A stretch of DNA of 64,000 nt from Actinomadura rayongensis (GTDB lineage Bacteria > Actinomycetota > Actinomycetes > Streptosporangiales > Streptosporangiaceae): assembly GCF_009831215.1 (NCBI RefSeq), contig NZ_WUTW01000008.1, positions 62,001-126,000 on the forward strand, given 5' to 3'. Below, piece after piece: positions 1-64,000 of this stretch. Position 1 is the stretch's first letter. Each line of letters opens with the position of its first letter. A program made the translations under genes and the position numbers. The notes below the pieces were generated by a model, which was not told where the DNA came from, did no database searches, and saw only the letters and a list, made by a program, of their open reading frames with translations.

Positions 1-1803
1 GTCGACTACACGACCGTCCTGGACCGGATCCAGACGGCGCCGGACCCGGTCCCCGCCCTGTTGCGCGCCCGGATCGACGCCGCGCGCGAGCGGGCGGCGC
101 GCGGCGGCCTGCCCGCCCTGGACGACGGCCTCGCCGAACTCGCGCCCGCCGCCTCCGCGGGCCTCCCCGACGTCGCCGACGGCCGCACGGTCACCGACCC
201 CGTGGACGCCCTGGCCGCCGCGCTGCGCACCGGTCTGCCCGCCGAGCTGACCTTCCCGTTCGGACGGCCCGTGCCCGTCCGGGCGACCCACCCGGTGATG
301 GTCGTCCAGCACGGCGACCGGCTGACCGTCACCGACGACTACCTGCGCCGCGCCCGCGTCTACGGCCCGGACGGCGAACTGCTCGCCGAGTCCGTCCCCG
401 TGCCGTCTTTGTTCCCCGACCGGAGGCCCCCGGCGCGGTACGACGGCCCGCTGTTCTGGCACGACGGGACGGCCCTGCGCGCGTCCTCCTACGACCGGGC
501 GGCGGGCGCGTGGCGCACGCTGCGCGTCGACGGCCTCACCGACGACCGCGACGCGCTGCTCACCCGCGACCCGGACACCGCCGCCCTCGGCCCCGAACCG
601 GCGGCGACCGCCGAGGTGACGTTCCCCGGCGCCGACCGGCCCACGACCGTGCGCGCCGGGGACGGGTGGCTGAGCCTGCACGCCCCGGACGGCACCGCGA
701 CCGTCCGGGTGCCGTTCGGGATCGTCCAGGCCGTCGCGCGGGACGGGGCGCCCGTCCCGCCGCCCGGCTGGTGGCCGCATCTGCGCCCGGTGGACCCGGC
801 CGGGTCGGCCGCGCTGCGCCGGGTCGGCCCCGCCGCCGCGCGGGAGCTGGCCGAGGCGGCCCTGATCGGCCCGCTGGAGGCCGCGCGGCGGCTGGACGCC
901 CTGCTGCCCGAGATCACCGATCCGGGCCTGCGGACGGCCGTCCTGGACCAGGCCGCGCTGGCGGCGCGCTGCCTGCGCCGGAGCGCCGCGCTGGGCCTGC
1001 CGGGCGTCCCGGACCTGCTGGCGCCCGCGCCCGGCCTGCCCGTCCGCCGGTTCACCGGGATCGTCGCGGGCGGACGCGCGCTGGCGGACGCCCTGGAGAA
1101 CGCGATGCGAAGCGAGCCGGGACGCGTCCACGTCACCGACCTCCCCGACCTCGACCGCCGTCCGCTGCCGTTCCTGCGGCTCGGCGCGCTGGCGCTCGGC
1201 ACCGTCTGGCCGTGGGTCACGCCGTACGCGCGCTTCCGCGATCTGGACGAGCTGCGCGCGTGGGCGTCGACCCCGCTCGGCGACGGCACCGGCCGATGGT
1301 CGGAAGTGCGGCTCACGGGACCCGGCGACGGTCACAGTGACGGACACGGCGGCGAGGTGTGGCGCCTGCCGGACTCGGCGCTGGTCATCCTGCGCGGCGA
1401 CCGGCCCGCCGGCGCGCTCCGCTTCACGCCGGACGGCGAGTTCACCGACACCGTCCCGCCGGGCTGGGAGTGGAACGCCTGGCTGCGCCACGGCTGGGGC
1501 TCCCCGGAGGCCGTCGCCGCCCTCGGCCGCCTGCTCGCCGAACGCGGCCCGCTGCCGCCCGACCCGGCCTGGGCGCTGGAGCTGGCCGACCGCGCCGGGA
1601 TGACCCGCGCGGACGCCGCGCACGCCTGCTTCGGCGAACCCGGCGACGTCCCGCCCGAGATCGCCGATTTCGGCCGCCCGACGCTCCGGGCCGGCGTCCG
1701 GACCCGGCTGCGCGAGCTGATGATGCCCGCCGACCCGGCCGTCCTGTGGACCGAAGGACCCGACCTGGAGCGCGCCGCCGCCTGGTTCGCCGCGCGCGGC
1801 TAG
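1..1803 (+). CDS. Uncharacterised protein, 5' end outside the window
   Basis: The frame is open from base 1 to a TAG at 1801-1803, so the gene starts upstream; the first in-window candidate start (TTG at 61) has no convincing ribosome site. About 600 codons are visible. The protein is Ala/Arg/Asp/Pro-rich and looks soluble, with no membrane segment, signal peptide or catalytic motif I recognise. The C-terminal third is rich in Trp. Its stop overlaps the stop of the convergent response regulator (shared CTAG, 1800-1803), so the two transcripts must overlap at their ends. I do not recognise the family. Coding status is supported by length, GC-rich third positions and the tight convergent junction. 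Confidence 0.75.
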   Translation, partial: VDYTTVLDRIQTAPDPVPALLRARIDAARERAARGGLPALDDGLAELAPAASAGLPDVADGRTVTDPVDALAAALRTGLPAELTFPFGRPVPVRATHPVMVVQHGDRLTVTDDYLRRARVYGPDGELLAESVPVPSLFPDRRPPARYDGPLFWHDGTALRASSYDRAAGAWRTLRVDGLTDDRDALLTRDPDTAALGPEPAATAEVTFPGADRPTTVRAGDGWLSLHAPDGTATVRVPFGIVQAVARDGAPVPPPGWWPHLRPVDPAGSAALRRVGPAAARELAEAALIGPLEAARRLDALLPEITDPGLRTAVLDQAALAARCLRRSAALGLPGVPDLLAPAPGLPVRRFTGIVAGGRALADALENAMRSEPGRVHVTDLPDLDRRPLPFLRLGALALGTVWPWVTPYARFRDLDELRAWASTPLGDGTGRWSEVRLTGPGDGHSDGHGGEVWRLPDSALVILRGDRPAGALRFTPDGEFTDTVPPGWEWNAWLRHGWGSPEAVAALGRLLAERGPLPPDPAWALELADRAGMTRADAAHACFGEPGDVPPEIADFGRPTLRAGVRTRLRELMMPADPAVLWTEGPDLERAAAWFAARG

Positions 1804-2459
1804 CCGGGCTCGACGCCCCGCACCAGCAGCGCGACCTGGACGCGGTTGTTCAGCTCCAGCTTGGCGAGGATGCGCGACACGTGCGCCTTGACCGTCGCGA
1901 CGCTCAGCGACAGCTCCCGCGCGATCTCGCCGTTGGTGCGGCCGAGCCCGACCAGGTCGGCGACGGCCCGCTCGCCGTCGGTGAGCCGGCCGAGCAGCGC
2001 CGTCGCGCGGTCGCGGCGCGGGTCGGCGCCGGTGTCGGCGACGTAGGTCATCATGCGGCGCAGCACGTCCGGCGACAGCATCGGCTCCCCGGCGGCGACG
2101 CGGCGGACGGCCTGGAGGATCTCCTCCGGCGGCGTGTCCTTCAGCAGGAACCCGCCCGCGCCCGCGCGCAGCGCCCCGACGATGTGGTCGTCGGTGTCGA
2201 ACGTGGTCAGGATGATGATCTCCGGCGGCTCGGCGCGGGACCGCAGCCGCTCGGTCGCGGCGAGCCCGTCCAGCCGGGGCATCCGGATGTCCATGAGGAC
2301 GACGTCGGGCCGGTGCCGGTTGACGGCCGGGATGACCTCGGCGCCGTCCCCGACGCTGTCCACGACCGTCATGTCCCCGGCGCCGGACAGGATCATCGAG
2401 AGCCCCGTCCGCACGAGGGCGTCGTCGTCCACGATGAGCACGCGGAGGGGAGTGTCCAC
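1800..2459 (-). CDS. LuxR/NarL-family response regulator (orphan)
   Basis: 219 aa DNA-binding response regulator. The N-terminal receiver has the acidic pocket D11-D13, phospho-acceptor D57 (in LMDIRMP), the T85/T86 switch and K107 (in LLKD). The C-terminal LuxR-type helix-turn-helix (about residues 150-215) contains TNGEIARELSLSVATVKAHV. The start is the GTG at 2459, preceded by an AGGGTGA-like site. Such regulators normally pair with a histidine kinase, but none lies next to it: the upstream neighbour is an L,D-transpeptidase and the downstream gene is convergent. The input signal is therefore unknown. Cell-envelope control is possible from the neighbour, but that is only inference. Confidence 0.93.
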   Translation of the reverse strand: MDTPLRVLIVDDDALVRTGLSMILSGAGDMTVVDSVGDGAEVIPAVNRHRPDVVLMDIRMPRLDGLAATERLRSRAEPPEIIILTTFDTDDHIVGALRAGAGGFLLKDTPPEEILQAVRRVAAGEPMLSPDVLRRMMTYVADTGADPRRDRATALLGRLTDGERAVADLVGLGRTNGEIARELSLSVATVKAHVSRILAKLELNNRVQVALLVRGVEPG

Positions 2460-2474
2460 GCGATCACCCTAAGG

Positions 2475-2505
2475 GTCCGGCCGGGCCCGCGCGGCCCGGC
2501 CGGAC
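2475..2505 (-). terminator. Hairpin downstream of the L,D-transpeptidase gene
   Basis: A perfect 13-bp inverted repeat (arms 2475-2487 and 2493-2505, 5-base loop) starts 8 bases beyond the transpeptidase stop. It has no U-tract, which is common for actinobacterial terminators. It also lies just upstream of the response-regulator start, so it could affect that promoter. Confidence 0.55.
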
Positions 2506-2512
2506 ACCGGGT

Positions 2513-3706
2513 TCAGAGCTTGGCGCCCGTCACGGACTTCCCGAGCGCGCTGCCCGCCAGCCAGTCCTGCCAGGACTTGGCCCACGGCGTCGGCCCGTTG
2601 CCGAACCGCAGTTTGCGGGTCGTTCCGCTGATCTGGATGATGTCGCCCCGGTTGGTGAAGTTGTAGAACCACTTCGCGTCGGTCGGGGACGCGTTCACGC
2701 ACCCGTGGCTGACGTTCGCGTTGCCCTGCGAGCCGACCGACCACGGCGCGGCGTGGACGAACGTCCCGCTGTAGGTGAGGCGGACGTTCCAGTCGGTCGG
2801 CGTCCGGTACGCGCCGGGGTCGCCGGTGGTGGCCGAGTCCATGACCATGTGCGGCGTCTTCTCCTGCGCGATCATCGTGCCGGAGTAGCTGTCGTCGCCG
2901 GGCTTGCCGAGGCTCACCTTCATCGTCCGGACGGTCGAGCCGCCCGACGTCACGACGGCCTCGTGCGCGTTGGCGTCCACCTTGGTGATGTGCCGGGGGC
3001 CGACGGTGAAGGTCAGCGTCCGGTCCTTCGTGCCGTACACGCCGTCGGCGATCTTCAGCCCGGCCAGGTGCGCGACGATCCGGACCTTCTGGCCGCTCGG
3101 CCAGTACGTCCGGGGCCGGAAGTCGACCTCCCGGTCGCTGATCCAGCTCCACGCGCCCTCCACGGGCGTGGACATCCGGACCTCCAGCGACCGCTCGACC
3201 GCCGCGCGCGCCTCCTTCGTCGCCACCGAGCGCGACAGCAGGAGCTGCACCGGCATCCCGACGCCGACCGTCTCGCCGTCCAGCGGCGACATGCCGCTCT
3301 CCAGCTTCTTCGCCGGCTTCAGCGTCGTGAACGTGGACGTCGCCGTGACGGGCTTGCCGCCCGCGTCGCCCTTGGCCGTCACGGTGTAGGTGGTGGACGG
3401 CTTGAGCCCCCACGTCGTCCGCCACGTCTTCCCGTCGGCGGCGAGCGTCCCGGCCGCTCTGCCGCCCTTGGCGTCGGTGACGGTCACCTCGGTGAGCCGT
3501 CCCGCCTTCGCCTGGACGGTCACCGGCTGGTCCGGTTGGACCTGCTGCGTCCCGTTCGCCGGGGTGATCGCGGGCGGCGGCGCCTCGGCGGCCTTCACCG
3601 CGCCGCCGCTCGTCCCGCCGCCGTCCCCCGACGAGCACCCGGCGGCTCCCAGCACGACCGCTGCGGCGATGACCGCGCCCGCCGTGACCGCCTGACCCCT
3701 CTGCAC
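2513..3706 (-). CDS. L,D-transpeptidase lipoprotein with Ig-like domains
   Basis: 397 aa. The GTG at 3706 has a strong GAGGAGGC site and gives a lipoprotein signal peptide with a lipobox ending at C24 (LGAAGC). The mature part has a Ser/Gly-rich linker, then Ig-like beta domains (about residues 45-250) and a C-terminal YkuD catalytic domain. The active-site motif SHGCVN carries the nucleophilic Cys. Enzymes of this class form 3-3 cross-links between meso-diaminopimelate residues in peptidoglycan, outside the membrane, and use carbapenem-sensitive cysteine chemistry. The architecture matches the LdtMt2 type of mycobacteria. It is monocistronic, with a hairpin after its stop. Confidence 0.93.
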   Translation of the reverse strand: MQRGQAVTAGAVIAAAVVLGAAGCSSGDGGGTSGGAVKAAEAPPPAITPANGTQQVQPDQPVTVQAKAGRLTEVTVTDAKGGRAAGTLAADGKTWRTTWGLKPSTTYTVTAKGDAGGKPVTATSTFTTLKPAKKLESGMSPLDGETVGVGMPVQLLLSRSVATKEARAAVERSLEVRMSTPVEGAWSWISDREVDFRPRTYWPSGQKVRIVAHLAGLKIADGVYGTKDRTLTFTVGPRHITKVDANAHEAVVTSGGSTVRTMKVSLGKPGDDSYSGTMIAQEKTPHMVMDSATTGDPGAYRTPTDWNVRLTYSGTFVHAAPWSVGSQGNANVSHGCVNASPTDAKWFYNFTNRGDIIQISGTTRKLRFGNGPTPWAKSWQDWLAGSALGKSVTGAKL

Positions 3707-3801
3707 GCTTGCCTCCTCGCGGATCCCGCCCACGGGGATTCCCCCGCCCGCCAGGGTATGCGGCGAACGGGGGAGCGCGTCCCCGGGTCGGGGAACCGGG
3801 A

Positions 3802-4545
3802 TCAGGCGCGCGGCGCCTCGGCGGCCGCCGCCGCGTCGAGGAGGAACAGCGTGCGGTGCCGTCCGCGCGCCCCGGCGGCGGGCGCCTCGGCCGGGTCCGC
3901 GCCCGACAGCGACCGGCCGACGGCTTCGGCCTTGCCCGCGCCCGCCGCGAGCACCCACACCTCGCGCGCGGCCCGCAGCACCGGGAACGTCAGCGAGATC
4001 CGGGTCGGCGGCGGCTTGGGGGAGTCGCGGACGGCCGTGGCGACGCCCTCGTCGCGCAGCGCCTCGTTTCCGGGGAACAGGGACGCCACGTGCGCGTCCG
4101 GGCCGATCCCGAGCAGCAGCACGTCGAACGACGGCACGAGGCCGTCGCTCCCGCGCAGTTCGGCCGCGTACCGGGCCGCCGCCTTGTCGACGTCGTCGCC
4201 GTCCGGGCCGTCGGTCGCGGGCATCGGGTGGACGCGCGCCGGATCCAGCGGGACGTGGTCCAGCAGCGCCGCCCGCGCGCCCGTCTCGTTGCGCTCGGGG
4301 TCGCCGGACGGCAGGAACCGCTCGTCGCCCCACCACACGTCCAGCCGTCCCCAGTCGATCGCGTCGCGGGCGGGGGAGCGCTCCAAAGCCGCGAGCACGG
4401 ACGTCCCGACGCCGCCGCCGGTGAGCACCACCGACGCCGAGCCCCGCGTGGCCTGCGCGTCGGTGAGGGCCGCCACCAGCCGTGCCGCGACCGCCGCCGC
4501 GAGCACGTCCGCGTCCGGATGGACGACTACTTCAACTTCGGTCAC
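3802..4545 (-). CDS. pgl: 6-phosphogluconolactonase
   Basis: 247 aa. Hydrolyses 6-phosphogluconolactone to 6-phosphogluconate, the second oxidative pentose-phosphate step. Family motifs include the glycine-rich TGGGVG segment and WWGDERF near residue 70, and GIGPDAHVASLFPG near residue 140. The start is the GTG at 4545, which overlaps the TGA of opcA as GTGA, so the two are translationally coupled. It is the last gene of the zwf-opcA-pgl run. Length and neighbourhood match the usual actinobacterial arrangement. Confidence 0.96.
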   Translation of the reverse strand: MTEVEVVVHPDADVLAAAVAARLVAALTDAQATRGSASVVLTGGGVGTSVLAALERSPARDAIDWGRLDVWWGDERFLPSGDPERNETGARAALLDHVPLDPARVHPMPATDGPDGDDVDKAAARYAAELRGSDGLVPSFDVLLLGIGPDAHVASLFPGNEALRDEGVATAVRDSPKPPPTRISLTFPVLRAAREVWVLAAGAGKAEAVGRSLSGADPAEAPAAGARGRHRTLFLLDAAAAAEAPRA

Positions 4546-5570
4546 GCCTCGTCCGCCTTCTTGGTGCTGCGGGGCGTCGCGCGCTTGCCCGGACGCTCGG
4601 ACTGGGCGCGGGCGGCCTCCTCGGTGCGGCCGATCGGCGGCGTCTTGGTCTCGGCGGCGGCCGACAGGTCCTTGGCGAACCGCTCGGCGGCCTCCTGGTA
4701 CGGCTCGTCGGGGTCGAGCCGCCGCAGCTCCTCGGCCAGCAGGTCCGACATCGGGCGCCGCAGCAGCGACACCCGCCGGTCCGGCTGGCCGGGACGGGCG
4801 AGCGTGGCGACGCGGCCGTCCGGACGGGACACCACGAGGTCCCCGCCGGTCGTCGTCAGCGTCACGCCGGTGATGCCCGGGCCGTCGGACACCTCGCGCA
4901 GGATGTCCACGCCGAGCCGCACCGACAGCCACGACGCCAGCAGCTCCGCGCTCGGGCTGTCCGGCTCGGCCGACACCGAGCCGCCGGTGACGGGGTCGTG
5001 GTCCTGGTCGAGGATCGAGGCGAGCAGCGTCCGCCACGTCGTGATGCGCGTCCAGGAGAAGTCGGTGTCGCCCGGCCGGTAGCCCTCGGCGAGCCGCGCG
5101 AGCGTGCCGAGCCGGTCGCGCGCCGCGTAGGCGTCGGTGACGCGCCGCGACGCGAGCCGGCCGAGCGGGTCCAGCGCGGGCGCCTTCGGCACCTTGCCGC
5201 CCGGCCACCACGTCACGACCGGCGTGTCCGGCATGAGCAGCGGCACGACGACCGAGTCGGCGTGCTCGGCGAGCGGCCCGTACATGCGCAGCAGGACGGT
5301 CTCGCCCGGCCCGGTCTCGCCCATGCGGATCTCGGCGTCCAGCCGCGACGAGCTGCCGCGCGCGTCGCGGGAGATGACGGTCAGGACCCGGCAGGGGTGC
5401 TCGCGCGCCGCCTCGGTCGCCGCCCGCACCGCGTCGTACTGCGCCGACTCGTCGGTGACGATGATCAGCGTCAGCACCATCCCGACGGCGGGGCCGCCCA
5501 TGAGGTGCCGGGCCTGGGTCAGCGCGTCCTGGATCGCCCGGGTCGTCGTCCCGGTGAGGTCGATGTTCAT
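4542..5570 (-). CDS. opcA: Glucose-6-phosphate dehydrogenase assembly protein OpcA
   Basis: 342 aa. OpcA is needed for full activity of glucose-6-phosphate dehydrogenase in cyanobacteria and actinobacteria, probably by promoting oligomer assembly or redox tuning; it has no known catalytic role. The sequence is collinear with the family, from the N-terminal TRAIQDAL region through the TWWPGG segment. It starts with ATG at 5570, two bases beyond the zwf stop, and overlaps pgl by 4 bp. Constant pairing with zwf supports the call. Confidence 0.95.
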   Translation of the reverse strand: MNIDLTGTTTRAIQDALTQARHLMGGPAVGMVLTLIIVTDESAQYDAVRAATEAAREHPCRVLTVISRDARGSSSRLDAEIRMGETGPGETVLLRMYGPLAEHADSVVVPLLMPDTPVVTWWPGGKVPKAPALDPLGRLASRRVTDAYAARDRLGTLARLAEGYRPGDTDFSWTRITTWRTLLASILDQDHDPVTGGSVSAEPDSPSAELLASWLSVRLGVDILREVSDGPGITGVTLTTTGGDLVVSRPDGRVATLARPGQPDRRVSLLRRPMSDLLAEELRRLDPDEPYQEAAERFAKDLSAAAETKTPPIGRTEEAARAQSERPGKRATPRSTKKADEA

Positions 5571-5572
5571 TC

Positions 5573-7102
5573 TTAGAGTCGCCTCCAAGCGCGCCCGTCG
5601 CGCGCCATCAGTTCGTCGGCGCTGTCGGGGCCGTAGCCCCCGGAACGGTACTGGTCGACGTGCCCGCGCCCGGCCCAGAACTCGGTGATCGGGTCGAGGA
5701 TCTGCCAGGACAGCTCGACCTCCTCCTGCCGGGGGAACAGCGGGGGGTCGCCGATGAGGACGTCCAGCAGCAGCCGCTCGTACGCCTCCGGCGAGGACTC
5801 GGTGAACGACTCCCCGTAGGCGAAGTCCATGTTCACGTCCCTTATCTCCATGGACGTGCCCGGCACCTTGGACCCGAACCGGACGGTGATGCCCTCGTCC
5901 GGCTGGACGCGCATCACCAGCGCGTTCTGCCCCAGCTCCTCGGTGTCGGTGTGCGAGAACGGCTGGTGCGGGGCCTTCTGGAACACCATCGCGACCTCGG
6001 TCACGCGGCGGCTGAGGCGCTTGCCCGTCCGCAGGTAGAACGGGACGCCCGCCCACCGCCGGTTCTCGATCTCCAGCTTGACCGCCGCGTAGGTCTCGGT
6101 GCGCGACGACGCGGGGATCCCGTCCTCCTCCAGGTACCCCTTGACGTTGCGCCCGCCCTGCCAGCCCGCCGCGTACTGCCCGCGCGCCGTGCTGAGCGCG
6201 AGGTCGCCGGGGACGCGCACCGAGGACAGGATCTTCGCCTTCTCCGCGCGGACGGCCTCGGCGCTGAACGACGTCGGCTCCTCCATCGCCGTCAGCGCGA
6301 GCAGTTGCAGCAGGTGGTTCTGGATGACGTCGCGCGCCGCGCCGATCCCGTCGTAGTAGCCCGCGCGCCCGCCGATGCCGATGTCCTCGGCCATCGTGAT
6401 CTGCACGTGGTCGACGAACCCGCGGTTCCAGATCGGCTCGAACATCGTGTTCGCGAACCGCAGCGCGAGGATGTTCTGGACGGTCTCCTTGCCGAGGTAG
6501 TGGTCGATCCGGAAGATCGACTCCTCGGGGAACACCCGGTGGACGGTCGCGTTCAGCTCCTGCGCGCTCGCCAGGTCGTGCCCGAACGGCTTCTCGATCA
6601 CGACCCGGCGGAACCCGCCCGAGCCGTCGCTGTTGGCGAGGCCGCTGTTGCGGAGCTGCTCGACGACCTCGGGGAAGAACTTCGGCGGGATCGACAGGTA
6701 GAACGCGTAGTTGCCGCCCGTGCCGCGGCTCTCGTCCAGCTCCTTCACGGCCATCGACAGCGCCTCGAACGCGCCCGGGTCGCCGAACTCGCCGGGGACG
6801 AAGTGCATCCCCTCGGCCAGGTGCTCCCAGACGTCCTCGCGGAACGGCGTCCGGGCGTGCTGCTTGACGGCCTCGTAGGCGATCTGGCGGAAGTCCTGGT
6901 GGTCCCAGTCGCGCCGCGCGAACCCCACCAGCGAGAAGCCCGGGGGGAGGAGGCCGCGGTTGGACAGGTCGTAGATGGCCGGGAGGAGCTTCTTGCGCGA
7001 CAGGTCCCCGGTGACCCCGAAGAGGACCAGCACGCTCGGCCCCGCGACCCGGGGCAGCCGTTTGTCCCGGGGATCCCGGAGCGGATTGGGTGTGGTGGTC
7101 AC
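5573..7102 (-). CDS. zwf: Glucose-6-phosphate 1-dehydrogenase
   Basis: 509 aa. Oxidises glucose-6-phosphate with NADP+ to 6-phosphogluconolactone, the entry to the oxidative pentose-phosphate pathway. The N-terminal Rossmann motif GVTGDLSRKK and the substrate-binding motif RIDHYLGKE are intact. The GTG at 7102 is chosen because it follows an AGAGGGGG site and places the Rossmann motif about 25 residues in. Length is normal. A 265-bp leader with two small inverted repeats separates it from pgi, so it may have its own promoter although pgi lies upstream on the same strand. Confidence 0.97.
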   Translation of the reverse strand: MTTTPNPLRDPRDKRLPRVAGPSVLVLFGVTGDLSRKKLLPAIYDLSNRGLLPPGFSLVGFARRDWDHQDFRQIAYEAVKQHARTPFREDVWEHLAEGMHFVPGEFGDPGAFEALSMAVKELDESRGTGGNYAFYLSIPPKFFPEVVEQLRNSGLANSDGSGGFRRVVIEKPFGHDLASAQELNATVHRVFPEESIFRIDHYLGKETVQNILALRFANTMFEPIWNRGFVDHVQITMAEDIGIGGRAGYYDGIGAARDVIQNHLLQLLALTAMEEPTSFSAEAVRAEKAKILSSVRVPGDLALSTARGQYAAGWQGGRNVKGYLEEDGIPASSRTETYAAVKLEIENRRWAGVPFYLRTGKRLSRRVTEVAMVFQKAPHQPFSHTDTEELGQNALVMRVQPDEGITVRFGSKVPGTSMEIRDVNMDFAYGESFTESSPEAYERLLLDVLIGDPPLFPRQEEVELSWQILDPITEFWAGRGHVDQYRSGGYGPDSADELMARDGRAWRRL

Positions 7103-7139
7103 GTGGGCGCCCCCTCTTCTCGCACTCTTGGCCCTAGGC

Positions 7140-7300
7140 GTGGGCGTCTCGCGCCCACTCTTGCAACTTCGCCGTCCTCGCGCCCGCCCGCCGGAACGGT
7201 CGGCCGCGAGCGCCGGCCCGCCCGGACCGGGACCACGCCCCTCTCGGGTCGATCCTTCCCGATGGCCGGGCAACGGCAATCCCAACCCCGTGTCACGGGG
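7140..7300. repeat. Two small inverted repeats in the pgi-zwf gap
   Basis: The 265-bp gap between pgi and zwf holds a hairpin GTGGGCG-N5-CGCCCAC (7140-7158) and a 15-bp palindrome CCCCGTGTCACGGGG (7286-7300). The first could be a leader hairpin in zwf mRNA. The second has the shape of a dimeric repressor site near the end of pgi. Neither is assigned to a known regulator. Confidence 0.35.
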
Positions 7301-7367
7301 CGGACAGCGGGTCGGCGGCCTACCCGCCGTGACCCCGCGTACACCGGGCGCCGTTTCACGACCCGCT

Positions 7368-9017
7368 TCACGACAGCGCCACGGCGGCGGCGCGGGCCGC
7401 GGCGGCGAGCCGTCCGGCCCCGGCCACCGGGTCGCGCAGGTGCAGGTGGACGACCGGGAGCCCCCGCTGCCGCAGCGCGCGCGCCTCCGCGACGCCCCGC
7501 GTGAACTGCAGCGTCGCCAGGCTGTACGGACGGCCGGGGACCGCCGGGTCGCCGAGCGGGTCGCCCGCGGGCGCCTCGCCGGTGACGACGAGGAACGCGC
7601 CCGTCCCCGGACCCTCCTGGTGGACGGCCCCGGTCGCGTGCAGGTAGCCCGGCCCCGGCCCGTAGGCGACGGGACGCCGCGCCCCGCGCGCCAGCGACGG
7701 CGCCAGGTACCGGCCGGAGAACTCGCCGGACAGATAGCTCGCCACGGCGAGGTACCCGGTGCCGGGCACGCGGTCCAGCAGCGCGGTGAGCACCGACTCC
7801 AGGTCCGAGCCGCCGCGCCAGGCCAGGTCGGTGTGGATCTCGATGTCGCCGTCCACCGCCACCGGCCGCCCGATGATGGGCCGCCCGCCGGCCGCCTCCT
7901 GGAGCATCGTCGCGGCCTGGTCCTCGGCGTCCTGCGCGGACGCGCCGCCCGCCTCGAACGGGTTCACGCCGAGCAGCCAGCCCGTGATGGCCGTCGCGTA
8001 CTCCCAGACGAGGAACTGCGCGCCCACGGGACCCCACACCGAGGTGTCGTCGTCCTCGCCCGCCGCGCCCGCCGGGTTGATCGCGACGGCGTGCAGGTCG
8101 GGGTAGGCGCGCGGCACGCCGGGCGGCTCGAACGTCACGATGCCCCGGCCGCGCTTGCCCGTCCCGACCGCGAGCAGCTGCGCGATCCACGCGGTGAGCG
8201 GGCCCGGGCCGCCGCGCTCGCGCAGCAGCAGCTTGTCGCGGGCGAGGCCCTCGGGCCCCTGCTGGGCGCAGCCGCCGAGGATCGCGCCGAGCAGCAGGCC
8301 CGGGTTGTCCTCGGTGCGCGACAGGGACGGCACGACGTCGGCGGCCTCGTCCAGCAGCGTCGCCGCGTCCGCCCCGGCCAGCACCGCCGGGACGAGCCCG
8401 TACGCCGACAGCGCGCCGAAGTGCCCCGGCAGGTACGGGTCGGTGAGCCCGATGCGGTAGCCGCACTGCCGCGCGAAGCCGTGCAGCGGGCTGCCGTGGT
8501 CGGTGACGACGAGGAACCGCGCCGCGATCTCCTTCTCCGACAGACCTTGCTCGCGGAACGCGGCGGTCAGGATGCGCCGGTAGGCGTCGCCCTCCAGCGA
8601 GACGCCCGACTTGCTGGCGAGGACGACGAGCGTCCGGTCCAGCCGCTCCAGCGTGAAGCCGAGCCCGGCGGTGTCGCCGCCGTCCAGCACGGTCAGCTCG
8701 CCGCCGGCCCCGGGCGGGCGCGCCGCGACGATCGCCTGCGCGGCGAGCGCCTCGGCCCCGACCGCGATGAGCACCACATGGTCGAGCCCGGACGCGCGGG
8801 CGTCGGCGACGAGACCCTCCACCTGCGCCAGCAGGCCGCGCGACGCCGACGGCAGGTCGAGCCAGCCGAGCCTGCTGTGGTCGACCGCGCGCCGCCCCCA
8901 CAGCCGCGGGTCCTTGGCGGCGAGCGAACCGGGCACGCCGCAGCTCACCAGGTAGTCGCGCGCCTTCAGGGCGGCGTGCAGCACGTCGCCGCGCGTCAGT
9001 ACGTCGAATCCGGGCAC
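7368..9017 (-). CDS. pgi: Glucose-6-phosphate isomerase
   Basis: 549 aa. Interconverts glucose-6-phosphate and fructose-6-phosphate, linking glycolysis with the zwf branch. Sugar-isomerase (SIS) folds are visible around residues 110-330 (LASKSGVSLEG; FLVVTDHGSPL). I place the start at the GTG 9017 because AGGAGG lies 4 bases upstream; an ATG at 9035 would add six residues and has no ribosome site. Location between tal and zwf fits the actinobacterial tkt-tal-pgi-zwf cluster. The product is divergent from E. coli Pgi but matches the streptomycete type in size. Confidence 0.9.
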   Translation of the reverse strand: MPGFDVLTRGDVLHAALKARDYLVSCGVPGSLAAKDPRLWGRRAVDHSRLGWLDLPSASRGLLAQVEGLVADARASGLDHVVLIAVGAEALAAQAIVAARPPGAGGELTVLDGGDTAGLGFTLERLDRTLVVLASKSGVSLEGDAYRRILTAAFREQGLSEKEIAARFLVVTDHGSPLHGFARQCGYRIGLTDPYLPGHFGALSAYGLVPAVLAGADAATLLDEAADVVPSLSRTEDNPGLLLGAILGGCAQQGPEGLARDKLLLRERGGPGPLTAWIAQLLAVGTGKRGRGIVTFEPPGVPRAYPDLHAVAINPAGAAGEDDDTSVWGPVGAQFLVWEYATAITGWLLGVNPFEAGGASAQDAEDQAATMLQEAAGGRPIIGRPVAVDGDIEIHTDLAWRGGSDLESVLTALLDRVPGTGYLAVASYLSGEFSGRYLAPSLARGARRPVAYGPGPGYLHATGAVHQEGPGTGAFLVVTGEAPAGDPLGDPAVPGRPYSLATLQFTRGVAEARALRQRGLPVVHLHLRDPVAGAGRLAAAARAAAVALS

Positions 9018-9129
9018 CGTTCCTCCTGCCCCCATCGTTCCAGGAGAGAAGCGGCATCCGCGACCCAGTGCGCGATCTTCTGGAAACAGGGCGTAGGGCC
9101 CGTGGGCGCGGGCCCGCGGGGACGCCGAA

Positions 9130-9159
9130 GGCGGGACGGCCGCATCCGACCGTCCCGCC
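9130..9159 (-). terminator. Hairpin between tal and pgi
   Basis: Perfect 10-bp arms, GGCGGGACGG (9130-9139) and CCGTCCCGCC (9150-9159), with a 10-base loop, start 12 bases past the tal stop. It probably ends or reduces tkt-tal transcription before pgi. Confidence 0.55.
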
Positions 9160-9171
9160 TCCGACCGAACG

Positions 9172-10290
9172 TCAGGCGGCGGGTCCCGCCTGCTTCTTCA
9201 GCTCGCCCTCGACCGTGCCGAGGAGCTGCTTCCAGGACGCCTCGAACTTCTCGACGCCCTCCTCCTCCAGCACCCGGACCACGTCGTCGTAGTCGACGCC
9301 GGCGTCCTTCAGCGCGGCCATGTGCGCCCGCGCGTCGTCGTAGGCGCCGGTGACCGCGTCCCCGGCGGGGTCGCCGTGGTCGGCCTCGGCGTCCAGCGTC
9401 GCCTCCGGCATCGTGTTCACGGTGTCGGGCGCGATGAGCTGGTCCACGTACAGCGTGTCCGGAAGGTTCGGGTCCTTCACGCCGGTGGACGCCCACAGCG
9501 GGCGCTGCGGACGCGCCCCCGCGTCCCGGAGCGCCGTCCAGCGGTCCGACCCGAACTTCTCCTCGTACAGCGCGTACGCCAGCCGGGCGTTCGCCACGCC
9601 CGCCTTGGAGCGCAGCGCCGCCGCCTCCGGCGACCCGATCTTGTCCAGGCGCTTGTCGATCTCGGTGTCGACGCGGCTGACGAAGAACGACGCCACCGAC
9701 GCGATCGTCGACAGGTCGTGCCCGTTCGCCTTCGCCTGCTCCAGCCCGGCGAAGAACGCGTCGATCACCCCGGCGTAGCGCTCCAGCGAGAAGATCAGCG
9801 TCACGTTCACGCTGATGCCCTCGGCCAGCGCCGCCGTGATCGCGGGCAGCCCCGCCTCGGTCGCCGGGATCTTGATGAACAGGTTGGGCCGGTCGACCAT
9901 CCACCACAGCGCGCGCGCCTCGGCGACCGTCCGCTCGGCCTCGTGCGCCAGCCGGGGGTCGACCTCCAGCGACACGCGGCCGTCCAGCCCGCCGGTGCTG
10001 TCGTACACCGGACGCAGCACGTCGCAGCCCCACCGGATGTCGTAGGCGGTGATGGCCCGGACGGCCTCCTCCACGTCCACGCCCCGCACCGCGAGGTCGC
10101 GGACCTGGCCGTCGTAGGCCGACCCCTGCGACAGGGCCTTGGCGAAGATGGTGGGGTTGGAGGTCACGCCCACCACGTGCTTGTCCTTGACCAGTTCTTC
10201 CAGGTTGCCCGTCCGCAGGCGTTCCCGGCTGATGTCGTCCAGCCAGATGGACACGCCCTGGTCGGAGAGCCTCTTCAACGTCTCGCTCAT
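9172..10290 (-). CDS. tal: Transaldolase
   Basis: 372 aa. Transfers a dihydroxyacetone unit from sedoheptulose-7-phosphate to glyceraldehyde-3-phosphate. Family signatures are [13 protein letters not shown] near residue 42 and the Schiff-base lysine in NLFIKIPAT near residue 140. ATG at 10290 has a GAGAGGAAG site. It is 40 bp downstream of tkt and very likely cotranscribed; a hairpin after its stop separates it from pgi. Length is typical of the long actinobacterial form. Confidence 0.97.
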
Positions 10291-10330
10291 CGCTTCCTCT
10301 CCCGGAGTCTCGCGGAACGGCGCGGAACGG

Positions 10331-12448
10331 TCAGTTCCCCGTCGTGGAGCCCTTGCCGTCCCGGCCGGCCTTGATGAGGCTGGACCGGGCCGCGGCGACG
10401 ACCCGCTCGGCCGTGAGGCCGAACTGCTCGAACAGCGTCTTGTAGTCGGCGGACGCGCCGAAGTGCTCCAGGCTCACCGCCTCGCCGTACTCGCCCGTGT
10501 AGATGCGCCAGCCGAGCGCGATGCCCGCCTCGACCGAGACGCGCGCGCGGACGCGGGGCGGCAGCACCTCCTGGCGGTAGGCGTCGTCCTGCGCCTCGAA
10601 CCACTCGACGCACGGCATCGACACGACCCGCGTCGGGGTCCCGTCGGCCTCCAGCGTCTCGCGGGCGGCGAGCGCGATCTCGACCTCCGAGCCGGTCGCG
10701 ATGAGGATCACCTCGGGGCGGCCGTCGGACGCGTCCGCCAGCACGTACCCGCCCTTGGCGGTGCCCTCGGCGGACGCCAGCTTCGTCCGGTCGTACACCG
10801 GCAGCTTCTGCCGCGTCAGCGCGAGCCCGGCCGGACGGTCGGTGTGCTGGAGGATCGTCCGCCACGCGACGGCCGTCTCGTTGGCGTCGGCGGGCCGGAC
10901 GACGTCCAGGCCCGGGATCGCCCGCAGCGACCAGAGCTGCTCCACCGGCTGGTGCGTCGGGCCGTCCTCGCCGAGGCCGATGGAGTCGTGCGTCCACACG
11001 TAGGTGACCGGCAGCTTCATCAGCGCGGCGAGCCGGACGGCGGGCCGCATGTAGTCGGAGAAGATCAGGAACGTGCCGCCGTAGGGGCGCGTCCCGCCGT
11101 GCAGCGCGATGCCGTTGCAGATCGCGCCCATCGCGTGCTCGCGCACGCCGAAGTGCAGCGTCCGCCCGTACGGGCCGCCGGGGAACTCCTTGGTCTGGAA
11201 CTCCTCGGGGATGAAGGACGGCTCGCCCTTCATCGTCGTGTTGTTGCTCTCGGCGAGGTCGGCCGAGCCGCCCCACAGCTCCGGCAGCACCGGCGCCAGC
11301 GCGGCGAGGACCTGCCCGGACGCGGCGCGCGTCGCGATGCCGGTGCCCGCCTCGAACTCCGGCAGCGCCTCGGTCCAGCCGCCGGGCAGCGTGCGGGTCG
11401 CGATGCGGTCGTACTCGGCGGCGCGCTCGGGGTGCGCGGTCCGCCACGCCTCGTAGGCCTTGCCCCAGGCGGCGTGCGCGGCGCGGCCCCGGTCCACCAC
11501 GGCGCGCGCGTGGTCCAGGACCTCCGGCGCGACCGCGAACGTCTCGGCCGGGTCGAAGCCGAGGATCTTCTTGGTGGCCGCGACCTCGTCCGCGCCGAGC
11601 GCCGAGCCGTGGATCTTGCCGGTGTTCTTCTTGTTCGGCGCGGGCCAGCCGATGATCGTCCGGAGCGCGATGAACGACGGGCGCGACGTCTCGGCCTTGG
11701 CCGCCTCGAACGCCGCCGCGAGCGCCGCGACGTTCTCGGAGTAGTCGCCGTCGGCCGTCCAGTCGACGTGGTGGACGTCCCAGCCGTAGGCGGCGTAGCG
11801 GGCGCGGACGTCCTCCGACAGCGCGATCGCCGTGTCGTCCTCGATCGAGATGTGGTTGTCGTCGTACAGGACGACCAGGTTGCCGAGCCGCTGGTGACCG
11901 GCGAGCGAGCTGGCCTCGTGGCTGATGCCCTCTTCGATGTCGCCGTCGGAGCAGAACGCCCAGATCGTGTGGTCGAAGGGGGACGTGCCGGGCGCCGCGT
12001 CCGGGTCGAACAGGCCGCGCTCGCGCCGGGCCGCCATCGCCATGCCCACCGCGTTCGCGATGCCCTGGCCGAGCGGGCCCGTCGTCGTCTCCACGCCGGC
12101 CGTGTGCCCGTGCTCGGGGTGGCCGGGCGTGAGGCTGCCCCACTTGCGCAGGGACTTCAGGTCGTCCAGCGTCAACGGGTAGCCGGACAGGTAGAGCTGG
12201 ATGTAAAGGGTCAGGCTGGAGTGCCCGCACGACAGGACGAACCGGTCGCGTCCGGCCCAGTCGGGGTCGGTCGGGTCGTGCTTCAGGAACCGCTGGAAGA
12301 GCAGGTAGGCGGCGGGCGCGAGGCTCATCGCCGTGCCCGGGTGCCCCGAACCGGCGGCCTCCACCGCGTCCGCGGCGAGAACACGGATCGTGTCCACGGC
12401 CCGTCGGTCCAGCTCGGACCATTCAAACGTGCTGTTGTCCCCACTCAC
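10331..12448 (-). CDS. tkt: Transketolase
   Basis: 705 aa thiamine-diphosphate enzyme transferring two-carbon units between pentose, heptose and hexose phosphates. Visible are the N-terminal SGHPGTAMS motif, the ThDP/Mg site GDGDIEEG-like segment ([12 protein letters not shown]), and the pyrimidine domain with [10 protein letters not shown] and [15 protein letters not shown] at 12448 gives the usual N-terminus and lies after an AGAGGAG site. It is the first gene of the minus-strand sugar-phosphate block and faces ctaB across a 530-bp intergenic region. Confidence 0.97.
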
Positions 12449-12978
12449 GGAACGCCAGGCTCCTCTCACAACCGCTGTGCATAATCGTCGGGTCGGACGC
12501 GGGCGGTCGTCCCGGCGGGCCGTGGCGATCGTTCCGGCGGCCCGCCACGCCGGGTCGCGCGAAGATCCGCGAAGATCACCGCGCCCGCTTCCGAGCCTAC
12601 CGCTCCGCCGGGACGGCGCACCGGGCCGGGAAGTCCGGTCGCGGCCGGGGTGATCAGGGACGTCACCGCGGCCGGATCGGCCGTCCGCATAGGGTGACCC
12701 TTGCCCGAAGCGCCGTCGGACTAACCCCCCGCCCGGGTGAACTCGCGGGGGAGCCCCGCGCCCCCCGGCGGGCCCTGTCACAAGGCGTGACGGCGCGTCC
12801 CGGACCCGGTGCGTGACCCCGGGAGGGGGCGGACTACAGTGAGGGCGCGGTTGACGACATCGGCCGCGACAGGTTTCGCCGAGCCGAAGTTGCAGCGGCC
12901 CGAGGTGCGGCCCGGAACGCGGGGGCGCCGCCGAGGCGGCATGTGATTTCTCATCCCTAGTTGGACGTGGACCCGATT
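12449..12978. other. Divergent intergenic region between tkt and ctaB
   Basis: 530 bp without a convincing gene. On the plus strand a possible ctaB promoter lies at 12813-12840. On the minus strand a GATTAT box (plus 12479-12484) lies 30 bases before the tkt GTG with no good -35. The rest is GC-rich with short open frames that have neither ribosome sites nor recognisable products. Confidence 0.5.
12813..12840 (+). promoter_or_regulatory. Possible promoter for ctaB
   Basis: GTGACC, 16-bp spacer, TACAGT. The -10 fits TANNNT. The start of ctaB is about 140 bases downstream, which would leave a long leader, so this is tentative. Confidence 0.3.
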
Positions 12979-13953
12979 GTGACGGTGCTCAGTAACAAGC
13001 CCGGGCTCGATCTGGGCGAGCAGGCGCCGGGGGCGCCCGCGGACCCGGTCGCGACGGCCGAACGCCGCTCGTTCGGCGCGAGCGTGCGCGCCTACGTGGC
13101 GCTCACCAAGCCGCGCGTGATCGAGCTGCTCTTGATCACGACCATCCCGGTCATGTTCCTCGCCGCCGGGGGCGTCCCCCCGCTGCGCACGGTCCTGCTG
13201 ACGTTCGCGTTCGGCGCCATGTCGGCGGGCGCCGCGAACGCGGTCAACTGCTACATCGACCGCGACATCGACGCCAAGATGCGCCGCACCCGGCGCCGTC
13301 CGCTGGCGCGCGCGCAGGTCACGCCCGCCCGGGCGCTGGTGTTCGGGATCACGCTCGGCGCCGCGTCCACGGCGGGCTTCGCGCTGACGGTCGACGTGTT
13401 CGCCGCCGCGCTGTCGCTGTTCGCGATCCTGTTCTACGTCTTCGTGTACTCGCTGCTGCTCAAGCGCCGGACGTCGCAGAACGTCGTGTGGGGCGGCATC
13501 GCGGGGTGCATGCCCGTCCTCATCGGCTGGGCGGCCATCACGCACAGTCTGAGCCTGACGCCGTTCGTGCTGTTCGGCGTCGTGTTCCTGTGGACGCCGC
13601 CGCACACCTGGACGCTCGCCATGCGCTACCGCGAGGACTACGCGGTCGCCAAGGTGCCGATGCTGCCGGTCGTCGCGACCGAGCGCCGCGTCGTGATCGA
13701 AAGCCTGGTCTACACCTACGCGACCGTCCTGTGCTCGCTGGCGCTGTGGCCCGTGGCGGGCATGGGGCCGGTGTACGGGGCCGTCGCGGTCGTCCTCGGG
13801 CTGGCGTTCCTCGCCGAGGGGCACCGGCTGCTGCGGGACGTCCTCGCCGGCGTGACGGGCGTCCACCTGCGGCCGATGCGGTTCTTCCACCTCTCCAACG
13901 TGTACCTCGCGCTGCTGTTCGCGGCGGTCGCGGTGGACCCGCTCCTGCACTGA
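12979..13953 (+). CDS. ctaB: Protoheme IX farnesyltransferase (haem O synthase)
   Basis: 324 aa polytopic membrane enzyme that adds a farnesyl group to haem B to make haem O for cytochrome oxidase. The UbiA-type Asp-rich motif [11 protein letters not shown] is near residue 90, and the second motif [11 protein letters not shown] near residue 220. About nine membrane segments are visible. I prefer the GTG at 12979 (VTVLSNKPG); TTG 12961 and GTG 12967 are in-frame alternatives, none with a clear ribosome site. ctaA follows two genes later, a common actinobacterial linkage divergent from tkt. Confidence 0.95.
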
Positions 13954-13975
13954 TGCTGCACTGACCGCTGGAGCG

Positions 13976-14014
13976 CCGGACGGCCCCGGCCGCGCCGCCG
14001 CCCGGCCCGTCCGG
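13976..14014 (+). terminator. Hairpin after ctaB
   Basis: Arms CCGGACGG (13976-13983) and CCGTCCGG (14007-14014) form an 8-bp stem immediately before the -10 box of the next gene. Probable ctaB terminator. Confidence 0.45.
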
Positions 14015-14015
14015 T

Positions 14016-14021
14016 TACGCT
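14016..14021 (+). promoter_or_regulatory. -10 box of a leaderless PrsW gene
   Basis: TACGCT followed by exactly 6 bases and then the ATG at 14028. This TANNNT-N6-start spacing is typical of leaderless actinobacterial transcripts, and no ribosome site is present. Confidence 0.45.
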
Positions 14022-14027
14022 CCCGGT

Positions 14028-15233
14028 ATGGCGCAGGTTGACCCGAAGGCGGTGCTGGAGGGCCGGGTGCCGGGACGTCCCCCGGTCCTGCTCATCCTCG
14101 GCCTGTTCGGCTGCTCGGTGTGCGCGCTGCTCGCGCTGGCGCTGGACGCGCTGTCGGGCGGCAGCGGCTTCTGGGCCGGGCTCGTGCTGGCGATGCTGCC
14201 GATCCCGCTGCTGGTCGCCCTCGTCCTCACCCTGGACCGGATGGAGCCCGAGCCGCCGCGCGCGCTCGCGTTCTCGTTCATGTGGGGCGCCGGGGTCGCG
14301 GTGTTCGGCGCGCTCGTGCTCAACACGCTCGGGCTGCTGTACGTGACCGTCCCGATCTTCGGGGAGACGAAGGGACACTTCGTCAGCGCGACGTTCGGGG
14401 CGCCGGTCATCGAGGAGACGCTGAAGGGCGCGGTGCTGTTCGGCCTGCTGTGGCTGCGCCGCAACGAGATCGACGGGTTCGCCGACGGCGTGATCTACGC
14501 CGGGATGGTCGGGCTCGGCTTCGCGATGATGGAGAACGTCACCTACTACATGCGCGCCTACGAGGACGGCGGCGCGCAGGCCCTCCAGGCGGTGTTCGTG
14601 CTGCGCGGGCTCGTCGTGCCGTTCAGCCACCCGCTGTTCACGTCGATGACCGGGCTCGGCGTCGCCTACGCCGCCACGCACCGGCGCGGGCAGCTCGCCG
14701 CGCCGCTGCTCGGGCTGTTCGGGGCGATGCTGCTGCACGGGCTGTGGAACGGGTCCACGGCGTTCGGCGGGACGGGCCTGGCGATCGTGTACGTGCTGGA
14801 CCTGCTCGTCCTGCTGGTCATCATCGGGATCGTGTCGGTGGAGCGCCGGGCCACCGTCCGCCGCATCGAGACCTACCTGCCCGCCTACGCCGCGACCGGG
14901 CTCGTCACGCCGGAGGACGTCCGGATGCTGCGGTCCCTGCGCTCGCGGCGGCACGCCCGGCGCTGGGCGAAGATGGTCGGCGGGCCGTTCGCGGCGCGCG
15001 CGATGGGCGACTACCAGCTCGCCGCGACCGAGCTGTCGCTGCTGCACAAGCGGGCCGAGCGCGGCGTCGCGGACCCGGCGTGGTTCAGCGCCCGCCGGGA
15101 CGCCCTGCTGGACCTCATGGACCTCGCCCGGCAGGCGTTCCTGCGGACCCCGCCCCGGCGGCCGGCCGCGCCGCCGTGGGCGCCGGGCGGACCGTCGGGG
15201 TTCCTGCCGCAGGACCCGCCGCCGTACGGCTGA
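14028..15233 (+). CDS. prsW: PrsW-family intramembrane metalloprotease
   Basis: 401 aa membrane protein with about eight helices in residues 20-275 and a soluble basic, Pro-rich C-terminal tail. PrsW hallmarks are present: the EE pair in VIEETLKG, ENVTYY and the His motif FSHPLFTS, plus LHGLWNG. PrsW in Bacillus makes the first cut in the anti-sigma factor RsiW; the substrate of actinobacterial members is unknown. It sits between ctaB and ctaA. The ATG at 14028 follows a leaderless-type -10 box. Confidence 0.85.
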   Translation: MAQVDPKAVLEGRVPGRPPVLLILGLFGCSVCALLALALDALSGGSGFWAGLVLAMLPIPLLVALVLTLDRMEPEPPRALAFSFMWGAGVAVFGALVLNTLGLLYVTVPIFGETKGHFVSATFGAPVIEETLKGAVLFGLLWLRRNEIDGFADGVIYAGMVGLGFAMMENVTYYMRAYEDGGAQALQAVFVLRGLVVPFSHPLFTSMTGLGVAYAATHRRGQLAAPLLGLFGAMLLHGLWNGSTAFGGTGLAIVYVLDLLVLLVIIGIVSVERRATVRRIETYLPAYAATGLVTPEDVRMLRSLRSRRHARRWAKMVGGPFAARAMGDYQLAATELSLLHKRAERGVADPAWFSARRDALLDLMDLARQAFLRTPPRRPAAPPWAPGGPSGFLPQDPPPYG

Positions 15234-15278
15234 CCGAGCCTGACCGGGGGGTGCGTCGGGGCTGCGGCCGACCGCCCT

Positions 15279-15284
15279 TACGAT
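15279..15284 (+). promoter_or_regulatory. -10 box of ctaA
   Basis: TACGAT then 7 bases then GTG 15292. The box overlaps an upstream in-frame ATG (15283), which argues that the GTG is the true, leaderless start. Confidence 0.4.
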
Positions 15285-15291
15285 GAATGCC

Positions 15292-16281
15292 GTGGCCGAA
15301 CGCTCCGCTCCGAACCCGCTCCTGCGGGCCGTGGACGCCGTCTGGCGCCCCACCCCCGCCTCGCTCCGCCTGCTGGCGCTCCTCGGCGTCCTCGGCAACG
15401 CGGTCATCGTGGCGACCGGCGGCGCCGTCCGCGTCACCAAGTCCGGGCTCGGCTGCCCCACCTGGCCGCGCTGCACCGGCGACAGCCTCGTCCCGGCCGG
15501 CAACCCCGACCATCCGGCGCTCAACATGGGCATCGAGTTCGGGAACCGGCTGCTGACGTTCGTCGTGCTCGGCGTCGGGGTGCTGGTGTTCGTCGCGGCG
15601 CTGCGGCTCGTCCCGCGCCGCCGGGACCTCGTGCTGCTCGCGCTCGCGCAGCCGATGAGCGTCGTCGCGCAGGCGGTGATCGGCGGGATCGTCGTCCTGA
15701 CGGACCTGCACCCGGCCGCCGTCGCGCTCCACTTCCTCGTGTCCCCGGCGCTGCTGGTGTTCTGCGTCGCGCTGTGGGTCCGGACGGGCGAGGGCGACGA
15801 GAAGCCGCGCCGCCTCACCGGCCCTGCGCTGCGCGTGCTGACGTGGGCGCTGCTCGCCGCGGCGGGCGCGGTGCTCGTCGCCGGGACGGTCGTCACCGGC
15901 ACGGGCCCGCACGCCGGGGACGCCGAGGCGCGCCGGTGGCCGTTCGACATCGAGGAGGTCGCGCGGATCCACGGCGAGCTGGCCTGGGCGCTCGTGCTGC
16001 TGACCGTCGCGGTGCTCGGCTGGGCCGTCCGCGCCAAGGCGCCCGCCGCGCTCCGGCGCCGCGCCGCCGAACTGCTCGCGGTGGAGCTGGCGCAGGGCGT
16101 CATCGGCTACGTCCAGTACTTCAACGGCGTGCCGGGGCCGCTGGTCGTCGCGCACATGCTCGGCGCGGTCCTGCTGTGGATCGCCGCGCTGCGGGTGCTG
16201 TTCGCCACGCGCGAGCGCGGTCCGGTCCCGGTCGCGGCGCCCAAGGCCGCGCCGGTGCGCGAGGCCCCGCAGCCCGCCTGA
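15292..16281 (+). CDS. ctaA: Haem A synthase
   Basis: About 329 aa membrane protein of the CtaA/COX15 family; oxidises haem O to haem A for aa3-type cytochrome oxidase. Eight membrane segments are visible. Features include the Cys pair in LGCPTWPRC, the EFGNR segment, DLHPAAVALH and the late VAHMLGAV histidine. The GTG 15292 is preferred from the -10 spacing; ATG 15283, three codons upstream, is the alternative. Its stop lies 14 bp from the convergent polX stop. It completes the ctaB/ctaA pair. Confidence 0.94.
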   Translation: MAERSAPNPLLRAVDAVWRPTPASLRLLALLGVLGNAVIVATGGAVRVTKSGLGCPTWPRCTGDSLVPAGNPDHPALNMGIEFGNRLLTFVVLGVGVLVFVAALRLVPRRRDLVLLALAQPMSVVAQAVIGGIVVLTDLHPAAVALHFLVSPALLVFCVALWVRTGEGDEKPRRLTGPALRVLTWALLAAAGAVLVAGTVVTGTGPHAGDAEARRWPFDIEEVARIHGELAWALVLLTVAVLGWAVRAKAPAALRRRAAELLAVELAQGVIGYVQYFNGVPGPLVVAHMLGAVLLWIAALRVLFATRERGPVPVAAPKAAPVREAPQPA

Positions 16282-16295
16282 TCAGACCCGTCTGG

Positions 16296-18026
16296 TCAAA
16301 CCCGCTCGGCCTTCGCGGCGAAGAACGCGCGCAGCCGGTCCAGCGGCCAGGTGTTGATGACGTCGTCGGGCGTCAGCCAGCCGCGCTGCGCGACGCCGAC
16401 CCCGAACCGGATGTTGCGGTGGTCGCGCAGCGAGTGCGCGTCGGTGTCGATCGAGAACCGCACGCCGAGGCGCCGGGCGCGCCGGACGAGGTCGGCGGGC
16501 AGGTCCAGCCGGTCGGGGAAGCAGTCGATCTCCATCGCGGTGCCGGTGCGGGCGGCGGCGCGGAACACCTCGTCCCAGTCGGCGTCGACCGGGCCGCGCC
16601 GCCCGAGGGACCGCGTCGTCGGGTGCCCGATGACGTGGACGTACGGGTTCTCGCACGCCCGGACGAACCGCCGCGTCATCGCGTCCTTGTCCTGCCGGAA
16701 CTGGGAGTGGACGGACGCCACGCACACGTCGAACCCCGCGAGGAACTCGGCGTCCCAGTCCACGTTCCCGTCGCCGTCGATGTTCAGCTCGGTGCCGTGC
16801 AGGATCTCCAGCTCCGGCGTGCGCGCGTTCAGCGCCCGGATCCGCTCCCGCTGCGCGAGCATCTTCTCCGACGTCATCCGCTGCATGACGAGGTTCGGCG
16901 CGTGGTCGGTGACGGCGTAGTACTCCAGGCCGCGCCCGATCGCCGCCCGCACCATCTCCTCCAGCGTCGCGGTGCCGTCGGTGAGGTCGGTGTGGCTGTG
17001 CAGGTCGCCGCGCAGGTCGTCCACGGTGACGAGCCGGGGCAGCTCGCCCGCCAGCGCCGCCTGGATCTCGCCGGCGTCCTCGCGCAGCGTCGGGTGGATC
17101 CACGGCAGGCCGAGCCGCGCGTAGACCTCCTCCTCGGTCTCCGACGCGATCAGCGCGCCGCTCTCGACGTCGAAGATCCCGTACTCCGACAGCCGCAGCC
17201 CGGCGCGCACCGCGATCTCCCGCGTCCGGACGTTGTGCGCCTGCGACCCGGTGAAGTACTGGAGCGCCGCGCCCCACGCCTCCGGCGGGACGACCCGCAG
17301 GTCCACCTGGAGCCCGCGCGAGGTGCGGACGGACGTCTTCTTGTCGCCGCCCGCGATCACCTCGGTGACGAACGGCAGCGCGGTGAACGCCTCCATCACC
17401 GGACGCGGGTCGTTCGTCGCGGCGAGGACGTCCACGTCCCCGATCGTCTCGCGCATCCGGCGCAGTGACCCGGCGAACGCGCAGCGCTCCACGCCGGGCA
17501 CCTCCGACAGGACCGCGACGATCTCGTCCGCGAGGTCGGCGGCGACGTCCACCAGCGACCGCTCGCCCGCCTGCCGCAGCAGCTCGATCCCGTGCCGGAT
17601 GTTCTCCTCGGTCTTCGGCCCGAACCCCTTGAGCCCGCGCAGCCGCCCCCGGCCGATCGCCTCGGCCAGCTCGTCCACCGAGGAGACGCCGATCTCCTCG
17701 TACAGCGCGAGCGCCTTCTTCGGCCCGAGCCCCGGGATCTCGGTCAGCGCGCGGACCCCGGCGGGGATCCGCGTCCGCAGCTCCTCGACCTGCCGGATCG
17801 TGCCGGTGGCGAGGTAGTCCTCGACCTTCTTGGCGATGGCCTCGCCCACCGACGGGATCTGCCGGAGCCGGGACGGCGGCAGGTCCGCGACGTCCTCGGG
17901 GTGGCCCTGCAGCGAGCGGGCGGCCTTCTCGTACGCGCGGATCTTGAACGCGTCGCCGCCCGTGATGGACAGCAGGTCCGCCAGTTCCCGCAGGAGGGCC
18001 GCAGCCTCGTCGTTCGCCCGTGCCAT
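16296..18026 (-). CDS. polX: DNA polymerase/3'-5' exonuclease PolX
   Basis: 576 aa repair polymerase. The N-terminus has helix-hairpin-helix DNA-binding segments (SVGEAIAKKVE; IPGLGPKKAL), then a family-X nucleotidyltransferase core with GSLRRMRETIGDVDVL near residue 190. A C-terminal PHP phosphoesterase domain has GDLHSHTDLTDG, VTDHAPN, ASVHSQF and DTDAHS metal ligands. Such proteins fill short gaps in base-excision repair. The ATG at 18026 is preceded by TAGACT and 7 bases, a leaderless arrangement. Bacterial length is typical (about 570). Confidence 0.95.
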   Translation of the reverse strand: MARANDEAAALLRELADLLSITGGDAFKIRAYEKAARSLQGHPEDVADLPPSRLRQIPSVGEAIAKKVEDYLATGTIRQVEELRTRIPAGVRALTEIPGLGPKKALALYEEIGVSSVDELAEAIGRGRLRGLKGFGPKTEENIRHGIELLRQAGERSLVDVAADLADEIVAVLSEVPGVERCAFAGSLRRMRETIGDVDVLAATNDPRPVMEAFTALPFVTEVIAGGDKKTSVRTSRGLQVDLRVVPPEAWGAALQYFTGSQAHNVRTREIAVRAGLRLSEYGIFDVESGALIASETEEEVYARLGLPWIHPTLREDAGEIQAALAGELPRLVTVDDLRGDLHSHTDLTDGTATLEEMVRAAIGRGLEYYAVTDHAPNLVMQRMTSEKMLAQRERIRALNARTPELEILHGTELNIDGDGNVDWDAEFLAGFDVCVASVHSQFRQDKDAMTRRFVRACENPYVHVIGHPTTRSLGRRGPVDADWDEVFRAAARTGTAMEIDCFPDRLDLPADLVRRARRLGVRFSIDTDAHSLRDHRNIRFGVGVAQRGWLTPDDVINTWPLDRLRAFFAAKAERV

Positions 18027-18033
18027 GGCCCCG

Positions 18034-18039
18034 AGTCTA
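18034..18039 (-). promoter_or_regulatory. -10 box of polX
   Basis: Minus-strand TAGACT, 7 bases before the ATG at 18026; leaderless pattern without a ribosome site. Confidence 0.4.
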
Positions 18040-18071
18040 CGAACCGGGTCCGACACTCCCGGTGAGCGCGG

Positions 18072-18908
18072 TCAGCGCAGCGGCGCGACCGGCCCGCCCG
18101 GACGCTCCATGCGCCCGTCCACGACCGTGTCCACGACCGCCGCGATCTCGCTCTCGGGCAGCGCCCGGTAGCCGTCGGCGGTGACCACCGAGATCGACGG
18201 GTAGATCCGGCGGGCCCGGTCCGGGCCGCCGGTGGCCGAGTCGTCGTCGGCGGCGTCGTACAGGGCCTCGACGGCGACGCGCGCGGCGTCCTCCACCGAC
18301 AGGTCCGGCCGGTACAGCTTCTTCAGCGAGCCCTCGGCGAACGGGGAGCCGGAGCCGTCGGCGTGGAAGTCGCGCGCCCGCTGCGGAGCCCCGGTGATGT
18401 CGTAGGTGTAGATGTGCGCCTCGCCCCGGTCGGCGTCGTACCCGGCGAACAGCGGGACGACCGCGAGGCCCTGCAGCGCCTGCGCGAGGTTGGCCTGGAT
18501 GACGGCGCCGAGGCGGCGGGCCTTGCCCGGCAGCGACAGCGGGACCGTCTCCATCTTCTCGTAGTGCTCCAGCTCGACCTGGAACAGCCGGACCATCTCC
18601 AGCGCGAGGCCGACGGTGCCCGCGAACGCCACGACGGAGTACTCGTCGGCGCGCTGCACCTTGTCCAGCTCGCGGTAGGCGATGACGTTGCCCTGGGTGG
18701 CGCGGCGGTCGCCCGCCATCATGACCCCGCCGGCGAACGTCAGCGCGAGGACGGTCGTGCCGTGCGGCAGGTCGAGCCGGTCCTTCGGGCGGACGCGGTT
18801 GACCGGCAGCAGCTCGGGCGCGCGCTGGCGCAGGAAGTCCACGAAGGAGGGCGTGCCCGGCTCGAACAGCTCCGGGGCGAGCCCCTGGTCATCGGCCCAG
18901 CCGCTCAC
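18072..18908 (-). CDS. prcB: Proteasome beta-type subunit, outside a proteasome operon
   Basis: 278 aa. A 50-residue propeptide precedes the processing site PHG|TT, so T51 becomes the catalytic Thr1. Counting from it, Asp17 (GDRRAT) and Lys33 (LDKV) of the active site are conserved, and MVRLFQVELEHYEK and GLAVVPLFAGYD match actinobacterial PrcB closely. It should therefore be an active 20S subunit. The usual partners (dop, pup, prcA) are absent here: neighbours are polX and an EamA transporter. It is either a second beta subunit or a relocated one. GTG 18908 has GAGGAG 6 bases upstream. Confidence 0.92.
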   Translation of the reverse strand: MSGWADDQGLAPELFEPGTPSFVDFLRQRAPELLPVNRVRPKDRLDLPHGTTVLALTFAGGVMMAGDRRATQGNVIAYRELDKVQRADEYSVVAFAGTVGLALEMVRLFQVELEHYEKMETVPLSLPGKARRLGAVIQANLAQALQGLAVVPLFAGYDADRGEAHIYTYDITGAPQRARDFHADGSGSPFAEGSLKKLYRPDLSVEDAARVAVEALYDAADDDSATGGPDRARRIYPSISVVTADGYRALPESEIAAVVDTVVDGRMERPGGPVAPLR

Positions 18909-18983
18909 GGTGGCTCCTCACGTTCGGTTCCGTCCGGTCTTTCCGATCCTTCCATGCCCGGACGGGCACCCGCCACTCGCCGC

Positions 18984-19901
18984 TCAGCCGTCCCCGCCGC
19001 GCGCGCCGAGCGTCGCGCCCGCCGACGCGACGATCACGCAGCCGATCGCGGCCCACTGCCGCGCGCCGAGGACCTCGCCGAGCAGCAGGACGCCGACGAG
19101 CGCCGCCACGGCCGGTTCCAGGCTCATCAGGACGCCGAAAACGCGCGGCGGGACGCGGCGCAGCGCCTCCATCTCCAGCGAGTACGGGATCACCGACGAC
19201 AGGACGCCGACGCCGAGGCCGAGCAGCAGCAGCCGCCAGTCCAGCAGGGCCGTGCCGCCCGCCGCCACGCCGAACGGCACCGCGACGGCCGCCGCGACGA
19301 CGCTGGCGGCGGCGAGGCCCGTGGAGCCCGCGAACCGGCGTCCGGTGGCCGCGCTCAGCAGGATGTAGCAGGCCCAGCCGACGCCCGCGAGCAGCGCGAG
19401 CCCGACGCCCACCAGGTCGAGATGGTCGCCGCCGCGCGCGAGCAGGACGACGCCCGCGCCCGCGAGCAGCGCCCAGCCGACGTCCCGGACGCGCCGGGAC
19501 GCCGCCACCGCGACCGCGAGCGGCCCGAGGAACTCGATCGTCACCGCCGCGCCGAGCGGGATCCGGGCCATCGCCTGGTAGATCGAGGTGTTCATCACGC
19601 ACAGCGAGACGCCGAACCCGGCGGCGACCGCGAGGCTGCGCGGCGAGTGGTCGGCGAGGACGGTCCGCAGCGCCCGCCGCGCCAGGAACGCGAGCACGAC
19701 GGCCGAGGTCAGCAGCCGCAGGAACACGACGGCGCTCGGCGGCAGCCGGTCGAACAGGTGCTTGGCGATCCCGGCGCCGATCTGCACCGACAGGATCCCG
19801 AGCAGGATCAGCGCGGGCGGCGGCACGGCCCCGGCCGTCAGGAGGCGCGGACGGCGCGGCAGCCGCCCGGCGGGGGAACCGGGCGCCGCGGCGAGCGTCA
19901 C
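18984..19901 (-). CDS. EamA/DMT-family transporter
   Basis: 305 aa membrane protein with about ten helices in two EamA repeats, of the RhtA/YddG exporter type. These proteins export amino acids or other small metabolites; the substrate cannot be read from sequence. GTG 19901 overlaps the permease TGA as GTGA, making it the third gene of an overlapping ABC-ATPase/permease/EamA operon. Longer frames upstream overlap the permease more and lack ribosome sites. Confidence 0.88.
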   Translation of the reverse strand: MTLAAAPGSPAGRLPRRPRLLTAGAVPPPALILLGILSVQIGAGIAKHLFDRLPPSAVVFLRLLTSAVVLAFLARRALRTVLADHSPRSLAVAAGFGVSLCVMNTSIYQAMARIPLGAAVTIEFLGPLAVAVAASRRVRDVGWALLAGAGVVLLARGGDHLDLVGVGLALLAGVGWACYILLSAATGRRFAGSTGLAAASVVAAAVAVPFGVAAGGTALLDWRLLLLGLGVGVLSSVIPYSLEMEALRRVPPRVFGVLMSLEPAVAALVGVLLLGEVLGARQWAAIGCVIVASAGATLGARGGDG

Positions 19902-20668
19902 TCCCACCGGAAGAACCGCGCGGCGAGCGCCAGCCCGGCGACCGCCCACACGGCGAGGACCAGCAGCGGCCCGCCGGGAAGCGTGTGCCCGTCGCGCAGG
20001 ACGTCGCGGAGCCCGTCGGCGAGCGCGGACACCGGCAGCAGCTCCAGCGCCGACCGCACCCCGGACGGGAACCGGTCCAGCGGGAACACCACGCCGCCCG
20101 TCGCGAGCAGCAGGATGTACACGAGGTTGGCGGCGGCGAGGGTGGCCTCGGCGCGCAGCGTCCCGGCCATGAGCAGCCCGAACCCGCTGAACGCGGCGGT
20201 CCCGAGCAGCAGCAGGACGAGCACCGAGAACGGGTCGCCGTGCGGATGCCAGCCGAGCGCGAACGCGACCGCGCCGATCACCACGGCCTGCAGCGCCTCC
20301 ACCAGCACGACCGTGAGGGTCTTGGCGGCGATGAGGCCCGCGCGCGGCAGCGGCGTCGCGCCGAGCCGCCGCAGCACGCCGTAGCGGCGCTCGAACCCGG
20401 TGCCGATCGCCTGCCCGGTGAACGCGGTGGACAGGACGGCGAGCGCGAGGATCCCCGGCGTGAGGAACCCGACGCGCGGGCCCGGGCCGAGGTCGAGCAG
20501 GGACGTCCCGCCGAACAGCAGGAGCAGCACGACCGGGATGATCAGCGTCAGCAGGAGCTGTTCCCCGTTGCGCAGCAGCGTGCGGACCTCGTAGCCGGTC
20601 TGCGCGGCGATCATCCGGGGGACGCTCACGGCGCCGGGCGCGGGGGTGAGGTCGAGGACGGCGGTCAT
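19898..20668 (-). CDS. ABC-2 type exporter permease
   Basis: 256 aa with six predicted membrane helices, DrrB/NodJ-like, starting at ATG 20668 which overlaps the ATPase TGA (ATGA). The conserved RRLGATPLPRAGLIAAK segment of ABC-2 permeases is at about residues 100-116. It should form the membrane channel for the ATPase encoded just upstream. The exported compound is unknown; drugs and lipids are typical for the family. Confidence 0.92.
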   Translation of the reverse strand: MTAVLDLTPAPGAVSVPRMIAAQTGYEVRTLLRNGEQLLLTLIIPVVLLLLFGGTSLLDLGPGPRVGFLTPGILALAVLSTAFTGQAIGTGFERRYGVLRRLGATPLPRAGLIAAKTLTVVLVEALQAVVIGAVAFALGWHPHGDPFSVLVLLLLGTAAFSGFGLLMAGTLRAEATLAAANLVYILLLATGGVVFPLDRFPSGVRSALELLPVSALADGLRDVLRDGHTLPGGPLLVLAVWAVAGLALAARFFRWE

Positions 20669-21591
20669 CCGCGCAGCTCCCGTCCGGTGAGTTCGAGGAA
20701 GACGTCCTCCAGCGTGCGGCGCTCGATCCGCAGGTCGTCGGCGCGGACGTCGTGGGCGGCGCACCACGCGGTGACGGTGGCGAGCAGTTCGGGGCCGAGG
20801 TCGCCCTCGACCAGGTAGTGCCCGGCGGGCGACTCCTTGGCGGCGCTGCCCGGCGGGAGCGCGGCCAGCAGCTCGTCGGTGGCGAGGCCGGCCCGGGCGC
20901 GGAAGCGCAGCTGGCGCTCGGCGCCGGTCAGCTCGGCGGGCGCCCCGGCGGCCACGACCCGGCCGCCGTCGATGATCACGACGCGGTCGGCGAGGCGCTC
21001 GGCCTCCTCCATGTGGTGGGTCGTGAGGACGACCGACACTCCGGCCGACCGCAGTTCCTCCACGAGTTCCCAGGTCGCGAGCCTGGCCTGCGGGTCCAGG
21101 CCGGTGGTGGGCTCGTCCAGAAAGACCAGCTCGGGCCGTCCGACGACGGCGACCGCGAGCGACAGCCGCTGCTGCTGCCCGCCCGACATCCGCCGGAACG
21201 GGGTCTTGGCGTGCTTGGTCAGGCCGAGACGTTCCAGCAGCGCGCCCGGGTCCAGCGGCGCGGTGTGGAAGGACGCCACGAGCCGCAGGAACTCCCCGGC
21301 GCGGGCCGTCCCCGGCACGCCGCCCGACTGCGGCATCACGCCGACGCGGGCCTTCAGCGCGCGGGCGTCGGCGACCGGGTCCAGGCCGAGCACGGCGACG
21401 CGGCCGGCGTCGGCGCGGCGGAAGCCCTCGCAGATCTCGATCGTCGTGGTCTTGCCCGCGCCGTTCGGGCCGAGCAGCGCGGTGACCGCGCCGCGCTCGG
21501 CGCGCAGCGACAGCCGGTCGACCGCGGTGACCGCGCCGTAGCGCTTGACCAGCTCGTCCAGGACGAGCGCGCCGTCGTCGGGGGGTGCCAT
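20665..21591 (-). CDS. ABC transporter ATP-binding protein (DrrA type)
   Basis: 308 aa. Walker A GPNGAGKTT near residue 40, Q-loop VMPQSG, signature MSGGQQQRLS, Walker B LVFLDEPTTGLD and switch TTHHMEEAE are all intact. The extra 80 residues at the C-terminus match the DrrA-like group that energises ABC-2 exporters. ATG 21591 is chosen; a GTG two codons upstream is possible. It is the first gene of the overlapping exporter operon and is divergent from the APC permease. Confidence 0.95.
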   Translation of the reverse strand: MAPPDDGALVLDELVKRYGAVTAVDRLSLRAERGAVTALLGPNGAGKTTTIEICEGFRRADAGRVAVLGLDPVADARALKARVGVMPQSGGVPGTARAGEFLRLVASFHTAPLDPGALLERLGLTKHAKTPFRRMSGGQQQRLSLAVAVVGRPELVFLDEPTTGLDPQARLATWELVEELRSAGVSVVLTTHHMEEAERLADRVVIIDGGRVVAAGAPAELTGAERQLRFRARAGLATDELLAALPPGSAAKESPAGHYLVEGDLGPELLATVTAWCAAHDVRADDLRIERRTLEDVFLELTGRELRG

Positions 21592-21732
21592 GCGCACGAG
21601 TCTAGGTCGGGGGGCGGCGCGGTTCGCGCGCAGGTCCGCGCGGCGCGGGAAGCGGTTTTCGGCTGCGACCGCTCGGGTATTCCCTGCGTACCGCATGGGA
21701 CACGGAGCGTGATCGGGCTGTCGGGGGGACGC

Positions 21733-23124
21733 ATGGGGGAGCCGGGGACGTCGGCGGTCGAGGCCGTCGGAGCGCCGCCCGGAGCGCCGCCCGGCGCGCG
21801 TCTCGGGCTGCCGCAGGCGACCGCGCTGGTCGTCGGCAACGTCGTCGGCACCGGGATCTTCCTGCTCCCCGCCTCGCTCGCCGCCGTCGGGACGATCAGC
21901 CTGCCCGTCCTCGCGGTCACGACGGTGGGCGCGATGGCGGTCGCGGTCGTCCTCGGCCGCCTCGGCGCCCGGATCCCCGCCGGCGGCGGCCCCTACGCCT
22001 ACGCCCGCGAGGCGTTCGGCGAGTTCGCCGGGTTCTGGACGGCCTGGTCGTTCTGGCTGACGGCCTGGGCCGGGAACGCCGGGGCCGCCGTCGCGTGGGT
22101 CGGGTACGTCGACTACTTCCTCGGCTGGCACGGGACGACGGCCGGGGTCGTCCTCGGCCTCGCCGGGATCTGGGCGGCGGCGGCCGTCAACCTGACCGGC
22201 GTGCGGAGCATGGGACGGTTCCAGCTCGCCACGACCGTGCTGAAGTTCCTGCCGCTCGTCCTCGTCGCCGTCGCCGGGCTGTTCTTCCTGGAGGTCGCCA
22301 ACTTCGGCCCGCTGGTCGAGGGCGGCGGGTCGGTGTGGGACGCGGCGTGGCTCGCGGCGGGCCTCATCCTGTTCGCCTACTCCGGCATGGAGAGCGTCGC
22401 GATCGTCGCCGAGCGGCTGGCCGACCCGGCGCGCGACGTCGGCCGCGCGAGCGTCCTCGGCGTCGCCGCGTGCGGGGCGCTGTACCTGCTGGTGACGGTG
22501 GCCGTGTTCGGGACCGTCCCGCACGACCGGCTCGCGCACAGCACCGCGCCGTTCGCCGACGCGGTCGAGGCGATGGCGGGCGGCGGGCTCGGCGGCGAGC
22601 TGTGGGGCGGCGTGCTGGCGGCGTGCGCGATCGCGGCGGGCCTCGGCGTGCTCAACGGCTGGACGCTGCTCGTCGCCGAGATGCCGCTCGCGGCGGCCAG
22701 GGACGGCATGTTCCCGCGCGCGTTCGCCCGGCTGACCCCGCGCGGCGTGCCCGCCGTCGGCGTCGTCACCGGCGCGGCCCTGACGTCGCTGATGCTCGTG
22801 TTCGCCTACGCGTCGGAGAACGCGTTCGCGACGATCCTGCTGTTCGCCTCGTTCACCTCCGCCGTCCCGTACTTCTTCTCGGCCGCCGCGCAGCTCCTGT
22901 GGCTGCGCACGCGCGGCCGGTCCGCGCACCGCCGCCGGGCCGTCGCGGACACCGCCGTCGCCGTCGCGGCGCTGCTGTTCGCGACCGCGATGGTCTACGG
23001 CGCGGGGGAGCGGGCGGTGATGCTGGGCGTCCTCGCGCTGCTGGCGGGCGTCCCGGTCTACATCCGGGCCAAGGCGCGGCGCGGCGAGTACGGGCCGCGC
23101 GAGACGGCCGTCCAGGGCTCCTGA
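21733..23124 (+). CDS. APC-superfamily amino-acid permease (first of two)
   Basis: 463 aa with 12 predicted helices. The substrate-binding loop of helix 1 reads [11 protein letters not shown] and helix 6 has FAYSGMES, as in arginine/ornithine or agmatine/putrescine antiporters. It lies 22 bp upstream of arcB, which suggests uptake of citrulline, arginine or ornithine-linked substrates or exchange of product. ATG 21733 follows GGGGGGAC; a GTG at 21709 is a possible longer start. Substrate is inferred from context only. Confidence 0.9.
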
Positions 23125-23146
23125 CCACGACAGAAACGGAAGCGAC

Positions 23147-24148
23147 ATGGCCTTCAATCTGCGGGGCCGCAGCTACCTGCGGGAACTCGACCTCACGCCG
23201 AAGGAGTTCCGCTTCCTGCTCGACCTCGCCGCCGACCTGAAGGCGGCCAAGTACGCGGGCACCGAGCGGCCCCTGCTGACCGGGAAGAACATCGCGCTGA
23301 TCTTCGAGAAGACCTCGACGCGGACGCGCTGCTCGTTCGAGGTCGCCGCCCACGACCAGGGCGCCCACGTGACGTACCTCGACCCGTCCGGTTCGCAGAT
23401 CGGGCACAAGGAGTCGATGAAGGACAGCGCGCGCGTCCTCGGCCGCCTGTTCGACGCGATCGAGTACCGGGGATCGCGCCAGGCGTACGCGGAGGAGCTG
23501 GCCCGCTACTCGGGCGTCCCGGTGTGGAACGGGCTCACCGACGAGTGGCACCCGACGCAGATGCTCGCCGACATGCTCACCATGCGCGAGCACAGCGACA
23601 GGCCGCTGGACGAGATCACGTTCGCCTACCTCGGGGACGCCCGCAACAACATGGGCCACTCCTACGTCGCGGCGGGCGCGCAGTGCGGGATGAACGTCCG
23701 GATCGTCGCGCCGCGCGAGCTGTGGCCGGACGAGGACCTGGTCGTCCGGCCCGCCCGCGCCGTCGCCGACCGGACCGGCGCCGACCTCGTCGTCACCGAC
23801 GACGTCGCCGCGGGCGTGCGGGGCGCGGACTTCGTGCTCACCGACGTGTGGGTGTCGATGGGCGAGCCCGCCGAGGTGTGGAACGACCGCATCCGGCTGC
23901 TGCGGCCCTACCAGGTCAACGCCGACGTGCTGCGCGCGACGGGGAACCCGGACGTCAAGTTCATGCACTGCCTCCCGGCCTTCCACGACCGGCACACCGT
24001 CGTCGGGGAGGACGTCTACCAGAAGACGGGCCTGGAGGCGCTGGAGGTCACCGACGACGTGTTCGAGTCCGACGCCTCGATCGTCTTCGACGAGGCCGAG
24101 AATCGGATGCACACGATCAAGGCCGTGATGGTCGCGACGCTCGCCTGA
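23147..24148 (+). CDS. arcB: Ornithine carbamoyltransferase, catabolic type
   Basis: 333 aa. Interconverts citrulline plus phosphate and ornithine plus carbamoyl phosphate. The carbamoyl-phosphate motif STRTR (residues 57-61), HPTQ and the ornithine-site HCLPAF are intact. The extended length and FNLRGRSYL start resemble ArcB rather than the shorter anabolic ArgF. It is followed by carbamate kinase, so the likely direction is phosphorolysis of citrulline for ATP. No arginine deiminase gene is adjacent. ATG follows GGAAGCGAC. Confidence 0.94.
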
Positions 24149-24178
24149 CCGGCGGCGGGCGACGGAAGGGGGGCCGCG

Positions 24179-25114
24179 ATGCGCATCGTCGTCGCGCTCG
24201 GCGGGAACGCGCTCATGCGGCGCGGGGACCGGCCGGACGCCGATCTCCAGCGGGCCAACGTGGTGGCGGCGGTGAAGTCGCTGGCGCCGCTCGCCGCGAA
24301 GCACGAGATGATCCTGACGCACGGGAACGGGCCGCAGGTCGGGGTGCTGGCGCTGGAGAGCGTCAACGACCCGAACCTCACCCGGCCCTACCCGCTGGAC
24401 ACGATCGGCGCCGAGACGCAGGGCATGATCGGCTACTGGATCCTCCAGTCGCTGCAGAACGCGCTGCCGGGCCGCCAGGTGCTCGCGATGATCAACCAGA
24501 CGCTGGTGTCGGCGGTGGACCCGGCGTTCGAGGAGCCCGCCAAGTTCGTCGGGCAGGTCTACACGCACGAGGAGGCCGTCCGGCTCGCCCGCGAGTTCGG
24601 CTGGACGGTCAAGCCGGACGGCGAGCACTGGCGGCGCGTCGTCCCCTCTCCCCGGCCGCAGCGCGTCATCGAGACGCGGCTGATCCACCAGCTCGTCCGG
24701 GCCGGGACGGTCGTGGTGTGCGCGGGCGGCGGCGGGGTCCCGGTCTTCCGCAACGACGTCGGGCAGCTCGAAGGCGTCGAGGCCGTCATCGACAAGGACC
24801 TGACGGCGGCCGTCCTCGCCGAGGCGCTGGAGGCCGACGCGTTCCTCATCCTCACCGACGTCCCGCGCGTCCTGCGCGGCTACGGCACGCCGCAGGAGGA
24901 GGAGATCAAGCACACGACCCCGCACGAGCTGCGGTCCGAGCGCTTCCCGGCCGGGTCGATGGGGCCGAAGGTGGAGGCGGCGGCCGGGTTCGTGGAGCGC
25001 ACCGGCGACATGGCGGCGATCGGCCGGCTCGACCAGTGCGTCCAGATATTGGACGGCACGGCGGGCACGATCGTCACGCCGAACGCCACCTGGCCCTTGG
25101 CGAGCACGCTCTGA
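24179..25114 (+). CDS. arcC: Carbamate kinase
   Basis: 311 aa amino-acid-kinase-fold enzyme: carbamoyl phosphate + ADP gives ATP + CO2 + NH3. Motifs include VVALGGNAL at the N-terminus, THGNGPQVG near residue 42, CAGGGGVPV and DKDLTAAVLA, all typical of ArcC. It lies 30 bp after arcB and 5 bp before the second APC permease. Together with ArcB it provides substrate-level phosphorylation. The start has GAAGGGGGGCCGCG upstream. Confidence 0.96.
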   Translation: MRIVVALGGNALMRRGDRPDADLQRANVVAAVKSLAPLAAKHEMILTHGNGPQVGVLALESVNDPNLTRPYPLDTIGAETQGMIGYWILQSLQNALPGRQVLAMINQTLVSAVDPAFEEPAKFVGQVYTHEEAVRLAREFGWTVKPDGEHWRRVVPSPRPQRVIETRLIHQLVRAGTVVVCAGGGGVPVFRNDVGQLEGVEAVIDKDLTAAVLAEALEADAFLILTDVPRVLRGYGTPQEEEIKHTTPHELRSERFPAGSMGPKVEAAAGFVERTGDMAAIGRLDQCVQILDGTAGTIVTPNATWPLASTL

Positions 25115-25119
25115 GCGGG

Positions 25120-26550
25120 ATGGCGCCGCTGCTGCGCAGCCTCGCGCGGACGAAACCGGTGGACCGGCTCGTCCGGGAGAGCGGCGCGGGCGAGGGCGGC
25201 GAGCTGCGGCGGTCCATGAGCCCGCTCCAGCTCACGCTGTTCAGCGTCGGCGCGACGCTCGGCACCGGCATCTTCGTCGTGCTCGGCGAGGCGGTGCCGC
25301 TCGCCGGGCCCGCCGTCGTCCTGTCGTTCCTGCTCGCCGCCGTCACCGCGCTGTTCTCCGCGCTATCCTACGCCGAGCTGGCCGGGACGATCCCGCTGTC
25401 CGGATCGTCCTACTCCTACTCGTACGCGACGCTCGGCGAGCTGGTCGCGTGGGTGTCGGGCTGGTGCCTGATGCTGGAGTACGCGGTGTCGGTCTCGGCC
25501 GTCGCGGTCGGCTGGGGCCAGTACCTCAACGACCTGTTCGACAAGGGCTTCGGGTTCACGCTTCCGGCGGCGGTCAGCAGCCCGCCGGGCGAGGGCGGGC
25601 TCGTCAACCTCCCGGCCGTGGCGATCGTCGTGCTCGCGGCGCTCCTGCTGCTGCGCGGGACGTCCGAGAGCGCCGCCGTCAACGTGATCATGGTGTTCTT
25701 CAAGACGGGCGTGCTGCTGTTCTTCTGCGCGGTCGCGTTCACCGCGTTCCGGTCCGGCAACGTCAAGCCGTTCGCGCCGCTGGGGTTCGCCGGGATCAGC
25801 GCGGCCGGATCCAAGGTGTTCTTCTCCTACATCGGCTTCGACGCGGCGTCCACGGCGGGCGAGGAGGCGCGCAATCCCCGGCGCGACCTGCCGCTCGCGA
25901 TCGTCGCGTCGCTGGCCATCGTCACCGCGCTGTACGTGCTCGTCGCGCTGGCCGCCGTGGGCGCGATGCCGCTGAGCGCGTTCCAGGGGAGCGGCGGCGA
26001 GGCGTCGCTGGCGACCGTGCTGGAACGCGCCACCCACGCCACCTGGCCGTCGGTGATCCTGTCCCTCGGCGCGGTGGTCGCCATCGCCAGCGTCGTCCTG
26101 ACGGTCATGTACGGGCAGACGCGCATCCTGTTCGCGATGTCGCGGGACGGGCTCATCCCGCCGATCTTCCAGCGCGTCCACCCGCGCAGCCAGGTGCCCG
26201 TCGCCAACACCGTGATCGTCGCCGCGTTCATCGCCGTGCTCGGCGCGGCCGTCCCGCTCGGCCGCCTCACCGACGCGACCAGCATCGGCACGCTGTTCGC
26301 GTTCGCGATGGTCAACGTCGGCGTGATCGTGCTGCGCCGGACGCGCCCGGACATGCCGCGCGGCTTCCGCACCCCGTTCTTCCCCGTCACGCCGCTGCTC
26401 GGCGTCGCGTTCTGCGTGTACCTGATGGTGAAGCTCAGCGGCGTCACCTGGGTCGTGTTCTCGCTCTGGACGCTCGGCGGGCTCGTCGCCTACTTCCTCT
26501 ACGGCCGCCGCCACTCCCGGCTGAACAACGATCCCGGAGGCACGCCATGA
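25120..26550 (+). CDS. APC-superfamily amino-acid permease (cationic amino-acid type)
   Basis: 476 aa with 12 predicted helices, of the CAT/YfnA type. Helix 1 has ATLGTGIFV, helix 6 has FFSYIGFDA and EEARNPRRDLP, both characteristic. It is unlike the first permease of the cluster in sequence, so it is not a tandem duplicate. Starting at ATG 25120, five bases after arcC, it is almost certainly cotranscribed. Likely carries basic amino acids; exact substrate unknown. Confidence 0.92.
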   Translation: MAPLLRSLARTKPVDRLVRESGAGEGGELRRSMSPLQLTLFSVGATLGTGIFVVLGEAVPLAGPAVVLSFLLAAVTALFSALSYAELAGTIPLSGSSYSYSYATLGELVAWVSGWCLMLEYAVSVSAVAVGWGQYLNDLFDKGFGFTLPAAVSSPPGEGGLVNLPAVAIVVLAALLLLRGTSESAAVNVIMVFFKTGVLLFFCAVAFTAFRSGNVKPFAPLGFAGISAAGSKVFFSYIGFDAASTAGEEARNPRRDLPLAIVASLAIVTALYVLVALAAVGAMPLSAFQGSGGEASLATVLERATHATWPSVILSLGAVVAIASVVLTVMYGQTRILFAMSRDGLIPPIFQRVHPRSQVPVANTVIVAAFIAVLGAAVPLGRLTDATSIGTLFAFAMVNVGVIVLRRTRPDMPRGFRTPFFPVTPLLGVAFCVYLMVKLSGVTWVVFSLWTLGGLVAYFLYGRRHSRLNNDPGGTP

Positions 26551-27452
26551 CCCCGGCGCCCGTCCTCGTCGGCTACACCGCCGACGAGCGCGGCGACGAC
26601 GCGCTCGCCCTCGCCGACCTGTACGCCCGCGCGACCGGGGCGCCGCTCACGGTCGCGAACGTCCGCCCGCCCGGCTGGCCCGCGCGCGGCCCCGGCTCCG
26701 TCGACGCCGAATGGACGGCCTACCTGCGCGAACACTCTGCCGAAGTGCTCGACCTGGCCGCCCGGCGGCTCGGCGACCGCGCCGACACCGACTTCGTCTC
26801 GCACCCGCACCGGGGCAGCGGCCGGGGACTCGCCGAGGCGGCCCGCGCCGCCGGGGCCGGGCTGATCGTCATCGGGTCCGCGCCCGGCGGACCGCGCGGC
26901 GGCGTCGCCGTCGGCAGCACCGCCGACCAGCTCCTGCACGGCGCGCCGGTGCCCGTCCTGCTGGCCCCGGTCGGCTTCGCGGACGCCCCGCCGCCCCGGC
27001 TGGAACGGCTGACCGTCGCCTACCGCCGCGGCCGGGAGGACCCGCTGCCGGGCGCGGCCGACCTCGCCGCCGCGCTGGACGCGCCCGTCCGGCTCGTCTC
27101 GCTCGTGCCGCGCCCGGCCGGGCTGCCCGCCCGGTTCCGGCGCGGCGCCCAGGACGCCGGGGACGTCGTCGCCCGCGCGCTCGCCGCCGCCGAGGACGAC
27201 CTGGCCGACGCCGCCGCCCGGCTGCGCGACCGCCTCCCCGCGCACCTGGAGATCACGACCGAGACGGCCGAGGGCGCGGGGATCGGCGCGGCCCTGCGCT
27301 CCCTCGCCCTGCTCCCCGGGGAACTGCTGGCCTGCCAGTCGAGCCACGACGGACCCATCCGTAAGGTGTTCCTCGGCGAAAGCTCCGGAAAAATCGTGCG
27401 CGCCGCCCCGTGCCCCATCGTCGTGCTGCCGCGCGGAAACCCCCCGGAATGA
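26547..27452 (+). CDS. Tandem universal stress protein
   Basis: 301 aa with two Usp domains (about 1-140 and 150-300). The first ends with a G-x2-G-x9-G-S ATP-binding pattern (GSAPGG...VGST) and PVPVLLAP; the second ends with FLGESSGK and CPIVVLP. The ATG overlaps the permease TGA (ATGA), so it belongs to the arc operon. In actinobacteria tandem Usp proteins respond to hypoxia or energy stress, consistent with a fermentative ATP pathway next to it. Confidence 0.9.
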   Translation: MTPAPVLVGYTADERGDDALALADLYARATGAPLTVANVRPPGWPARGPGSVDAEWTAYLREHSAEVLDLAARRLGDRADTDFVSHPHRGSGRGLAEAARAAGAGLIVIGSAPGGPRGGVAVGSTADQLLHGAPVPVLLAPVGFADAPPPRLERLTVAYRRGREDPLPGAADLAAALDAPVRLVSLVPRPAGLPARFRRGAQDAGDVVARALAAAEDDLADAAARLRDRLPAHLEITTETAEGAGIGAALRSLALLPGELLACQSSHDGPIRKVFLGESSGKIVRAAPCPIVVLPRGNPPE

Positions 27453-27477
27453 CCGGTGCCACGGGCGTTTCGCCTTA

Positions 27478-27496
27478 TTAGGTAAGGCTTACCTGC
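27478..27496 (+). promoter_or_regulatory. IdeR/DtxR-like iron box upstream of the suf operon
   Basis: TTAGGTAAGGCTTACCTGC has a perfect 15-bp core inverted repeat (AGGTAA-GGC-TTACCT) and matches 15 of 19 positions of the standard iron box TTAGGTTAGGCTAACCTAA. It lies 62 bases before the sufR start. This suggests repression, or activation, by iron-loaded IdeR/DtxR. Confidence 0.7.
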
Positions 27497-27521
27497 GTGA
27501 GGGACGACATCGGACGTTCCG

Positions 27522-27561
27522 TTGGCCGCCGGGAAGCAATTAGGGCACACTGATGTTGTGA
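27522..27561 (+). promoter_or_regulatory. sufR promoter with SufR-like operator
   Basis: TTGGCC (27522), 18-bp spacer and CACACT (27546-27551), then 6 bases to the GTG at 27558: a leaderless promoter. Across the -10 and start codon lies ACACT-GATGT-TGTGA (27547-27561). I recall ACACT-N5-TGTGA as the inverted repeat described for mycobacterial SufR; this should be checked. Binding here would block transcription, giving autoregulation. Confidence 0.55.
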
Positions 27562-28327
27562 AAAACGTGAGCGAGGAGACGAACGCCGGAACCGCGGACG
27601 CGCGGCCCGTCGGCGCGCCGTCGGGCCAGCGGGAGCGCGACACGCGCGCCCGGGTCGCCCGGCACATCCTCGAACACGGGCCGATCACGGCGTCCGCGCT
27701 CGGCGAGCTGATGGGCCTGACGCCCGCGGCCGTCCGCCGGCACCTGGACGCCCTGCTCGCCGAGGGCATGATCGAGATCCGCCGGGCGCGGCCCCAGTCG
27801 CGGCGCGGCCGGGGTCGTCCGGCCAAGTGGTTCGCGATCACCGAGTCCGGCCGGAGCGCCTTCGTCCACGCCTACGACGACCTCGCGACCAGCGCGCTGC
27901 GGTTCCTCGCCGAGACGGCGGGGGAGCGCGCGGTGGCCGAGTTCGCCCGGCGCCAGATCGGCGAGCTGGAACGCCGGCACCGTCCCGCCGTCCAGGCCGC
28001 CCCGCCGCACCAGCGGGTCCGCAGGCTGGCCGAGGCCCTGTCGGGCGACGGCTACGCCGCCGCCGCGGGCAAGGCGCCGCCGCCGGGCGGCGGCGAGCAA
28101 CTGTGCCAGCACCACTGCCCGGTCGCGCACGTCGCGGCCGAGTTCCCGCAGCTCTGCGAGGCCGAGACCGAGGCGTTCAGCCGGATGCTCGGCACCCCGG
28201 TGCAGCGGCTCGCGACGATCGCCCACGGCGACGGCATCTGCACGACCCACGTCAGCCCGCGCTCCCTGTGCGCAGGGAACGGCGCCGACGCGACCTTGAC
28301 CGACGAGGAGTCCGGGAGGACCTCCCT

Positions 28328-28331
<4 letters not shown>
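27558..28331 (+). CDS. sufR: SufR-type Fe-S-binding transcriptional repressor
   Basis: 257 aa. An N-terminal winged helix-turn-helix (residues about 30-90; [19 protein letters not shown]) is followed by a C-terminal Cys-rich region with CQHHC, LCEAE and GICTTH that can hold a [4Fe-4S] cluster. SufR represses the suf operon when its cluster is present. The first-gene position and ATGA overlap with sufB support the call. The GTG 27558 is chosen from -10 spacing; GTG 27570 is an alternative. Confidence 0.93.
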
Positions 28332-29739
<1,408 letters not shown>

Positions 29740-29740
<1 letters not shown>

Positions 29741-30864
29741 TGGGTCTGGAACAGCGGCCCGTCTCGACCCTGCACGAGCGGGCGTCCTTCGACGTCGCCG
29801 ACTTCGAGGTCCCGACCGGACGCGAGGAGGAGTGGCGGTTCACCCCGCTGCGCCGCCTGCGCGGCCTGCACAACGGCACCGCCGAGGCCCACGGCAAGGT
29901 CATCGCCGAGGCCGTCGCGGCGGCCGGCGCGACCGTGGAGACGGTCGGCCGCGAGGACCCGCGCCTCGGGCGCTCGTTCGTCCCGGCCGACCGGGTCAGC
30001 GCGCAGGCGTGGGCGTCGTTCGCCCAGGCCACGATCGTGACCGTCCCGAAGGAGACCGAGCTGACCGAGCCGGTCGTGCTGCGGCTGCGCGGCGAGGACG
30101 CCTCGGCCGCGTCGTTCGGGCACACGGCCGTCGTGCTGGAGCCGTTCGCGCGGGCCACCGTCGTGCTGGAGCACCGCGGCGCGGCGACCTACGCCGACAA
30201 CGTCGAGTTCGTCGTCGGCGACGGCGCCTCGCTGTCGGTGATCGGCCTCCAGGACTGGGACGACGACACCGTCCACGTGTCCTACCAGCACGCCCGGCTC
30301 GGCCGGGACGCCCGGTTCGTCTCGCACAACGTCACGCTCGGCGGCGACCTCGTGCGGATCTCCCCGTCGGTCGTCTACGACGGCCCCGGCGGGGACGCCG
30401 AGCTGTACGGCGTCTACTTCGCCGACGGCGGCCAGCACCTGGAGCACCGGCTGTTCGTCGACCACGACCGGCCGCGCTGCCGCAGCCGCGTCGACTACCG
30501 GGGCGCGCTGCAGGACGCCGACGCGCACGCCGTGTGGATCGGGGACGTCGTGATCCGCGCGGAGGCCGAGGGCACCGACACCTACGAGCTGAACCGCAAC
30601 CTCGTCCTCACCGACGGGACCCGCGTCGACTCGGTGCCGAACCTGGAGATCCTGACCGGCGAGGTCGTCGGGGCGGGGCACGCCTCGGCGTCCGGCCGCC
30701 TGGACGACGAGCACCTGTTCTACCTCCAGGCGCGCGGCATCACCGCCGACGAGGCCCGCCGCATGGTGGTCCGCGGGTTCCTCGGGCAGCTCGTGGAGCG
30801 CATCGAGGTCCCCGAGGTCCGCGCGAAGGTCGAGGAAGCGATCGAGGCGGAGCTGGACCGATGA
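29740..30864 (+). CDS. sufD: Fe-S cluster assembly protein SufD
   Basis: 374 aa paralogue of SufB forming the SufB-SufD heterodimer. The C-terminal half carries the conserved HRLFVDHDRPRCRSRVDYRG region, with the SufD His and Cys that help bind iron. ATG overlaps the sufB stop (TGATG). Gene order and length are standard. Confidence 0.96.
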
Positions 30865-31178
30865 GCTTCGTGAAGGTCTGCCCGCTGGCGGAGGTCCCGG
30901 CCGACGGCGCGATCGCGGTCGAGATCGGCGGCACGCCCGTCGCGCTCGTCCGCACCGGCGACGGCGTGTTCGCCGTGAACGACATCTGCTCGCACGCCGA
31001 GGTCTCCCTCGCCGAGGGCGAGGTCTACAACGGCACGATCGAGTGCTGGCTGCACGGATCGTGCTTCGACCTGCGCACCGGCAAGCCCACCAACCCGCCG
31101 GCGACCCAGCCGGTGGCCACGTACCGCGTGAAGGTCGAGGACGGCGACGTCTACGTCGCGCTCGGCTCCGACGACTGA
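30861..31178 (+). CDS. Rieske-type [2Fe-2S] ferredoxin
   Basis: 105 aa non-haem-type Rieske ferredoxin. Cluster ligands are visible as C-S-H (residues 43-45) and C-W-L-H (60-63). It overlaps sufD by 4 bp and precedes sufC, as in many actinobacterial suf operons. It could provide electrons for cluster assembly or act as a first recipient; its precise role is not established. Confidence 0.95.
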   Translation: MSFVKVCPLAEVPADGAIAVEIGGTPVALVRTGDGVFAVNDICSHAEVSLAEGEVYNGTIECWLHGSCFDLRTGKPTNPPATQPVATYRVKVEDGDVYVALGSDD

Positions 31179-31202
31179 TCCACGAAGAGAGCGCACACAG
31201 TT

Positions 31203-33250
<2,048 letters not shown>

Positions 33251-33293
33251 GCCCCGCGCCGGTTGTCCCCGGGAGGGACAGGGAAAGGAAGCC

Positions 33294-33749
33294 ATGCAGC
33301 TAGAGGCGATGTACCAGGAGGTCATCCTCGACCACTACCGCAACCCCCAGAACAAGGGGCTGCGGGAACCGTTCGAGGGCGAGGCGCACCACGTCAACCC
33401 GACGTGCGGCGACGAGGCGACGGTGCGCGTCCACCTCACCGGGGACGGGCCGGACGCGGTCGTCGCCGACGTCTCCTACGACGCGATGGGCTGTTCGATC
33501 AGCCAGGCCAGCGTGTCGGTCCTGACCGACCTGGTCATCGGCAGGTCCGTGAAGGACGCGCTGGCGATCGGCGACGCGTTCCTGGAGCTGATGCAGTCCC
33601 AGGGCAAGATCGAGCCGGACGAGACCGTCCTGGAGGACGCCGTCGCCTTCGCCGGCGTGTCGAAGTACCCCGCGCGCGTGAAGTGCGCCCTGCTGGGCTG
33701 GATGACCTGGAAGGACGCGACCGCGCGCGCTCTTGGAGAGGCATCATGA
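33294..33749 (+). CDS. sufU: SufU sulfurtransferase
   Basis: 151 aa. Zinc-dependent sulfur acceptor for SufS. The IscU-like fold has three conserved cysteines, in NPTCGD (Cys near 40), MGCSIS (near 65) and KCALLGW (near 127). The SufU-type insert between the first two helices is present. It is 43 bp after sufS with a GGAAAGGAAG site and overlaps sufT by 4 bp. Confidence 0.95.
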   Translation: MQLEAMYQEVILDHYRNPQNKGLREPFEGEAHHVNPTCGDEATVRVHLTGDGPDAVVADVSYDAMGCSISQASVSVLTDLVIGRSVKDALAIGDAFLELMQSQGKIEPDETVLEDAVAFAGVSKYPARVKCALLGWMTWKDATARALGEAS

Positions 33750-34120
33750 CCGACGACACCGCGGCCGAGGCCGCCCCCGCCGCTTCCACCGCGGGCGTTG
33801 ACGCGCTCGCCGACGCCTCCCCCGAGGAGGAGGTGCTGGAGGCGCTGAAGGACGTGGTCGACCCCGAGCTCGGCATCAACGTGGTCGATCTCGGGCTCGT
33901 CTACGGCGTCGACCTCAGCGACGGCGTCGCCACGCTCGACATGACGCTGACCAGCGCGGCGTGCCCGCTGACCGACGTCATCGAGGACCAGGCGCACAGC
34001 GCGCTGGCGGACCTGGTCTCCGACGTCAAGATCAACTGGGTGTGGCTGCCGCCGTGGGGCCCCGACAAGATCTCCGACGACGGCCGCGACCAGCTCCGGG
34101 CGCTCGGCTTCAACGTCTGA
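33746..34120 (+). CDS. sufT: SufT/MIP18-family Fe-S assembly factor
   Basis: 124 aa DUF59 protein, the last gene of the suf operon. The family motif VVDPELGINVVDLGLVY (about 38-54) and the Cys in TSAACPLTD are intact. SufT-like proteins help transfer or mature Fe-S clusters when demand is high. A 25-residue Ala/Thr-rich N-terminal extension precedes the domain. Confidence 0.94.
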   Translation: MTDDTAAEAAPAASTAGVDALADASPEEEVLEALKDVVDPELGINVVDLGLVYGVDLSDGVATLDMTLTSAACPLTDVIEDQAHSALADLVSDVKINWVWLPPWGPDKISDDGRDQLRALGFNV

Positions 34121-34127
34121 CCCCGGT

Positions 34128-34154
34128 CCCGGGTCCCGCCGCGCGGGACCCGGG
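34128..34154. terminator. Bidirectional terminator hairpin after suf operon
   Basis: Perfect 12-bp arms (34128-34139 CCCGGGTCCCGC and 34143-34154) with a 3-base loop lie between convergent sufT and the membrane-protein gene. Confidence 0.6.
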
Positions 34155-34156
34155 GC

Positions 34157-34561
34157 TCACAGCGCCCGGCCCGCCACCAGCGCCGAGAACGCGTAGGTCA
34201 CGCCCGCGATCAATGCCAGCCACGCGAACGGCGTCACGTCCGCGCCGCGCAGCGCCTGCACGACCAGCGTCCCGACGATCGCGGCGGTCAGCACGTCGCC
34301 GGTCATCGCGGCCGAGCGCAGGTGGGCCCGCGCCCGGTGCCCGCTGCCGAACGCCTCGCTGAGCGGCAGCGCCGGCTCGTGCCGCCGGTAGCCGAGATGG
34401 GCGGCGTACCCGGCGAGCACCGCGAGCGCGACCAGGCCGGTCCGCCCGCGCCCGTCGAGGGCCAGGACGGCGCCCACCACCGCCCCGGCGGCGAGGACGA
34501 GGCCGGGGACCAGCCACCGGCTGAGACTGCGGCGTTCCGACGCGATCCACATGACCGACAT
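34157..34561 (-). CDS. Small membrane protein of unknown function
   Basis: 134 aa with four predicted membrane helices (about 13-33, 40-58, 83-100, 106-130) and basic loops. ATG 34561 is chosen because GGGGA lies just upstream; ATG 34552 is an alternative. No family is recognised. It lies downstream of a VOC protein on the same strand, separated by 43 bp, so they may be cotranscribed. Confidence 0.65.
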   Translation of the reverse strand: MSVMWIASERRSLSRWLVPGLVLAAGAVVGAVLALDGRGRTGLVALAVLAGYAAHLGYRRHEPALPLSEAFGSGHRARAHLRSAAMTGDVLTAAIVGTLVVQALRGADVTPFAWLALIAGVTYAFSALVAGRAL

Positions 34562-34604
34562 CTTCCCCGATCGCGGATCACGCGGCGCGGGCAACGCGCC
34601 GGGC

Positions 34605-35366
34605 TCAACCTGCCAGCACCCGGAACGGCGTCCCGACCGGGTCGCGGACGTCGGCGACGCGGCCGTAGGGCGAGTCCCACGGGTTGCCGGCGATTCCGCC
34701 CTCGTCCCGGACGATCGCGACGGCCCGATCCGCGTCTTCCACCCCGAAGTAGGTCAGCCAGGACGTCGCGGGGGTGTCGGGCATGCCGTGGATGCCGCCG
34801 ATGATGCGGCCGTCCGGCCGGGCGAGCGTCGTGTAGTCGAGGTCGTCGCTCGCCGGAAGCTGCTCGGCGGCGTGGTCGAACACGCTTCCGTAGAACCGGC
34901 GGGCCGCGCCCGGGTCGGCCGTGACCAACTCGTTCCAGACGAGCGACCCCGGCTCGTTGACGAGCCCGGCGCCGGTGTGCGCGCGGCCCTCCCACAGGCC
35001 GAACTGCCCGCCCGTCGTGTCCTCGACGATCGCCATCCGGCCCTTGTCCATGATGTCGTCGGCGGGGACGAGCACCGAACCGCCCGCGTCGGTCACCCGC
35101 CGGACGGTCGCGTCGCAGTCGTCGGTGGCGAAGTAGACGGTCCACGCGGGCACGTCGTCGCCGCTCTCCACCGGCCCCGGCATGATCGCGGCGACGTCCC
35201 GGCCGTCCTTGCGGCACAGCGTGTAGTGGCCCGCCTCGGGGCCCAGCTCCTCGTAGTCCCAGCCCAGCAGGGCCGTGTAGAACTGCCGGGTCCGGGCGGG
35301 GTCGCGCGTGGCGAGGTCGAGCCAGTCCGGCGTCCCGGCGGGCGCGTTTCCGGTCAGATGGGTCAT
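34605..35366 (-). CDS. Two-domain VOC (glyoxalase-fold) protein
   Basis: 253 aa with two vicinal-oxygen-chelate repeats (about 12-125 and 135-252): DLATRDPARTRQFY and ELVTADPGAARRFY start the two halves. The family includes the mycobacterial CFP30B type. Substrate is unknown. ATG 35366 has a GAGGAGGC site 6 bases upstream. Confidence 0.9.
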   Translation of the reverse strand: MTHLTGNAPAGTPDWLDLATRDPARTRQFYTALLGWDYEELGPEAGHYTLCRKDGRDVAAIMPGPVESGDDVPAWTVYFATDDCDATVRRVTDAGGSVLVPADDIMDKGRMAIVEDTTGGQFGLWEGRAHTGAGLVNEPGSLVWNELVTADPGAARRFYGSVFDHAAEQLPASDDLDYTTLARPDGRIIGGIHGMPDTPATSWLTYFGVEDADRAVAIVRDEGGIAGNPWDSPYGRVADVRDPVGTPFRVLAG

Positions 35367-35585
35367 CGGTGCCTCCTCGCCGCCGGACGGTCCGGCGGTC
35401 GCGCCCCCTCCTGCCCGCCGGGCGCCCCGCGCACGCGTGCGCGCCGCGCGGGGACGTCCCGTACACTTGATCGGGTGGTCGTGCTCCCGCCCTGACAGCC
35501 CCCGGGCGCGCCGCCGCGGACCCCCCGCCGGCGCGCCGTTCCGTGCCGTCCGCCGAGCCTTCCGTCCGGGGAGCCCTGAGTCACT

Positions 35586-37184
35586 GTGATCATCGCCAAC
35601 GACATCGAGCTGCGCGCCGGCTCCCGGCTGCTGCTGGAGGGCGTCACCTTCCGCGTCAACCCCGGCGACCGGGTCGGCCTGGTCGGCCGCAACGGCGCGG
35701 GCAAGACGACCCTCACCAAGGTGCTGGCGGGCGAGGCCCAGCCCGCCGGCGGGTCGGTGACGTCCTCGGGCGCCATCGGCTACCTCCCGCAGGACCCGCG
35801 CGGCGTGGACCTCGCCGAGCTGGCCCGCGACCGCATCCTGTCGGCGCGCGGCCTGGACGAGGTGATCCGCCAGCTCCGCGCCGCCGAGGAGGCGATGGCC
35901 ACCGCGACCGGCGACGCGCGGGACAAGGCCGTCCGCAGGTACGGCCGCCTGGAGGACCGGCTGCACGTCCTCGGCGGCTACTCCGCCGAGGCCGAGGCCG
36001 CGTCGATCGCCTCCAGCCTCGGCCTGCCCGACCGCGTGCTCGGCCAGCCGCTCGGCACCCTGTCCGGCGGGCAGCGCCGCCGCGTCGAGCTGGCGCGGAT
36101 CCTGTTCTCCGGCGCGGACACGCTGCTGCTGGACGAGCCCACCAACCACCTCGACGCCGACTCGATCGTGTGGCTGCGCGACTTCCTGAAGTCCCACCAG
36201 GGCGGCCTGGTCGTGATCAGCCACGACGTGGACCTGCTGGACGTCGTCGTCAACCGGGTCTTCCATCTGGACGCCAACCGCAGCGTCATCGACCTCTACA
36301 ACGTCGGCTGGAAGAAGTACCTGGAGCAGCGCGAGACCGACGAGCGCCGCCGCAGGCGCGAGACCGCCAACGCCCAGCGGCAGGCCGCGACGCTGCTGTC
36401 GCAGGCCGACAAGATGCGCGCCAAGGCGACCAAGGCCAAGGCCGCGCAGCAGATGGACCGCCGCGCCCGCCAGCTCCTCGCCGGGGTGGAGGGCGAGCGG
36501 CAGGCCGACAAGGTCGCCAAGATCCGCTTCCCGGACCCGGCGCCGTGCGGGAAGACGCCGCTCACCGCCGCGGGCCTGTCCAAGTCCTACGGCTCGCTGG
36601 AGATCTTCACCGACGTCGACCTCGCGATCGACCGGGGCAGCCGCGTCGTCGTCCTCGGCCTCAACGGCGCGGGCAAGACGACGCTGCTGCGGATGCTCGC
36701 GGGCGTCGACAAGCCCGACACCGGCGCGGTCGTGGCCGGGCACGGCGCGCGGATCGGCTACTACGCGCAGGAGCACGAGACGCTCGACGTGGACCGCTCG
36801 GTGCTGGAGAACATGCAGTCGGCCGCGCCCGACCTCGCGCCGGTGGAGGTCCGCAAGATCCTCGGCTCGTTCCTGTTCTCCGGCGACGACGTCGACAAGC
36901 CCGCGGGCGTCCTGTCGGGCGGGGAGAAGACCCGGCTCGCGCTGGCGATGCTCGTGGTGTCGAGCGCGAACGTCCTGCTCCTGGACGAGCCGACCAACAA
37001 CCTCGATCCGGCCAGCCGCGCGGAGATCCTCGCCGCGCTGCGGACGTTCGCCGGGGCGATCGTCCTCGTCACCCACGACGAGGGAGCGGTCGACGCGCTG
37101 GCGCCGGAAAGAGTGATTTTGCTGCCCGATGGTGTGGAAGACATCTGGAGTGACGAGTTCGCCGATCTGGTGGCACTCGCGTGA
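35586..37184 (+). CDS. ABC-F family ATPase
   Basis: 532 aa with two ABC domains and no membrane segment. Walker A motifs are GRNGAGKTT (about 37) and GLNGAGKTT (about 358); signatures LSGGQRRR and LSGGEKTR; Walker B LLLDEPTN twice. A charged inter-domain linker (about 235-315) is Arg/Lys/Gln-rich. ABC-F proteins act on the ribosome in translation control or antibiotic protection; this one lies beside a Gbn-like gene, a conserved actinobacterial linkage, suggesting a housekeeping role. GTG 35586 is the start. Confidence 0.92.
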   Translation: MIIANDIELRAGSRLLLEGVTFRVNPGDRVGLVGRNGAGKTTLTKVLAGEAQPAGGSVTSSGAIGYLPQDPRGVDLAELARDRILSARGLDEVIRQLRAAEEAMATATGDARDKAVRRYGRLEDRLHVLGGYSAEAEAASIASSLGLPDRVLGQPLGTLSGGQRRRVELARILFSGADTLLLDEPTNHLDADSIVWLRDFLKSHQGGLVVISHDVDLLDVVVNRVFHLDANRSVIDLYNVGWKKYLEQRETDERRRRRETANAQRQAATLLSQADKMRAKATKAKAAQQMDRRARQLLAGVEGERQADKVAKIRFPDPAPCGKTPLTAAGLSKSYGSLEIFTDVDLAIDRGSRVVVLGLNGAGKTTLLRMLAGVDKPDTGAVVAGHGARIGYYAQEHETLDVDRSVLENMQSAAPDLAPVEVRKILGSFLFSGDDVDKPAGVLSGGEKTRLALAMLVVSSANVLLLDEPTNNLDPASRAEILAALRTFAGAIVLVTHDEGAVDALAPERVILLPDGVEDIWSDEFADLVALA

Positions 37185-37204
37185 CCTGCACGGTGACTTC
37201 CGTC

Positions 37205-37254
37205 GATCTTTTATCTCCGAGTGGGTAGCCGAACGCGCGGGAATGACTGATCAT
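37205..37254 (+). promoter_or_regulatory. Two GATCWT sites upstream of the Gbn-like gene
   Basis: GATCTT at 37205-37210 and GATCAT at 37249-37254 lie 91 and 47 bases before the start of a gene whose product resembles a GATC-binding nucleoid protein. I recall GATCWT as its motif. GATC is rarer than most tetramers in this GC-rich context, so two sites in 50 bp may mean autoregulation. Confidence 0.4.
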
Positions 37255-37300
37255 GGCGGGGGATAACGCAGCGGTCACCACATCACTACGGGAGGTACTC

Positions 37301-37513
37301 GTGGCCGAGACCCTCAAGAAGGGCACCCGCGTGACCGGTGCCGAGCGCGACAAGCTGGCGACGGAGCTCAAGAAGAGGTACGACTCCGGCGAGAGCATCC
37401 GCGCCCTGGCAGCCGCCACCGGCCGCTCCTACGGCTTCATCCACCGGATCCTCACCGAGGCCGGCGTCAACCTGCGCGGTCGCGGCGGCGCGACGCGGGG
37501 CCGCAAGTCCTGA
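37301..37513 (+). CDS. gbn: Gbn-like small helix-turn-helix nucleoid-associated protein
   Basis: 70 aa basic protein. A helix-turn-helix (SIRALAAATGRSYGFIHRIL, about 27-46) is followed by a Gly/Arg-rich tail RGRGGATRGRKS. It resembles streptomycete Gbn (SCO1839), a GATC-binding nucleoid-associated protein, including the ABC-F and enoyl-CoA hydratase neighbours as I remember them. GTG 37301 is chosen because GGGAGG lies 5 bases upstream; ATG 37253 would lack a site. Expected to bind many chromosomal sites and influence development. Confidence 0.85.
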   Translation: MAETLKKGTRVTGAERDKLATELKKRYDSGESIRALAAATGRSYGFIHRILTEAGVNLRGRGGATRGRKS

Positions 37514-37561
37514 CCCGGCGCCCGTCCCGGACGTGCCGCCCGCCCGCATCGCCGCCGCGCC

Positions 37562-37582
37562 CGACCGAGTAGGGTTCGGTCG
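37562..37582 (+). promoter_or_regulatory. Inverted repeat around a -10 box upstream of the enoyl-CoA hydratase gene
   Basis: CGACCGA (37562-37568) and TCGGTCG (37576-37582) flank a 7-base centre, and TAGGGT (37570-37575), a good -10 hexamer, lies mostly within that centre. A repressor bound here would cover the promoter. Confidence 0.4.
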
Positions 37583-37678
37583 CGGCGGCGGCCGGGCGGA
37601 CCGACCCCCGCGCCCCGCCGCCGGACGGCGCCCGCGCGCGCCGCGCCGGTGATCGCTCCGAGGCGGAAGGGGTACACG

Positions 37679-38473
37679 ATGGGGGACGCGCAGAGCGCGG
37701 CCACGGGCCTGCCGGACGACGCCGCGCTGGCCGAGGCCGGGCTGCGGCTGGACGTCGACGGCGCCGTCGCGACCGTCACGCTGGACCGTCCCGAGCGCCG
37801 CAACGCGATGACGTTCGCGACCTGGCGCGCGCTCGCCGCGATCGGCCGCTCCCTGCCCGCCGACGTGCGCGTGGTCGTGCTGCGCGGGGAGGGGCCCTCG
37901 TTCTCGGCGGGCATCGACCTGTCGATGTTCTCCGGGGGCGGCGGCTTCCCGGCGGGCGAGGACGACCTGGACGCGTTCATCGCCGACCTCCAGGAGGGCT
38001 TCACCTGGCTGCGGCGCCCCGAGTTCGTCACCGTCGCGGCCGTCCACGGGCACGCGATCGGGGCGGGCTTCCAGCTCGCGCTCGGCTGCGACATCCGCGT
38101 CGTCGCCGACGACGTGAAGTTCTGCATGAAGGAGCCCGCGCTCGGGCTCGTCCCTGACCTGACCGGCACCAAGCCGCTGGTGGAGATCGTCGGGGTGAAC
38201 CGGGCGCTGGAGCTGTGCCTGACGGCCCGGACGGTCGGCGCCGCGGAGGCCGCCCGGCTCGGCCTGGCGGAGATCACCGCGCCCGCCGGGGAGCTGGACA
38301 AGGCCGTCGCGGACCTCGTGGCGTCGCTGCTGGCGGTGAACGCGGGCGCGGCCGTCGCGACCAAGCGGCTGCTGCTGGAGGCGCCCGGCAACGACCTGGC
38401 GGCGCAGTGCGCGGCCGAGCGGCGCGAGCAGGCCGGACGGCTCCGCGAGATGTTCGGCGGCCTGCCCGGCTGA
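37679..38473 (+). CDS. Enoyl-CoA hydratase/isomerase family protein
   Basis: 264 aa crotonase-fold protein. The oxyanion-hole segments FSAGIDLSMF and GHAIGAGFQLALGCD are intact. An acidic residue is present at the first catalytic position (MKEPALGLVPDLTGT), but the second-Glu position carries Asp-Leu, so hydratase activity is likely rather than certain. Substrate unknown. ATG 37679 follows GGAAGGGG; GTG 37649 is an alternative. A strong terminator follows. Confidence 0.9.
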   Translation: MGDAQSAATGLPDDAALAEAGLRLDVDGAVATVTLDRPERRNAMTFATWRALAAIGRSLPADVRVVVLRGEGPSFSAGIDLSMFSGGGGFPAGEDDLDAFIADLQEGFTWLRRPEFVTVAAVHGHAIGAGFQLALGCDIRVVADDVKFCMKEPALGLVPDLTGTKPLVEIVGVNRALELCLTARTVGAAEAARLGLAEITAPAGELDKAVADLVASLLAVNAGAAVATKRLLLEAPGNDLAAQCAAERREQAGRLREMFGGLPG

Positions 38474-38482
38474 CGGATCTCC

Positions 38483-38526
38483 GGACGGCCCGGATCCCCG
38501 AGCGGGGGTCCGGGCCGTCCTGTTTT
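38483..38526 (+). terminator. Rho-independent terminator
   Basis: A long stem (GGACGGCCCGGA...TCCGGGCCGTCC, plus a CCCC/GGGG extension with one bulge) ends at 38520 and is followed by TGTTTT. Confidence 0.8.
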
Positions 38527-38568
38527 CAGCCGATAGCGGACTCCGGAAGCGGAGCCCCGGCCTCGGCG

Positions 38569-38598
38569 TTGTCGCGAGGGCGAACAGATGCTTACTTG
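38569..38598 (+). promoter_or_regulatory. Possible promoter for the ABC exporter
   Basis: TTGTCG (38569-38574), 18-bp spacer, TACTTG (38593-38598), about 46 bases upstream of the GTG at 38645. Confidence 0.35.
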
Positions 38599-38644
38599 AT
38601 GACGGCGCCAACGGAGGCGCCCTTCGACCCCGAGGGAGGCCGCG

Positions 38645-40561
38645 GTGGGAATGCCGGGTGCCGGCTGGCAGGTCATGGCGTCGTTCCGGAGGGACAGCTC
38701 GGTCACGCGGGAGCGGCTGAAGCCCGGCACCGTCCGGCGCATCGCCGGGTACGCGCGTCCCTACACGCGCGAGCTGCTGATCTTCCTCGGGCTCAACGCG
38801 TTCGGCGCGCTGATCGTCGTCGCCAACCCCCTGCTGCTCAAGTCGATCATCGACCGGGGGATCGTCCCCGGCAACATGCACCTCGTCGTCTGGCTCGCCG
38901 TCGCGGTCGCCGGGCTCGCGCTGGTCGAGGCCGTGCTCGGGCTCGCCGAGCGCTGGTTCTCCGCGCGGATCGGCGAGGGACTGATCTACGACCTGCGGAC
39001 CCAGGTCTTCGCGCACGTCCAGCGGCAGCCGGTCGCGTTCTTCATGCGCGCCCAGACCGGGTCGCTGGTCAGCCGCCTCAACTCCGACGTCATCGGCGCG
39101 CAGCGGGCCATCACGAGCACGCTGTCGTCGGTCGTCACCAACGTGATCAGCCTGGTGATCGTGCTGATCACGATGCTGATCCTGTCCTGGCAGGTCACGC
39201 TGATCGCGCTGGCGCTGCTGCCGGTGTTCATCCTGCCCGCCAAGTGGGTCGGCCGGAAGCTCCAGCGGATCAGCCGCGAGTCGATGCAGCTGGACGCCGA
39301 GATGAGCTCGCTCATGACCGAGCGGTTCAACGTGGCGGGCGCGATGCTCGCCAAGCTGTACGGACGGCCCGCCGAGGAGGAGGACCGGTTCTCCGGTCGC
39401 GCCGCGCGGGTTCGCGACATCGGCATCACCCAGGCCATGTACGGGCGGGTGTTCTTCACCGCGCTCACGCTCGTCGCGTCGCTCGCGACCGCGATGGTCT
39501 ACGGCGTCGGCGGCTCGCTCGTCGTGGACGGCGGCCTGCAGCTCGGCACGCTCGTCGCCCTCGCGACCCTGCTCACCCGGATGTACGGACCGCTGACCGC
39601 GCTGTCCAACGTCCACGTGGACGTGATGACCGCGCTCGTCAGCTTCGACCGGGTGTTCGAGGTGCTGGACCTGAAGCCGCTCATCGACGACCGTCCCGAC
39701 GCGCGGGCGCTCCCGCCGGCGCGGCAGGCGCCGGCGGTGGAGTTCGACCACGTCCGGTTCCGCTACCCGGGGGCCGACGAGATCTCGCTCGCGTCGCTGG
39801 AGTCGATCGCGCGGGGCGACACCTCGCCGGGTCGCGAGGTGCTGCACGACGTCCACTTCACCGCCGAGCCCGGGCAGATGGTCGCGCTCGTCGGGCCGTC
39901 CGGCGCGGGCAAGTCCACGATCACGCACCTGGTGTCGCGCATGTACGACGCGACCGGCGGCGCGGTCCGGGTCGGCGGCACGGACGTCCGGGACGTCACG
40001 CTGGAGTCGCTGCGCTCGACCGTCGGCGTCGTCAGCCAGGACGCGCACCTCTTCCACGACACGATCGGGGAGAACATGCGCTACGCCGCGCCGGGCGCCA
40101 CCGACGAGGAGATCCTCGCCGCGCTGGAGGCCGCGCACGTCGGTGACCTCATCGCCGCGATGCCCGACGGGCTCGACACGGTCGTCGGCGACCGCGGCTA
40201 CCGGCTGTCGGGCGGGGAGAAGCAGCGGCTGGCGATCGCGCGGCTGCTGCTGAAGGCGCCGTCGGTGGTCGTCCTGGACGAGGCCACCGCGCACCTGGAC
40301 TCGGAGTCGGAGGCCGCCGTGCAGCGGGCGCTGCAGACCGCCCTCGCCGGCCGGACGTCGCTGGTGATCGCGCACCGGCTCTCGACCGTCCGCGAGGCCG
40401 ACCAGATCCTCGTGATCGACGGCGGCCGGATCGTGGAGCGCGGACGGCACGAGGAACTGCTCCTGGAGGGCGGCCTCTACGCCGAGCTGTACCGCACCCA
40501 GTTCGCCCGGCAGGGCGAGACCGCTCCCTCGCCGCGGACGGACGAGCCCGCTACGATGTGA
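38645..40561 (+). CDS. ABC exporter, fused permease and ATPase
   Basis: 638 aa half-transporter that would act as a dimer. Six helices fill residues 40-330, then an ATPase domain with Walker A GPSGAGKST, Q-loop VVSQDAHLF, signature LSGGEKQRLA, Walker B VVVLDEATAHLD and H-loop IAHRLSTV. MsbA/multidrug type; substrate unknown. GTG 38645 has GAGGGAGG 6 bases upstream. It is flanked by a terminator and looks monocistronic. Confidence 0.94.
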   Translation: MGMPGAGWQVMASFRRDSSVTRERLKPGTVRRIAGYARPYTRELLIFLGLNAFGALIVVANPLLLKSIIDRGIVPGNMHLVVWLAVAVAGLALVEAVLGLAERWFSARIGEGLIYDLRTQVFAHVQRQPVAFFMRAQTGSLVSRLNSDVIGAQRAITSTLSSVVTNVISLVIVLITMLILSWQVTLIALALLPVFILPAKWVGRKLQRISRESMQLDAEMSSLMTERFNVAGAMLAKLYGRPAEEEDRFSGRAARVRDIGITQAMYGRVFFTALTLVASLATAMVYGVGGSLVVDGGLQLGTLVALATLLTRMYGPLTALSNVHVDVMTALVSFDRVFEVLDLKPLIDDRPDARALPPARQAPAVEFDHVRFRYPGADEISLASLESIARGDTSPGREVLHDVHFTAEPGQMVALVGPSGAGKSTITHLVSRMYDATGGAVRVGGTDVRDVTLESLRSTVGVVSQDAHLFHDTIGENMRYAAPGATDEEILAALEAAHVGDLIAAMPDGLDTVVGDRGYRLSGGEKQRLAIARLLLKAPSVVVLDEATAHLDSESEAAVQRALQTALAGRTSLVIAHRLSTVREADQILVIDGGRIVERGRHEELLLEGGLYAELYRTQFARQGETAPSPRTDEPATM

Positions 40562-40690
40562 GGCTCGTCACGCCGCCGTGTCGCGCCGCCGTCCCCGGGG
40601 AGGGGGTCGGCGGCGCAGGTCGGCCGCTCTTCCCGCCGTCGCGGGACGCCGGTCACCCGGGCGACATCCGGGGACGGCACCGTGGCGGGT

Positions 40691-40763
40691 GCGGGAGAGA
40701 CCGGCGGGCCGCGTCCGGGGACGCGCCGGTGCGGGCGCTCCCGGAACGCGAGGAAGGGAGCAC
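40691..40763 (+). other. Structured leader with ribosome-site hairpin
   Basis: Hairpin 40700-40730 (ACCGGC/CGCGTC paired with GACGCG/CCGGT, CGGG loop) is followed by a second one pairing GCGCTCCC (40735-40742) with GGGAGCAC (40756-40763; one mismatch). The second holds part of the GGAAGGGAG ribosome site. GCGGGAGAG at 40691 resembles the first glycine-riboswitch motif, but the second motif is not clear. Confidence 0.35.
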
Positions 40764-40764
40764 C

Positions 40765-40914
40765 ATGCGCATGCCGATCCGCCCCGACCGGGTGATCAGG
40801 ACCGGACCGGGCCGCTACACCGTGCTGCTCGTCGGACTCGGCGCCGCGGGCGTCGCCATCGGCTGGCTCGGCCCGGACATGGCCGACCGCGCCGCCGTCA
40901 TCCGCCGTCGCTGA
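40765..40914 (+). CDS. Small single-pass membrane protein
   Basis: 49 aa: a basic start (MRMPIRPDRVIR), one hydrophobic helix (VLLVGLGAAGVAIGWLG) and a basic end. The strong AGGAAGGGAG site supports translation. Its last 17 bases overlap the convergent sulfotransferase end. No family assigned; small Ala/Gly-rich membrane peptides like this are common and poorly studied in actinobacteria. Confidence 0.55.
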   Translation: MRMPIRPDRVIRTGPGRYTVLLVGLGAAGVAIGWLGPDMADRAAVIRRR

Positions 40915-41854
40915 GCGTGTAGCCGAGGCGGGTCAGCTCCGTCTCGGCGACCCGCTCCACCTGGACGACCTGGCGCGGCGACAGCCGGTCGCGCCAGATG
41001 CCCGTCTCGGGCTCGGCCGCGCGGCGGTCGCGGGGCCGGACGAGGCCCGCGACGGTCCCGGTGGAGATCTCGGCTTCCAGATAGCCCGACAGCGTCCGGG
41101 CGATCTCGGTAGGACGCCGGACGAGGTCCTCGTAGCGCAACGTGAGGAGCTGGTCCTCGGGCGTCTGCGCGCGCAGCCGGGCGCTCAGCCGGACCGCGCC
41201 CCGCCAGCGCAGCGCGCACTTCACGGCCGGTGCGGCGGACGGCCAGCGGTCGCGGTCCTCGACGTCCTCGACGCCGAGGAACGGGTTCGGGAACACCGTG
41301 TCCAGGTTCGCGAGGCCCGGGCGGAACCACGCCATGCAGCGCTCGTCGCCGAGCATGTCGGCGACGACGTCGCGGCCGTCGCGGATCACCTGGACGAGCT
41401 GGGCGTCGGGGAAGGCGTCCAGCAGGACGTCCGCGCTGTAGAGCAGGTCGGGCGAGGCGTCGCCGAACCGCTCGACGCGCTGCGACTCCACGCACGGGCC
41501 CGTCCGCTCGGCCTCCGCGCGGGACGCGCCCGCGCGCAGCCGCAGCCCGGCCAGCTCCCGGCACTCGGGCGGACATTCCGCGCACGACCGCGCGGAGATC
41601 TGCCACGACTCGGCGTAGGCGTCGCGCAGCACGCGGGCGGCGCCCACGACGCGGTCGGCGGCGATCTGGGGACGGCGCGCGAACGCGTACGTGACGCGCA
41701 GGACGCTCGGCCGCCCGGACGTCAGATGGAACCCGGCGGAACGTTTCACGGCACGGGCGATCAGGTCCGCACCCGAGTGGGGGGCGCCCAGGACGAACAC
41801 CGGGCGGCGGACCTTCGTGCCGTGGATCACCAGGATGTGCGGCGTGGACCTCAT
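40898..41854 (-). CDS. Sulfotransferase-family protein
   Basis: 318 aa. The N-terminal phosphosulfate loop reads FVLGAPHSGADLI in place of the usual PRSGTT, and the 3'-phosphate motif VIRDGRDVVADM is near residue 145. LLTLRYEDLVRRP is a family hallmark. These enzymes use PAPS to sulfate carbohydrates, lipids or antibiotics. An unusual Cys cluster (SCAECPPEC, about 90-98, plus later Cys) suggests bound metal. ATG 41854 has GGGAAG upstream. The altered loop makes activity less certain. Confidence 0.82.
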   Translation of the reverse strand: MRSTPHILVIHGTKVRRPVFVLGAPHSGADLIARAVKRSAGFHLTSGRPSVLRVTYAFARRPQIAADRVVGAARVLRDAYAESWQISARSCAECPPECRELAGLRLRAGASRAEAERTGPCVESQRVERFGDASPDLLYSADVLLDAFPDAQLVQVIRDGRDVVADMLGDERCMAWFRPGLANLDTVFPNPFLGVEDVEDRDRWPSAAPAVKCALRWRGAVRLSARLRAQTPEDQLLTLRYEDLVRRPTEIARTLSGYLEAEISTGTVAGLVRPRDRRAAEPETGIWRDRLSPRQVVQVERVAETELTRLGYTLSDGG

Positions 41855-41950
41855 ATGACTTCCCAGTTTGTCATCCCGGTGGAGGTGCGCGCGGTTCCTG
41901 CGGTGTGCGCCCTCATGGACATCGGGGCAGTACCCGGACGTACCGGGCCG

Positions 41951-41956
41951 TAGCCT
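41951..41956 (+). promoter_or_regulatory. -10 box of the sirtuin gene
   Basis: TAGCCT, 7 bases, then ATG 41964; leaderless pattern, no ribosome site. Confidence 0.4.
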
Positions 41957-41963
41957 GGTTCTC

Positions 41964-42725
41964 ATGGAGCTTCCCGCCGCCCTCGCCGCCGCGCTGCCGC
42001 GGGCTTCGGCGATCACCGTCCTCACCGGGGCGGGGATCAGCACCGACAGCGGCATCCCCGACTTCCGCGGCGCCGAAGGGGTCTGGACGCGCGACCCGAA
42101 CGCCGCCGAGCGCGCGACCATCGGCGCCTACTTGTCCGATCCCGAGGTCCGCCGCGAGACGTGGCGGATGCGCCGCGACCACGCCGTGTGGGGCGCCGAG
42201 CCGAACGCCGGACACCGCGCGCTGGCGGACCTGGAGCGGGCCGGACGGCTGCGGGCGCTCGTCACGCAGAACATCGACGGCCTGCACCAGCGGGCCGGGT
42301 CCGGCGCCGTCCTGGAGATCCACGGGACGATGCTGGAGGCCGAGTGCCTGGTCTGCGAGCTGCGGACGCCGATGCCGGACGTCCTCGCCCGCGTCGCCGC
42401 CGGGGAGGACGACCCGCCGTGCGTCGAGTGCGGCGGCGTCCAGAAGGCCGCGACGATCTCGTTCGGCCAGGCGCTGGACCAGGACGTGCTGGACGCCTGC
42501 GTCCGCGCCGCGCGGTCCTGTGACGTGTTCCTCGCCGTCGGGACGTCGCTGACCGTCCAGCCCGCCGCCGGGCTGTGCCTGGAGGCCGTGGAGCACGGCG
42601 CCGCGCTGATCGTCGTCAACGCGACCGAGACTCCTTACGACCCGATCGCCGCCGCCGTCGTGCGCGAACCCATCGGAACCGCCCTGCCGGAGCTGGTCGC
42701 GGCGGTCCTCGCGCCGCCGTCCTGA
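41964..42725 (+). CDS. cobB: NAD-dependent protein deacylase (sirtuin)
   Basis: 253 aa class III deacylase. GAGIS and DSGIPDFRG bind NAD, QNIDGLH and the catalytic His of EIHGT are intact, and the zinc site is formed by C-x2-C pairs in ECLVCE and PPCVEC. Removes acetyl or other acyl groups from lysines, for example on acyl-CoA synthetases; a prpE lies 16 kb away. It is divergent from the sulfotransferase. Confidence 0.95.
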   Translation: MELPAALAAALPRASAITVLTGAGISTDSGIPDFRGAEGVWTRDPNAAERATIGAYLSDPEVRRETWRMRRDHAVWGAEPNAGHRALADLERAGRLRALVTQNIDGLHQRAGSGAVLEIHGTMLEAECLVCELRTPMPDVLARVAAGEDDPPCVECGGVQKAATISFGQALDQDVLDACVRAARSCDVFLAVGTSLTVQPAAGLCLEAVEHGAALIVVNATETPYDPIAAAVVREPIGTALPELVAAVLAPPS

Positions 42726-42949
42726 TCGTTGGACCTTCGTGACCGCCGACCCCTTCCCCCTGCGGCCAACTCCTGCAATTCTCAGTAGGTCGCACGGGGA
42801 GGAGGGGTCGGGTTGGGACACGGGGGAGCCCGTCGGGGGGCGGGCGGGGACGGTTCCGTCCTGCCCTGGACACGCCGTGCCGGCCGCATCGTCGGCGCGT
42901 CCGCTTGGACCGCTCCGGGCTGCGGTCCAGCCCCCGAGGGAGGTCCCCG

Positions 42950-43858
42950 ATGACCGGACGGCACGCGCGCCCCGAGCCGACCCACGACGGCACCCTGGAC
43001 TCACTGCTCCACCTCGTCGCCGAGAGCCTCGGCTACGCCTGCGCCACGTTCCCCGGCGACGTCGTGCAGCTGGAGGGCGCCGGGCCGGACGGCCGGTCCA
43101 ACCGCCTCCACGTCAGCATGCGCACGCTGCGCCAGCTCGCCCGGCTCGTGCCCCGCGACGACTGGCCCGCGCTCGTCTCCGACCACGTCACGACGATCGT
43201 CACGGCGATCGAGGAGCCGCTGGACCTCAGCGACTTCGACCTCGCCCAGCACCTGCTGCGCACCCGCATCTACCCGGCCGAGGCCGACAACGGGGTGCTC
43301 GCGGCGCGGCCGTTCGCGCCCGGCCTCATCGAGGTCGTCGTGGTGGACACCCCGACGACCGTCCGGACCGTCACGATCGACGAGATGGACGGCTGGCCGG
43401 TGTCGGGCGACGCGCTGTTCATGCTCGGCCGCGCCAACGTCCGCGCGGACGGGCCGCTGGAGCACGAGGAGCGCGACCTCGCGGGCGTGCGGGTGTCGGT
43501 CCTGCACGGCTGGACGTTCTACGCCGTCACGCACCTGGCGTGGCTGGAGGAGTACCTGCCGATGGGGTCGCGGGGCGCGCTGGTCATCGCGCCGAACCGG
43601 GGCCTGGTCGTCGCGCACCCGCTGCGTCCGGGCGGCGCGGACGTCCGCGCGCGGTACCGGGCCGTCGCGACGGCGGCGGCCGAGCTGCAGGCGCACGCGC
43701 ACCGCGCCTACGAGGACGGCCCCGGCTCGCTCAGCCCGCACCTGTACTGGTGGCGCGGCGGCGAGCTGACGCTGCTGGAGACCCGGTACGAGGGCGACGC
43801 GCTCGTGCTCCCGCCGGACCTGGTGTCCGTGCTGACGTCGCACGCGGCCGAGCACTGA
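42950..43858 (+). CDS. Conserved protein of unknown function
   Basis: 302 aa, apparently soluble, alpha/beta with a conserved-looking HGWTFYAVTHLAWLEEYLP centre and a C-terminal segment LYWWRGGELTLLETRYEGD. ATG 42950 has GAGGGAGG upstream. I do not recognise the family. The 224-bp gap before it is GC-rich and shows no other gene. Confidence 0.75.
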   Translation: MTGRHARPEPTHDGTLDSLLHLVAESLGYACATFPGDVVQLEGAGPDGRSNRLHVSMRTLRQLARLVPRDDWPALVSDHVTTIVTAIEEPLDLSDFDLAQHLLRTRIYPAEADNGVLAARPFAPGLIEVVVVDTPTTVRTVTIDEMDGWPVSGDALFMLGRANVRADGPLEHEERDLAGVRVSVLHGWTFYAVTHLAWLEEYLPMGSRGALVIAPNRGLVVAHPLRPGGADVRARYRAVATAAAELQAHAHRAYEDGPGSLSPHLYWWRGGELTLLETRYEGDALVLPPDLVSVLTSHAAEH

Positions 43859-43883
43859 GGCTCCGCGCCGCCCTCGCCTTGGG

Positions 43884-44318
43884 TCAGGGCGACTGCTGGA
43901 TGTAGCCCACGAGGTGCTCGCGCTCGCTCTCCAGCGCGTCGATGGAGCTCTTGACGACGTCGCCGATGCTGACGATGCCGGCGAGGCGTCCGTCCACGAC
44001 GACGGGCAGGTGGCGGAAGCGGTGCTCGGTCATGGACTGGCGCACGTCCTCGACGCGGTCGTCGGGGGAGCACGTCCGCACGTGCGCGGTCATGATCTCG
44101 GTGACGGGCACGCCGAGCAGCCCGGCGCCGCGCGCGTGCAGGTGGCGGACGACGTCGCGCTCGGACACGATGCCGTTGATCGCGGCGCCGTCGGCCGACA
44201 CGACGGCGGCGCCGATGTTGTGCTCGGCGAGGACGGACAGCAGGTCGCGGACGGTGGTGGCGGGCGGCACGGTGGCGACGAGGTCGCCCTTCCTCCGCAG
44301 GATGTCCCGGATGCGCAT
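43884..44318 (-). CDS. CBS-domain protein
   Basis: 144 aa consisting of two CBS motifs (about 8-65 and 75-130), as in HRP1-like mycobacterial proteins. CBS pairs bind adenosine nucleotides or similar ligands. NGIVSERDVVRHL and AGIVSIGDVVK mark the ends of each motif. ATG 44318 is preferred because GGAG lies about 10 bases upstream; GTG 44327 would add three residues. Divergent from the NDH-2-like gene, with which it may share control. Confidence 0.9.
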   Translation of the reverse strand: MRIRDILRRKGDLVATVPPATTVRDLLSVLAEHNIGAAVVSADGAAINGIVSERDVVRHLHARGAGLLGVPVTEIMTAHVRTCSPDDRVEDVRQSMTEHRFRHLPVVVDGRLAGIVSIGDVVKSSIDALESEREHLVGYIQQSP

Positions 44319-44486
44319 GGGGGTCACACTCCGCAGTTCCGTTGGGGCGGGTACCGCAACGGTCGCATGGATTCGGGGAGCGGAAAAGGCCGTCGGTCGG
44401 AACTTGACCGGCCCCCGGTCGCGGGCCGCGCCGGTGTCGTCACGTACGGTGATTTAACGGCAGCCGAACCGTACGGAGGAACGACC

Positions 44487-45788
44487 GTGCCCGCACCCCG
44501 CATTGTGATCATCGGAGCCGGGTTCGCCGGCTACACCGTCGCGCGCCGGCTGGAACGGACGCTCCGCCCGCACGCCGCCCAGATCCGCATCGTGTCGCCG
44601 TTCGGGTACACGCTCTACCAGCCGCTGCTGCCGCAGGTGGCGGCCGGCGTGCTGGACCCGCGCTCGATCGCCGGGTCGCTGCACCGGCTGCTGCGGCGGA
44701 CGCAGCTCGTCCCGGGCTCGGCGACCGGCGTGGACCTGCGCGCCCGGACGGTCGACGTCGACACGATCGACGGCCGTACGACCACCCTCCATTACGACCG
44801 TCTCGTGGTCTGCCCCGGCAGCGTGACCCGCACGTTCGACATCCCGGGCCTGCACGAGCACGGGCACGGCATGAAGAACCTCGCCGAGGCCGTCTACCTG
44901 CGCGACCACGTCGTCGCGCAGCTGGAGCTGGCGAGCATCGCGCGCGACCCCGCCGAGCGGGCGGCGCGGTGCGGCTTCCTCGTCGTGGGCGGCGGCTACT
45001 CCGGCGTCGAGACGGCCGCGAACCTGCAACTGCTCACCGCGCAGGCCATGCGCCGCTTCCCCCGGCTGGACCCGGCGCTGCTGAGCTGGACGCTCGTCGA
45101 CGTCGCCGATCGCCTCCTGCCCGAACTCGGCGGACGGCTCGGCGAGGTCGCGCGGCGCAAGCTCGGCGAGCGCGGCATCGACATCCGGCTCGGCGTGAGC
45201 CTGGACCGGCTGACCGAGGACGAGGCCGTCCTCACCGACGGCCGCGTCCTGCCGTGCCGGACGGCGGTCTGGACGGCCGGCGTCAAGCCCGCGCCGTTCG
45301 TGGGCGCGATGGCGGCGCCGACCGAGCGCGGCCGGCTGATCGTCGGCGCGAACCTCGTCCTGGAGGGCCGTCCGGACGTGTTCGCGCTGGGCGACGCCGC
45401 CGCCGTCCCCGACCTGGCGAAGGGCAACGGAGCGATCTGCCCGCCGACCGCGCAGCACGCGAGCCGCCAGGCCGAGGTGGCGGCCGACAACGTCGTCGCC
45501 TCCCTACGCGGCGCCGACCTGACGGAATACCGCCACCGGGACCTAGGCCTGGTGGTGGACCTGGGAGGCGGCCAAGCAGTAGCCCGCCCTCTGGGCCTGG
45601 GGCTCACCGGCCTCCCCGCCCAGGCCGTCACGAGCGGCTACCACCTGCTGACCGTCCCCGGCCTGCGCGCCAAGGCCCGCGTCCTCACCAACTGGACCCT
45701 GCACCGCCTCGGCGGCGACGACCTGATCCGCCTCGGCTTCCTCGACACCCGCACCGGCGCCCTCGCCGACCTCGAACACACCGCCTAG
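44487..45788 (+). CDS. FAD-dependent NAD(P)H dehydrogenase (NDH-2-like)
   Basis: 433 aa. Two nucleotide-binding motifs are clear: FAD site VIIGAGFAGYTVARRL and NADH site VVGGGYSGVETAANL; ALGDAAAVPD is the second FAD contact. The arrangement fits type II NADH:quinone oxidoreductases, which pass electrons to menaquinone without pumping protons. GTG 44487 has ACGGAGGAA upstream. Its stop is 4 bp into the convergent EphD-like gene. Quinone use is inferred. Confidence 0.9.
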   Translation: MPAPRIVIIGAGFAGYTVARRLERTLRPHAAQIRIVSPFGYTLYQPLLPQVAAGVLDPRSIAGSLHRLLRRTQLVPGSATGVDLRARTVDVDTIDGRTTTLHYDRLVVCPGSVTRTFDIPGLHEHGHGMKNLAEAVYLRDHVVAQLELASIARDPAERAARCGFLVVGGGYSGVETAANLQLLTAQAMRRFPRLDPALLSWTLVDVADRLLPELGGRLGEVARRKLGERGIDIRLGVSLDRLTEDEAVLTDGRVLPCRTAVWTAGVKPAPFVGAMAAPTERGRLIVGANLVLEGRPDVFALGDAAAVPDLAKGNGAICPPTAQHASRQAEVAADNVVASLRGADLTEYRHRDLGLVVDLGGGQAVARPLGLGLTGLPAQAVTSGYHLLTVPGLRAKARVLTNWTLHRLGGDDLIRLGFLDTRTGALADLEHTA

Positions 45789-47548
45789 CCGAGGTTGAGG
45801 CGGGCCAGGCGGCGCATCGCGGCGGGGGAGACGCGGGCGACGAGGTGGGCCAGGCGGGCTTCGGGGGTCACCGGGACGACCGCGCGGTTCTTCCGGACGG
45901 ACGCGACGATCTGTTCGGCGACGCGTTCGGGGCCGAAGCCGCGCAGGGCGTAGGCGCGGGACGCTCGGCGGCGGTTGGTCTCCTGGTCGGCGTCGCTGCG
46001 GCCGACGAAGCGGGACGTCCGGGTGATGTTGGTGTTCACGATCCCCGGGCAGATCGCCGTGACGCCGATGCCGTCGCCGTGGAGTTCCGCGCGCAGGCAC
46101 TCGGTCAGCATGAGGACGGCGGCCTTGCTCGTCGCGTAGGCGGGGAGCGTCCGCGACGGCGTGAAGGCCGCCGCCGACGACGTGTTCACGATGTGGCCGC
46201 CCTCGCCGCGCGCCTTCATCTGCGCGGCGAAGAGGCGGGAGCCGTGGACGACGCCCCACAGGTTCACGTCGAGGACGCGTTTCCAGTCGTCCTCGGTGTG
46301 GTCGAGGAACGAGCCCGCCATGCCGATCCCGGCGTTGTTGACGACGACGTCCGGGACGCCGAGGTCGTGTTCGACGGCCTTGGCGAAGTCCTCCATCGCG
46401 GCGCGGTCGGACACGTCCACCTCGTGGGCGTGCGCGGCCGGGCCGAGCAGGCCCGCGAGTTCGGCGGTGCGGCGGGCGGCGGCGCCGTCGACGTCGGCCG
46501 CGACCACCTCGGCGCCGCGCTCGGCGAACGCCAGCGCGGTCGCGCGGCCGATCCCGCTGCCCGCGCCGGTGACGACGACGAGCGCGCCCTCGAACGGGCG
46601 CCGGTCCGCGCCGACCCGCGCGCCGCGGACGGCGCGCTCCTGCGCCGGGGCGAGCGGCGCGCCGGTGACGCGGTCGATGTGCTCGGCGATCCAGCGGGCG
46701 ACGACGTCCGGGCGGCTGCGCGGCACCCAGTGCCCGGCCGCGATCGTCCGCAGCGACAGGTCAGGGACGTGCGCGGCGAGCCCGCCGACCAGGTGCGGCG
46801 ACACGAACCGGTCCCGCGTCGGGACGATCACCTGCGTCGGCACGGTCGTGCTCGGGTCGCGGGGCCGCAGGAGCCGCTGCGGCATGTTGGCGCGGTAGAG
46901 CCCGACCCCGGCCGAGCCGTCGCGCGGCAGCGTCCGGGCGGGATGGCCGGGACGCGGCGCGACGCCCTCGCCGGTCTCCAGCGCGCGGGCGAACGGCCGT
47001 CCGATCCCGGCGCGCCACAGCACCTCCGGCACCAGCGGCGTCTGGAAGAACCCGATGTACCAGGACCGCAGGCCCTGCCCGGCGAGGCGCCGCAGGTTGC
47101 GGGGCGTCGGCCGGCGCAGGCCGGCGCGGAACCAGCGGCCGACGTGGTCGAGGGAAGGCCCGGAGATCGAGGTGAAGGACGCGAACCGGTCCGGCATCGT
47201 CCGGACGGCCTCCCACGACTGGATCGACCCCCAGTCGTGCCCGACGAGGTGGACCTTCCGGTCGGGCGCGGCGGCGTCCAGCACGGCCCGCAGGTCCGAC
47301 ATAAGGTAGGCGAAGGTGTAGCGGCGGCGTCCGTACGGCCGCGACGACGCGCCGGATCCGCGCACGTCGTACCGAACGACGTGGAACCGATCGACCAGCC
47401 GCGCCGCGACCTCGTCCCACACCGCGTGCGTGTCGGGGTAGCCGTGGACGAGCAGCACGGTCGGCCGGGCCGGGTCGCCCTGCTCGTAGACGGCGAGGTC
47501 GACGCCGTCGCCCCGGACGCGCCGGACCCGGACGTCTCCGCCGCTCAC
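45785..47548 (-). CDS. ephD: EphD-like alpha/beta hydrolase fused to short-chain dehydrogenase
   Basis: 587 aa fusion. The N-terminal half is an epoxide-hydrolase-type alpha/beta hydrolase: HGYPDT oxyanion region, nucleophile Asp in GHDWGS, and late His in AGHWVP. The C-terminal half (about 310-587) is a classical SDR with TGAGSGIG, NNAGIG and YATSK. The same architecture and length occur in mycobacterial EphD, implicated in mycolic-acid-related lipid chemistry; the substrate here is unknown. GTG 47548 overlaps the M24 stop as GTGA. Confidence 0.93.
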   Translation of the reverse strand: MSGGDVRVRRVRGDGVDLAVYEQGDPARPTVLLVHGYPDTHAVWDEVAARLVDRFHVVRYDVRGSGASSRPYGRRRYTFAYLMSDLRAVLDAAAPDRKVHLVGHDWGSIQSWEAVRTMPDRFASFTSISGPSLDHVGRWFRAGLRRPTPRNLRRLAGQGLRSWYIGFFQTPLVPEVLWRAGIGRPFARALETGEGVAPRPGHPARTLPRDGSAGVGLYRANMPQRLLRPRDPSTTVPTQVIVPTRDRFVSPHLVGGLAAHVPDLSLRTIAAGHWVPRSRPDVVARWIAEHIDRVTGAPLAPAQERAVRGARVGADRRPFEGALVVVTGAGSGIGRATALAFAERGAEVVAADVDGAAARRTAELAGLLGPAAHAHEVDVSDRAAMEDFAKAVEHDLGVPDVVVNNAGIGMAGSFLDHTEDDWKRVLDVNLWGVVHGSRLFAAQMKARGEGGHIVNTSSAAAFTPSRTLPAYATSKAAVLMLTECLRAELHGDGIGVTAICPGIVNTNITRTSRFVGRSDADQETNRRRASRAYALRGFGPERVAEQIVASVRKNRAVVPVTPEARLAHLVARVSPAAMRRLARLNLG

Positions 47549-48387
47549 GCCGCCGCCCGCGCGGCCCAGCGGCGGACGTGGGGCAGGTCGTCGTCGAGCC
47601 AGTACGCGTCGTCCTCGGTGACAACGAGCAGCTCCTCGAACTTCACACCGACGCCCCGGAACCCGATGTGCGGCTCGACGGCCCACAGGCCCGGCGTCGG
47701 CGGATGCTGCGACTGCCGGGCGCCGTTCCACAGCGGCGACCGTCCGGCCATGCGCTCCTTGACCAGCTCGCGCCCGATCGTCTGGAGGAACCGGACGCCG
47801 AACGGGAACGCGACGCCCTTCGGCAGCAGCCCGCCGATCACGCCGACCTGGTGCCCGATGACGCGCCCGGGGTACTTGCGGTGCCGGTTCTGGTAGCCCT
47901 GCCGGTCGATGAGGGCGTCCACCTCGGCGTAGATGTCGGCGAACTTCCGGCGCTCGCGGACGAGCCCGAGGATCAGCTCGCGGTGCGCGGCGAGGTCGGC
48001 GTCGACCTGCTCCCAGACGCGGTTCTCGCCGAGGACGCCCGCGTACCCGATGTCGGCGCAGTACCCGTCCCGGACGGGCGCGAAGTCGAGGATGTACGGC
48101 ATCCCCTCCTCCAGCCGGACGTTGGTCGGGAGGAACTGGGTGGGGATGCGGAAGCCCCGGAAGGCGGTCCGGTCGCCGAACCAGGCGAAGGGGACGTGCA
48201 GCCAGTCGTCCACGCCGTGGTCGAGCAGCCAGCGGCGCATGCGGCGGCAGGCCTCGCGTTCGGTCACGCCGGGCTCCAGCGTGGCGGCGACCTCGTCGGC
48301 GCACTGGTAGCAGAGGCGCTGGATCTCGCGGAACCGATCGAGCTCGGCGGCGTCGTCGGTACGGGCGAGCGCGACTTTATTGGACAC
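47545..48387 (-). CDS. M24-family metallopeptidase (prolidase/aminopeptidase fold)
   Basis: 280 aa pita-bread-fold protein. All five metal ligands can be placed: Asp in ILDF, Asp in CADIG, His in IGHQVG, Glu in AVEPH and Glu in FEELL. It lacks the N-terminal creatinase domain, so it resembles Met-aminopeptidase in size but not in sequence. Substrate unknown; it is cotranscribed with the EphD-like gene. The GTG 48387 fits a leaderless start. Confidence 0.9.
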   Translation of the reverse strand: MSNKVALARTDDAAELDRFREIQRLCYQCADEVAATLEPGVTEREACRRMRRWLLDHGVDDWLHVPFAWFGDRTAFRGFRIPTQFLPTNVRLEEGMPYILDFAPVRDGYCADIGYAGVLGENRVWEQVDADLAAHRELILGLVRERRKFADIYAEVDALIDRQGYQNRHRKYPGRVIGHQVGVIGGLLPKGVAFPFGVRFLQTIGRELVKERMAGRSPLWNGARQSQHPPTPGLWAVEPHIGFRGVGVKFEELLVVTEDDAYWLDDDLPHVRRWAARAAA

Positions 48388-48390
48388 GGT

Positions 48391-48423
48391 GTTAATTAAC
48401 CGCCTGCACTGAACCAGGGTCAA
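48391..48423 (-). promoter_or_regulatory. Promoter of the M24-ephD operon
   Basis: Minus-strand TTGACC (plus 48418-48423), 17-bp spacer, GTTAAT (plus 48395-48400), then 7 bases to GTG. The -10 lies inside a perfect 10-bp palindrome GTTAATTAAC (48391-48400), AT-rich against the GC-rich background and possibly an operator. Confidence 0.5.
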
Positions 48424-48702
48424 GCCGTTAGGTAAGTGACGCAGGCCACATTAACACCAAACCCGACAAAGCCGGGCTGCGAACCTCGCGTCCCACCGAC
48501 AAAACCAGCAGTCCCAGCAGCATCCTGAGTAACACCCGCCGTCGCGCGACCGCACGAACCGAGCGCGGGACGCGAGCCCCCTGCGCGGGACGCAAACCCC
48601 TGCGCAGGAAGCGAGCCCCTGCGGGACGCAAAGCCCCTGCGCGGGACGCTTACCCCCTGCGGGACGCGAGCCGCTAGGCGAGCGGCCCGCAGGAGAGACC
48701 CG
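48424..48702. other. Intergenic region holding a tandem repeat
   Basis: About 280 bp between the PF10118 gene end and the M24 promoter. It contains the repeat at 48563-48675 and an inverted copy of its GGGACGCGAG core at 48485-48494. No gene or ribosome site is seen. Confidence 0.5.
48563..48675. repeat. Six imperfect tandem repeats of 17-20 bp
   Basis: Units start at 48563, 48583, 48602, 48621, 48639 and 48659. Each follows the form (GC)GCGGGACGC-RARCCCCT with changes such as GGAAGC or TTA. Variation between units suggests an old array. Function unknown. Confidence 0.75.
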
Positions 48703-49632
48703 TTAATACGGGTCGTATCCAGCGGCCTGCGCGGCGGGGGAGCGGTGGATGTACTCCAGTGCCTTCGGCGTGGAGCAGATCTGCGACGGGTGGTGCGACG
48801 GCTTGAGGTAGATGGGCGCCTCGCCAAGCAGCAGCTTGAAGATCCCGGGCACGTGCCCCCGGCGCACCGACCGCCGGTAGGCGAGCAGGACGCGCGGCAG
48901 CGAGACGCGCTTGACGGTCGGGTCCTGCTTGAGCAGGTACAACGATCCGCCGATCAGCGCCCAGTAGAGGAAGAACAGCGACACGACCCAGGCGAGGACG
49001 CGCGTCGGGTAGCGTCCGCCGAGCGCCTGGAACACGTCGAACACGACGGACCGGTGCTCGACCTCCTCGGCGCCGTGCCAGCGCAGCAGGTCGAGCATCG
49101 TCGGGTCGATGCCGGCGCGGTCGAGCCGGTCGTCCTCCATGAGCCACTGGCCGAGGACGGCGGTGTAGTGCTCGATGGACGCGACGGCCGCCAGCTCGAA
49201 CCGGAGCCGCCGCCGCCAGGCGCGCGGGTTCTTCTTCTTGAGCGCGGCCATCTGCGCGGGCCGGTCGGCGTTGCCCTTGGCCGCCGCCTCGGTGATCTTG
49301 CTGACGTCGATGCCGTTGGCGGTGAGGATCTGGTCCAGGACGCCCTGGTGCGAGCGCGCGTGGACCATCTCCTGCCCGATGAAGCCCTTGATCTCCTCCA
49401 GCAGCCGCTCGTCCTTGATGTACGGACGCGCGTCCTTCACGCACTGGATGAACCACTTCTCGCCCTCGGGTAGGACGATGTGGAACGAGTTGATGATGTG
49501 CGTGGCGACCGGGTCGCCCGGGATCCAGTGCAGCGGCGTCTTCGTCCAGTCGAAGGCGACCCGGCGCGGCCGGATCGGAGGGTGCCGCTCGTCGATCGCG
49601 GACGCGGGGCTCTCGGGCGTCGACCTCGTCAT
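48703..49632 (-). CDS. PF10118-type predicted metal-dependent hydrolase
   Basis: 309 aa. Ferritin-like helical segments with E and H residues are present: GQEMVHARSH (about 90-99), SIEHYTA (about 155) and HGAEEVEHRS (about 188), typical of the family and suggestive of a di-iron site. A hydrophobic stretch near 225-245 may bind membrane. Function is not established. ATG 49632 has GAGGAG 5 bases upstream; the GTG two codons earlier is less well placed. Confidence 0.85.
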   Translation of the reverse strand: MTRSTPESPASAIDERHPPIRPRRVAFDWTKTPLHWIPGDPVATHIINSFHIVLPEGEKWFIQCVKDARPYIKDERLLEEIKGFIGQEMVHARSHQGVLDQILTANGIDVSKITEAAAKGNADRPAQMAALKKKNPRAWRRRLRFELAAVASIEHYTAVLGQWLMEDDRLDRAGIDPTMLDLLRWHGAEEVEHRSVVFDVFQALGGRYPTRVLAWVVSLFFLYWALIGGSLYLLKQDPTVKRVSLPRVLLAYRRSVRRGHVPGIFKLLLGEAPIYLKPSHHPSQICSTPKALEYIHRSPAAQAAGYDPY

Positions 49633-49654
49633 TCTCACTCCTCACATCCGTACC

Positions 49655-49721
49655 GTGTCCGACGAAGGGTACAGAGTAGACCTACCGTGCAGTACGCAGA
49701 GCGACCAATTAAATCGGACAC
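49655..49721. repeat. Widely spaced inverted repeat GTGTCCGA/TCGGACAC
   Basis: Two perfect 8-bp arms (49655-49662 and 49714-49721) are 51 bp apart in the gap upstream of the PF10118 gene. They could be paired operator half-sites, or chance. Confidence 0.3.
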
Positions 49722-49763
49722 ACTGCGACGGGCGCGCGGGATCTGTCCGCCGGTGACAAAGTC

Positions 49764-50576
49764 TCAGGTCGCGATGCGCTCGGCCCCGGTGTAGACGTTC
49801 ATCGTCTCGCCGCGCAGGAACCCCACGAGCGTCAGCCCGGCGTCCTCGGCGAGGTCCACCGCGAGCGACGACGGCGCCGACACCGCCGCCAGTACGGGGA
49901 TCCCGGCCTGCGCCGCCTTCTGCGTCAGCTCGAAGGACGCGCGCCCGCTCACCATGAGGATCCGCCCCGACAGCGGCAGCAGATCGGCGCGCAGCGCCCA
50001 GCCGACGACCTTGTCGACGGCGTTGTGGCGCCCGACGTCCTCGCGGACGGCCAGCGGTTCCCCCGCCGCGTCGAACAGTCCGGCGGCGTGCAGCCCGCCC
50101 GTCCGGTCGAAGACACGCTGCGCCGCGCGGAGCCGGTCCGGCAGGGACGCGAGGACGGCGGCGGTGACGGTCACGGGGTCGGCGGCGACGTCGTAGGGCC
50201 GCTCGGCCGCCAGCGCCTCGATGCTGGACTTGCCGCACACGCCGCACGCGCTCGTCGTCGTGAACGCGCGGGTCAGCGCCGCCTCGGGCGGATTGACGCC
50301 GGGCGCGAGCACCACGTCCAGGGTGTTCTGCTCGGTCGTGTCGGCGCAGTACCGCAGCGCGGCGACGTCGCCGGGCCCGCCGATGATCCCCTCGGCGGCG
50401 AGGAAGCCCGTCACGAGGTCGAAGTCGGCGCCGGGCGTCCGCATCGTGATCGTCAGCGGCCGTCCCGCGACGCGGATCTCCAGCGGTTCCTCGACCGCGA
50501 GCGTGTCGGGCCGCCGGCCGGCCGCTCCGGTGGTGCTCAGCCGCAGGACCGGCCTGCGCACGGTGATCCGCCCCAT
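49764..50576 (-). CDS. fdhD: Formate dehydrogenase accessory sulfurtransferase FdhD
   Basis: 270 aa. Transfers sulfur from IscS to the molybdenum cofactor of formate dehydrogenase. The active CxxC motif is in SACGVCGK (about 116) and the GRHNAVDK and SGRASFEL segments are conserved. The formate dehydrogenase itself is not in this window. The ATG is preceded by TAGCGT and 6 bases (leaderless). Confidence 0.95.
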
Positions 50577-50582
50577 GGGGGC

Positions 50583-50588
50583 ACGCTA
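50583..50588 (-). promoter_or_regulatory. -10 box of fdhD
   Basis: Minus-strand TAGCGT, 6 bases before the fdhD ATG; overlaps the stop of the upstream TRIC gene. Confidence 0.4.
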
Positions 50589-51215
50589 CCCCGGAACTCC
50601 GCGCGGACGCGGCGTCCGCCAGCCGTACCGCAGCGCGAGGAGCCGCAGCGCGAACGCCAGCGCCGCCGCCCCGGCCGTCACGGCGCCGCCGCCCGCCCCG
50701 AGCACGTGCGCCACCGCGACGACGGACGCGCCGAGCGCGGCGGGCAGCGCGTAGAGCTGCCGGTCGTACAGCACGGACGGGACCTGCCCGCTCAGCACGT
50801 CCCGCAGCACGCCGCCGCCGACGGCCGTGACGACCCCGAGCAGCACCGCGTGCACCGGCGACAGCCCGAACGCCAGCGCCTTCCCCGTCCCGGTCGCGCA
50901 GAACAGCCCGAGCCCGGCGGCGTCGAAGAACAGGACGGCGGGCAGCAGCCGCGTCACCTGCGGGTGCCAGAAGAAGACGAGCGCGGACGCGGCGAGCGGC
51001 ATCACGACGTACCCGACGCTCGTGAACGCCTTCGGCGGGACGGCCCCGATCGCGACGTCCCGCAGGATCCCGCCGCCGAGCGCCGTCGCTCCGGCGAGGA
51101 CGGCCATGCCGACGAGGTCGAGCCGCTGCCGGACGGCCGTGAGCGCGCCGGACAGCGCGAACACGAAGATGCCCGCGAGGTCCAGCGCGGCAGGGAGGCC
51201 CATGCAGACGATCAT
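50586..51215 (-). CDS. TRIC/UPF0126-family membrane protein
   Basis: 209 aa with seven predicted helices in two repeats; ALGGGILRDVAIG and AVGGGVLRDVLSG mark the two halves, as in trimeric intracellular cation channels, which conduct K+ or Na+. Starts at ATG 51215 or ATG 51203. It overlaps no neighbour but ends within the fdhD promoter. Confidence 0.92.
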   Translation of the reverse strand: MIVCMGLPAALDLAGIFVFALSGALTAVRQRLDLVGMAVLAGATALGGGILRDVAIGAVPPKAFTSVGYVVMPLAASALVFFWHPQVTRLLPAVLFFDAAGLGLFCATGTGKALAFGLSPVHAVLLGVVTAVGGGVLRDVLSGQVPSVLYDRQLYALPAALGASVVAVAHVLGAGGGAVTAGAAALAFALRLLALRYGWRTPRPRGVPG

Positions 51216-51235
51216 GCCCCGGACCGGGCGCGCCG

Positions 51236-51418
51236 TCACCGCCGCCCGTCGACGTTCCAGTTCGCGACGATCGCGGCGAACGGCGGGATGACCATCGCCA
51301 CGACCGCCATGACGACGGCGGCGGGCACGGAGAAGCGCCACACGACCGTCCAGGCCAGGACGAACAGGACCAGGCAGACGCCCATCATGATCCCGTACGC
51401 GACCTTGCGCCGTCTCAT
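51236..51418 (-). CDS. DUF3099-like small membrane protein
   Basis: 60 aa with two helices (MMGVCLVLFVLAW and AVVMAVVAMVIPPFAAIVAN), matching the DUF3099 pattern. Function unknown. The ATG is preceded by TACGGT and 6 bases. It lies 20 bp upstream of the TRIC gene on the same strand. Confidence 0.82.
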   Translation of the reverse strand: MRRRKVAYGIMMGVCLVLFVLAWTVVWRFSVPAAVVMAVVAMVIPPFAAIVANWNVDGRR

Positions 51419-51424
51419 GCTTCC

Positions 51425-51430
51425 ACCGTA
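51425..51430 (-). promoter_or_regulatory. -10 box of the DUF3099 gene
   Basis: Minus-strand TACGGT, 6 bases before the ATG; leaderless pattern. Confidence 0.4.
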
Positions 51431-51537
51431 CGCGCCGAGAGATCGCCGCGAACCGCGCGGACACTGCGTGGGAGCGGCCCCGGACGCTCCGATACGTTCG
51501 GGAGCGGAACCGAACTGGACTCTGGAAGGACGCCTGG

Positions 51538-52308
51538 ATGGACCTGTTCAGCCTGGCCGGGAAGACCGCGCTGGTCACCGGAGGAACCCGAGGGATCGGC
51601 CTGATGATCGCCCGCGGCCTGCTCCAGGCGGGCGCGGCGAAGGTCGTCATCAGCTCCCGGAAGGCCGAGGCGTGCGAGAAGGCCGCCGCCGAGCTGTCGG
51701 CGTTCGGGACGGTGACGGCGATCCCCGCGGACGTCAGCACCGAGGCCGAGTGCGTGCGCCTCGCCGAGGCGGTGACCGCCGAGCTGGACGGCGGCGCGCT
51801 GCACGTCCTCGTCAACAACGCGGGGGCGACGTGGGGCGCGCCGCTGGAGGAGTTCCCGGCGGCGGCGTGGGACAAGGTCGTGGACCTCAACCTGAAGTCG
51901 CCGTTCTACCTCACCCGGGCGCTGCTGCCCGCGCTGCGCGCGGCGGCGGTCGAGGGCGACCCGGCGCGCGTGATCAACATCGGCTCGGTGGACGGCATCA
52001 TGACGCCCGGCGAGCGCTACGCGTACACGACGAGCAAGGCCGGGGTCCACCAGCTCACCCGCGTCCTCGCCAAGGAGCTGGGGCCACAGCAGATCACCGT
52101 CAACGCCGTCGCGCCCGGGCCGTTCGAGTCCAAGATGATGGCGGCGACGCTCGATGCGTTCGGCGAGATCATCAGCGAGACGGTCCCGCTGAAGCGCATC
52201 GGCCGGCCGGACGACATGGCGGGCGTCGCGGTGTTCCTCGCCAGCCGCGCCGGGTCGTACGTCAACGGCGCGGTCATCCCGGTGGACGGCGGGCTCACCA
52301 CCCTGTGA
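51538..52308 (+). CDS. SDR-family oxidoreductase (FabG-like)
   Basis: 256 aa classical short-chain dehydrogenase: TGGTRGIG cofactor loop, NNAGA, catalytic Ser region INIGSVDG and YTTSK. The R after the loop (SSRK) suggests NADPH. Substrate unknown. ATG 51538 has GGAAGGA upstream. A hairpin follows. Confidence 0.93.
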   Translation: MDLFSLAGKTALVTGGTRGIGLMIARGLLQAGAAKVVISSRKAEACEKAAAELSAFGTVTAIPADVSTEAECVRLAEAVTAELDGGALHVLVNNAGATWGAPLEEFPAAAWDKVVDLNLKSPFYLTRALLPALRAAAVEGDPARVINIGSVDGIMTPGERYAYTTSKAGVHQLTRVLAKELGPQQITVNAVAPGPFESKMMAATLDAFGEIISETVPLKRIGRPDDMAGVAVFLASRAGSYVNGAVIPVDGGLTTL

Positions 52309-52315
52309 CGCGCGG

Positions 52316-52340
52316 GCCGCGGGGGCCGGTCCTCCGCGGC
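52316..52340. terminator. Hairpin between convergent genes
   Basis: Perfect 7-bp arms GCCGCGG (52316-52322) and CCGCGGC (52334-52340) with an 11-base loop. Confidence 0.45.
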
Positions 52341-52631
52341 TCACTCGAACAGCGAGTGGTGCTCGCCGCGCCGGCGCCGCCGGACCACCCGCCGGCCGAC
52401 CACCACGGCGTCGGCGAGCGCGACGGCGGCGATCACCGCCATGACGACGCCGAGCCAGGGCAGCCCGGCGGCGAAGCTCAGCACGGCGAGCGCGACGCTC
52501 GCGACCAGGCCGAACGCCGCCAGCCCGAGCCGCAGGTTCAGCGGGCTGCGGCCCCACGGCGCGCCGCCGAGCGCGCTGCCGCGCTCCATCCCGTGCCGCC
52601 GTCCGTTCTCGGTGTCGCGCTCGGTCTTCAT
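52341..52631 (-). CDS. Small membrane protein, possibly DUF6343
   Basis: 96 aa: a polar N-terminus with SALGGAPWGRSPLNLRLGLA, two helices (about 35-55 and 58-78) and a basic tail ending SLFE. The SPLNLRLGLAAFGL region resembles DUF6343 proteins of actinobacteria, but from memory only. ATG follows GGCAGGGGGC. Divergent from the antiporter operon. Confidence 0.7.
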   Translation of the reverse strand: MKTERDTENGRRHGMERGSALGGAPWGRSPLNLRLGLAAFGLVASVALAVLSFAAGLPWLGVVMAVIAAVALADAVVVGRRVVRRRRRGEHHSLFE

Positions 52632-52758
52632 GGCCGCCCCCTGCCCGGTGCCATGGCGTGACATGCAGGAATTCGCGGCTTTCGTCCGAAGCGCATGATC
52701 GCGCGCTCGCGGGTACCAACCGGTCGTGACGGGACGACGCCGGGACGCGGGAGCGCGC

Positions 52759-53220
52759 ATGCGGGGAGCGAGACGGGCGGTGGCGGTCGCGGCGACCGCC
52801 GTGCTGTGCTTCGCGCTGTACGTCGCGCTGATCTCCGAGATCGTCTGGCCGCAGCTCGTCGTGGCGGGCGTCGCGGCCGTGGTCGCGTCGGGCGCCGGGT
52901 ACGCCGCCGCACGGCTGCTGACCAGCGGCCCGGAGCGTCCCGAGCCCGCGTGGCGCGGCGGCATGGCGCGGGCCGCCGCGGCGGTGCCGGTGCAGATCGT
53001 CGCGGACGCGCGGTGGCTGGCGCTGCCGGTGCCGTCCGGCGCGCGCGCCGAGTTCCACGGCCCCGCGCCCGCCGGACCGGACTGGACGGGCCTGGTCACG
53101 CTGCTGCTGTCCGCCGCGCCCGGGACGTTCGTCACGCAGATCGACCCACAGCGGGGCACGTTCGTCCTGCACCGGCTGGGGCCCGGGCCCGACCTGGTCG
53201 AACGGGGGCTCGGCCGGTGA
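52759..53220 (+). CDS. mrpE: Cation/proton antiporter subunit E (MrpE/MnhE)
   Basis: 153 aa with N-terminal membrane helices and a soluble C-terminal part, first gene of a seven-gene Mrp/Mbh-type operon. PGTFVTQID is characteristic of MrpE. ATG 52759 has GGGAG 6 bases upstream; GTG 52726 is longer without a site. Its TGA overlaps the next GTG. Confidence 0.88.
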   Translation: MRGARRAVAVAATAVLCFALYVALISEIVWPQLVVAGVAAVVASGAGYAAARLLTSGPERPEPAWRGGMARAAAAVPVQIVADARWLALPVPSGARAEFHGPAPAGPDWTGLVTLLLSAAPGTFVTQIDPQRGTFVLHRLGPGPDLVERGLGR

Positions 53221-53486
53221 GCGGCGGCGTCCGCGCCGAGTGGGCGCTGCCCGCGCTGGTCCTGCTCGCCGGGGGCCTCGCGCCGTGCCTGGCCGCCCTG
53301 CTGCGCGGCGGCCCGCTGGCCCGGCTCGCCGCGCTGAGCGCCGCCGGGACGATCGCGACGCTGCTGCTCGTCCTGCTGTCGGTCGCCTACGCCCGTCCCG
53401 CCTACCTCGACGCCGCGCTGCTGCTGGCCCTGCTGTCCCTGGCCGGCGTCCTCGTTTACGCCCGCTTCTTCGGGAGAATCCTGTGA
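53217..53486 (+). CDS. mrpF: Antiporter subunit F (MrpF/MnhF)
   Basis: 89 aa with three helices. Size, position between E and G and the PAYLDAALLLALLS segment fit MrpF. GTGA overlaps on both sides give strict coupling. Confidence 0.8.
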   Translation: MSGGVRAEWALPALVLLAGGLAPCLAALLRGGPLARLAALSAAGTIATLLLVLLSVAYARPAYLDAALLLALLSLAGVLVYARFFGRIL

Positions 53487-53776
53487 GCGCGGTTCTGGTC
53501 TGGGCCGGAGTCGTGGTCGCCGTCGTCTCGGCGGTGCGGCTGCTCGTGAACCCGCAGGTGCACGGTCGGCTGCATCTGTCCGGGCCGGTGGCGGTGCTCG
53601 CGGCGCCGCTCGTCACGGCCGGGCTGCTGCTCGCGCCGGACGCGCGGACGACCTGGCACGACGGCGTGAAGATCGTGGTCATCGCGCTGCTCGTCGTGCT
53701 CAGCGGCCCCGCCGCCGTCGTCGCGACCGCGCGCGCCGCGCATCCGCGCCGGACGGACGGCGAGAGCGGTGGCTGA
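53483..53776 (+). CDS. mrpG: Antiporter subunit G (MrpG/MnhG)
   Basis: 97 aa with three helices; the RLLVNPQVHGRLH and VAVLAAPLVTAGLLL regions fit the MrpG family. GTG 53483 overlaps the F stop. Confidence 0.82.
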   Translation: MSAVLVWAGVVVAVVSAVRLLVNPQVHGRLHLSGPVAVLAAPLVTAGLLLAPDARTTWHDGVKIVVIALLVVLSGPAAVVATARAAHPRRTDGESGG

Positions 53777-54065
53777 GCTGATGGCTGACGCGTTGGTCGT
53801 CGCGGCGCTGCTGCTCACCGCCGGGGCCGCGACCGGCGTCGTGCTGACGCGCGATCCGGGACGGCAGGCGATCGTCCTGTCCGGGTACGGGCTCGCGCTC
53901 GGCGTGCTGTTCGTCGTGCTCCAGGCCCCGGACGTGGCGATGTCGCAGATCGGCGTCGGCACGGTCGTCCTCCCGCTGCTGGTCGTGCTCGCCCTGCGCG
54001 CCGCGCGGACGGCGGGCAAGGCCGCGCGGAAGCGCGCCGCCGCGCGCGAGGAGGACGGCGCATGA
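53769..54065 (+). CDS. MbhD/DUF4040-type antiporter subunit
   Basis: 98 aa with three helices. QAPDVAMSQIGVGTVVLPLL is the conserved DUF4040 signature, which elsewhere forms the C-terminal part of MrpA or stands alone as MbhD. GTG 53769 overlaps MrpG by 8 bp; ATG 53781 is an alternative. Here it stands alone, with no MrpA NuoL-like part. Confidence 0.85.
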   Translation: MAELMADALVVAALLLTAGAATGVVLTRDPGRQAIVLSGYGLALGVLFVVLQAPDVAMSQIGVGTVVLPLLVVLALRAARTAGKAARKRAAAREEDGA

Positions 54066-54781
54066 CGCCCCGCGCCCGCACCGCCGTGTTCTTCGCGGGG
54101 GCCGCCGGCATCGCCGTGCTGCTGCTCCTCGCCCTGCCCGGAATGCCGTCCTTCGGGCTCGGCGCGCACCCGTACGGCGCGCGGGCCGTCCGCGCCGGGA
54201 CCGACCAGGACACCCCCAACATCATCGCGTCGGTCAACTTCGACCAGCGCGCGCTGGACACGGTCGGCGAGGAGCTGATCCTGTTCGCGGCGGCGCTCGG
54301 CGCGGTGGTGCTGCTGCGCGCCGTCCGGGACGAGCGGCTGCGCGCGGGCGGCGACCTGCGGCACGGCCCCGCCGACGTGTTCGACGCGCTCCGCCTCACC
54401 GGCGCGCTGCTGCTGCCGGTGACGCTCGTCGTCGGCGCGTACGTCGTCGCGAACGGCTACTCCTCGCCCGGCGGCGGGTTCCAGGGCGGCGTCGTCCTCG
54501 CGAGCGCGCTGCACCTGGTCTACCTGGCCGGGGACTACCCGGCGCTGAAGCGGCTGCGGCCGATCCCGCCGTTCGAGGTCGCCGAGTCGTCGGCCGCCGC
54601 GCTGTTCGTCGTGTCCGCGCTCGCGGCCGGGGCGCTGACGGCGACCGAGCGCGGCGCGCGGACGGTCCCGTGGCTGAACGCGGTCGTCGGCGTGGAGGTC
54701 GCGTGCGGGTTCGTCATCGTGCTCGCCCGGTTCTTCGAGCAGGCGCTGGAGATCAGGCCGCGCCGGAAGGAGGCCCGGTGA
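54062..54781 (+). CDS. mrpB: Antiporter subunit B with MbhE-like N-terminus
   Basis: 239 aa. The first 90 residues resemble MbhE ([17 protein letters not shown]), then an MnhB domain with [18 protein letters not shown]. So it is a fusion of the MbhE and MrpB (MbhF) equivalents. ATG overlaps the previous stop. Confidence 0.88.
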
Positions 54782-55146
54782 GCTGGGCGGTGTACCTCGT
54801 CCCGCTGTGGATCCTGCTGGTCGGCGTGTACGGGGTCGCGACGACGCGGGACCTCGTCCACGCGATCGTGTGCGTGTCGGTGGCGCAGTCGTCGACCTAC
54901 GTCCTGCTGCTGCTCGTCGGGTACCGCAAGGGCGGGACGGCGCCGGTGTTCTCCGACATCGCGCCCGGGTCCCGTCCGGTCACCGACCCGGTCGTGCAGG
55001 CGATGGCGCTCACCGACATCGTCGTCGGCGCGACGATCACCGCGATGCTGCTGGCGCTCGCCGTCCAGGTCGCCAAGCGGCGCGGCACGCTCGACCCGGG
55101 CGAGCTGCGGTCGCTGGAGAGCGCGGCCACGGACGGGCACCGGTGA
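54778..55146 (+). CDS. mrpC: Antiporter subunit C (MrpC/MnhC, NuoK-like)
   Basis: 122 aa with three helices; [20 protein letters not shown] is the conserved MrpC/NuoK segment. GTG 54778 overlaps the B stop and its own stop overlaps D. Confidence 0.9.
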
Positions 55147-56897
55147 TCCTCCCGACGGTGATCGGGCTGCCGTGCGGCGCGGCGGCGCTGCTGGCCGCCG
55201 CCGGACGGCTGCTGCCGCGCCGCGTGGTCGACGCGTTCGCCGCCGCCGTCGTCCTCGCGTTGTGCGGGCTGCTCGGCGCCGTCCTCGTCCGGACGACCGG
55301 CGGGCCGCTCACCGAATGGCCCGGCGGCTGGTCGCCGCGCACCGGGGCGCCGGGGATCGCGCTCGTCGCCGACCCGTTCGCGGCGGGCCTCGCGCTGACG
55401 ATCGCCGTGCTCGCGCTCGCGTCGCTGGTCTACTCGTGGCGGTTCTTCACCGAGGTCCACGCGGCGTTCCACGCGCTGCTCCTGCTGTTCACCGGCGCGA
55501 TGTGCGGGTTCGTCCTGACCGGCGATCTGTTCGACCAGTTCGTCTTCTACGAGCTGATGAGCGTGATCGCGGTCGTCCTCACCGGCTACCTGCCCGAGGA
55601 GCCGAAGACCGTCCACGGCGCGCTGAACTTCGGCGTCGTCGCGTCGCTCGGCGGGACGCTCACGCTCACCGGCATTGGCCTGCTGTACGCGCGGACGGGC
55701 GAGCTGAACCTGCTCGTCCTCGGCGACCACGTGGGGACGTCCCGCGACGCGCTGACGACCGCCGGGTTCGTCCTGGTCGCGACGGGCTTCCTGGTGAAGG
55801 CGGCGGCCGTCCCGTTCCACTTCTGGCTGGCCGACGCGCACGCCGTCGCCCCGACGCCCGTCTGCGTGCTGTTCTCCGGCGTCATGGTCGAACTCGGCGT
55901 CTACGCGATCGCCCGGCTGTACTGGACGGTCTTCGCGCACGGGGCGATCGCGGCCGGACGGTCCCTGGCCGTCCTCGGCGCGCTCACCGCGCTGCTCGGC
56001 GCCGTCATGTGCGTCACGCAGCGGCACATCAAGCGGCTGCTGGCCTACTCCACGATCAGCCACGCGGGCCTGCTGCTCGTCGGCGTCGCGCTGCTGGACG
56101 GCCACGCCCTCGCCGGCGCTGCCTGCTACCTGCTCGGTCACGCCGGGGCGAAGGCGGGCCTGTTCCTCGCGGCGGGCACGCTGCTCAACCGGTTCGGCTC
56201 GGTGGACGAGGACACCCTCCACGGGCGCGGACGCGGCCTGCGCGTCACCGCGCCGGTGTTCCTCATCGGCGGGCTTGGGCTCGCCGGGCTGCCGCCGTCC
56301 GGGCTGTGGGCGGGCAAAGCGGTCATCGAGCACGCGGCGGGGGAGCGCGGCTGGTGGTGGGTGACGCCGCTCGCGCTCGCGGTGTCGGCGCTCACCGGCG
56401 GCGCGGTGCTGCGCGTGTGGCTGCACGTGTTCCGGGGCGCGGGGCGTCCGGCCGCGCACGGCGCGTCGGACGAGAAGGCCGAGACCGGACGCGAGCTGCC
56501 GCGCACGCCGTGGACGATGACCGTCCCCGCGCTCGTCCTGGCCGCCGCCGGACTGCTCCTCGGCCTGCTGCCCGGCCTGGCCCGCGCGCTGACGGCCGGG
56601 GCCGCCGTGTTCACCGACACGGCGGCGCTGCACGCGGCGGTGCTCGGGGGCGTCCGGGAACCCGCGCCGCATCCGGCGGCGACGCCGTTCGCGAGCCCGG
56701 ACGGCCTGGCCCTGGCGTTCGCGGGCGTCGCCCTCGCGGCCTTCGTCGCCTGGACGGGCCTGCGGCGCGGCGAGGGACGGGTGACGGGCCGCCTGGTCCG
56801 CCCGCTGCACCTCGCCCATTCCGGCCACGCGGGCGACTACGCGGCCTGGCTCGCCGCCGGGACGGCCGTGTTCGCCGCGCTCCAGCTCTGGCGGTGA
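55143..56897 (+). CDS. mrpD: Antiporter subunit D (MrpD/MnhD, NuoN/M-like)
   Basis: 584 aa with about 14 helices. The proton-channel features are FYELMSV with the key Glu, the lysine in [14 protein letters not shown] and [15 protein letters not shown]. It is the only large NuoL/M/N-like channel subunit in the operon. GTG 55143 overlaps MrpC. The operon should exchange Na+ or K+ for H+ across the membrane. Confidence 0.94.
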
Positions 56898-56919
56898 CCA
56901 GTCCGATACCAGCAGTTTG

Positions 56920-56949
56920 TTGATCGTTTGGTGTGTTCCGTGAGATACC
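56920..56949 (+). promoter_or_regulatory. Probable promoter of the SelD homologue
   Basis: An AT-richer island. TTGATC (56920-56925), 18-bp spacer and GATACC (56944-56949), then 7 bases to GTG 56957. Confidence 0.4.
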
Positions 56950-56956
56950 TGCCCCC

Positions 56957-57922
56957 GTGATCGGCCCTCCCGCTCCCCTCCGGCTCACCCGGTACGCCCA
57001 CGGCGGGGGCGGTGCCGGACGCCTCCCGCCCGCCGTCCTGGACCGCCTCGCCCCCGAGGCCCACGGCGACGCCGCCGTCCTGCTCCCGCCCGCCGGACGG
57101 TCCGGCGAGCACGCGGTCGTCTCGGCCGCCGCGTTCTGCGCCCCGGTCGTCGACGACCCCTACGACTGGGGCCGCATCGCCGCCGCCGACGCGTTCTCGC
57201 CCGTCTACGCCGCCGGCGGCCGGCCCGTCATGGCGCTGGACCTGCTCGCCTGGCCGCACGCCGCGCTCGGCGAGGACCTGGCCCGCGAGGTGCTGCGCGG
57301 CGGCCGGGACGGCGCGGCGGCGGCCGGGTGCGTCATCGCGGGCGGCCACGGCGCCGACGGCACCGAGCCGACCTACGGGCTCGCCGTCACCGGCGTCGCC
57401 GACCCCGGCCGGATGCTGCGGCCGGACGCGGGCGTCCCGGGCGTGCCGCTGTCGCTCACCAAGCCGCTCGGCCTCGGCGTCCTCAACGCCCGGCACCGCG
57501 CGACCGGCGAGGCGTTCCCGGCGGCGGTCGCGGCGATGACCCGGCTGAACGCCGCCGCGTCCGGCCTGGCCCTCGCCAACGGAGTCATGTGCGCGGGCGC
57601 GGTCGGCGGGACGGGCCTGCTCGGCCGACTCTTCCGCATCGCCCGCGCGAGCGGCGTCACCGCCGTGGTCGAGGCCGCCGCCGTGCCCTACCTCGACGGC
57701 GCCCGCGCGTCGGTCCGCGACGGGTTCGTCCCGCCCGGCACGCACCACAACCTCGCCTGGGTCGCGGGCGGCACCGACTTCGGCCGGATCGCCGAGGACG
57801 AGCGGCTGCTGCTCGCCGACGCCCAGACCTCCGGCGGCCTGCTGCTGGCCGGAGAGATCCCGGGCGCCCCGGTGATCGGCGAGCTGGTCCCGCGGCGGGA
57901 GGCGCTGCTGGTCGTCCGCTGA
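56957..57922 (+). CDS. selD: SelD (selenophosphate synthetase) homologue lacking catalytic residues
   Basis: 321 aa. The whole fold aligns by eye with E. coli SelD: LTRYAHG, VDDPYDWGRIAA, GGHGADGTEPTYGLAVTG, LTKPLGLGVL, AQTSGGLLL. But the catalytic loop HGAGCGCKISP reads HGGGGAGRLPP, so Cys17, Cys19 and Lys20 are Gly, Gly and Arg. The metal Asp of TTDFF is Ala (SAAAFC) and that of MTDVTG is Ala (CAGAVG). Selenophosphate synthesis by the known mechanism seems impossible. GTG 56957 is preferred from family N-terminal length; GTG 56933 is longer. No stop or frameshift is seen. It ends abutting convergent prpE. Confidence 0.88.
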   Translation: MIGPPAPLRLTRYAHGGGGAGRLPPAVLDRLAPEAHGDAAVLLPPAGRSGEHAVVSAAAFCAPVVDDPYDWGRIAAADAFSPVYAAGGRPVMALDLLAWPHAALGEDLAREVLRGGRDGAAAAGCVIAGGHGADGTEPTYGLAVTGVADPGRMLRPDAGVPGVPLSLTKPLGLGVLNARHRATGEAFPAAVAAMTRLNAAASGLALANGVMCAGAVGGTGLLGRLFRIARASGVTAVVEAAAVPYLDGARASVRDGFVPPGTHHNLAWVAGGTDFGRIAEDERLLLADAQTSGGLLLAGEIPGAPVIGELVPRREALLVVR

Positions 57923-59803
57923 TCAGTCGCGGCGCAGCACCGGGCGCAGCGCGTCGAGCACGGCCGGGTCCTCGATCGTGGACGGCACCGGGACGTCCTC
58001 CCCGGCGGCGATCCCGCGCATCGCGCCGCGCAGGATCTTCCCCGACCGCGTCTTCGGCAGCGCGGGCACGACCGCGACCTCCCGCAGCGCCGCGACCGGG
58101 CCGATCCGCGCCCGCACCAGCGCCACCAGCTCGTCGGCCAGCGCCGCCGGATCGGCGTCCGCGCCCGCCTTCAGCACGACGAACCCGCGCGGCACCTGGC
58201 CCTTCACCGGGTCGCCGACGCCGATCACCGCGCACTCGGCCACCGCCGGATGCCCCGACAGCGCCTCCTCCATCGACCCGGTGGACAGCCGGTGCCCGGC
58301 CACGTTGATGACGTCGTCGGTGCGGCCCATGATCCAGACGTAGCCGTCGGCGTCGACGTGGCCGCCGTCGCCGGTGAGGTAGTGGCCGGGATGGCGGGTC
58401 AGGTAGGACTCGACGAACCGCTCGTCGTCGTGCCACAGCGTCGGCAGCGTGCCCGGCGGAAGGGGGAGGCGCAGCACGACGTCGCCGTCCACGCCGGGCG
58501 GGACCGGGTCGCCGTCCGGGCCGAGGACGCGCACCGCGAACCCCGGCACCGGCACCGACGGCGACCCCGGCTTGACCGGCAGCTCCTCCAGGCCGCGCGG
58601 GTTCGCCACGATCGGCCAGCCCGTCTCGGTCTGCCACCAGTGGTCCACGACCGGACGGCCGAGCGCTTCGGCCGCCCACCGGTACGTCTCGGGGTCCAGG
58701 CGCTCCCCGGCGAGGAACAGCGCGTCCAGCGCGGACAGGTCGTGCCCGGCGGCCAGCCGCCCGGACGGGTCCTCGCGGCGGATCGCGCGGATCGCGGTCG
58801 GGGCGGTGAGCAGCACCTTCACCCGGTGTTGCGCCGCGACGCGCCAGAACGCGCCCGCGTCCGGCGTCCCGACCGGTTTGCCCTCGTACAGGACGGTCGT
58901 GCAGCCCGTCAGCAGCGGCCCGTACACGATGTAGGAGTGGCCGACGACCCAGCCGACGTCCGACGCCGCCCAGAACACGTCGCCCGGCCGCGCCCCGTAC
59001 ACGTTCTCCATCGACCAGCGCAGCGCCACCGCGTGCCCGCCGTTGTCGCGGACGACGCCCTTCGGCCGCCCGGTCGTCCCGGACGTGTACAGGATGTAGA
59101 GCGGATCGGTCGCCGCGACCGGGACGCAGTCGGCGGGCTCGGCGGCGGCCACGGCCTCGTCCCAGTCCACGTCGCGCGGGCACGTCAGCGGGACCCGCAG
59201 CGCGTCCCGCTGCTTGACCACGCAGTGCCGCACCGGGTGGGACGCCAGGCGCAAAGCCTCGTCCAGCAGCGGCTTGTACGGGACGACCCGCGACCCTTCG
59301 ATGCCGCACGACGCCGACACGACCGCCTTCGGCCGCGCGTCGTCGATCCGCAGCGCCAGCTCCCGCGCCGCGAACCCGCCGAACACCACCGAGTGGACGG
59401 CCCCGATCCGCGCGCACGCCAGCATCGCCACGACCGCCTCGGGGATCATCGGCATGTAGAGCACGACGCGGTCGCCCGTCCGCACGCCGAGCGCTAACAG
59501 CGCGCCCGCGAACCGCGCGGTCAGGTTCGTCAGCTCCCGGTAGGTGTAGGTGCGGACGGTCCCGGTGACCGGGCTGTCGTAGATCAGGGCGGGCTGCGCG
59601 CCGCGCCCTTCGGCGACATGCCGGTCGAGCGCGTTGTCGCAGGTGTTCAGCTCGCCGCCGGTGAACCAGCGGTAGAACGGCGGCGCGCCGTCGTCCAGCA
59701 CCCGGTCCGGCGGGACGAGCCACCGGACGTCGCGGGCCGCGAGCCCCCAGAAGCGGGTGGGATCGGTGATGCTGCGCTCGTACGCCGCCCCGTAGACGCC
59801 CAT
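57923..59803 (-). CDS. prpE: Propionyl-CoA synthetase (PrpE type)
   Basis: 626 aa AMP-forming acyl-CoA ligase. The P-loop YTSGTTGRPKGVV, WWQTETGWPI, LTGDGGHVDADGY hinge and the C-terminal acetylatable lysine in PKTRSGKILRG are intact. CGIEGSRVVPYKPLLD is characteristic of PrpE. It activates propionate (possibly acetate), and may be controlled by lysine acylation reversed by sirtuin. Transcribed opposite to, and between, the SelD and SelB homologues. Confidence 0.94.
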   Translation of the reverse strand: MGVYGAAYERSITDPTRFWGLAARDVRWLVPPDRVLDDGAPPFYRWFTGGELNTCDNALDRHVAEGRGAQPALIYDSPVTGTVRTYTYRELTNLTARFAGALLALGVRTGDRVVLYMPMIPEAVVAMLACARIGAVHSVVFGGFAARELALRIDDARPKAVVSASCGIEGSRVVPYKPLLDEALRLASHPVRHCVVKQRDALRVPLTCPRDVDWDEAVAAAEPADCVPVAATDPLYILYTSGTTGRPKGVVRDNGGHAVALRWSMENVYGARPGDVFWAASDVGWVVGHSYIVYGPLLTGCTTVLYEGKPVGTPDAGAFWRVAAQHRVKVLLTAPTAIRAIRREDPSGRLAAGHDLSALDALFLAGERLDPETYRWAAEALGRPVVDHWWQTETGWPIVANPRGLEELPVKPGSPSVPVPGFAVRVLGPDGDPVPPGVDGDVVLRLPLPPGTLPTLWHDDERFVESYLTRHPGHYLTGDGGHVDADGYVWIMGRTDDVINVAGHRLSTGSMEEALSGHPAVAECAVIGVGDPVKGQVPRGFVVLKAGADADPAALADELVALVRARIGPVAALREVAVVPALPKTRSGKILRGAMRGIAAGEDVPVPSTIEDPAVLDALRPVLRRD

Positions 59804-59854
59804 GTGGTCCTCCCCGTGCCGGGACGCGCCCCGGCCCGGATTCGGGGCGCATCC

Positions 59855-59886
59855 CTAATAGGCACGTCGGGCGCGTCCTGCGTCAA
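59855..59886 (-). promoter_or_regulatory. Possible prpE promoter
   Basis: Minus-strand TTGACG (plus 59881-59886) followed after 20 bases by TATTAG (plus 59855-59860). The -35 is good; the spacing is long. Confidence 0.35.
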
Positions 59887-60044
59887 GGGGCGCGGTGACG
59901 TCGATGACGCCGCGAGTCAGGCGGGACGGGTGTCGCCGCCTGGGACGCGGGGCACCGGTGGCGAAAAGCGGACAAAGACGGGATCCGCCGCATCTCGTCC
60001 CCGGCGCGCCCGGCCGGGGCGGTCGTCCCCGGCCCGGAGGTTCG

Positions 60045-60064
60045 GTGAGAATTTCACTTGGTGA
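60045..60064 (+). promoter_or_regulatory. GTGA-N5-TCAC-N3-GTGA motif
   Basis: Alternating inverted GTGA elements (60045, 60054, 60061) in an AT-richer patch, 125 bases upstream of the SelB homologue. Shape suggests a dimeric regulator site; no known regulator is assigned. Confidence 0.35.
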
Positions 60065-60187
60065 GCGAGACCGTCTTTCGCGGCGGGCGCCGCGCTCCCT
60101 AGGGTTGTCCCACGGATCCTTCGGCCGCCCGGTCCCGCAACGGAGATCCGTCCCCACGCCGTTCACCCCGGGAAGGGCCAGTCCCTG

Positions 60188-61942
60188 ATGCAGGTCGTCG
60201 TCACCGCCGGCCACGCGGGCCACGGGAAGTCCGCCCTCGTGCGGGCCCTCACCGGCCGCGACCCGGTGCCGCTCGCGCCCGGCGACGCCAGCGGGCTCGC
60301 CGCCGCGTGGACGGACCTGCCGTCCGGCACCCGGCTCGCGTTCGTGGACACCCCCGGCGGCCCGCGCTCGGTCCCGGCGATGGCGGTCGCCGCCGGGTCC
60401 GCGACGGCCGCGCTGATCGCCGTCGCCGCCGACGAGGGCTGGCGCGAGCAGACCGGCGCGCACCTGGCGGCGCTGGACGCGCTCGGCGTGCGGCACGCGG
60501 TCCTCGCCGTCACCCGCGCCGACGTCGCCGACCCCCGGCTCGCGCTGCGCCAGGCCCGCGACCGGCTCGCCGCGACCGGGCTGCGCGGCGCCGAGACCGT
60601 CGCGGTGAGCACGGCCGACGGCACCGGCCTGGACGACCTGGTCGCCGCGCTGGACCGGCTCGCCGCGCGGCTGCCGGTGCCCGACCCCGCCGCGCCCGTC
60701 CGGTTCTGGATCGACGGCGCGTGCCGGTCGGGCGCGGTGCCCGGGATGCCCGCGACCGTCCTCGTCACCGGGACGCTCGGCGCGGGCACCGTCGCGGCGG
60801 GCGACGAGCTGCTGCTCCTGCCCGCGGGCGCGCGGGTGCGGGTGCGCGCCGTCCGGTCCGGCGGGGCGCCGTGCCCGAGCGCGCACGGCGTCGCGCGGAT
60901 CTCGCTCGTCCTGCCCGACTCGGTGCGCGTCGCGCCCGGCATGGCGCTGGTGACGCCCGGCGCGTGGACGCCCACGACCGCCGTCGACGTGCGGACCCGG
61001 TCGGAGGAGGCGTCCGGGCGGCTGCCGCGCCGGATGGTCCTGCACACCGGGTCCACGACCGTCCGGGTCCGGCTGCACCCGCTCGGCCCCGACACCGCGC
61101 GGCTCACGCTGAACGCGCGGCTGCCCCTGCACGCCGGGGACGCGGCGCTGCTGCGCGACCCCGAGCGCGGCGTGCTCGCGGGCGCGCACGTGCTGGACGT
61201 CCGGCCGCCGCCGCTGCTCGGACGCGGCGCGGCGGCGGCCCGCGCGCGGGAGCTGGCGTCCTGGCCGGACCGTCCGGACGGCGTCGCGGTCCTGCGCCGG
61301 CACGGCGTCCTGCGGCGCTCGGAGCTGGCCGCGCTCGGCTGCCCCGTCCCGGTCGGCGCGGTCGAGCCCGGCCCGGACTGGGTCGCCGACCCGGCCGCGT
61401 GGACGGAGCTGCGCGCCCGCCTCGCCGCCGCTGCCGCCCGGCACGCCGCCGACTCCCCGGACGCGCCCGGGCTGCCGATCGAGACGGCGCGGCTGCGGCT
61501 CGGCCTGCCGTCCCGCGACCTCGTCGCCGCGCTCGCGGGCGCCGCCGGGGAGCCGGAGCTGCGGGTGGCGGGCGGACGCGTCCACGGCCCGCCGCCCCCG
61601 CTGCCGCCCGGCGTCGCCGCCGCCGTCGCGCGCCTCGCCGGGGACCTGCGGCCCGCGCCGTTCGGGGCGCCGCCCGCCGAACGGCTCGCCGAGCTGGGCC
61701 TGACCGGCGGGGCGCTGGACGCCGCCGAACGCGCCGGGGCCGTCCTGCGGCTCCCCGGCGACGTCGTGCTGCTGCCCGGCGCGGAGCAGGCGGCGCTGCG
61801 CGTCCTCGCGGACCTGCCGCAGCCGTTCACCCCGGCGGAGGCGAGCGCGGCGCTGACGACGTCCCGGCGCGTGGTCGTCGCGCTGCTGGAGCACCTGGAT
61901 CGCATGGGCCTCACCCGGCGGGTGCCGCCGAAAACCGATTGA
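60188..61942 (+). CDS. selB: SelB (selenocysteine elongation factor) homologue with degenerate GTPase domain
   Basis: 584 aa, normal actinobacterial SelB length. P-loop GHAGHGKS (residues 8-15) is kept, but the switch I segment with RGxTID is missing, replaced by APGDASGLAAAW. Switch II DVPGH reads DTPGG (residues 54-58), losing the catalytic His. The NKxD equivalent is TRAD. Domain II VTGTLGAGTV and the C-terminal winged helices (RRVVVALLEHLDRMGLTRR), which bind SECIS RNA, look better kept. Normal selenocysteine delivery is doubtful. ATG follows GGAAGGG at 11 bases. Confidence 0.88.
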   Translation: MQVVVTAGHAGHGKSALVRALTGRDPVPLAPGDASGLAAAWTDLPSGTRLAFVDTPGGPRSVPAMAVAAGSATAALIAVAADEGWREQTGAHLAALDALGVRHAVLAVTRADVADPRLALRQARDRLAATGLRGAETVAVSTADGTGLDDLVAALDRLAARLPVPDPAAPVRFWIDGACRSGAVPGMPATVLVTGTLGAGTVAAGDELLLLPAGARVRVRAVRSGGAPCPSAHGVARISLVLPDSVRVAPGMALVTPGAWTPTTAVDVRTRSEEASGRLPRRMVLHTGSTTVRVRLHPLGPDTARLTLNARLPLHAGDAALLRDPERGVLAGAHVLDVRPPPLLGRGAAAARARELASWPDRPDGVAVLRRHGVLRRSELAALGCPVPVGAVEPGPDWVADPAAWTELRARLAAAAARHAADSPDAPGLPIETARLRLGLPSRDLVAALAGAAGEPELRVAGGRVHGPPPPLPPGVAAAVARLAGDLRPAPFGAPPAERLAELGLTGGALDAAERAGAVLRLPGDVVLLPGAEQAALRVLADLPQPFTPAEASAALTTSRRVVVALLEHLDRMGLTRRVPPKTD

Positions 61943-61976
61943 TCTTCCTTAGTTCCGTTCTGTGTCATAGAGCCCG

Positions 61977-62003
61977 GGAACGCCTGGCGTTCCGGACATT
62001 TTT
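61977..62003 (+). terminator. Terminator or attenuator between selB homologue and rtcB
   Basis: GGAACGC-CTG-GCGTTCC stem-loop (61977-61993), GGACA, then five T. It could end selB transcription or attenuate rtcB. Confidence 0.55.
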
Positions 62004-62023
62004 CGACCAGTGAAGGGAAGATC

Positions 62024-63220
62024 GTGCCCTACCAGACGATCGAGGGCGGTCGCGTCCCGATCCGCATGTGGACCGACCCGGCGTCCGTGGAGGACGTGGC
62101 GCGCGAGCAGCTCCGCAACGTCGCGGGCCTGCCGTGGGTCGCGGGACTCGCGGTGATGCCCGACGTCCACTACGGCAAGGGCGCGACGGTCGGTTCGGTC
62201 ATCGCGATGCGCGACGCCGTCGCCCCGGCGGCCGTCGGCGTCGACATCGGCTGCGGGATGACGGCCGTGAAGTCGTCGCTGACGGTCGAGGACCTGCCCG
62301 ACGACCTGTCCGGCCTGCGGCACCGGCTGGAGAAGGCCGTGCCGGTCGGCCGGGGCTCGCACCGCGAGCCGGTGGACCCGTCCGCACTGCCCGCGCTGAA
62401 GCTGCGCGGCTGGTACGACTTCTGGAGCGAGTTCGACGGGCTGCACCACGGCGTCCGGGACCGCTTCGGGCGCGCGCGCCAGCAGATGGGCACCCTCGGC
62501 GGCGGCAACCACTTCCTGGAGCTGTGCGCCGACGACGAGGGCGCGGTGTGGCTCATCCTGCACTCGGGGTCGCGCGGCATCGGCAACGAGCTGGCCGAGC
62601 GGCACATCGAGGCGGCGCGCAAGCTGCCGCACAACCGGGACCTGCCCGACACCGACCTGGCGGTGTTCCTCGCGGGCACCGAGGAGATGGACGCCTACCG
62701 CAACGACCTGTTCTGGGCGCAGGAGTACGCGCGCCGCAACCGGGCCGTCATGACCGCGCTCGCGCAGCGCGTCGTGACGCAGCGGTTCGGCGAGAAGCGC
62801 TGCTCCTGGGGCGAGGTCATCTCCTGCCACCACAACTACGTGGCGGAGGAGACCTACGACGGCGTCGAGCTGCTCGTCACCCGCAAGGGCGCGATCCGGG
62901 CGGGCCGGGGCGACCTCGGCATCATCCCGGGCTCGATGGCGACCGGCACCTACATCGTGCGCGGCCTCGGCAACACGGCCGCGTTCAACTCGGCGTCGCA
63001 CGGCGCGGGCCGCCGGATGAGCCGCAACAAGGCCCGCAAGGCGTTCACGCTGGACGATCTCGTCGCGCAGACCGCCGGCGTCGAGTGCCGCAAGGACACC
63101 GGCGTCCTGGACGAGATCCCCGGCGCCTACAAGGACCTGGAGACCGTCATGGCCCAGCAGTCCGACCTCGTCGAGGTCGTCGCGCACCTGCGCCAGCTCC
63201 TCTGCGTGAAGGGCGGCTGA
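62024..63220 (+). CDS. rtcB: RtcB-family RNA 3'-phosphate ligase
   Basis: 398 aa. RtcB joins RNA 2',3'-cyclic phosphate or 3'-phosphate to 5'-OH ends using GTP and Mn2+. The metal ligands Cys (DIGCGM), His (GGNHF, HSGSRG) and the guanylylated His region SASHGAGRRMSR are all intact, so it should be active. GTG 62024 has GAAGGGAAG upstream. It lies 81 bp after the SelB homologue, beyond a terminator-like hairpin, and 2 bp before the next gene. A tRNA or rRNA repair role is likely. Confidence 0.95.
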   Translation: MPYQTIEGGRVPIRMWTDPASVEDVAREQLRNVAGLPWVAGLAVMPDVHYGKGATVGSVIAMRDAVAPAAVGVDIGCGMTAVKSSLTVEDLPDDLSGLRHRLEKAVPVGRGSHREPVDPSALPALKLRGWYDFWSEFDGLHHGVRDRFGRARQQMGTLGGGNHFLELCADDEGAVWLILHSGSRGIGNELAERHIEAARKLPHNRDLPDTDLAVFLAGTEEMDAYRNDLFWAQEYARRNRAVMTALAQRVVTQRFGEKRCSWGEVISCHHNYVAEETYDGVELLVTRKGAIRAGRGDLGIIPGSMATGTYIVRGLGNTAAFNSASHGAGRRMSRNKARKAFTLDDLVAQTAGVECRKDTGVLDEIPGAYKDLETVMAQQSDLVEVVAHLRQLLCVKGG

Positions 63221-63222
63221 CG

Positions 63223-64000
63223 ATGGGAGGCGGGCGGCAGCGGCCCGGCACCGCGCGGGCCGTCACCGCCCGCCTCAAGCTGCACCGCCGCGCGGTGCGG
63301 CTGGGCGGGCGGACGTACACGGTCGTCACGCCGCGCCCGGGCACGTCCGCGCGGTTCAGCACCAACCGCTTCCACGGCACCTGGCACGTCCTGTCGGACG
63401 GGCACGGCGCCCGGTTCCTCGCGCGGCTGCTGTGGGGCCTCGCCTACCAGGCGCGGCCGGGAACGCTGCTGGTGATCGACCGGCCGTTCCTCGTCCCGAC
63501 GCCGTTCGACGCCGATCCCGCCGACCCGATCGCGGTCGTCCCGTCGTGGCACACGCCGTTCACCGTCCGCGCGGCGCGCGACCTGGCCCGGCTCGGGCGG
63601 CTCCCGGCGTCGGACGGGACGGTCGTGTGGCAGACGCACGGCCTGGACGCCGCGCTGGCCGACCGGAGCGCCTGGCTGCGCGAAGACGACCGGCTTCCGT
63701 ACCGGGACGAAGGTCACTTCGAGCGCCGGGGCGGGGTCGTCGCGCTGCTGCCGCGCAGCGCCCGCGAGGCGCGGCGGTGGGCCGTCCAGGTGTCCCGGCT
63801 GAACCCGGCCGGCCCGCACGGCGACGCCGAGTTCCTCGGCCGGACGTTCGGGAGCTGCTTCTACGCGTCCGGCGAGGTCCAGGTGTTCCGCTCGTTCCAC
63901 CGCGACGTGGCGGTGGCGCGGCGGGCGCGCGCCGACGTCCTCGCCTGTCCGGACGCGCCGTCCGATCCGGCCGAACTGCGCGCCGAGATCTGGGACCGGC
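63223..64000 (+). CDS. Uncharacterised protein following rtcB, 3' end outside the window
   Basis: 259 codons are visible from ATG 63223, two bases after the rtcB stop, with no stop before the window end. The protein starts basic, then has mixed alpha/beta sequence with several His and Trp residues (FHGTWHVL, PSWHTPFT, WQTHGLD). I recognise no family. Close coupling to rtcB suggests a shared role, perhaps in RNA repair, but this is inference. Confidence 0.75.
   Translation, partial: MGGGRQRPGTARAVTARLKLHRRAVRLGGRTYTVVTPRPGTSARFSTNRFHGTWHVLSDGHGARFLARLLWGLAYQARPGTLLVIDRPFLVPTPFDADPADPIAVVPSWHTPFTVRAARDLARLGRLPASDGTVVWQTHGLDAALADRSAWLREDDRLPYRDEGHFERRGGVVALLPRSAREARRWAVQVSRLNPAGPHGDAEFLGRTFGSCFYASGEVQVFRSFHRDVAVARRARADVLACPDAPSDPAELRAEIWDR

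Follow-up and report, generated by a model that had tools for sequence, protein, structure and literature searches.

Genome surveys take SelD and SelB as signs that an organism uses selenium. In animals, SPS1 is a SelD paralogue without the catalytic Cys/Sec, which is Thr, Gly, Leu or Arg depending on the lineage; it has arisen repeatedly, and insects without selenoproteins have retained it (PMC4561486). The archaeal SelB homologue aSelBL is found in species without selenocysteine and has a disrupted G domain in which the G3 histidine is not conserved (PMC3037878). Its G2 and G3 motifs are partly kept and its C-terminal domain is missing; the proposed ligand is another aminoacyl-tRNA (PMC3037878). 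A survey of translational GTPases places aSelBL in archaea and mentions one bacterial SelB duplication, there without detail (PMC4342817). Orphan SelD genes occur in bacteria that have no other known selenium-use genes, and Table 1 of the paper describing them names Actinomadura atramentaria DSM 43919 (Peng et al. 2016, PMC5029168). The paper leaves both a pseudogene and a role outside selenium possible, and the terms "catalytic" and "active site" are absent from its main text. In addition, a crenarchaeal SelD-like family lies outside selenium use and keeps the conserved functional residues (PMC4210487). Among the listed titles and abstract openings of open-licence PMC articles, we found no description of a GTPase-dead bacterial SelB or of catalytic-site loss in a bacterial SelD.

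Here, we describe SelD-A and SelB-A, homologues of the two proteins encoded in a 64,000-nucleotide stretch of Actinomadura rayongensis DNA (the window). Like metazoan SPS1/SEPHS1, SelD-A has no catalytic Cys, has lost it repeatedly across lineages, and is retained without Sec. Unlike SPS1/SEPHS1, it is bacterial, the canonical copy lies in a separate cluster, the window lineage has also lost the Mg/phosphate Asp residues, and SelB erodes in parallel. SelB-A resembles aSelBL in its disrupted G domain, its lost G3 histidine and its Sec-less genome. It differs by the disappearance of switch I, by changes at conserved positions of domain II and by a C-terminal arm in most copies; the winged helix is there in the window's copy, and the nearest structures are those of bacterial SelB. 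As with orphan SelD, the genome holds no selA, convincing tRNA-Sec or MnmH. What the present analysis adds to orphan SelD is the residue loss, the constraint, the genus-wide recurrence and the SelB counterpart. In contrast to the crenarchaeal family, which keeps its functional residues, SelD-A has lost most of them.

Results

SelD-A retains the SelD fold with a dismantled active site

The SelD-A frame is open from a GTG at 56933 to the stop at 57922. This start lies 24 bases upstream of that in the original prediction, and the near relative G039 has a Met at the equivalent position.

56933-57922, + strand: SelD-A, selenophosphate synthetase homologue with a dismantled active site (329 aa, GTG start; profiles, AlphaFold2 model, 3u0o match)
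57002-57022, + strand: glycine-rich catalytic loop of SelD-A, GGGGAGR, with C27G, C29G and K30R (alignment)
57131-57133, + strand: D67A of SelD-A, the Asp of TTDFF/STADFF (alignment)
57200-57202, + strand: D90P of SelD-A, the Asp of NALSD (alignment)
57599-57601, + strand: D223A of SelD-A, the Asp of MTDVTG/ATDVTG (alignment)

The gene was originally read as a full-length SelD homologue, and the profiles agree. NCBIfam TIGR00476 (selD) matches with 249.9 bits against a cut-off of 125, Pfam AIRS and AIRS_C are both above cut-off, and E. coli SelD (3u0o) matches with 193 bits (E 9e-56); a second SelD model, NF002098, gives 240.5 bits, below its cut-off of 299. The AlphaFold2 model, built with 42 relatives, has a mean pLDDT of 85.7, with residues 1-29, catalytic loop included, below 50. 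SelD structures are its best PDB fold matches, headed by E. coli 3u0o, and human SEPHS1 comes next. ThiL, HypE and PurM are also among the matches, as is 9hjt, whose title is Zincore (SEPHS1:QRICH1) bound to ZFP91 on DNA.

The replacement of the loop Cys/Cys/Lys by Gly/Gly/Arg and of two metal-site Asp residues by Ala (D67A, D223A), both noted originally, is borne out, and a third metal-site Asp has become Pro (D90P). The claim that every known catalytic residue is replaced was too strong, since SelD-A retains E145 and D46 (the second Asp in GDDAAV). Six of eight catalytic/ATP-phosphate positions are changed; these positions were chosen from the literature as the Leishmania SEPHS2 residues given in PMC7595633 and were mapped onto SelD by us, the placement of the Leishmania Asp64 being uncertain. 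With T65, D67, D90 and D223 replaced among the six ATP-phosphate/Mg positions, the ATP/selenium binding that the original prediction attached to a repurposed pseudo-enzyme is unsupported; a repurposed pseudoenzyme as such fits.

We compared SelD-A at 154 near-invariant columns (at least 98% invariant in 101 functional SelDs). It is unchanged at 123 and differs at 31, two of which are gaps; the changes include C27G, C29G, K30R, D45G, T65A, D67A, N86D, D90P, T222G, D223A, T225G and F227T. The loop Cys/Cys/Lys and the Asp motifs are intact in 79 of 80 SelD loci from named actinobacterial genomes, a set drawn by similarity to SelD-A rather than at random and partly made up of locus A itself. The sole exception, L184, is a relative's copy of this locus, from Actinomadura fibrosa.

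The window's genome shows no selA, convincing tRNA-Sec or MnmH

The genome of the window (G000) is 97.9% complete. A second canonical selD, which would have spoken against the original prediction, was rejected: the five remaining matches score about 70 bits or less against the cut-off of 125. A divergent selA was likewise rejected, the best match being partial and scoring 25.9 bits against a cut-off of 267.9. Neither the genome nor the window within it holds a tRNA-Sec above the gathering score of 47; the best candidate for a hidden one reaches 45.4 bits, below the clear matches of the genus (66.7-84.5 bits). MnmH was not found either, so that none of selA, selC and mnmH offers a genomic use for selenophosphate. 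ARAGORN places a 98-base tRNA-His at 27949-28046 (- strand), probably a false call; Rfam reports no tRNA in the window at the gathering score.

SelD-A might still make selenophosphate by means of other residues, and its high overall SelD score and the retained D46 and E145 could be read that way. However, both loop Cys residues and the Lys are gone, and the three consumers of the product searched for, selA, a convincing tRNA-Sec and MnmH, are missing. We regard this explanation as extremely improbable.

SelB-A has lost switch I and the G3 histidine

60188-61942, + strand: SelB-A, SelB homologue that has lost switch I and the G3 histidine (584 aa; profile, motifs, model)
60209-60232, + strand: P-loop of SelB-A, GHAGHGKS, canonically GHVDHGKS (motif alignment)
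60257-60307, + strand: switch I region of SelB-A, in which the canonical RLAEERRRGLTLDLGF is replaced and shortened (motif alignment)
60359-60361, + strand: Gly58 of SelB-A at the position of the catalytic His in DVPGHE, which here reads DTPGGP (motif alignment)

SelB-A scores 149.7 bits with TIGR00475, below the cut-off of 242.25. Its domain architecture is that of SelB, with Pfam SelB-wing_3 and GTP_EFTU above cut-off and Beta-barrel_SelB just below. The model has a mean pLDDT of 92.2, and its best PDB match is a bacterial EF-Sec, 4zu9. The P-loop GK[ST] is retained; the switch I and G3 histidine of a SelB translational GTPase are not. We scored 140 columns conserved in at least 97% of 87 functional SelBs. 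SelB-A departs from them mostly in the G domain (19 of 58 columns) and domain II (10 of 27); domain III has 3 changes among 16 columns and the C-terminal part 2 among 39.

RNA binding by the C-terminal arm was considered as the retained function. In the G000/G039 comparison, constraint is weakest in the last winged helix (dN/dS 0.229) and strongest in domain III (0.028), and the C-terminal part is missing from SelB-A of G001 and G055. Therefore, such a role for the arm is not supported. Among 54 SelB-A genes, that of G043 is frameshifted in a fragmented assembly, that of G001 ends early, and five run off their contigs. The SelB-A genes of L093, L095, L096 and L116 have about 190-450 extra in-frame bases between the part covering residues 1-470 and the last winged helix.

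Organization of locus A

49764-50576, - strand: FdhD, formate dehydrogenase accessory sulfurtransferase, conserved neighbour of locus A (profile, neighbourhood)
57923-59803, - strand: acyl-CoA ligase of the propionate/acetate--CoA ligase type, conserved between SelD-A and SelB-A (profiles, neighbourhood)
62024-63220, + strand: RtcB RNA ligase, conserved directly downstream of SelB-A (Pfam RtcB 403 bits; adjacency in relatives)

The order at locus A is FdhD - SelD-A - acyl-CoA ligase - (SelA-A) - SelB-A - RtcB, with extra intervening genes in some genomes. Two Thermomonospora loci also show the SelD - ligase - SelB - RtcB arrangement. We considered the adjacency of RtcB as a sign of shared function and take it as weak evidence, because canonical loci and Thermomonospora also have RtcB there. 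A formate dehydrogenase-like gene elsewhere in the genome (G000:C2:1754414-1756504; 552 bits, below the cut-off of 666), with no in-frame stop, may be the reason for the retention of FdhD. Mrp-type antiporter genes lie immediately upstream of SelD-A (window 54062-56932), the mrpD-like stop being 35 bases before it, and may share its transcript. Among 23 stretches, only G000, G039 and G003 have such genes near locus A (about 2 kb off in G003).

Erosion recurs across the genus

SelD matches occur in 64 of the 65 congeneric genomes and, counted by match with motifs unread, in 228 of 341 genomes of the family. selA is above cut-off in 56 of the 65 and tRNA-Sec in 60; the latter count includes G003, which we discount, reading its match (50.5 bits, 72 bases) as an ordinary tRNA. 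Six genomes (G000, G003, G011, G039, G055, G062) have neither selA nor a convincing tRNA-Sec, and three with fragmented assemblies (G030, G037, G043) are without selA only.

The state of SelB-A follows the presence of selA at the locus (SelA-A). None of the switch I Thr, the P-loop Asp and the G3 His is altered in the 12 genomes with SelA-A, whereas all 50 without it have changed one or more of them (3 of the 65 are unreadable). Switch I is lost in every genome read that has no selA at the locus, mostly together with the P-loop Asp and the G3 His. Forty-four of the 53 genomes without SelA-A have selA elsewhere. At this second place selA, selB and selD stand together in all 14 stretches fetched, and the SelD and SelB motifs there are canonical in all 14. 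The second-place SelD is 58-63% identical to the window's SelD-A, and in the tree the eroded SelD-A copies form a clade separate from it.

SelD-A could be read in 60 genomes, G016, G023, G032, G041 and G055 having no SelD at locus A. The substitutions seen in the window have counterparts across the genus, as the original prediction had proposed to check. Cys27 is lost from 21 of the 60 copies, in eight of which the loop is one residue shorter or otherwise altered, making the exact column alignment-dependent. A second SelD match is present in 17 of these 21 genomes. Cys27 is retained in 39 copies and Lys30 in 53, so for copies that keep them we only infer a non-catalytic role. By Dollo parsimony, C27 was lost independently at least 8 times, D223 4, D90 3, K30 2 and D67 2 times on one SelD tree of the 60, and C27 9 times on a neighbour-gene tree of 52; both counts rest on FastTree trees with several weak nodes. 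Broken copies in relatives had been named as a way to overturn the original reading; no frameshift or early stop was flagged among the 60 genes.

Several genomes depart from this picture. Sec-less G055 (L268, G055:C16) has no SelD match, and its SelB-A match stops near residue 467, with FdhD, the acyl-CoA ligase and RtcB in place; SelD-A and SelB-A are thus separable. G016, G023, G032 and G041 (L269-L272) carry SelA-A, which in G041 matches as two pieces, and intact SelB-A motifs. Their only SelD match is a distant copy, 48-50% identical; two of these were read (L109, L110); they sit on other contigs and their residues are canonical. A third SelD (44-47% identical) occurs in G021 (L111) and G059 (L112); an in-frame TGA falls precisely on its catalytic Cys position (HGAG*ACK), which makes this SelD itself probably a selenoprotein.

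Changes concentrate at the active site

Among the near-invariant columns, changes are enriched at the catalytic/ATP-phosphate positions, with 6 of 8 changed in G000 against 25 of 146 others (Fisher P 9e-4) and 7 of 8 against 14 of 146 in G037 (P 2.4e-6). Twelve of 17 eroded genomes tested reach an uncorrected P below 0.02: the nine most eroded copies lie between 2e-3 and 2e-6, and three weaker ones at 0.007-0.013. The enrichment is not significant in the other five, G028 (0.086) and G024, G018, G061 and G001 (0.28-0.39). Lineages also tend to change the same columns. G000 and G037 share 15 changed columns against 4.2 expected (P 3e-8), and the coincidence exceeds expectation in all nine lineage pairs tested (P 3e-8 to 5e-3).

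The AIR-synthetase fold of SelD-A might have taken on another ATP-dependent or ligand-binding activity. The fold is retained, the superfamily has several chemistries, as ThiL, HypE and PurM among the PDB matches illustrate, D46 and E145 persist, and N86D recurs in several lineages. However, the replacements differ by lineage, D67 becoming A, G, C or V, D90 becoming P, H, N, G or A, and D223 becoming A or G, which is unlike the making of a new active site. We therefore consider a new enzyme rather unlikely.

SelD-A and SelB-A remain under purifying selection

G000 and G039 share the dead SelD active site. Their dN/dS is 0.08-0.34 for SelD and 0.09-0.35 for SelB depending on the model, and 1 is rejected. 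Counting gives 0.335 for SelD and 0.347 for SelB, with neighbours at 0.03-0.37 and MrpC, whose start is uncertain, at 1.3. Differences at codon positions 1/2/3 number 10/8/27 in SelD and 13/15/45 in SelB. Maximum likelihood with F3x4 frequencies gives 0.075 and 0.094. With equal codon frequencies, it gives 0.325 for SelD (LRT against 1 = 12.4, p = 4e-4) and 0.336 for SelB (p 7e-6), and three neighbour genes are tighter at 0.10-0.22 than SelD-A and SelB-A (0.33, 0.34). The SelD N-terminal loop stands at 0.302 in this pair. All close pairs have dN/dS far below 1, in tables that skip pairs with missing or cut genes. The alignments omit sequences shorter than 80% of the median length, keeping 47 of 54 SelB-A, 42 of 45 RtcB and 53 of 55 FdhD sequences, the others being complete.

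A branch codon model for SelD (F3x4; 11 of the 60 SelD-A genomes, fixed topology adapted from a SelD tree) gives 0.065/0.078/0.107 for background/stem/tips, the background including Sec-less G011 and G062. For the G000/G039 tips, omega = 1 is rejected (2dlnL 42.9) and equality with the background is not (2.1). The corresponding SelB values are 0.073/0.106/0.123, with tips = 1 rejected (65) and 3.7 for tips = background. Pooled dN/dS is 0.099 for SelB-A against 0.053 for canonical SelB, and 0.084 against 0.023 in the G domain, with the canonical pairs near saturation and the pooled canonical estimate for 346-500 meaningless (dS 57). With dN/dS below 1 and open frames, SelD-A and SelB-A are kept, under somewhat relaxed constraint.

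The estimates vary more than fourfold by method (0.075 to 0.335), and the apparent constraint might be a model artefact of extreme third-position G+C. A calculation at 4-fold sites is not relied on, since A/T sites are very scarce in it and its neutral expectation comes out too high. Yet maximum likelihood with equal frequencies still rejects 1 for both genes, and an artefact seems very unlikely to us.

Early decay, one of the two outcomes originally suggested, would mean that SelD-A is left over from a lost Sec pathway and that its frame is still open by chance, aided by high G+C. selA and tRNA-Sec are indeed gone, Sec-less G055 has only a truncated SelB-A and nothing matching SelD, and functional copies and neighbours are somewhat more tightly constrained. 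Against decay, dN/dS stays well below 1 after the loss of the catalytic residues under two frequency models, frames are open in relatives, and the codon-position differences pile up at third positions. In addition, the intact near-invariant columns of G000 far outnumber those changed, and the changes are concentrated at the active site rather than spread. Decay is therefore contradicted on several counts, and we hold it to be unlikely.

Discussion

SelD-A has no catalytic Cys/Sec and is yet under purifying selection, as an SPS1-like paralogue would be. We consider it reasonably likely that SelD-A is a SelD pseudoenzyme under selection for a job independent of selenophosphate synthesis. Beyond the original prediction, SelB two genes on degenerates in parallel, selA and tRNA-Sec are absent, and the erosion recurs genus-wide. 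By analogy, we infer that the eroded SelD-A is kept beside the GTPase-impaired SelB-A for a selenium-independent role. SelD and SelB of locus A may already have had, or may have gained, a second, non-catalytic role. Selection would have continued on this second role alone after catalysis passed to the other selA-selB-selD cluster or the Sec trait disappeared. Most likely, by analogy with animal SPS1/SEPHS1, SelD-A would then act as a folded protein scaffold or regulator, and SelB-A as a factor that works without GTP and has its best-conserved part in domain III.

More tentatively, Actinomadura may have converted part of its old Sec machinery to a use that does not involve selenium, as a module of non-catalytic SelD scaffold and GTPase-dead SelB beside RtcB that is kept in most of the genus and outlasts complete loss of Sec. 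We see this broader proposal as possible and would not yet bet on it.

For genome surveys, both markers are present here, SelD above cut-off and SelB as a near-member, yet the residues they carry and the partners they lack make it unlikely that they serve selenium use. Within the genus, copies range naturally from intact to dismantled, and some genomes have the dead copy alone, so that a role of SelD besides selenophosphate synthesis becomes testable in a bacterium by gene deletion. The same question stands for animal SPS1/SEPHS1. If the module proposal is true, SelD and SelB would have carried out a second, unrecognised role already before the loss of catalysis, and that role could be sought in ordinary Sec-using bacteria.
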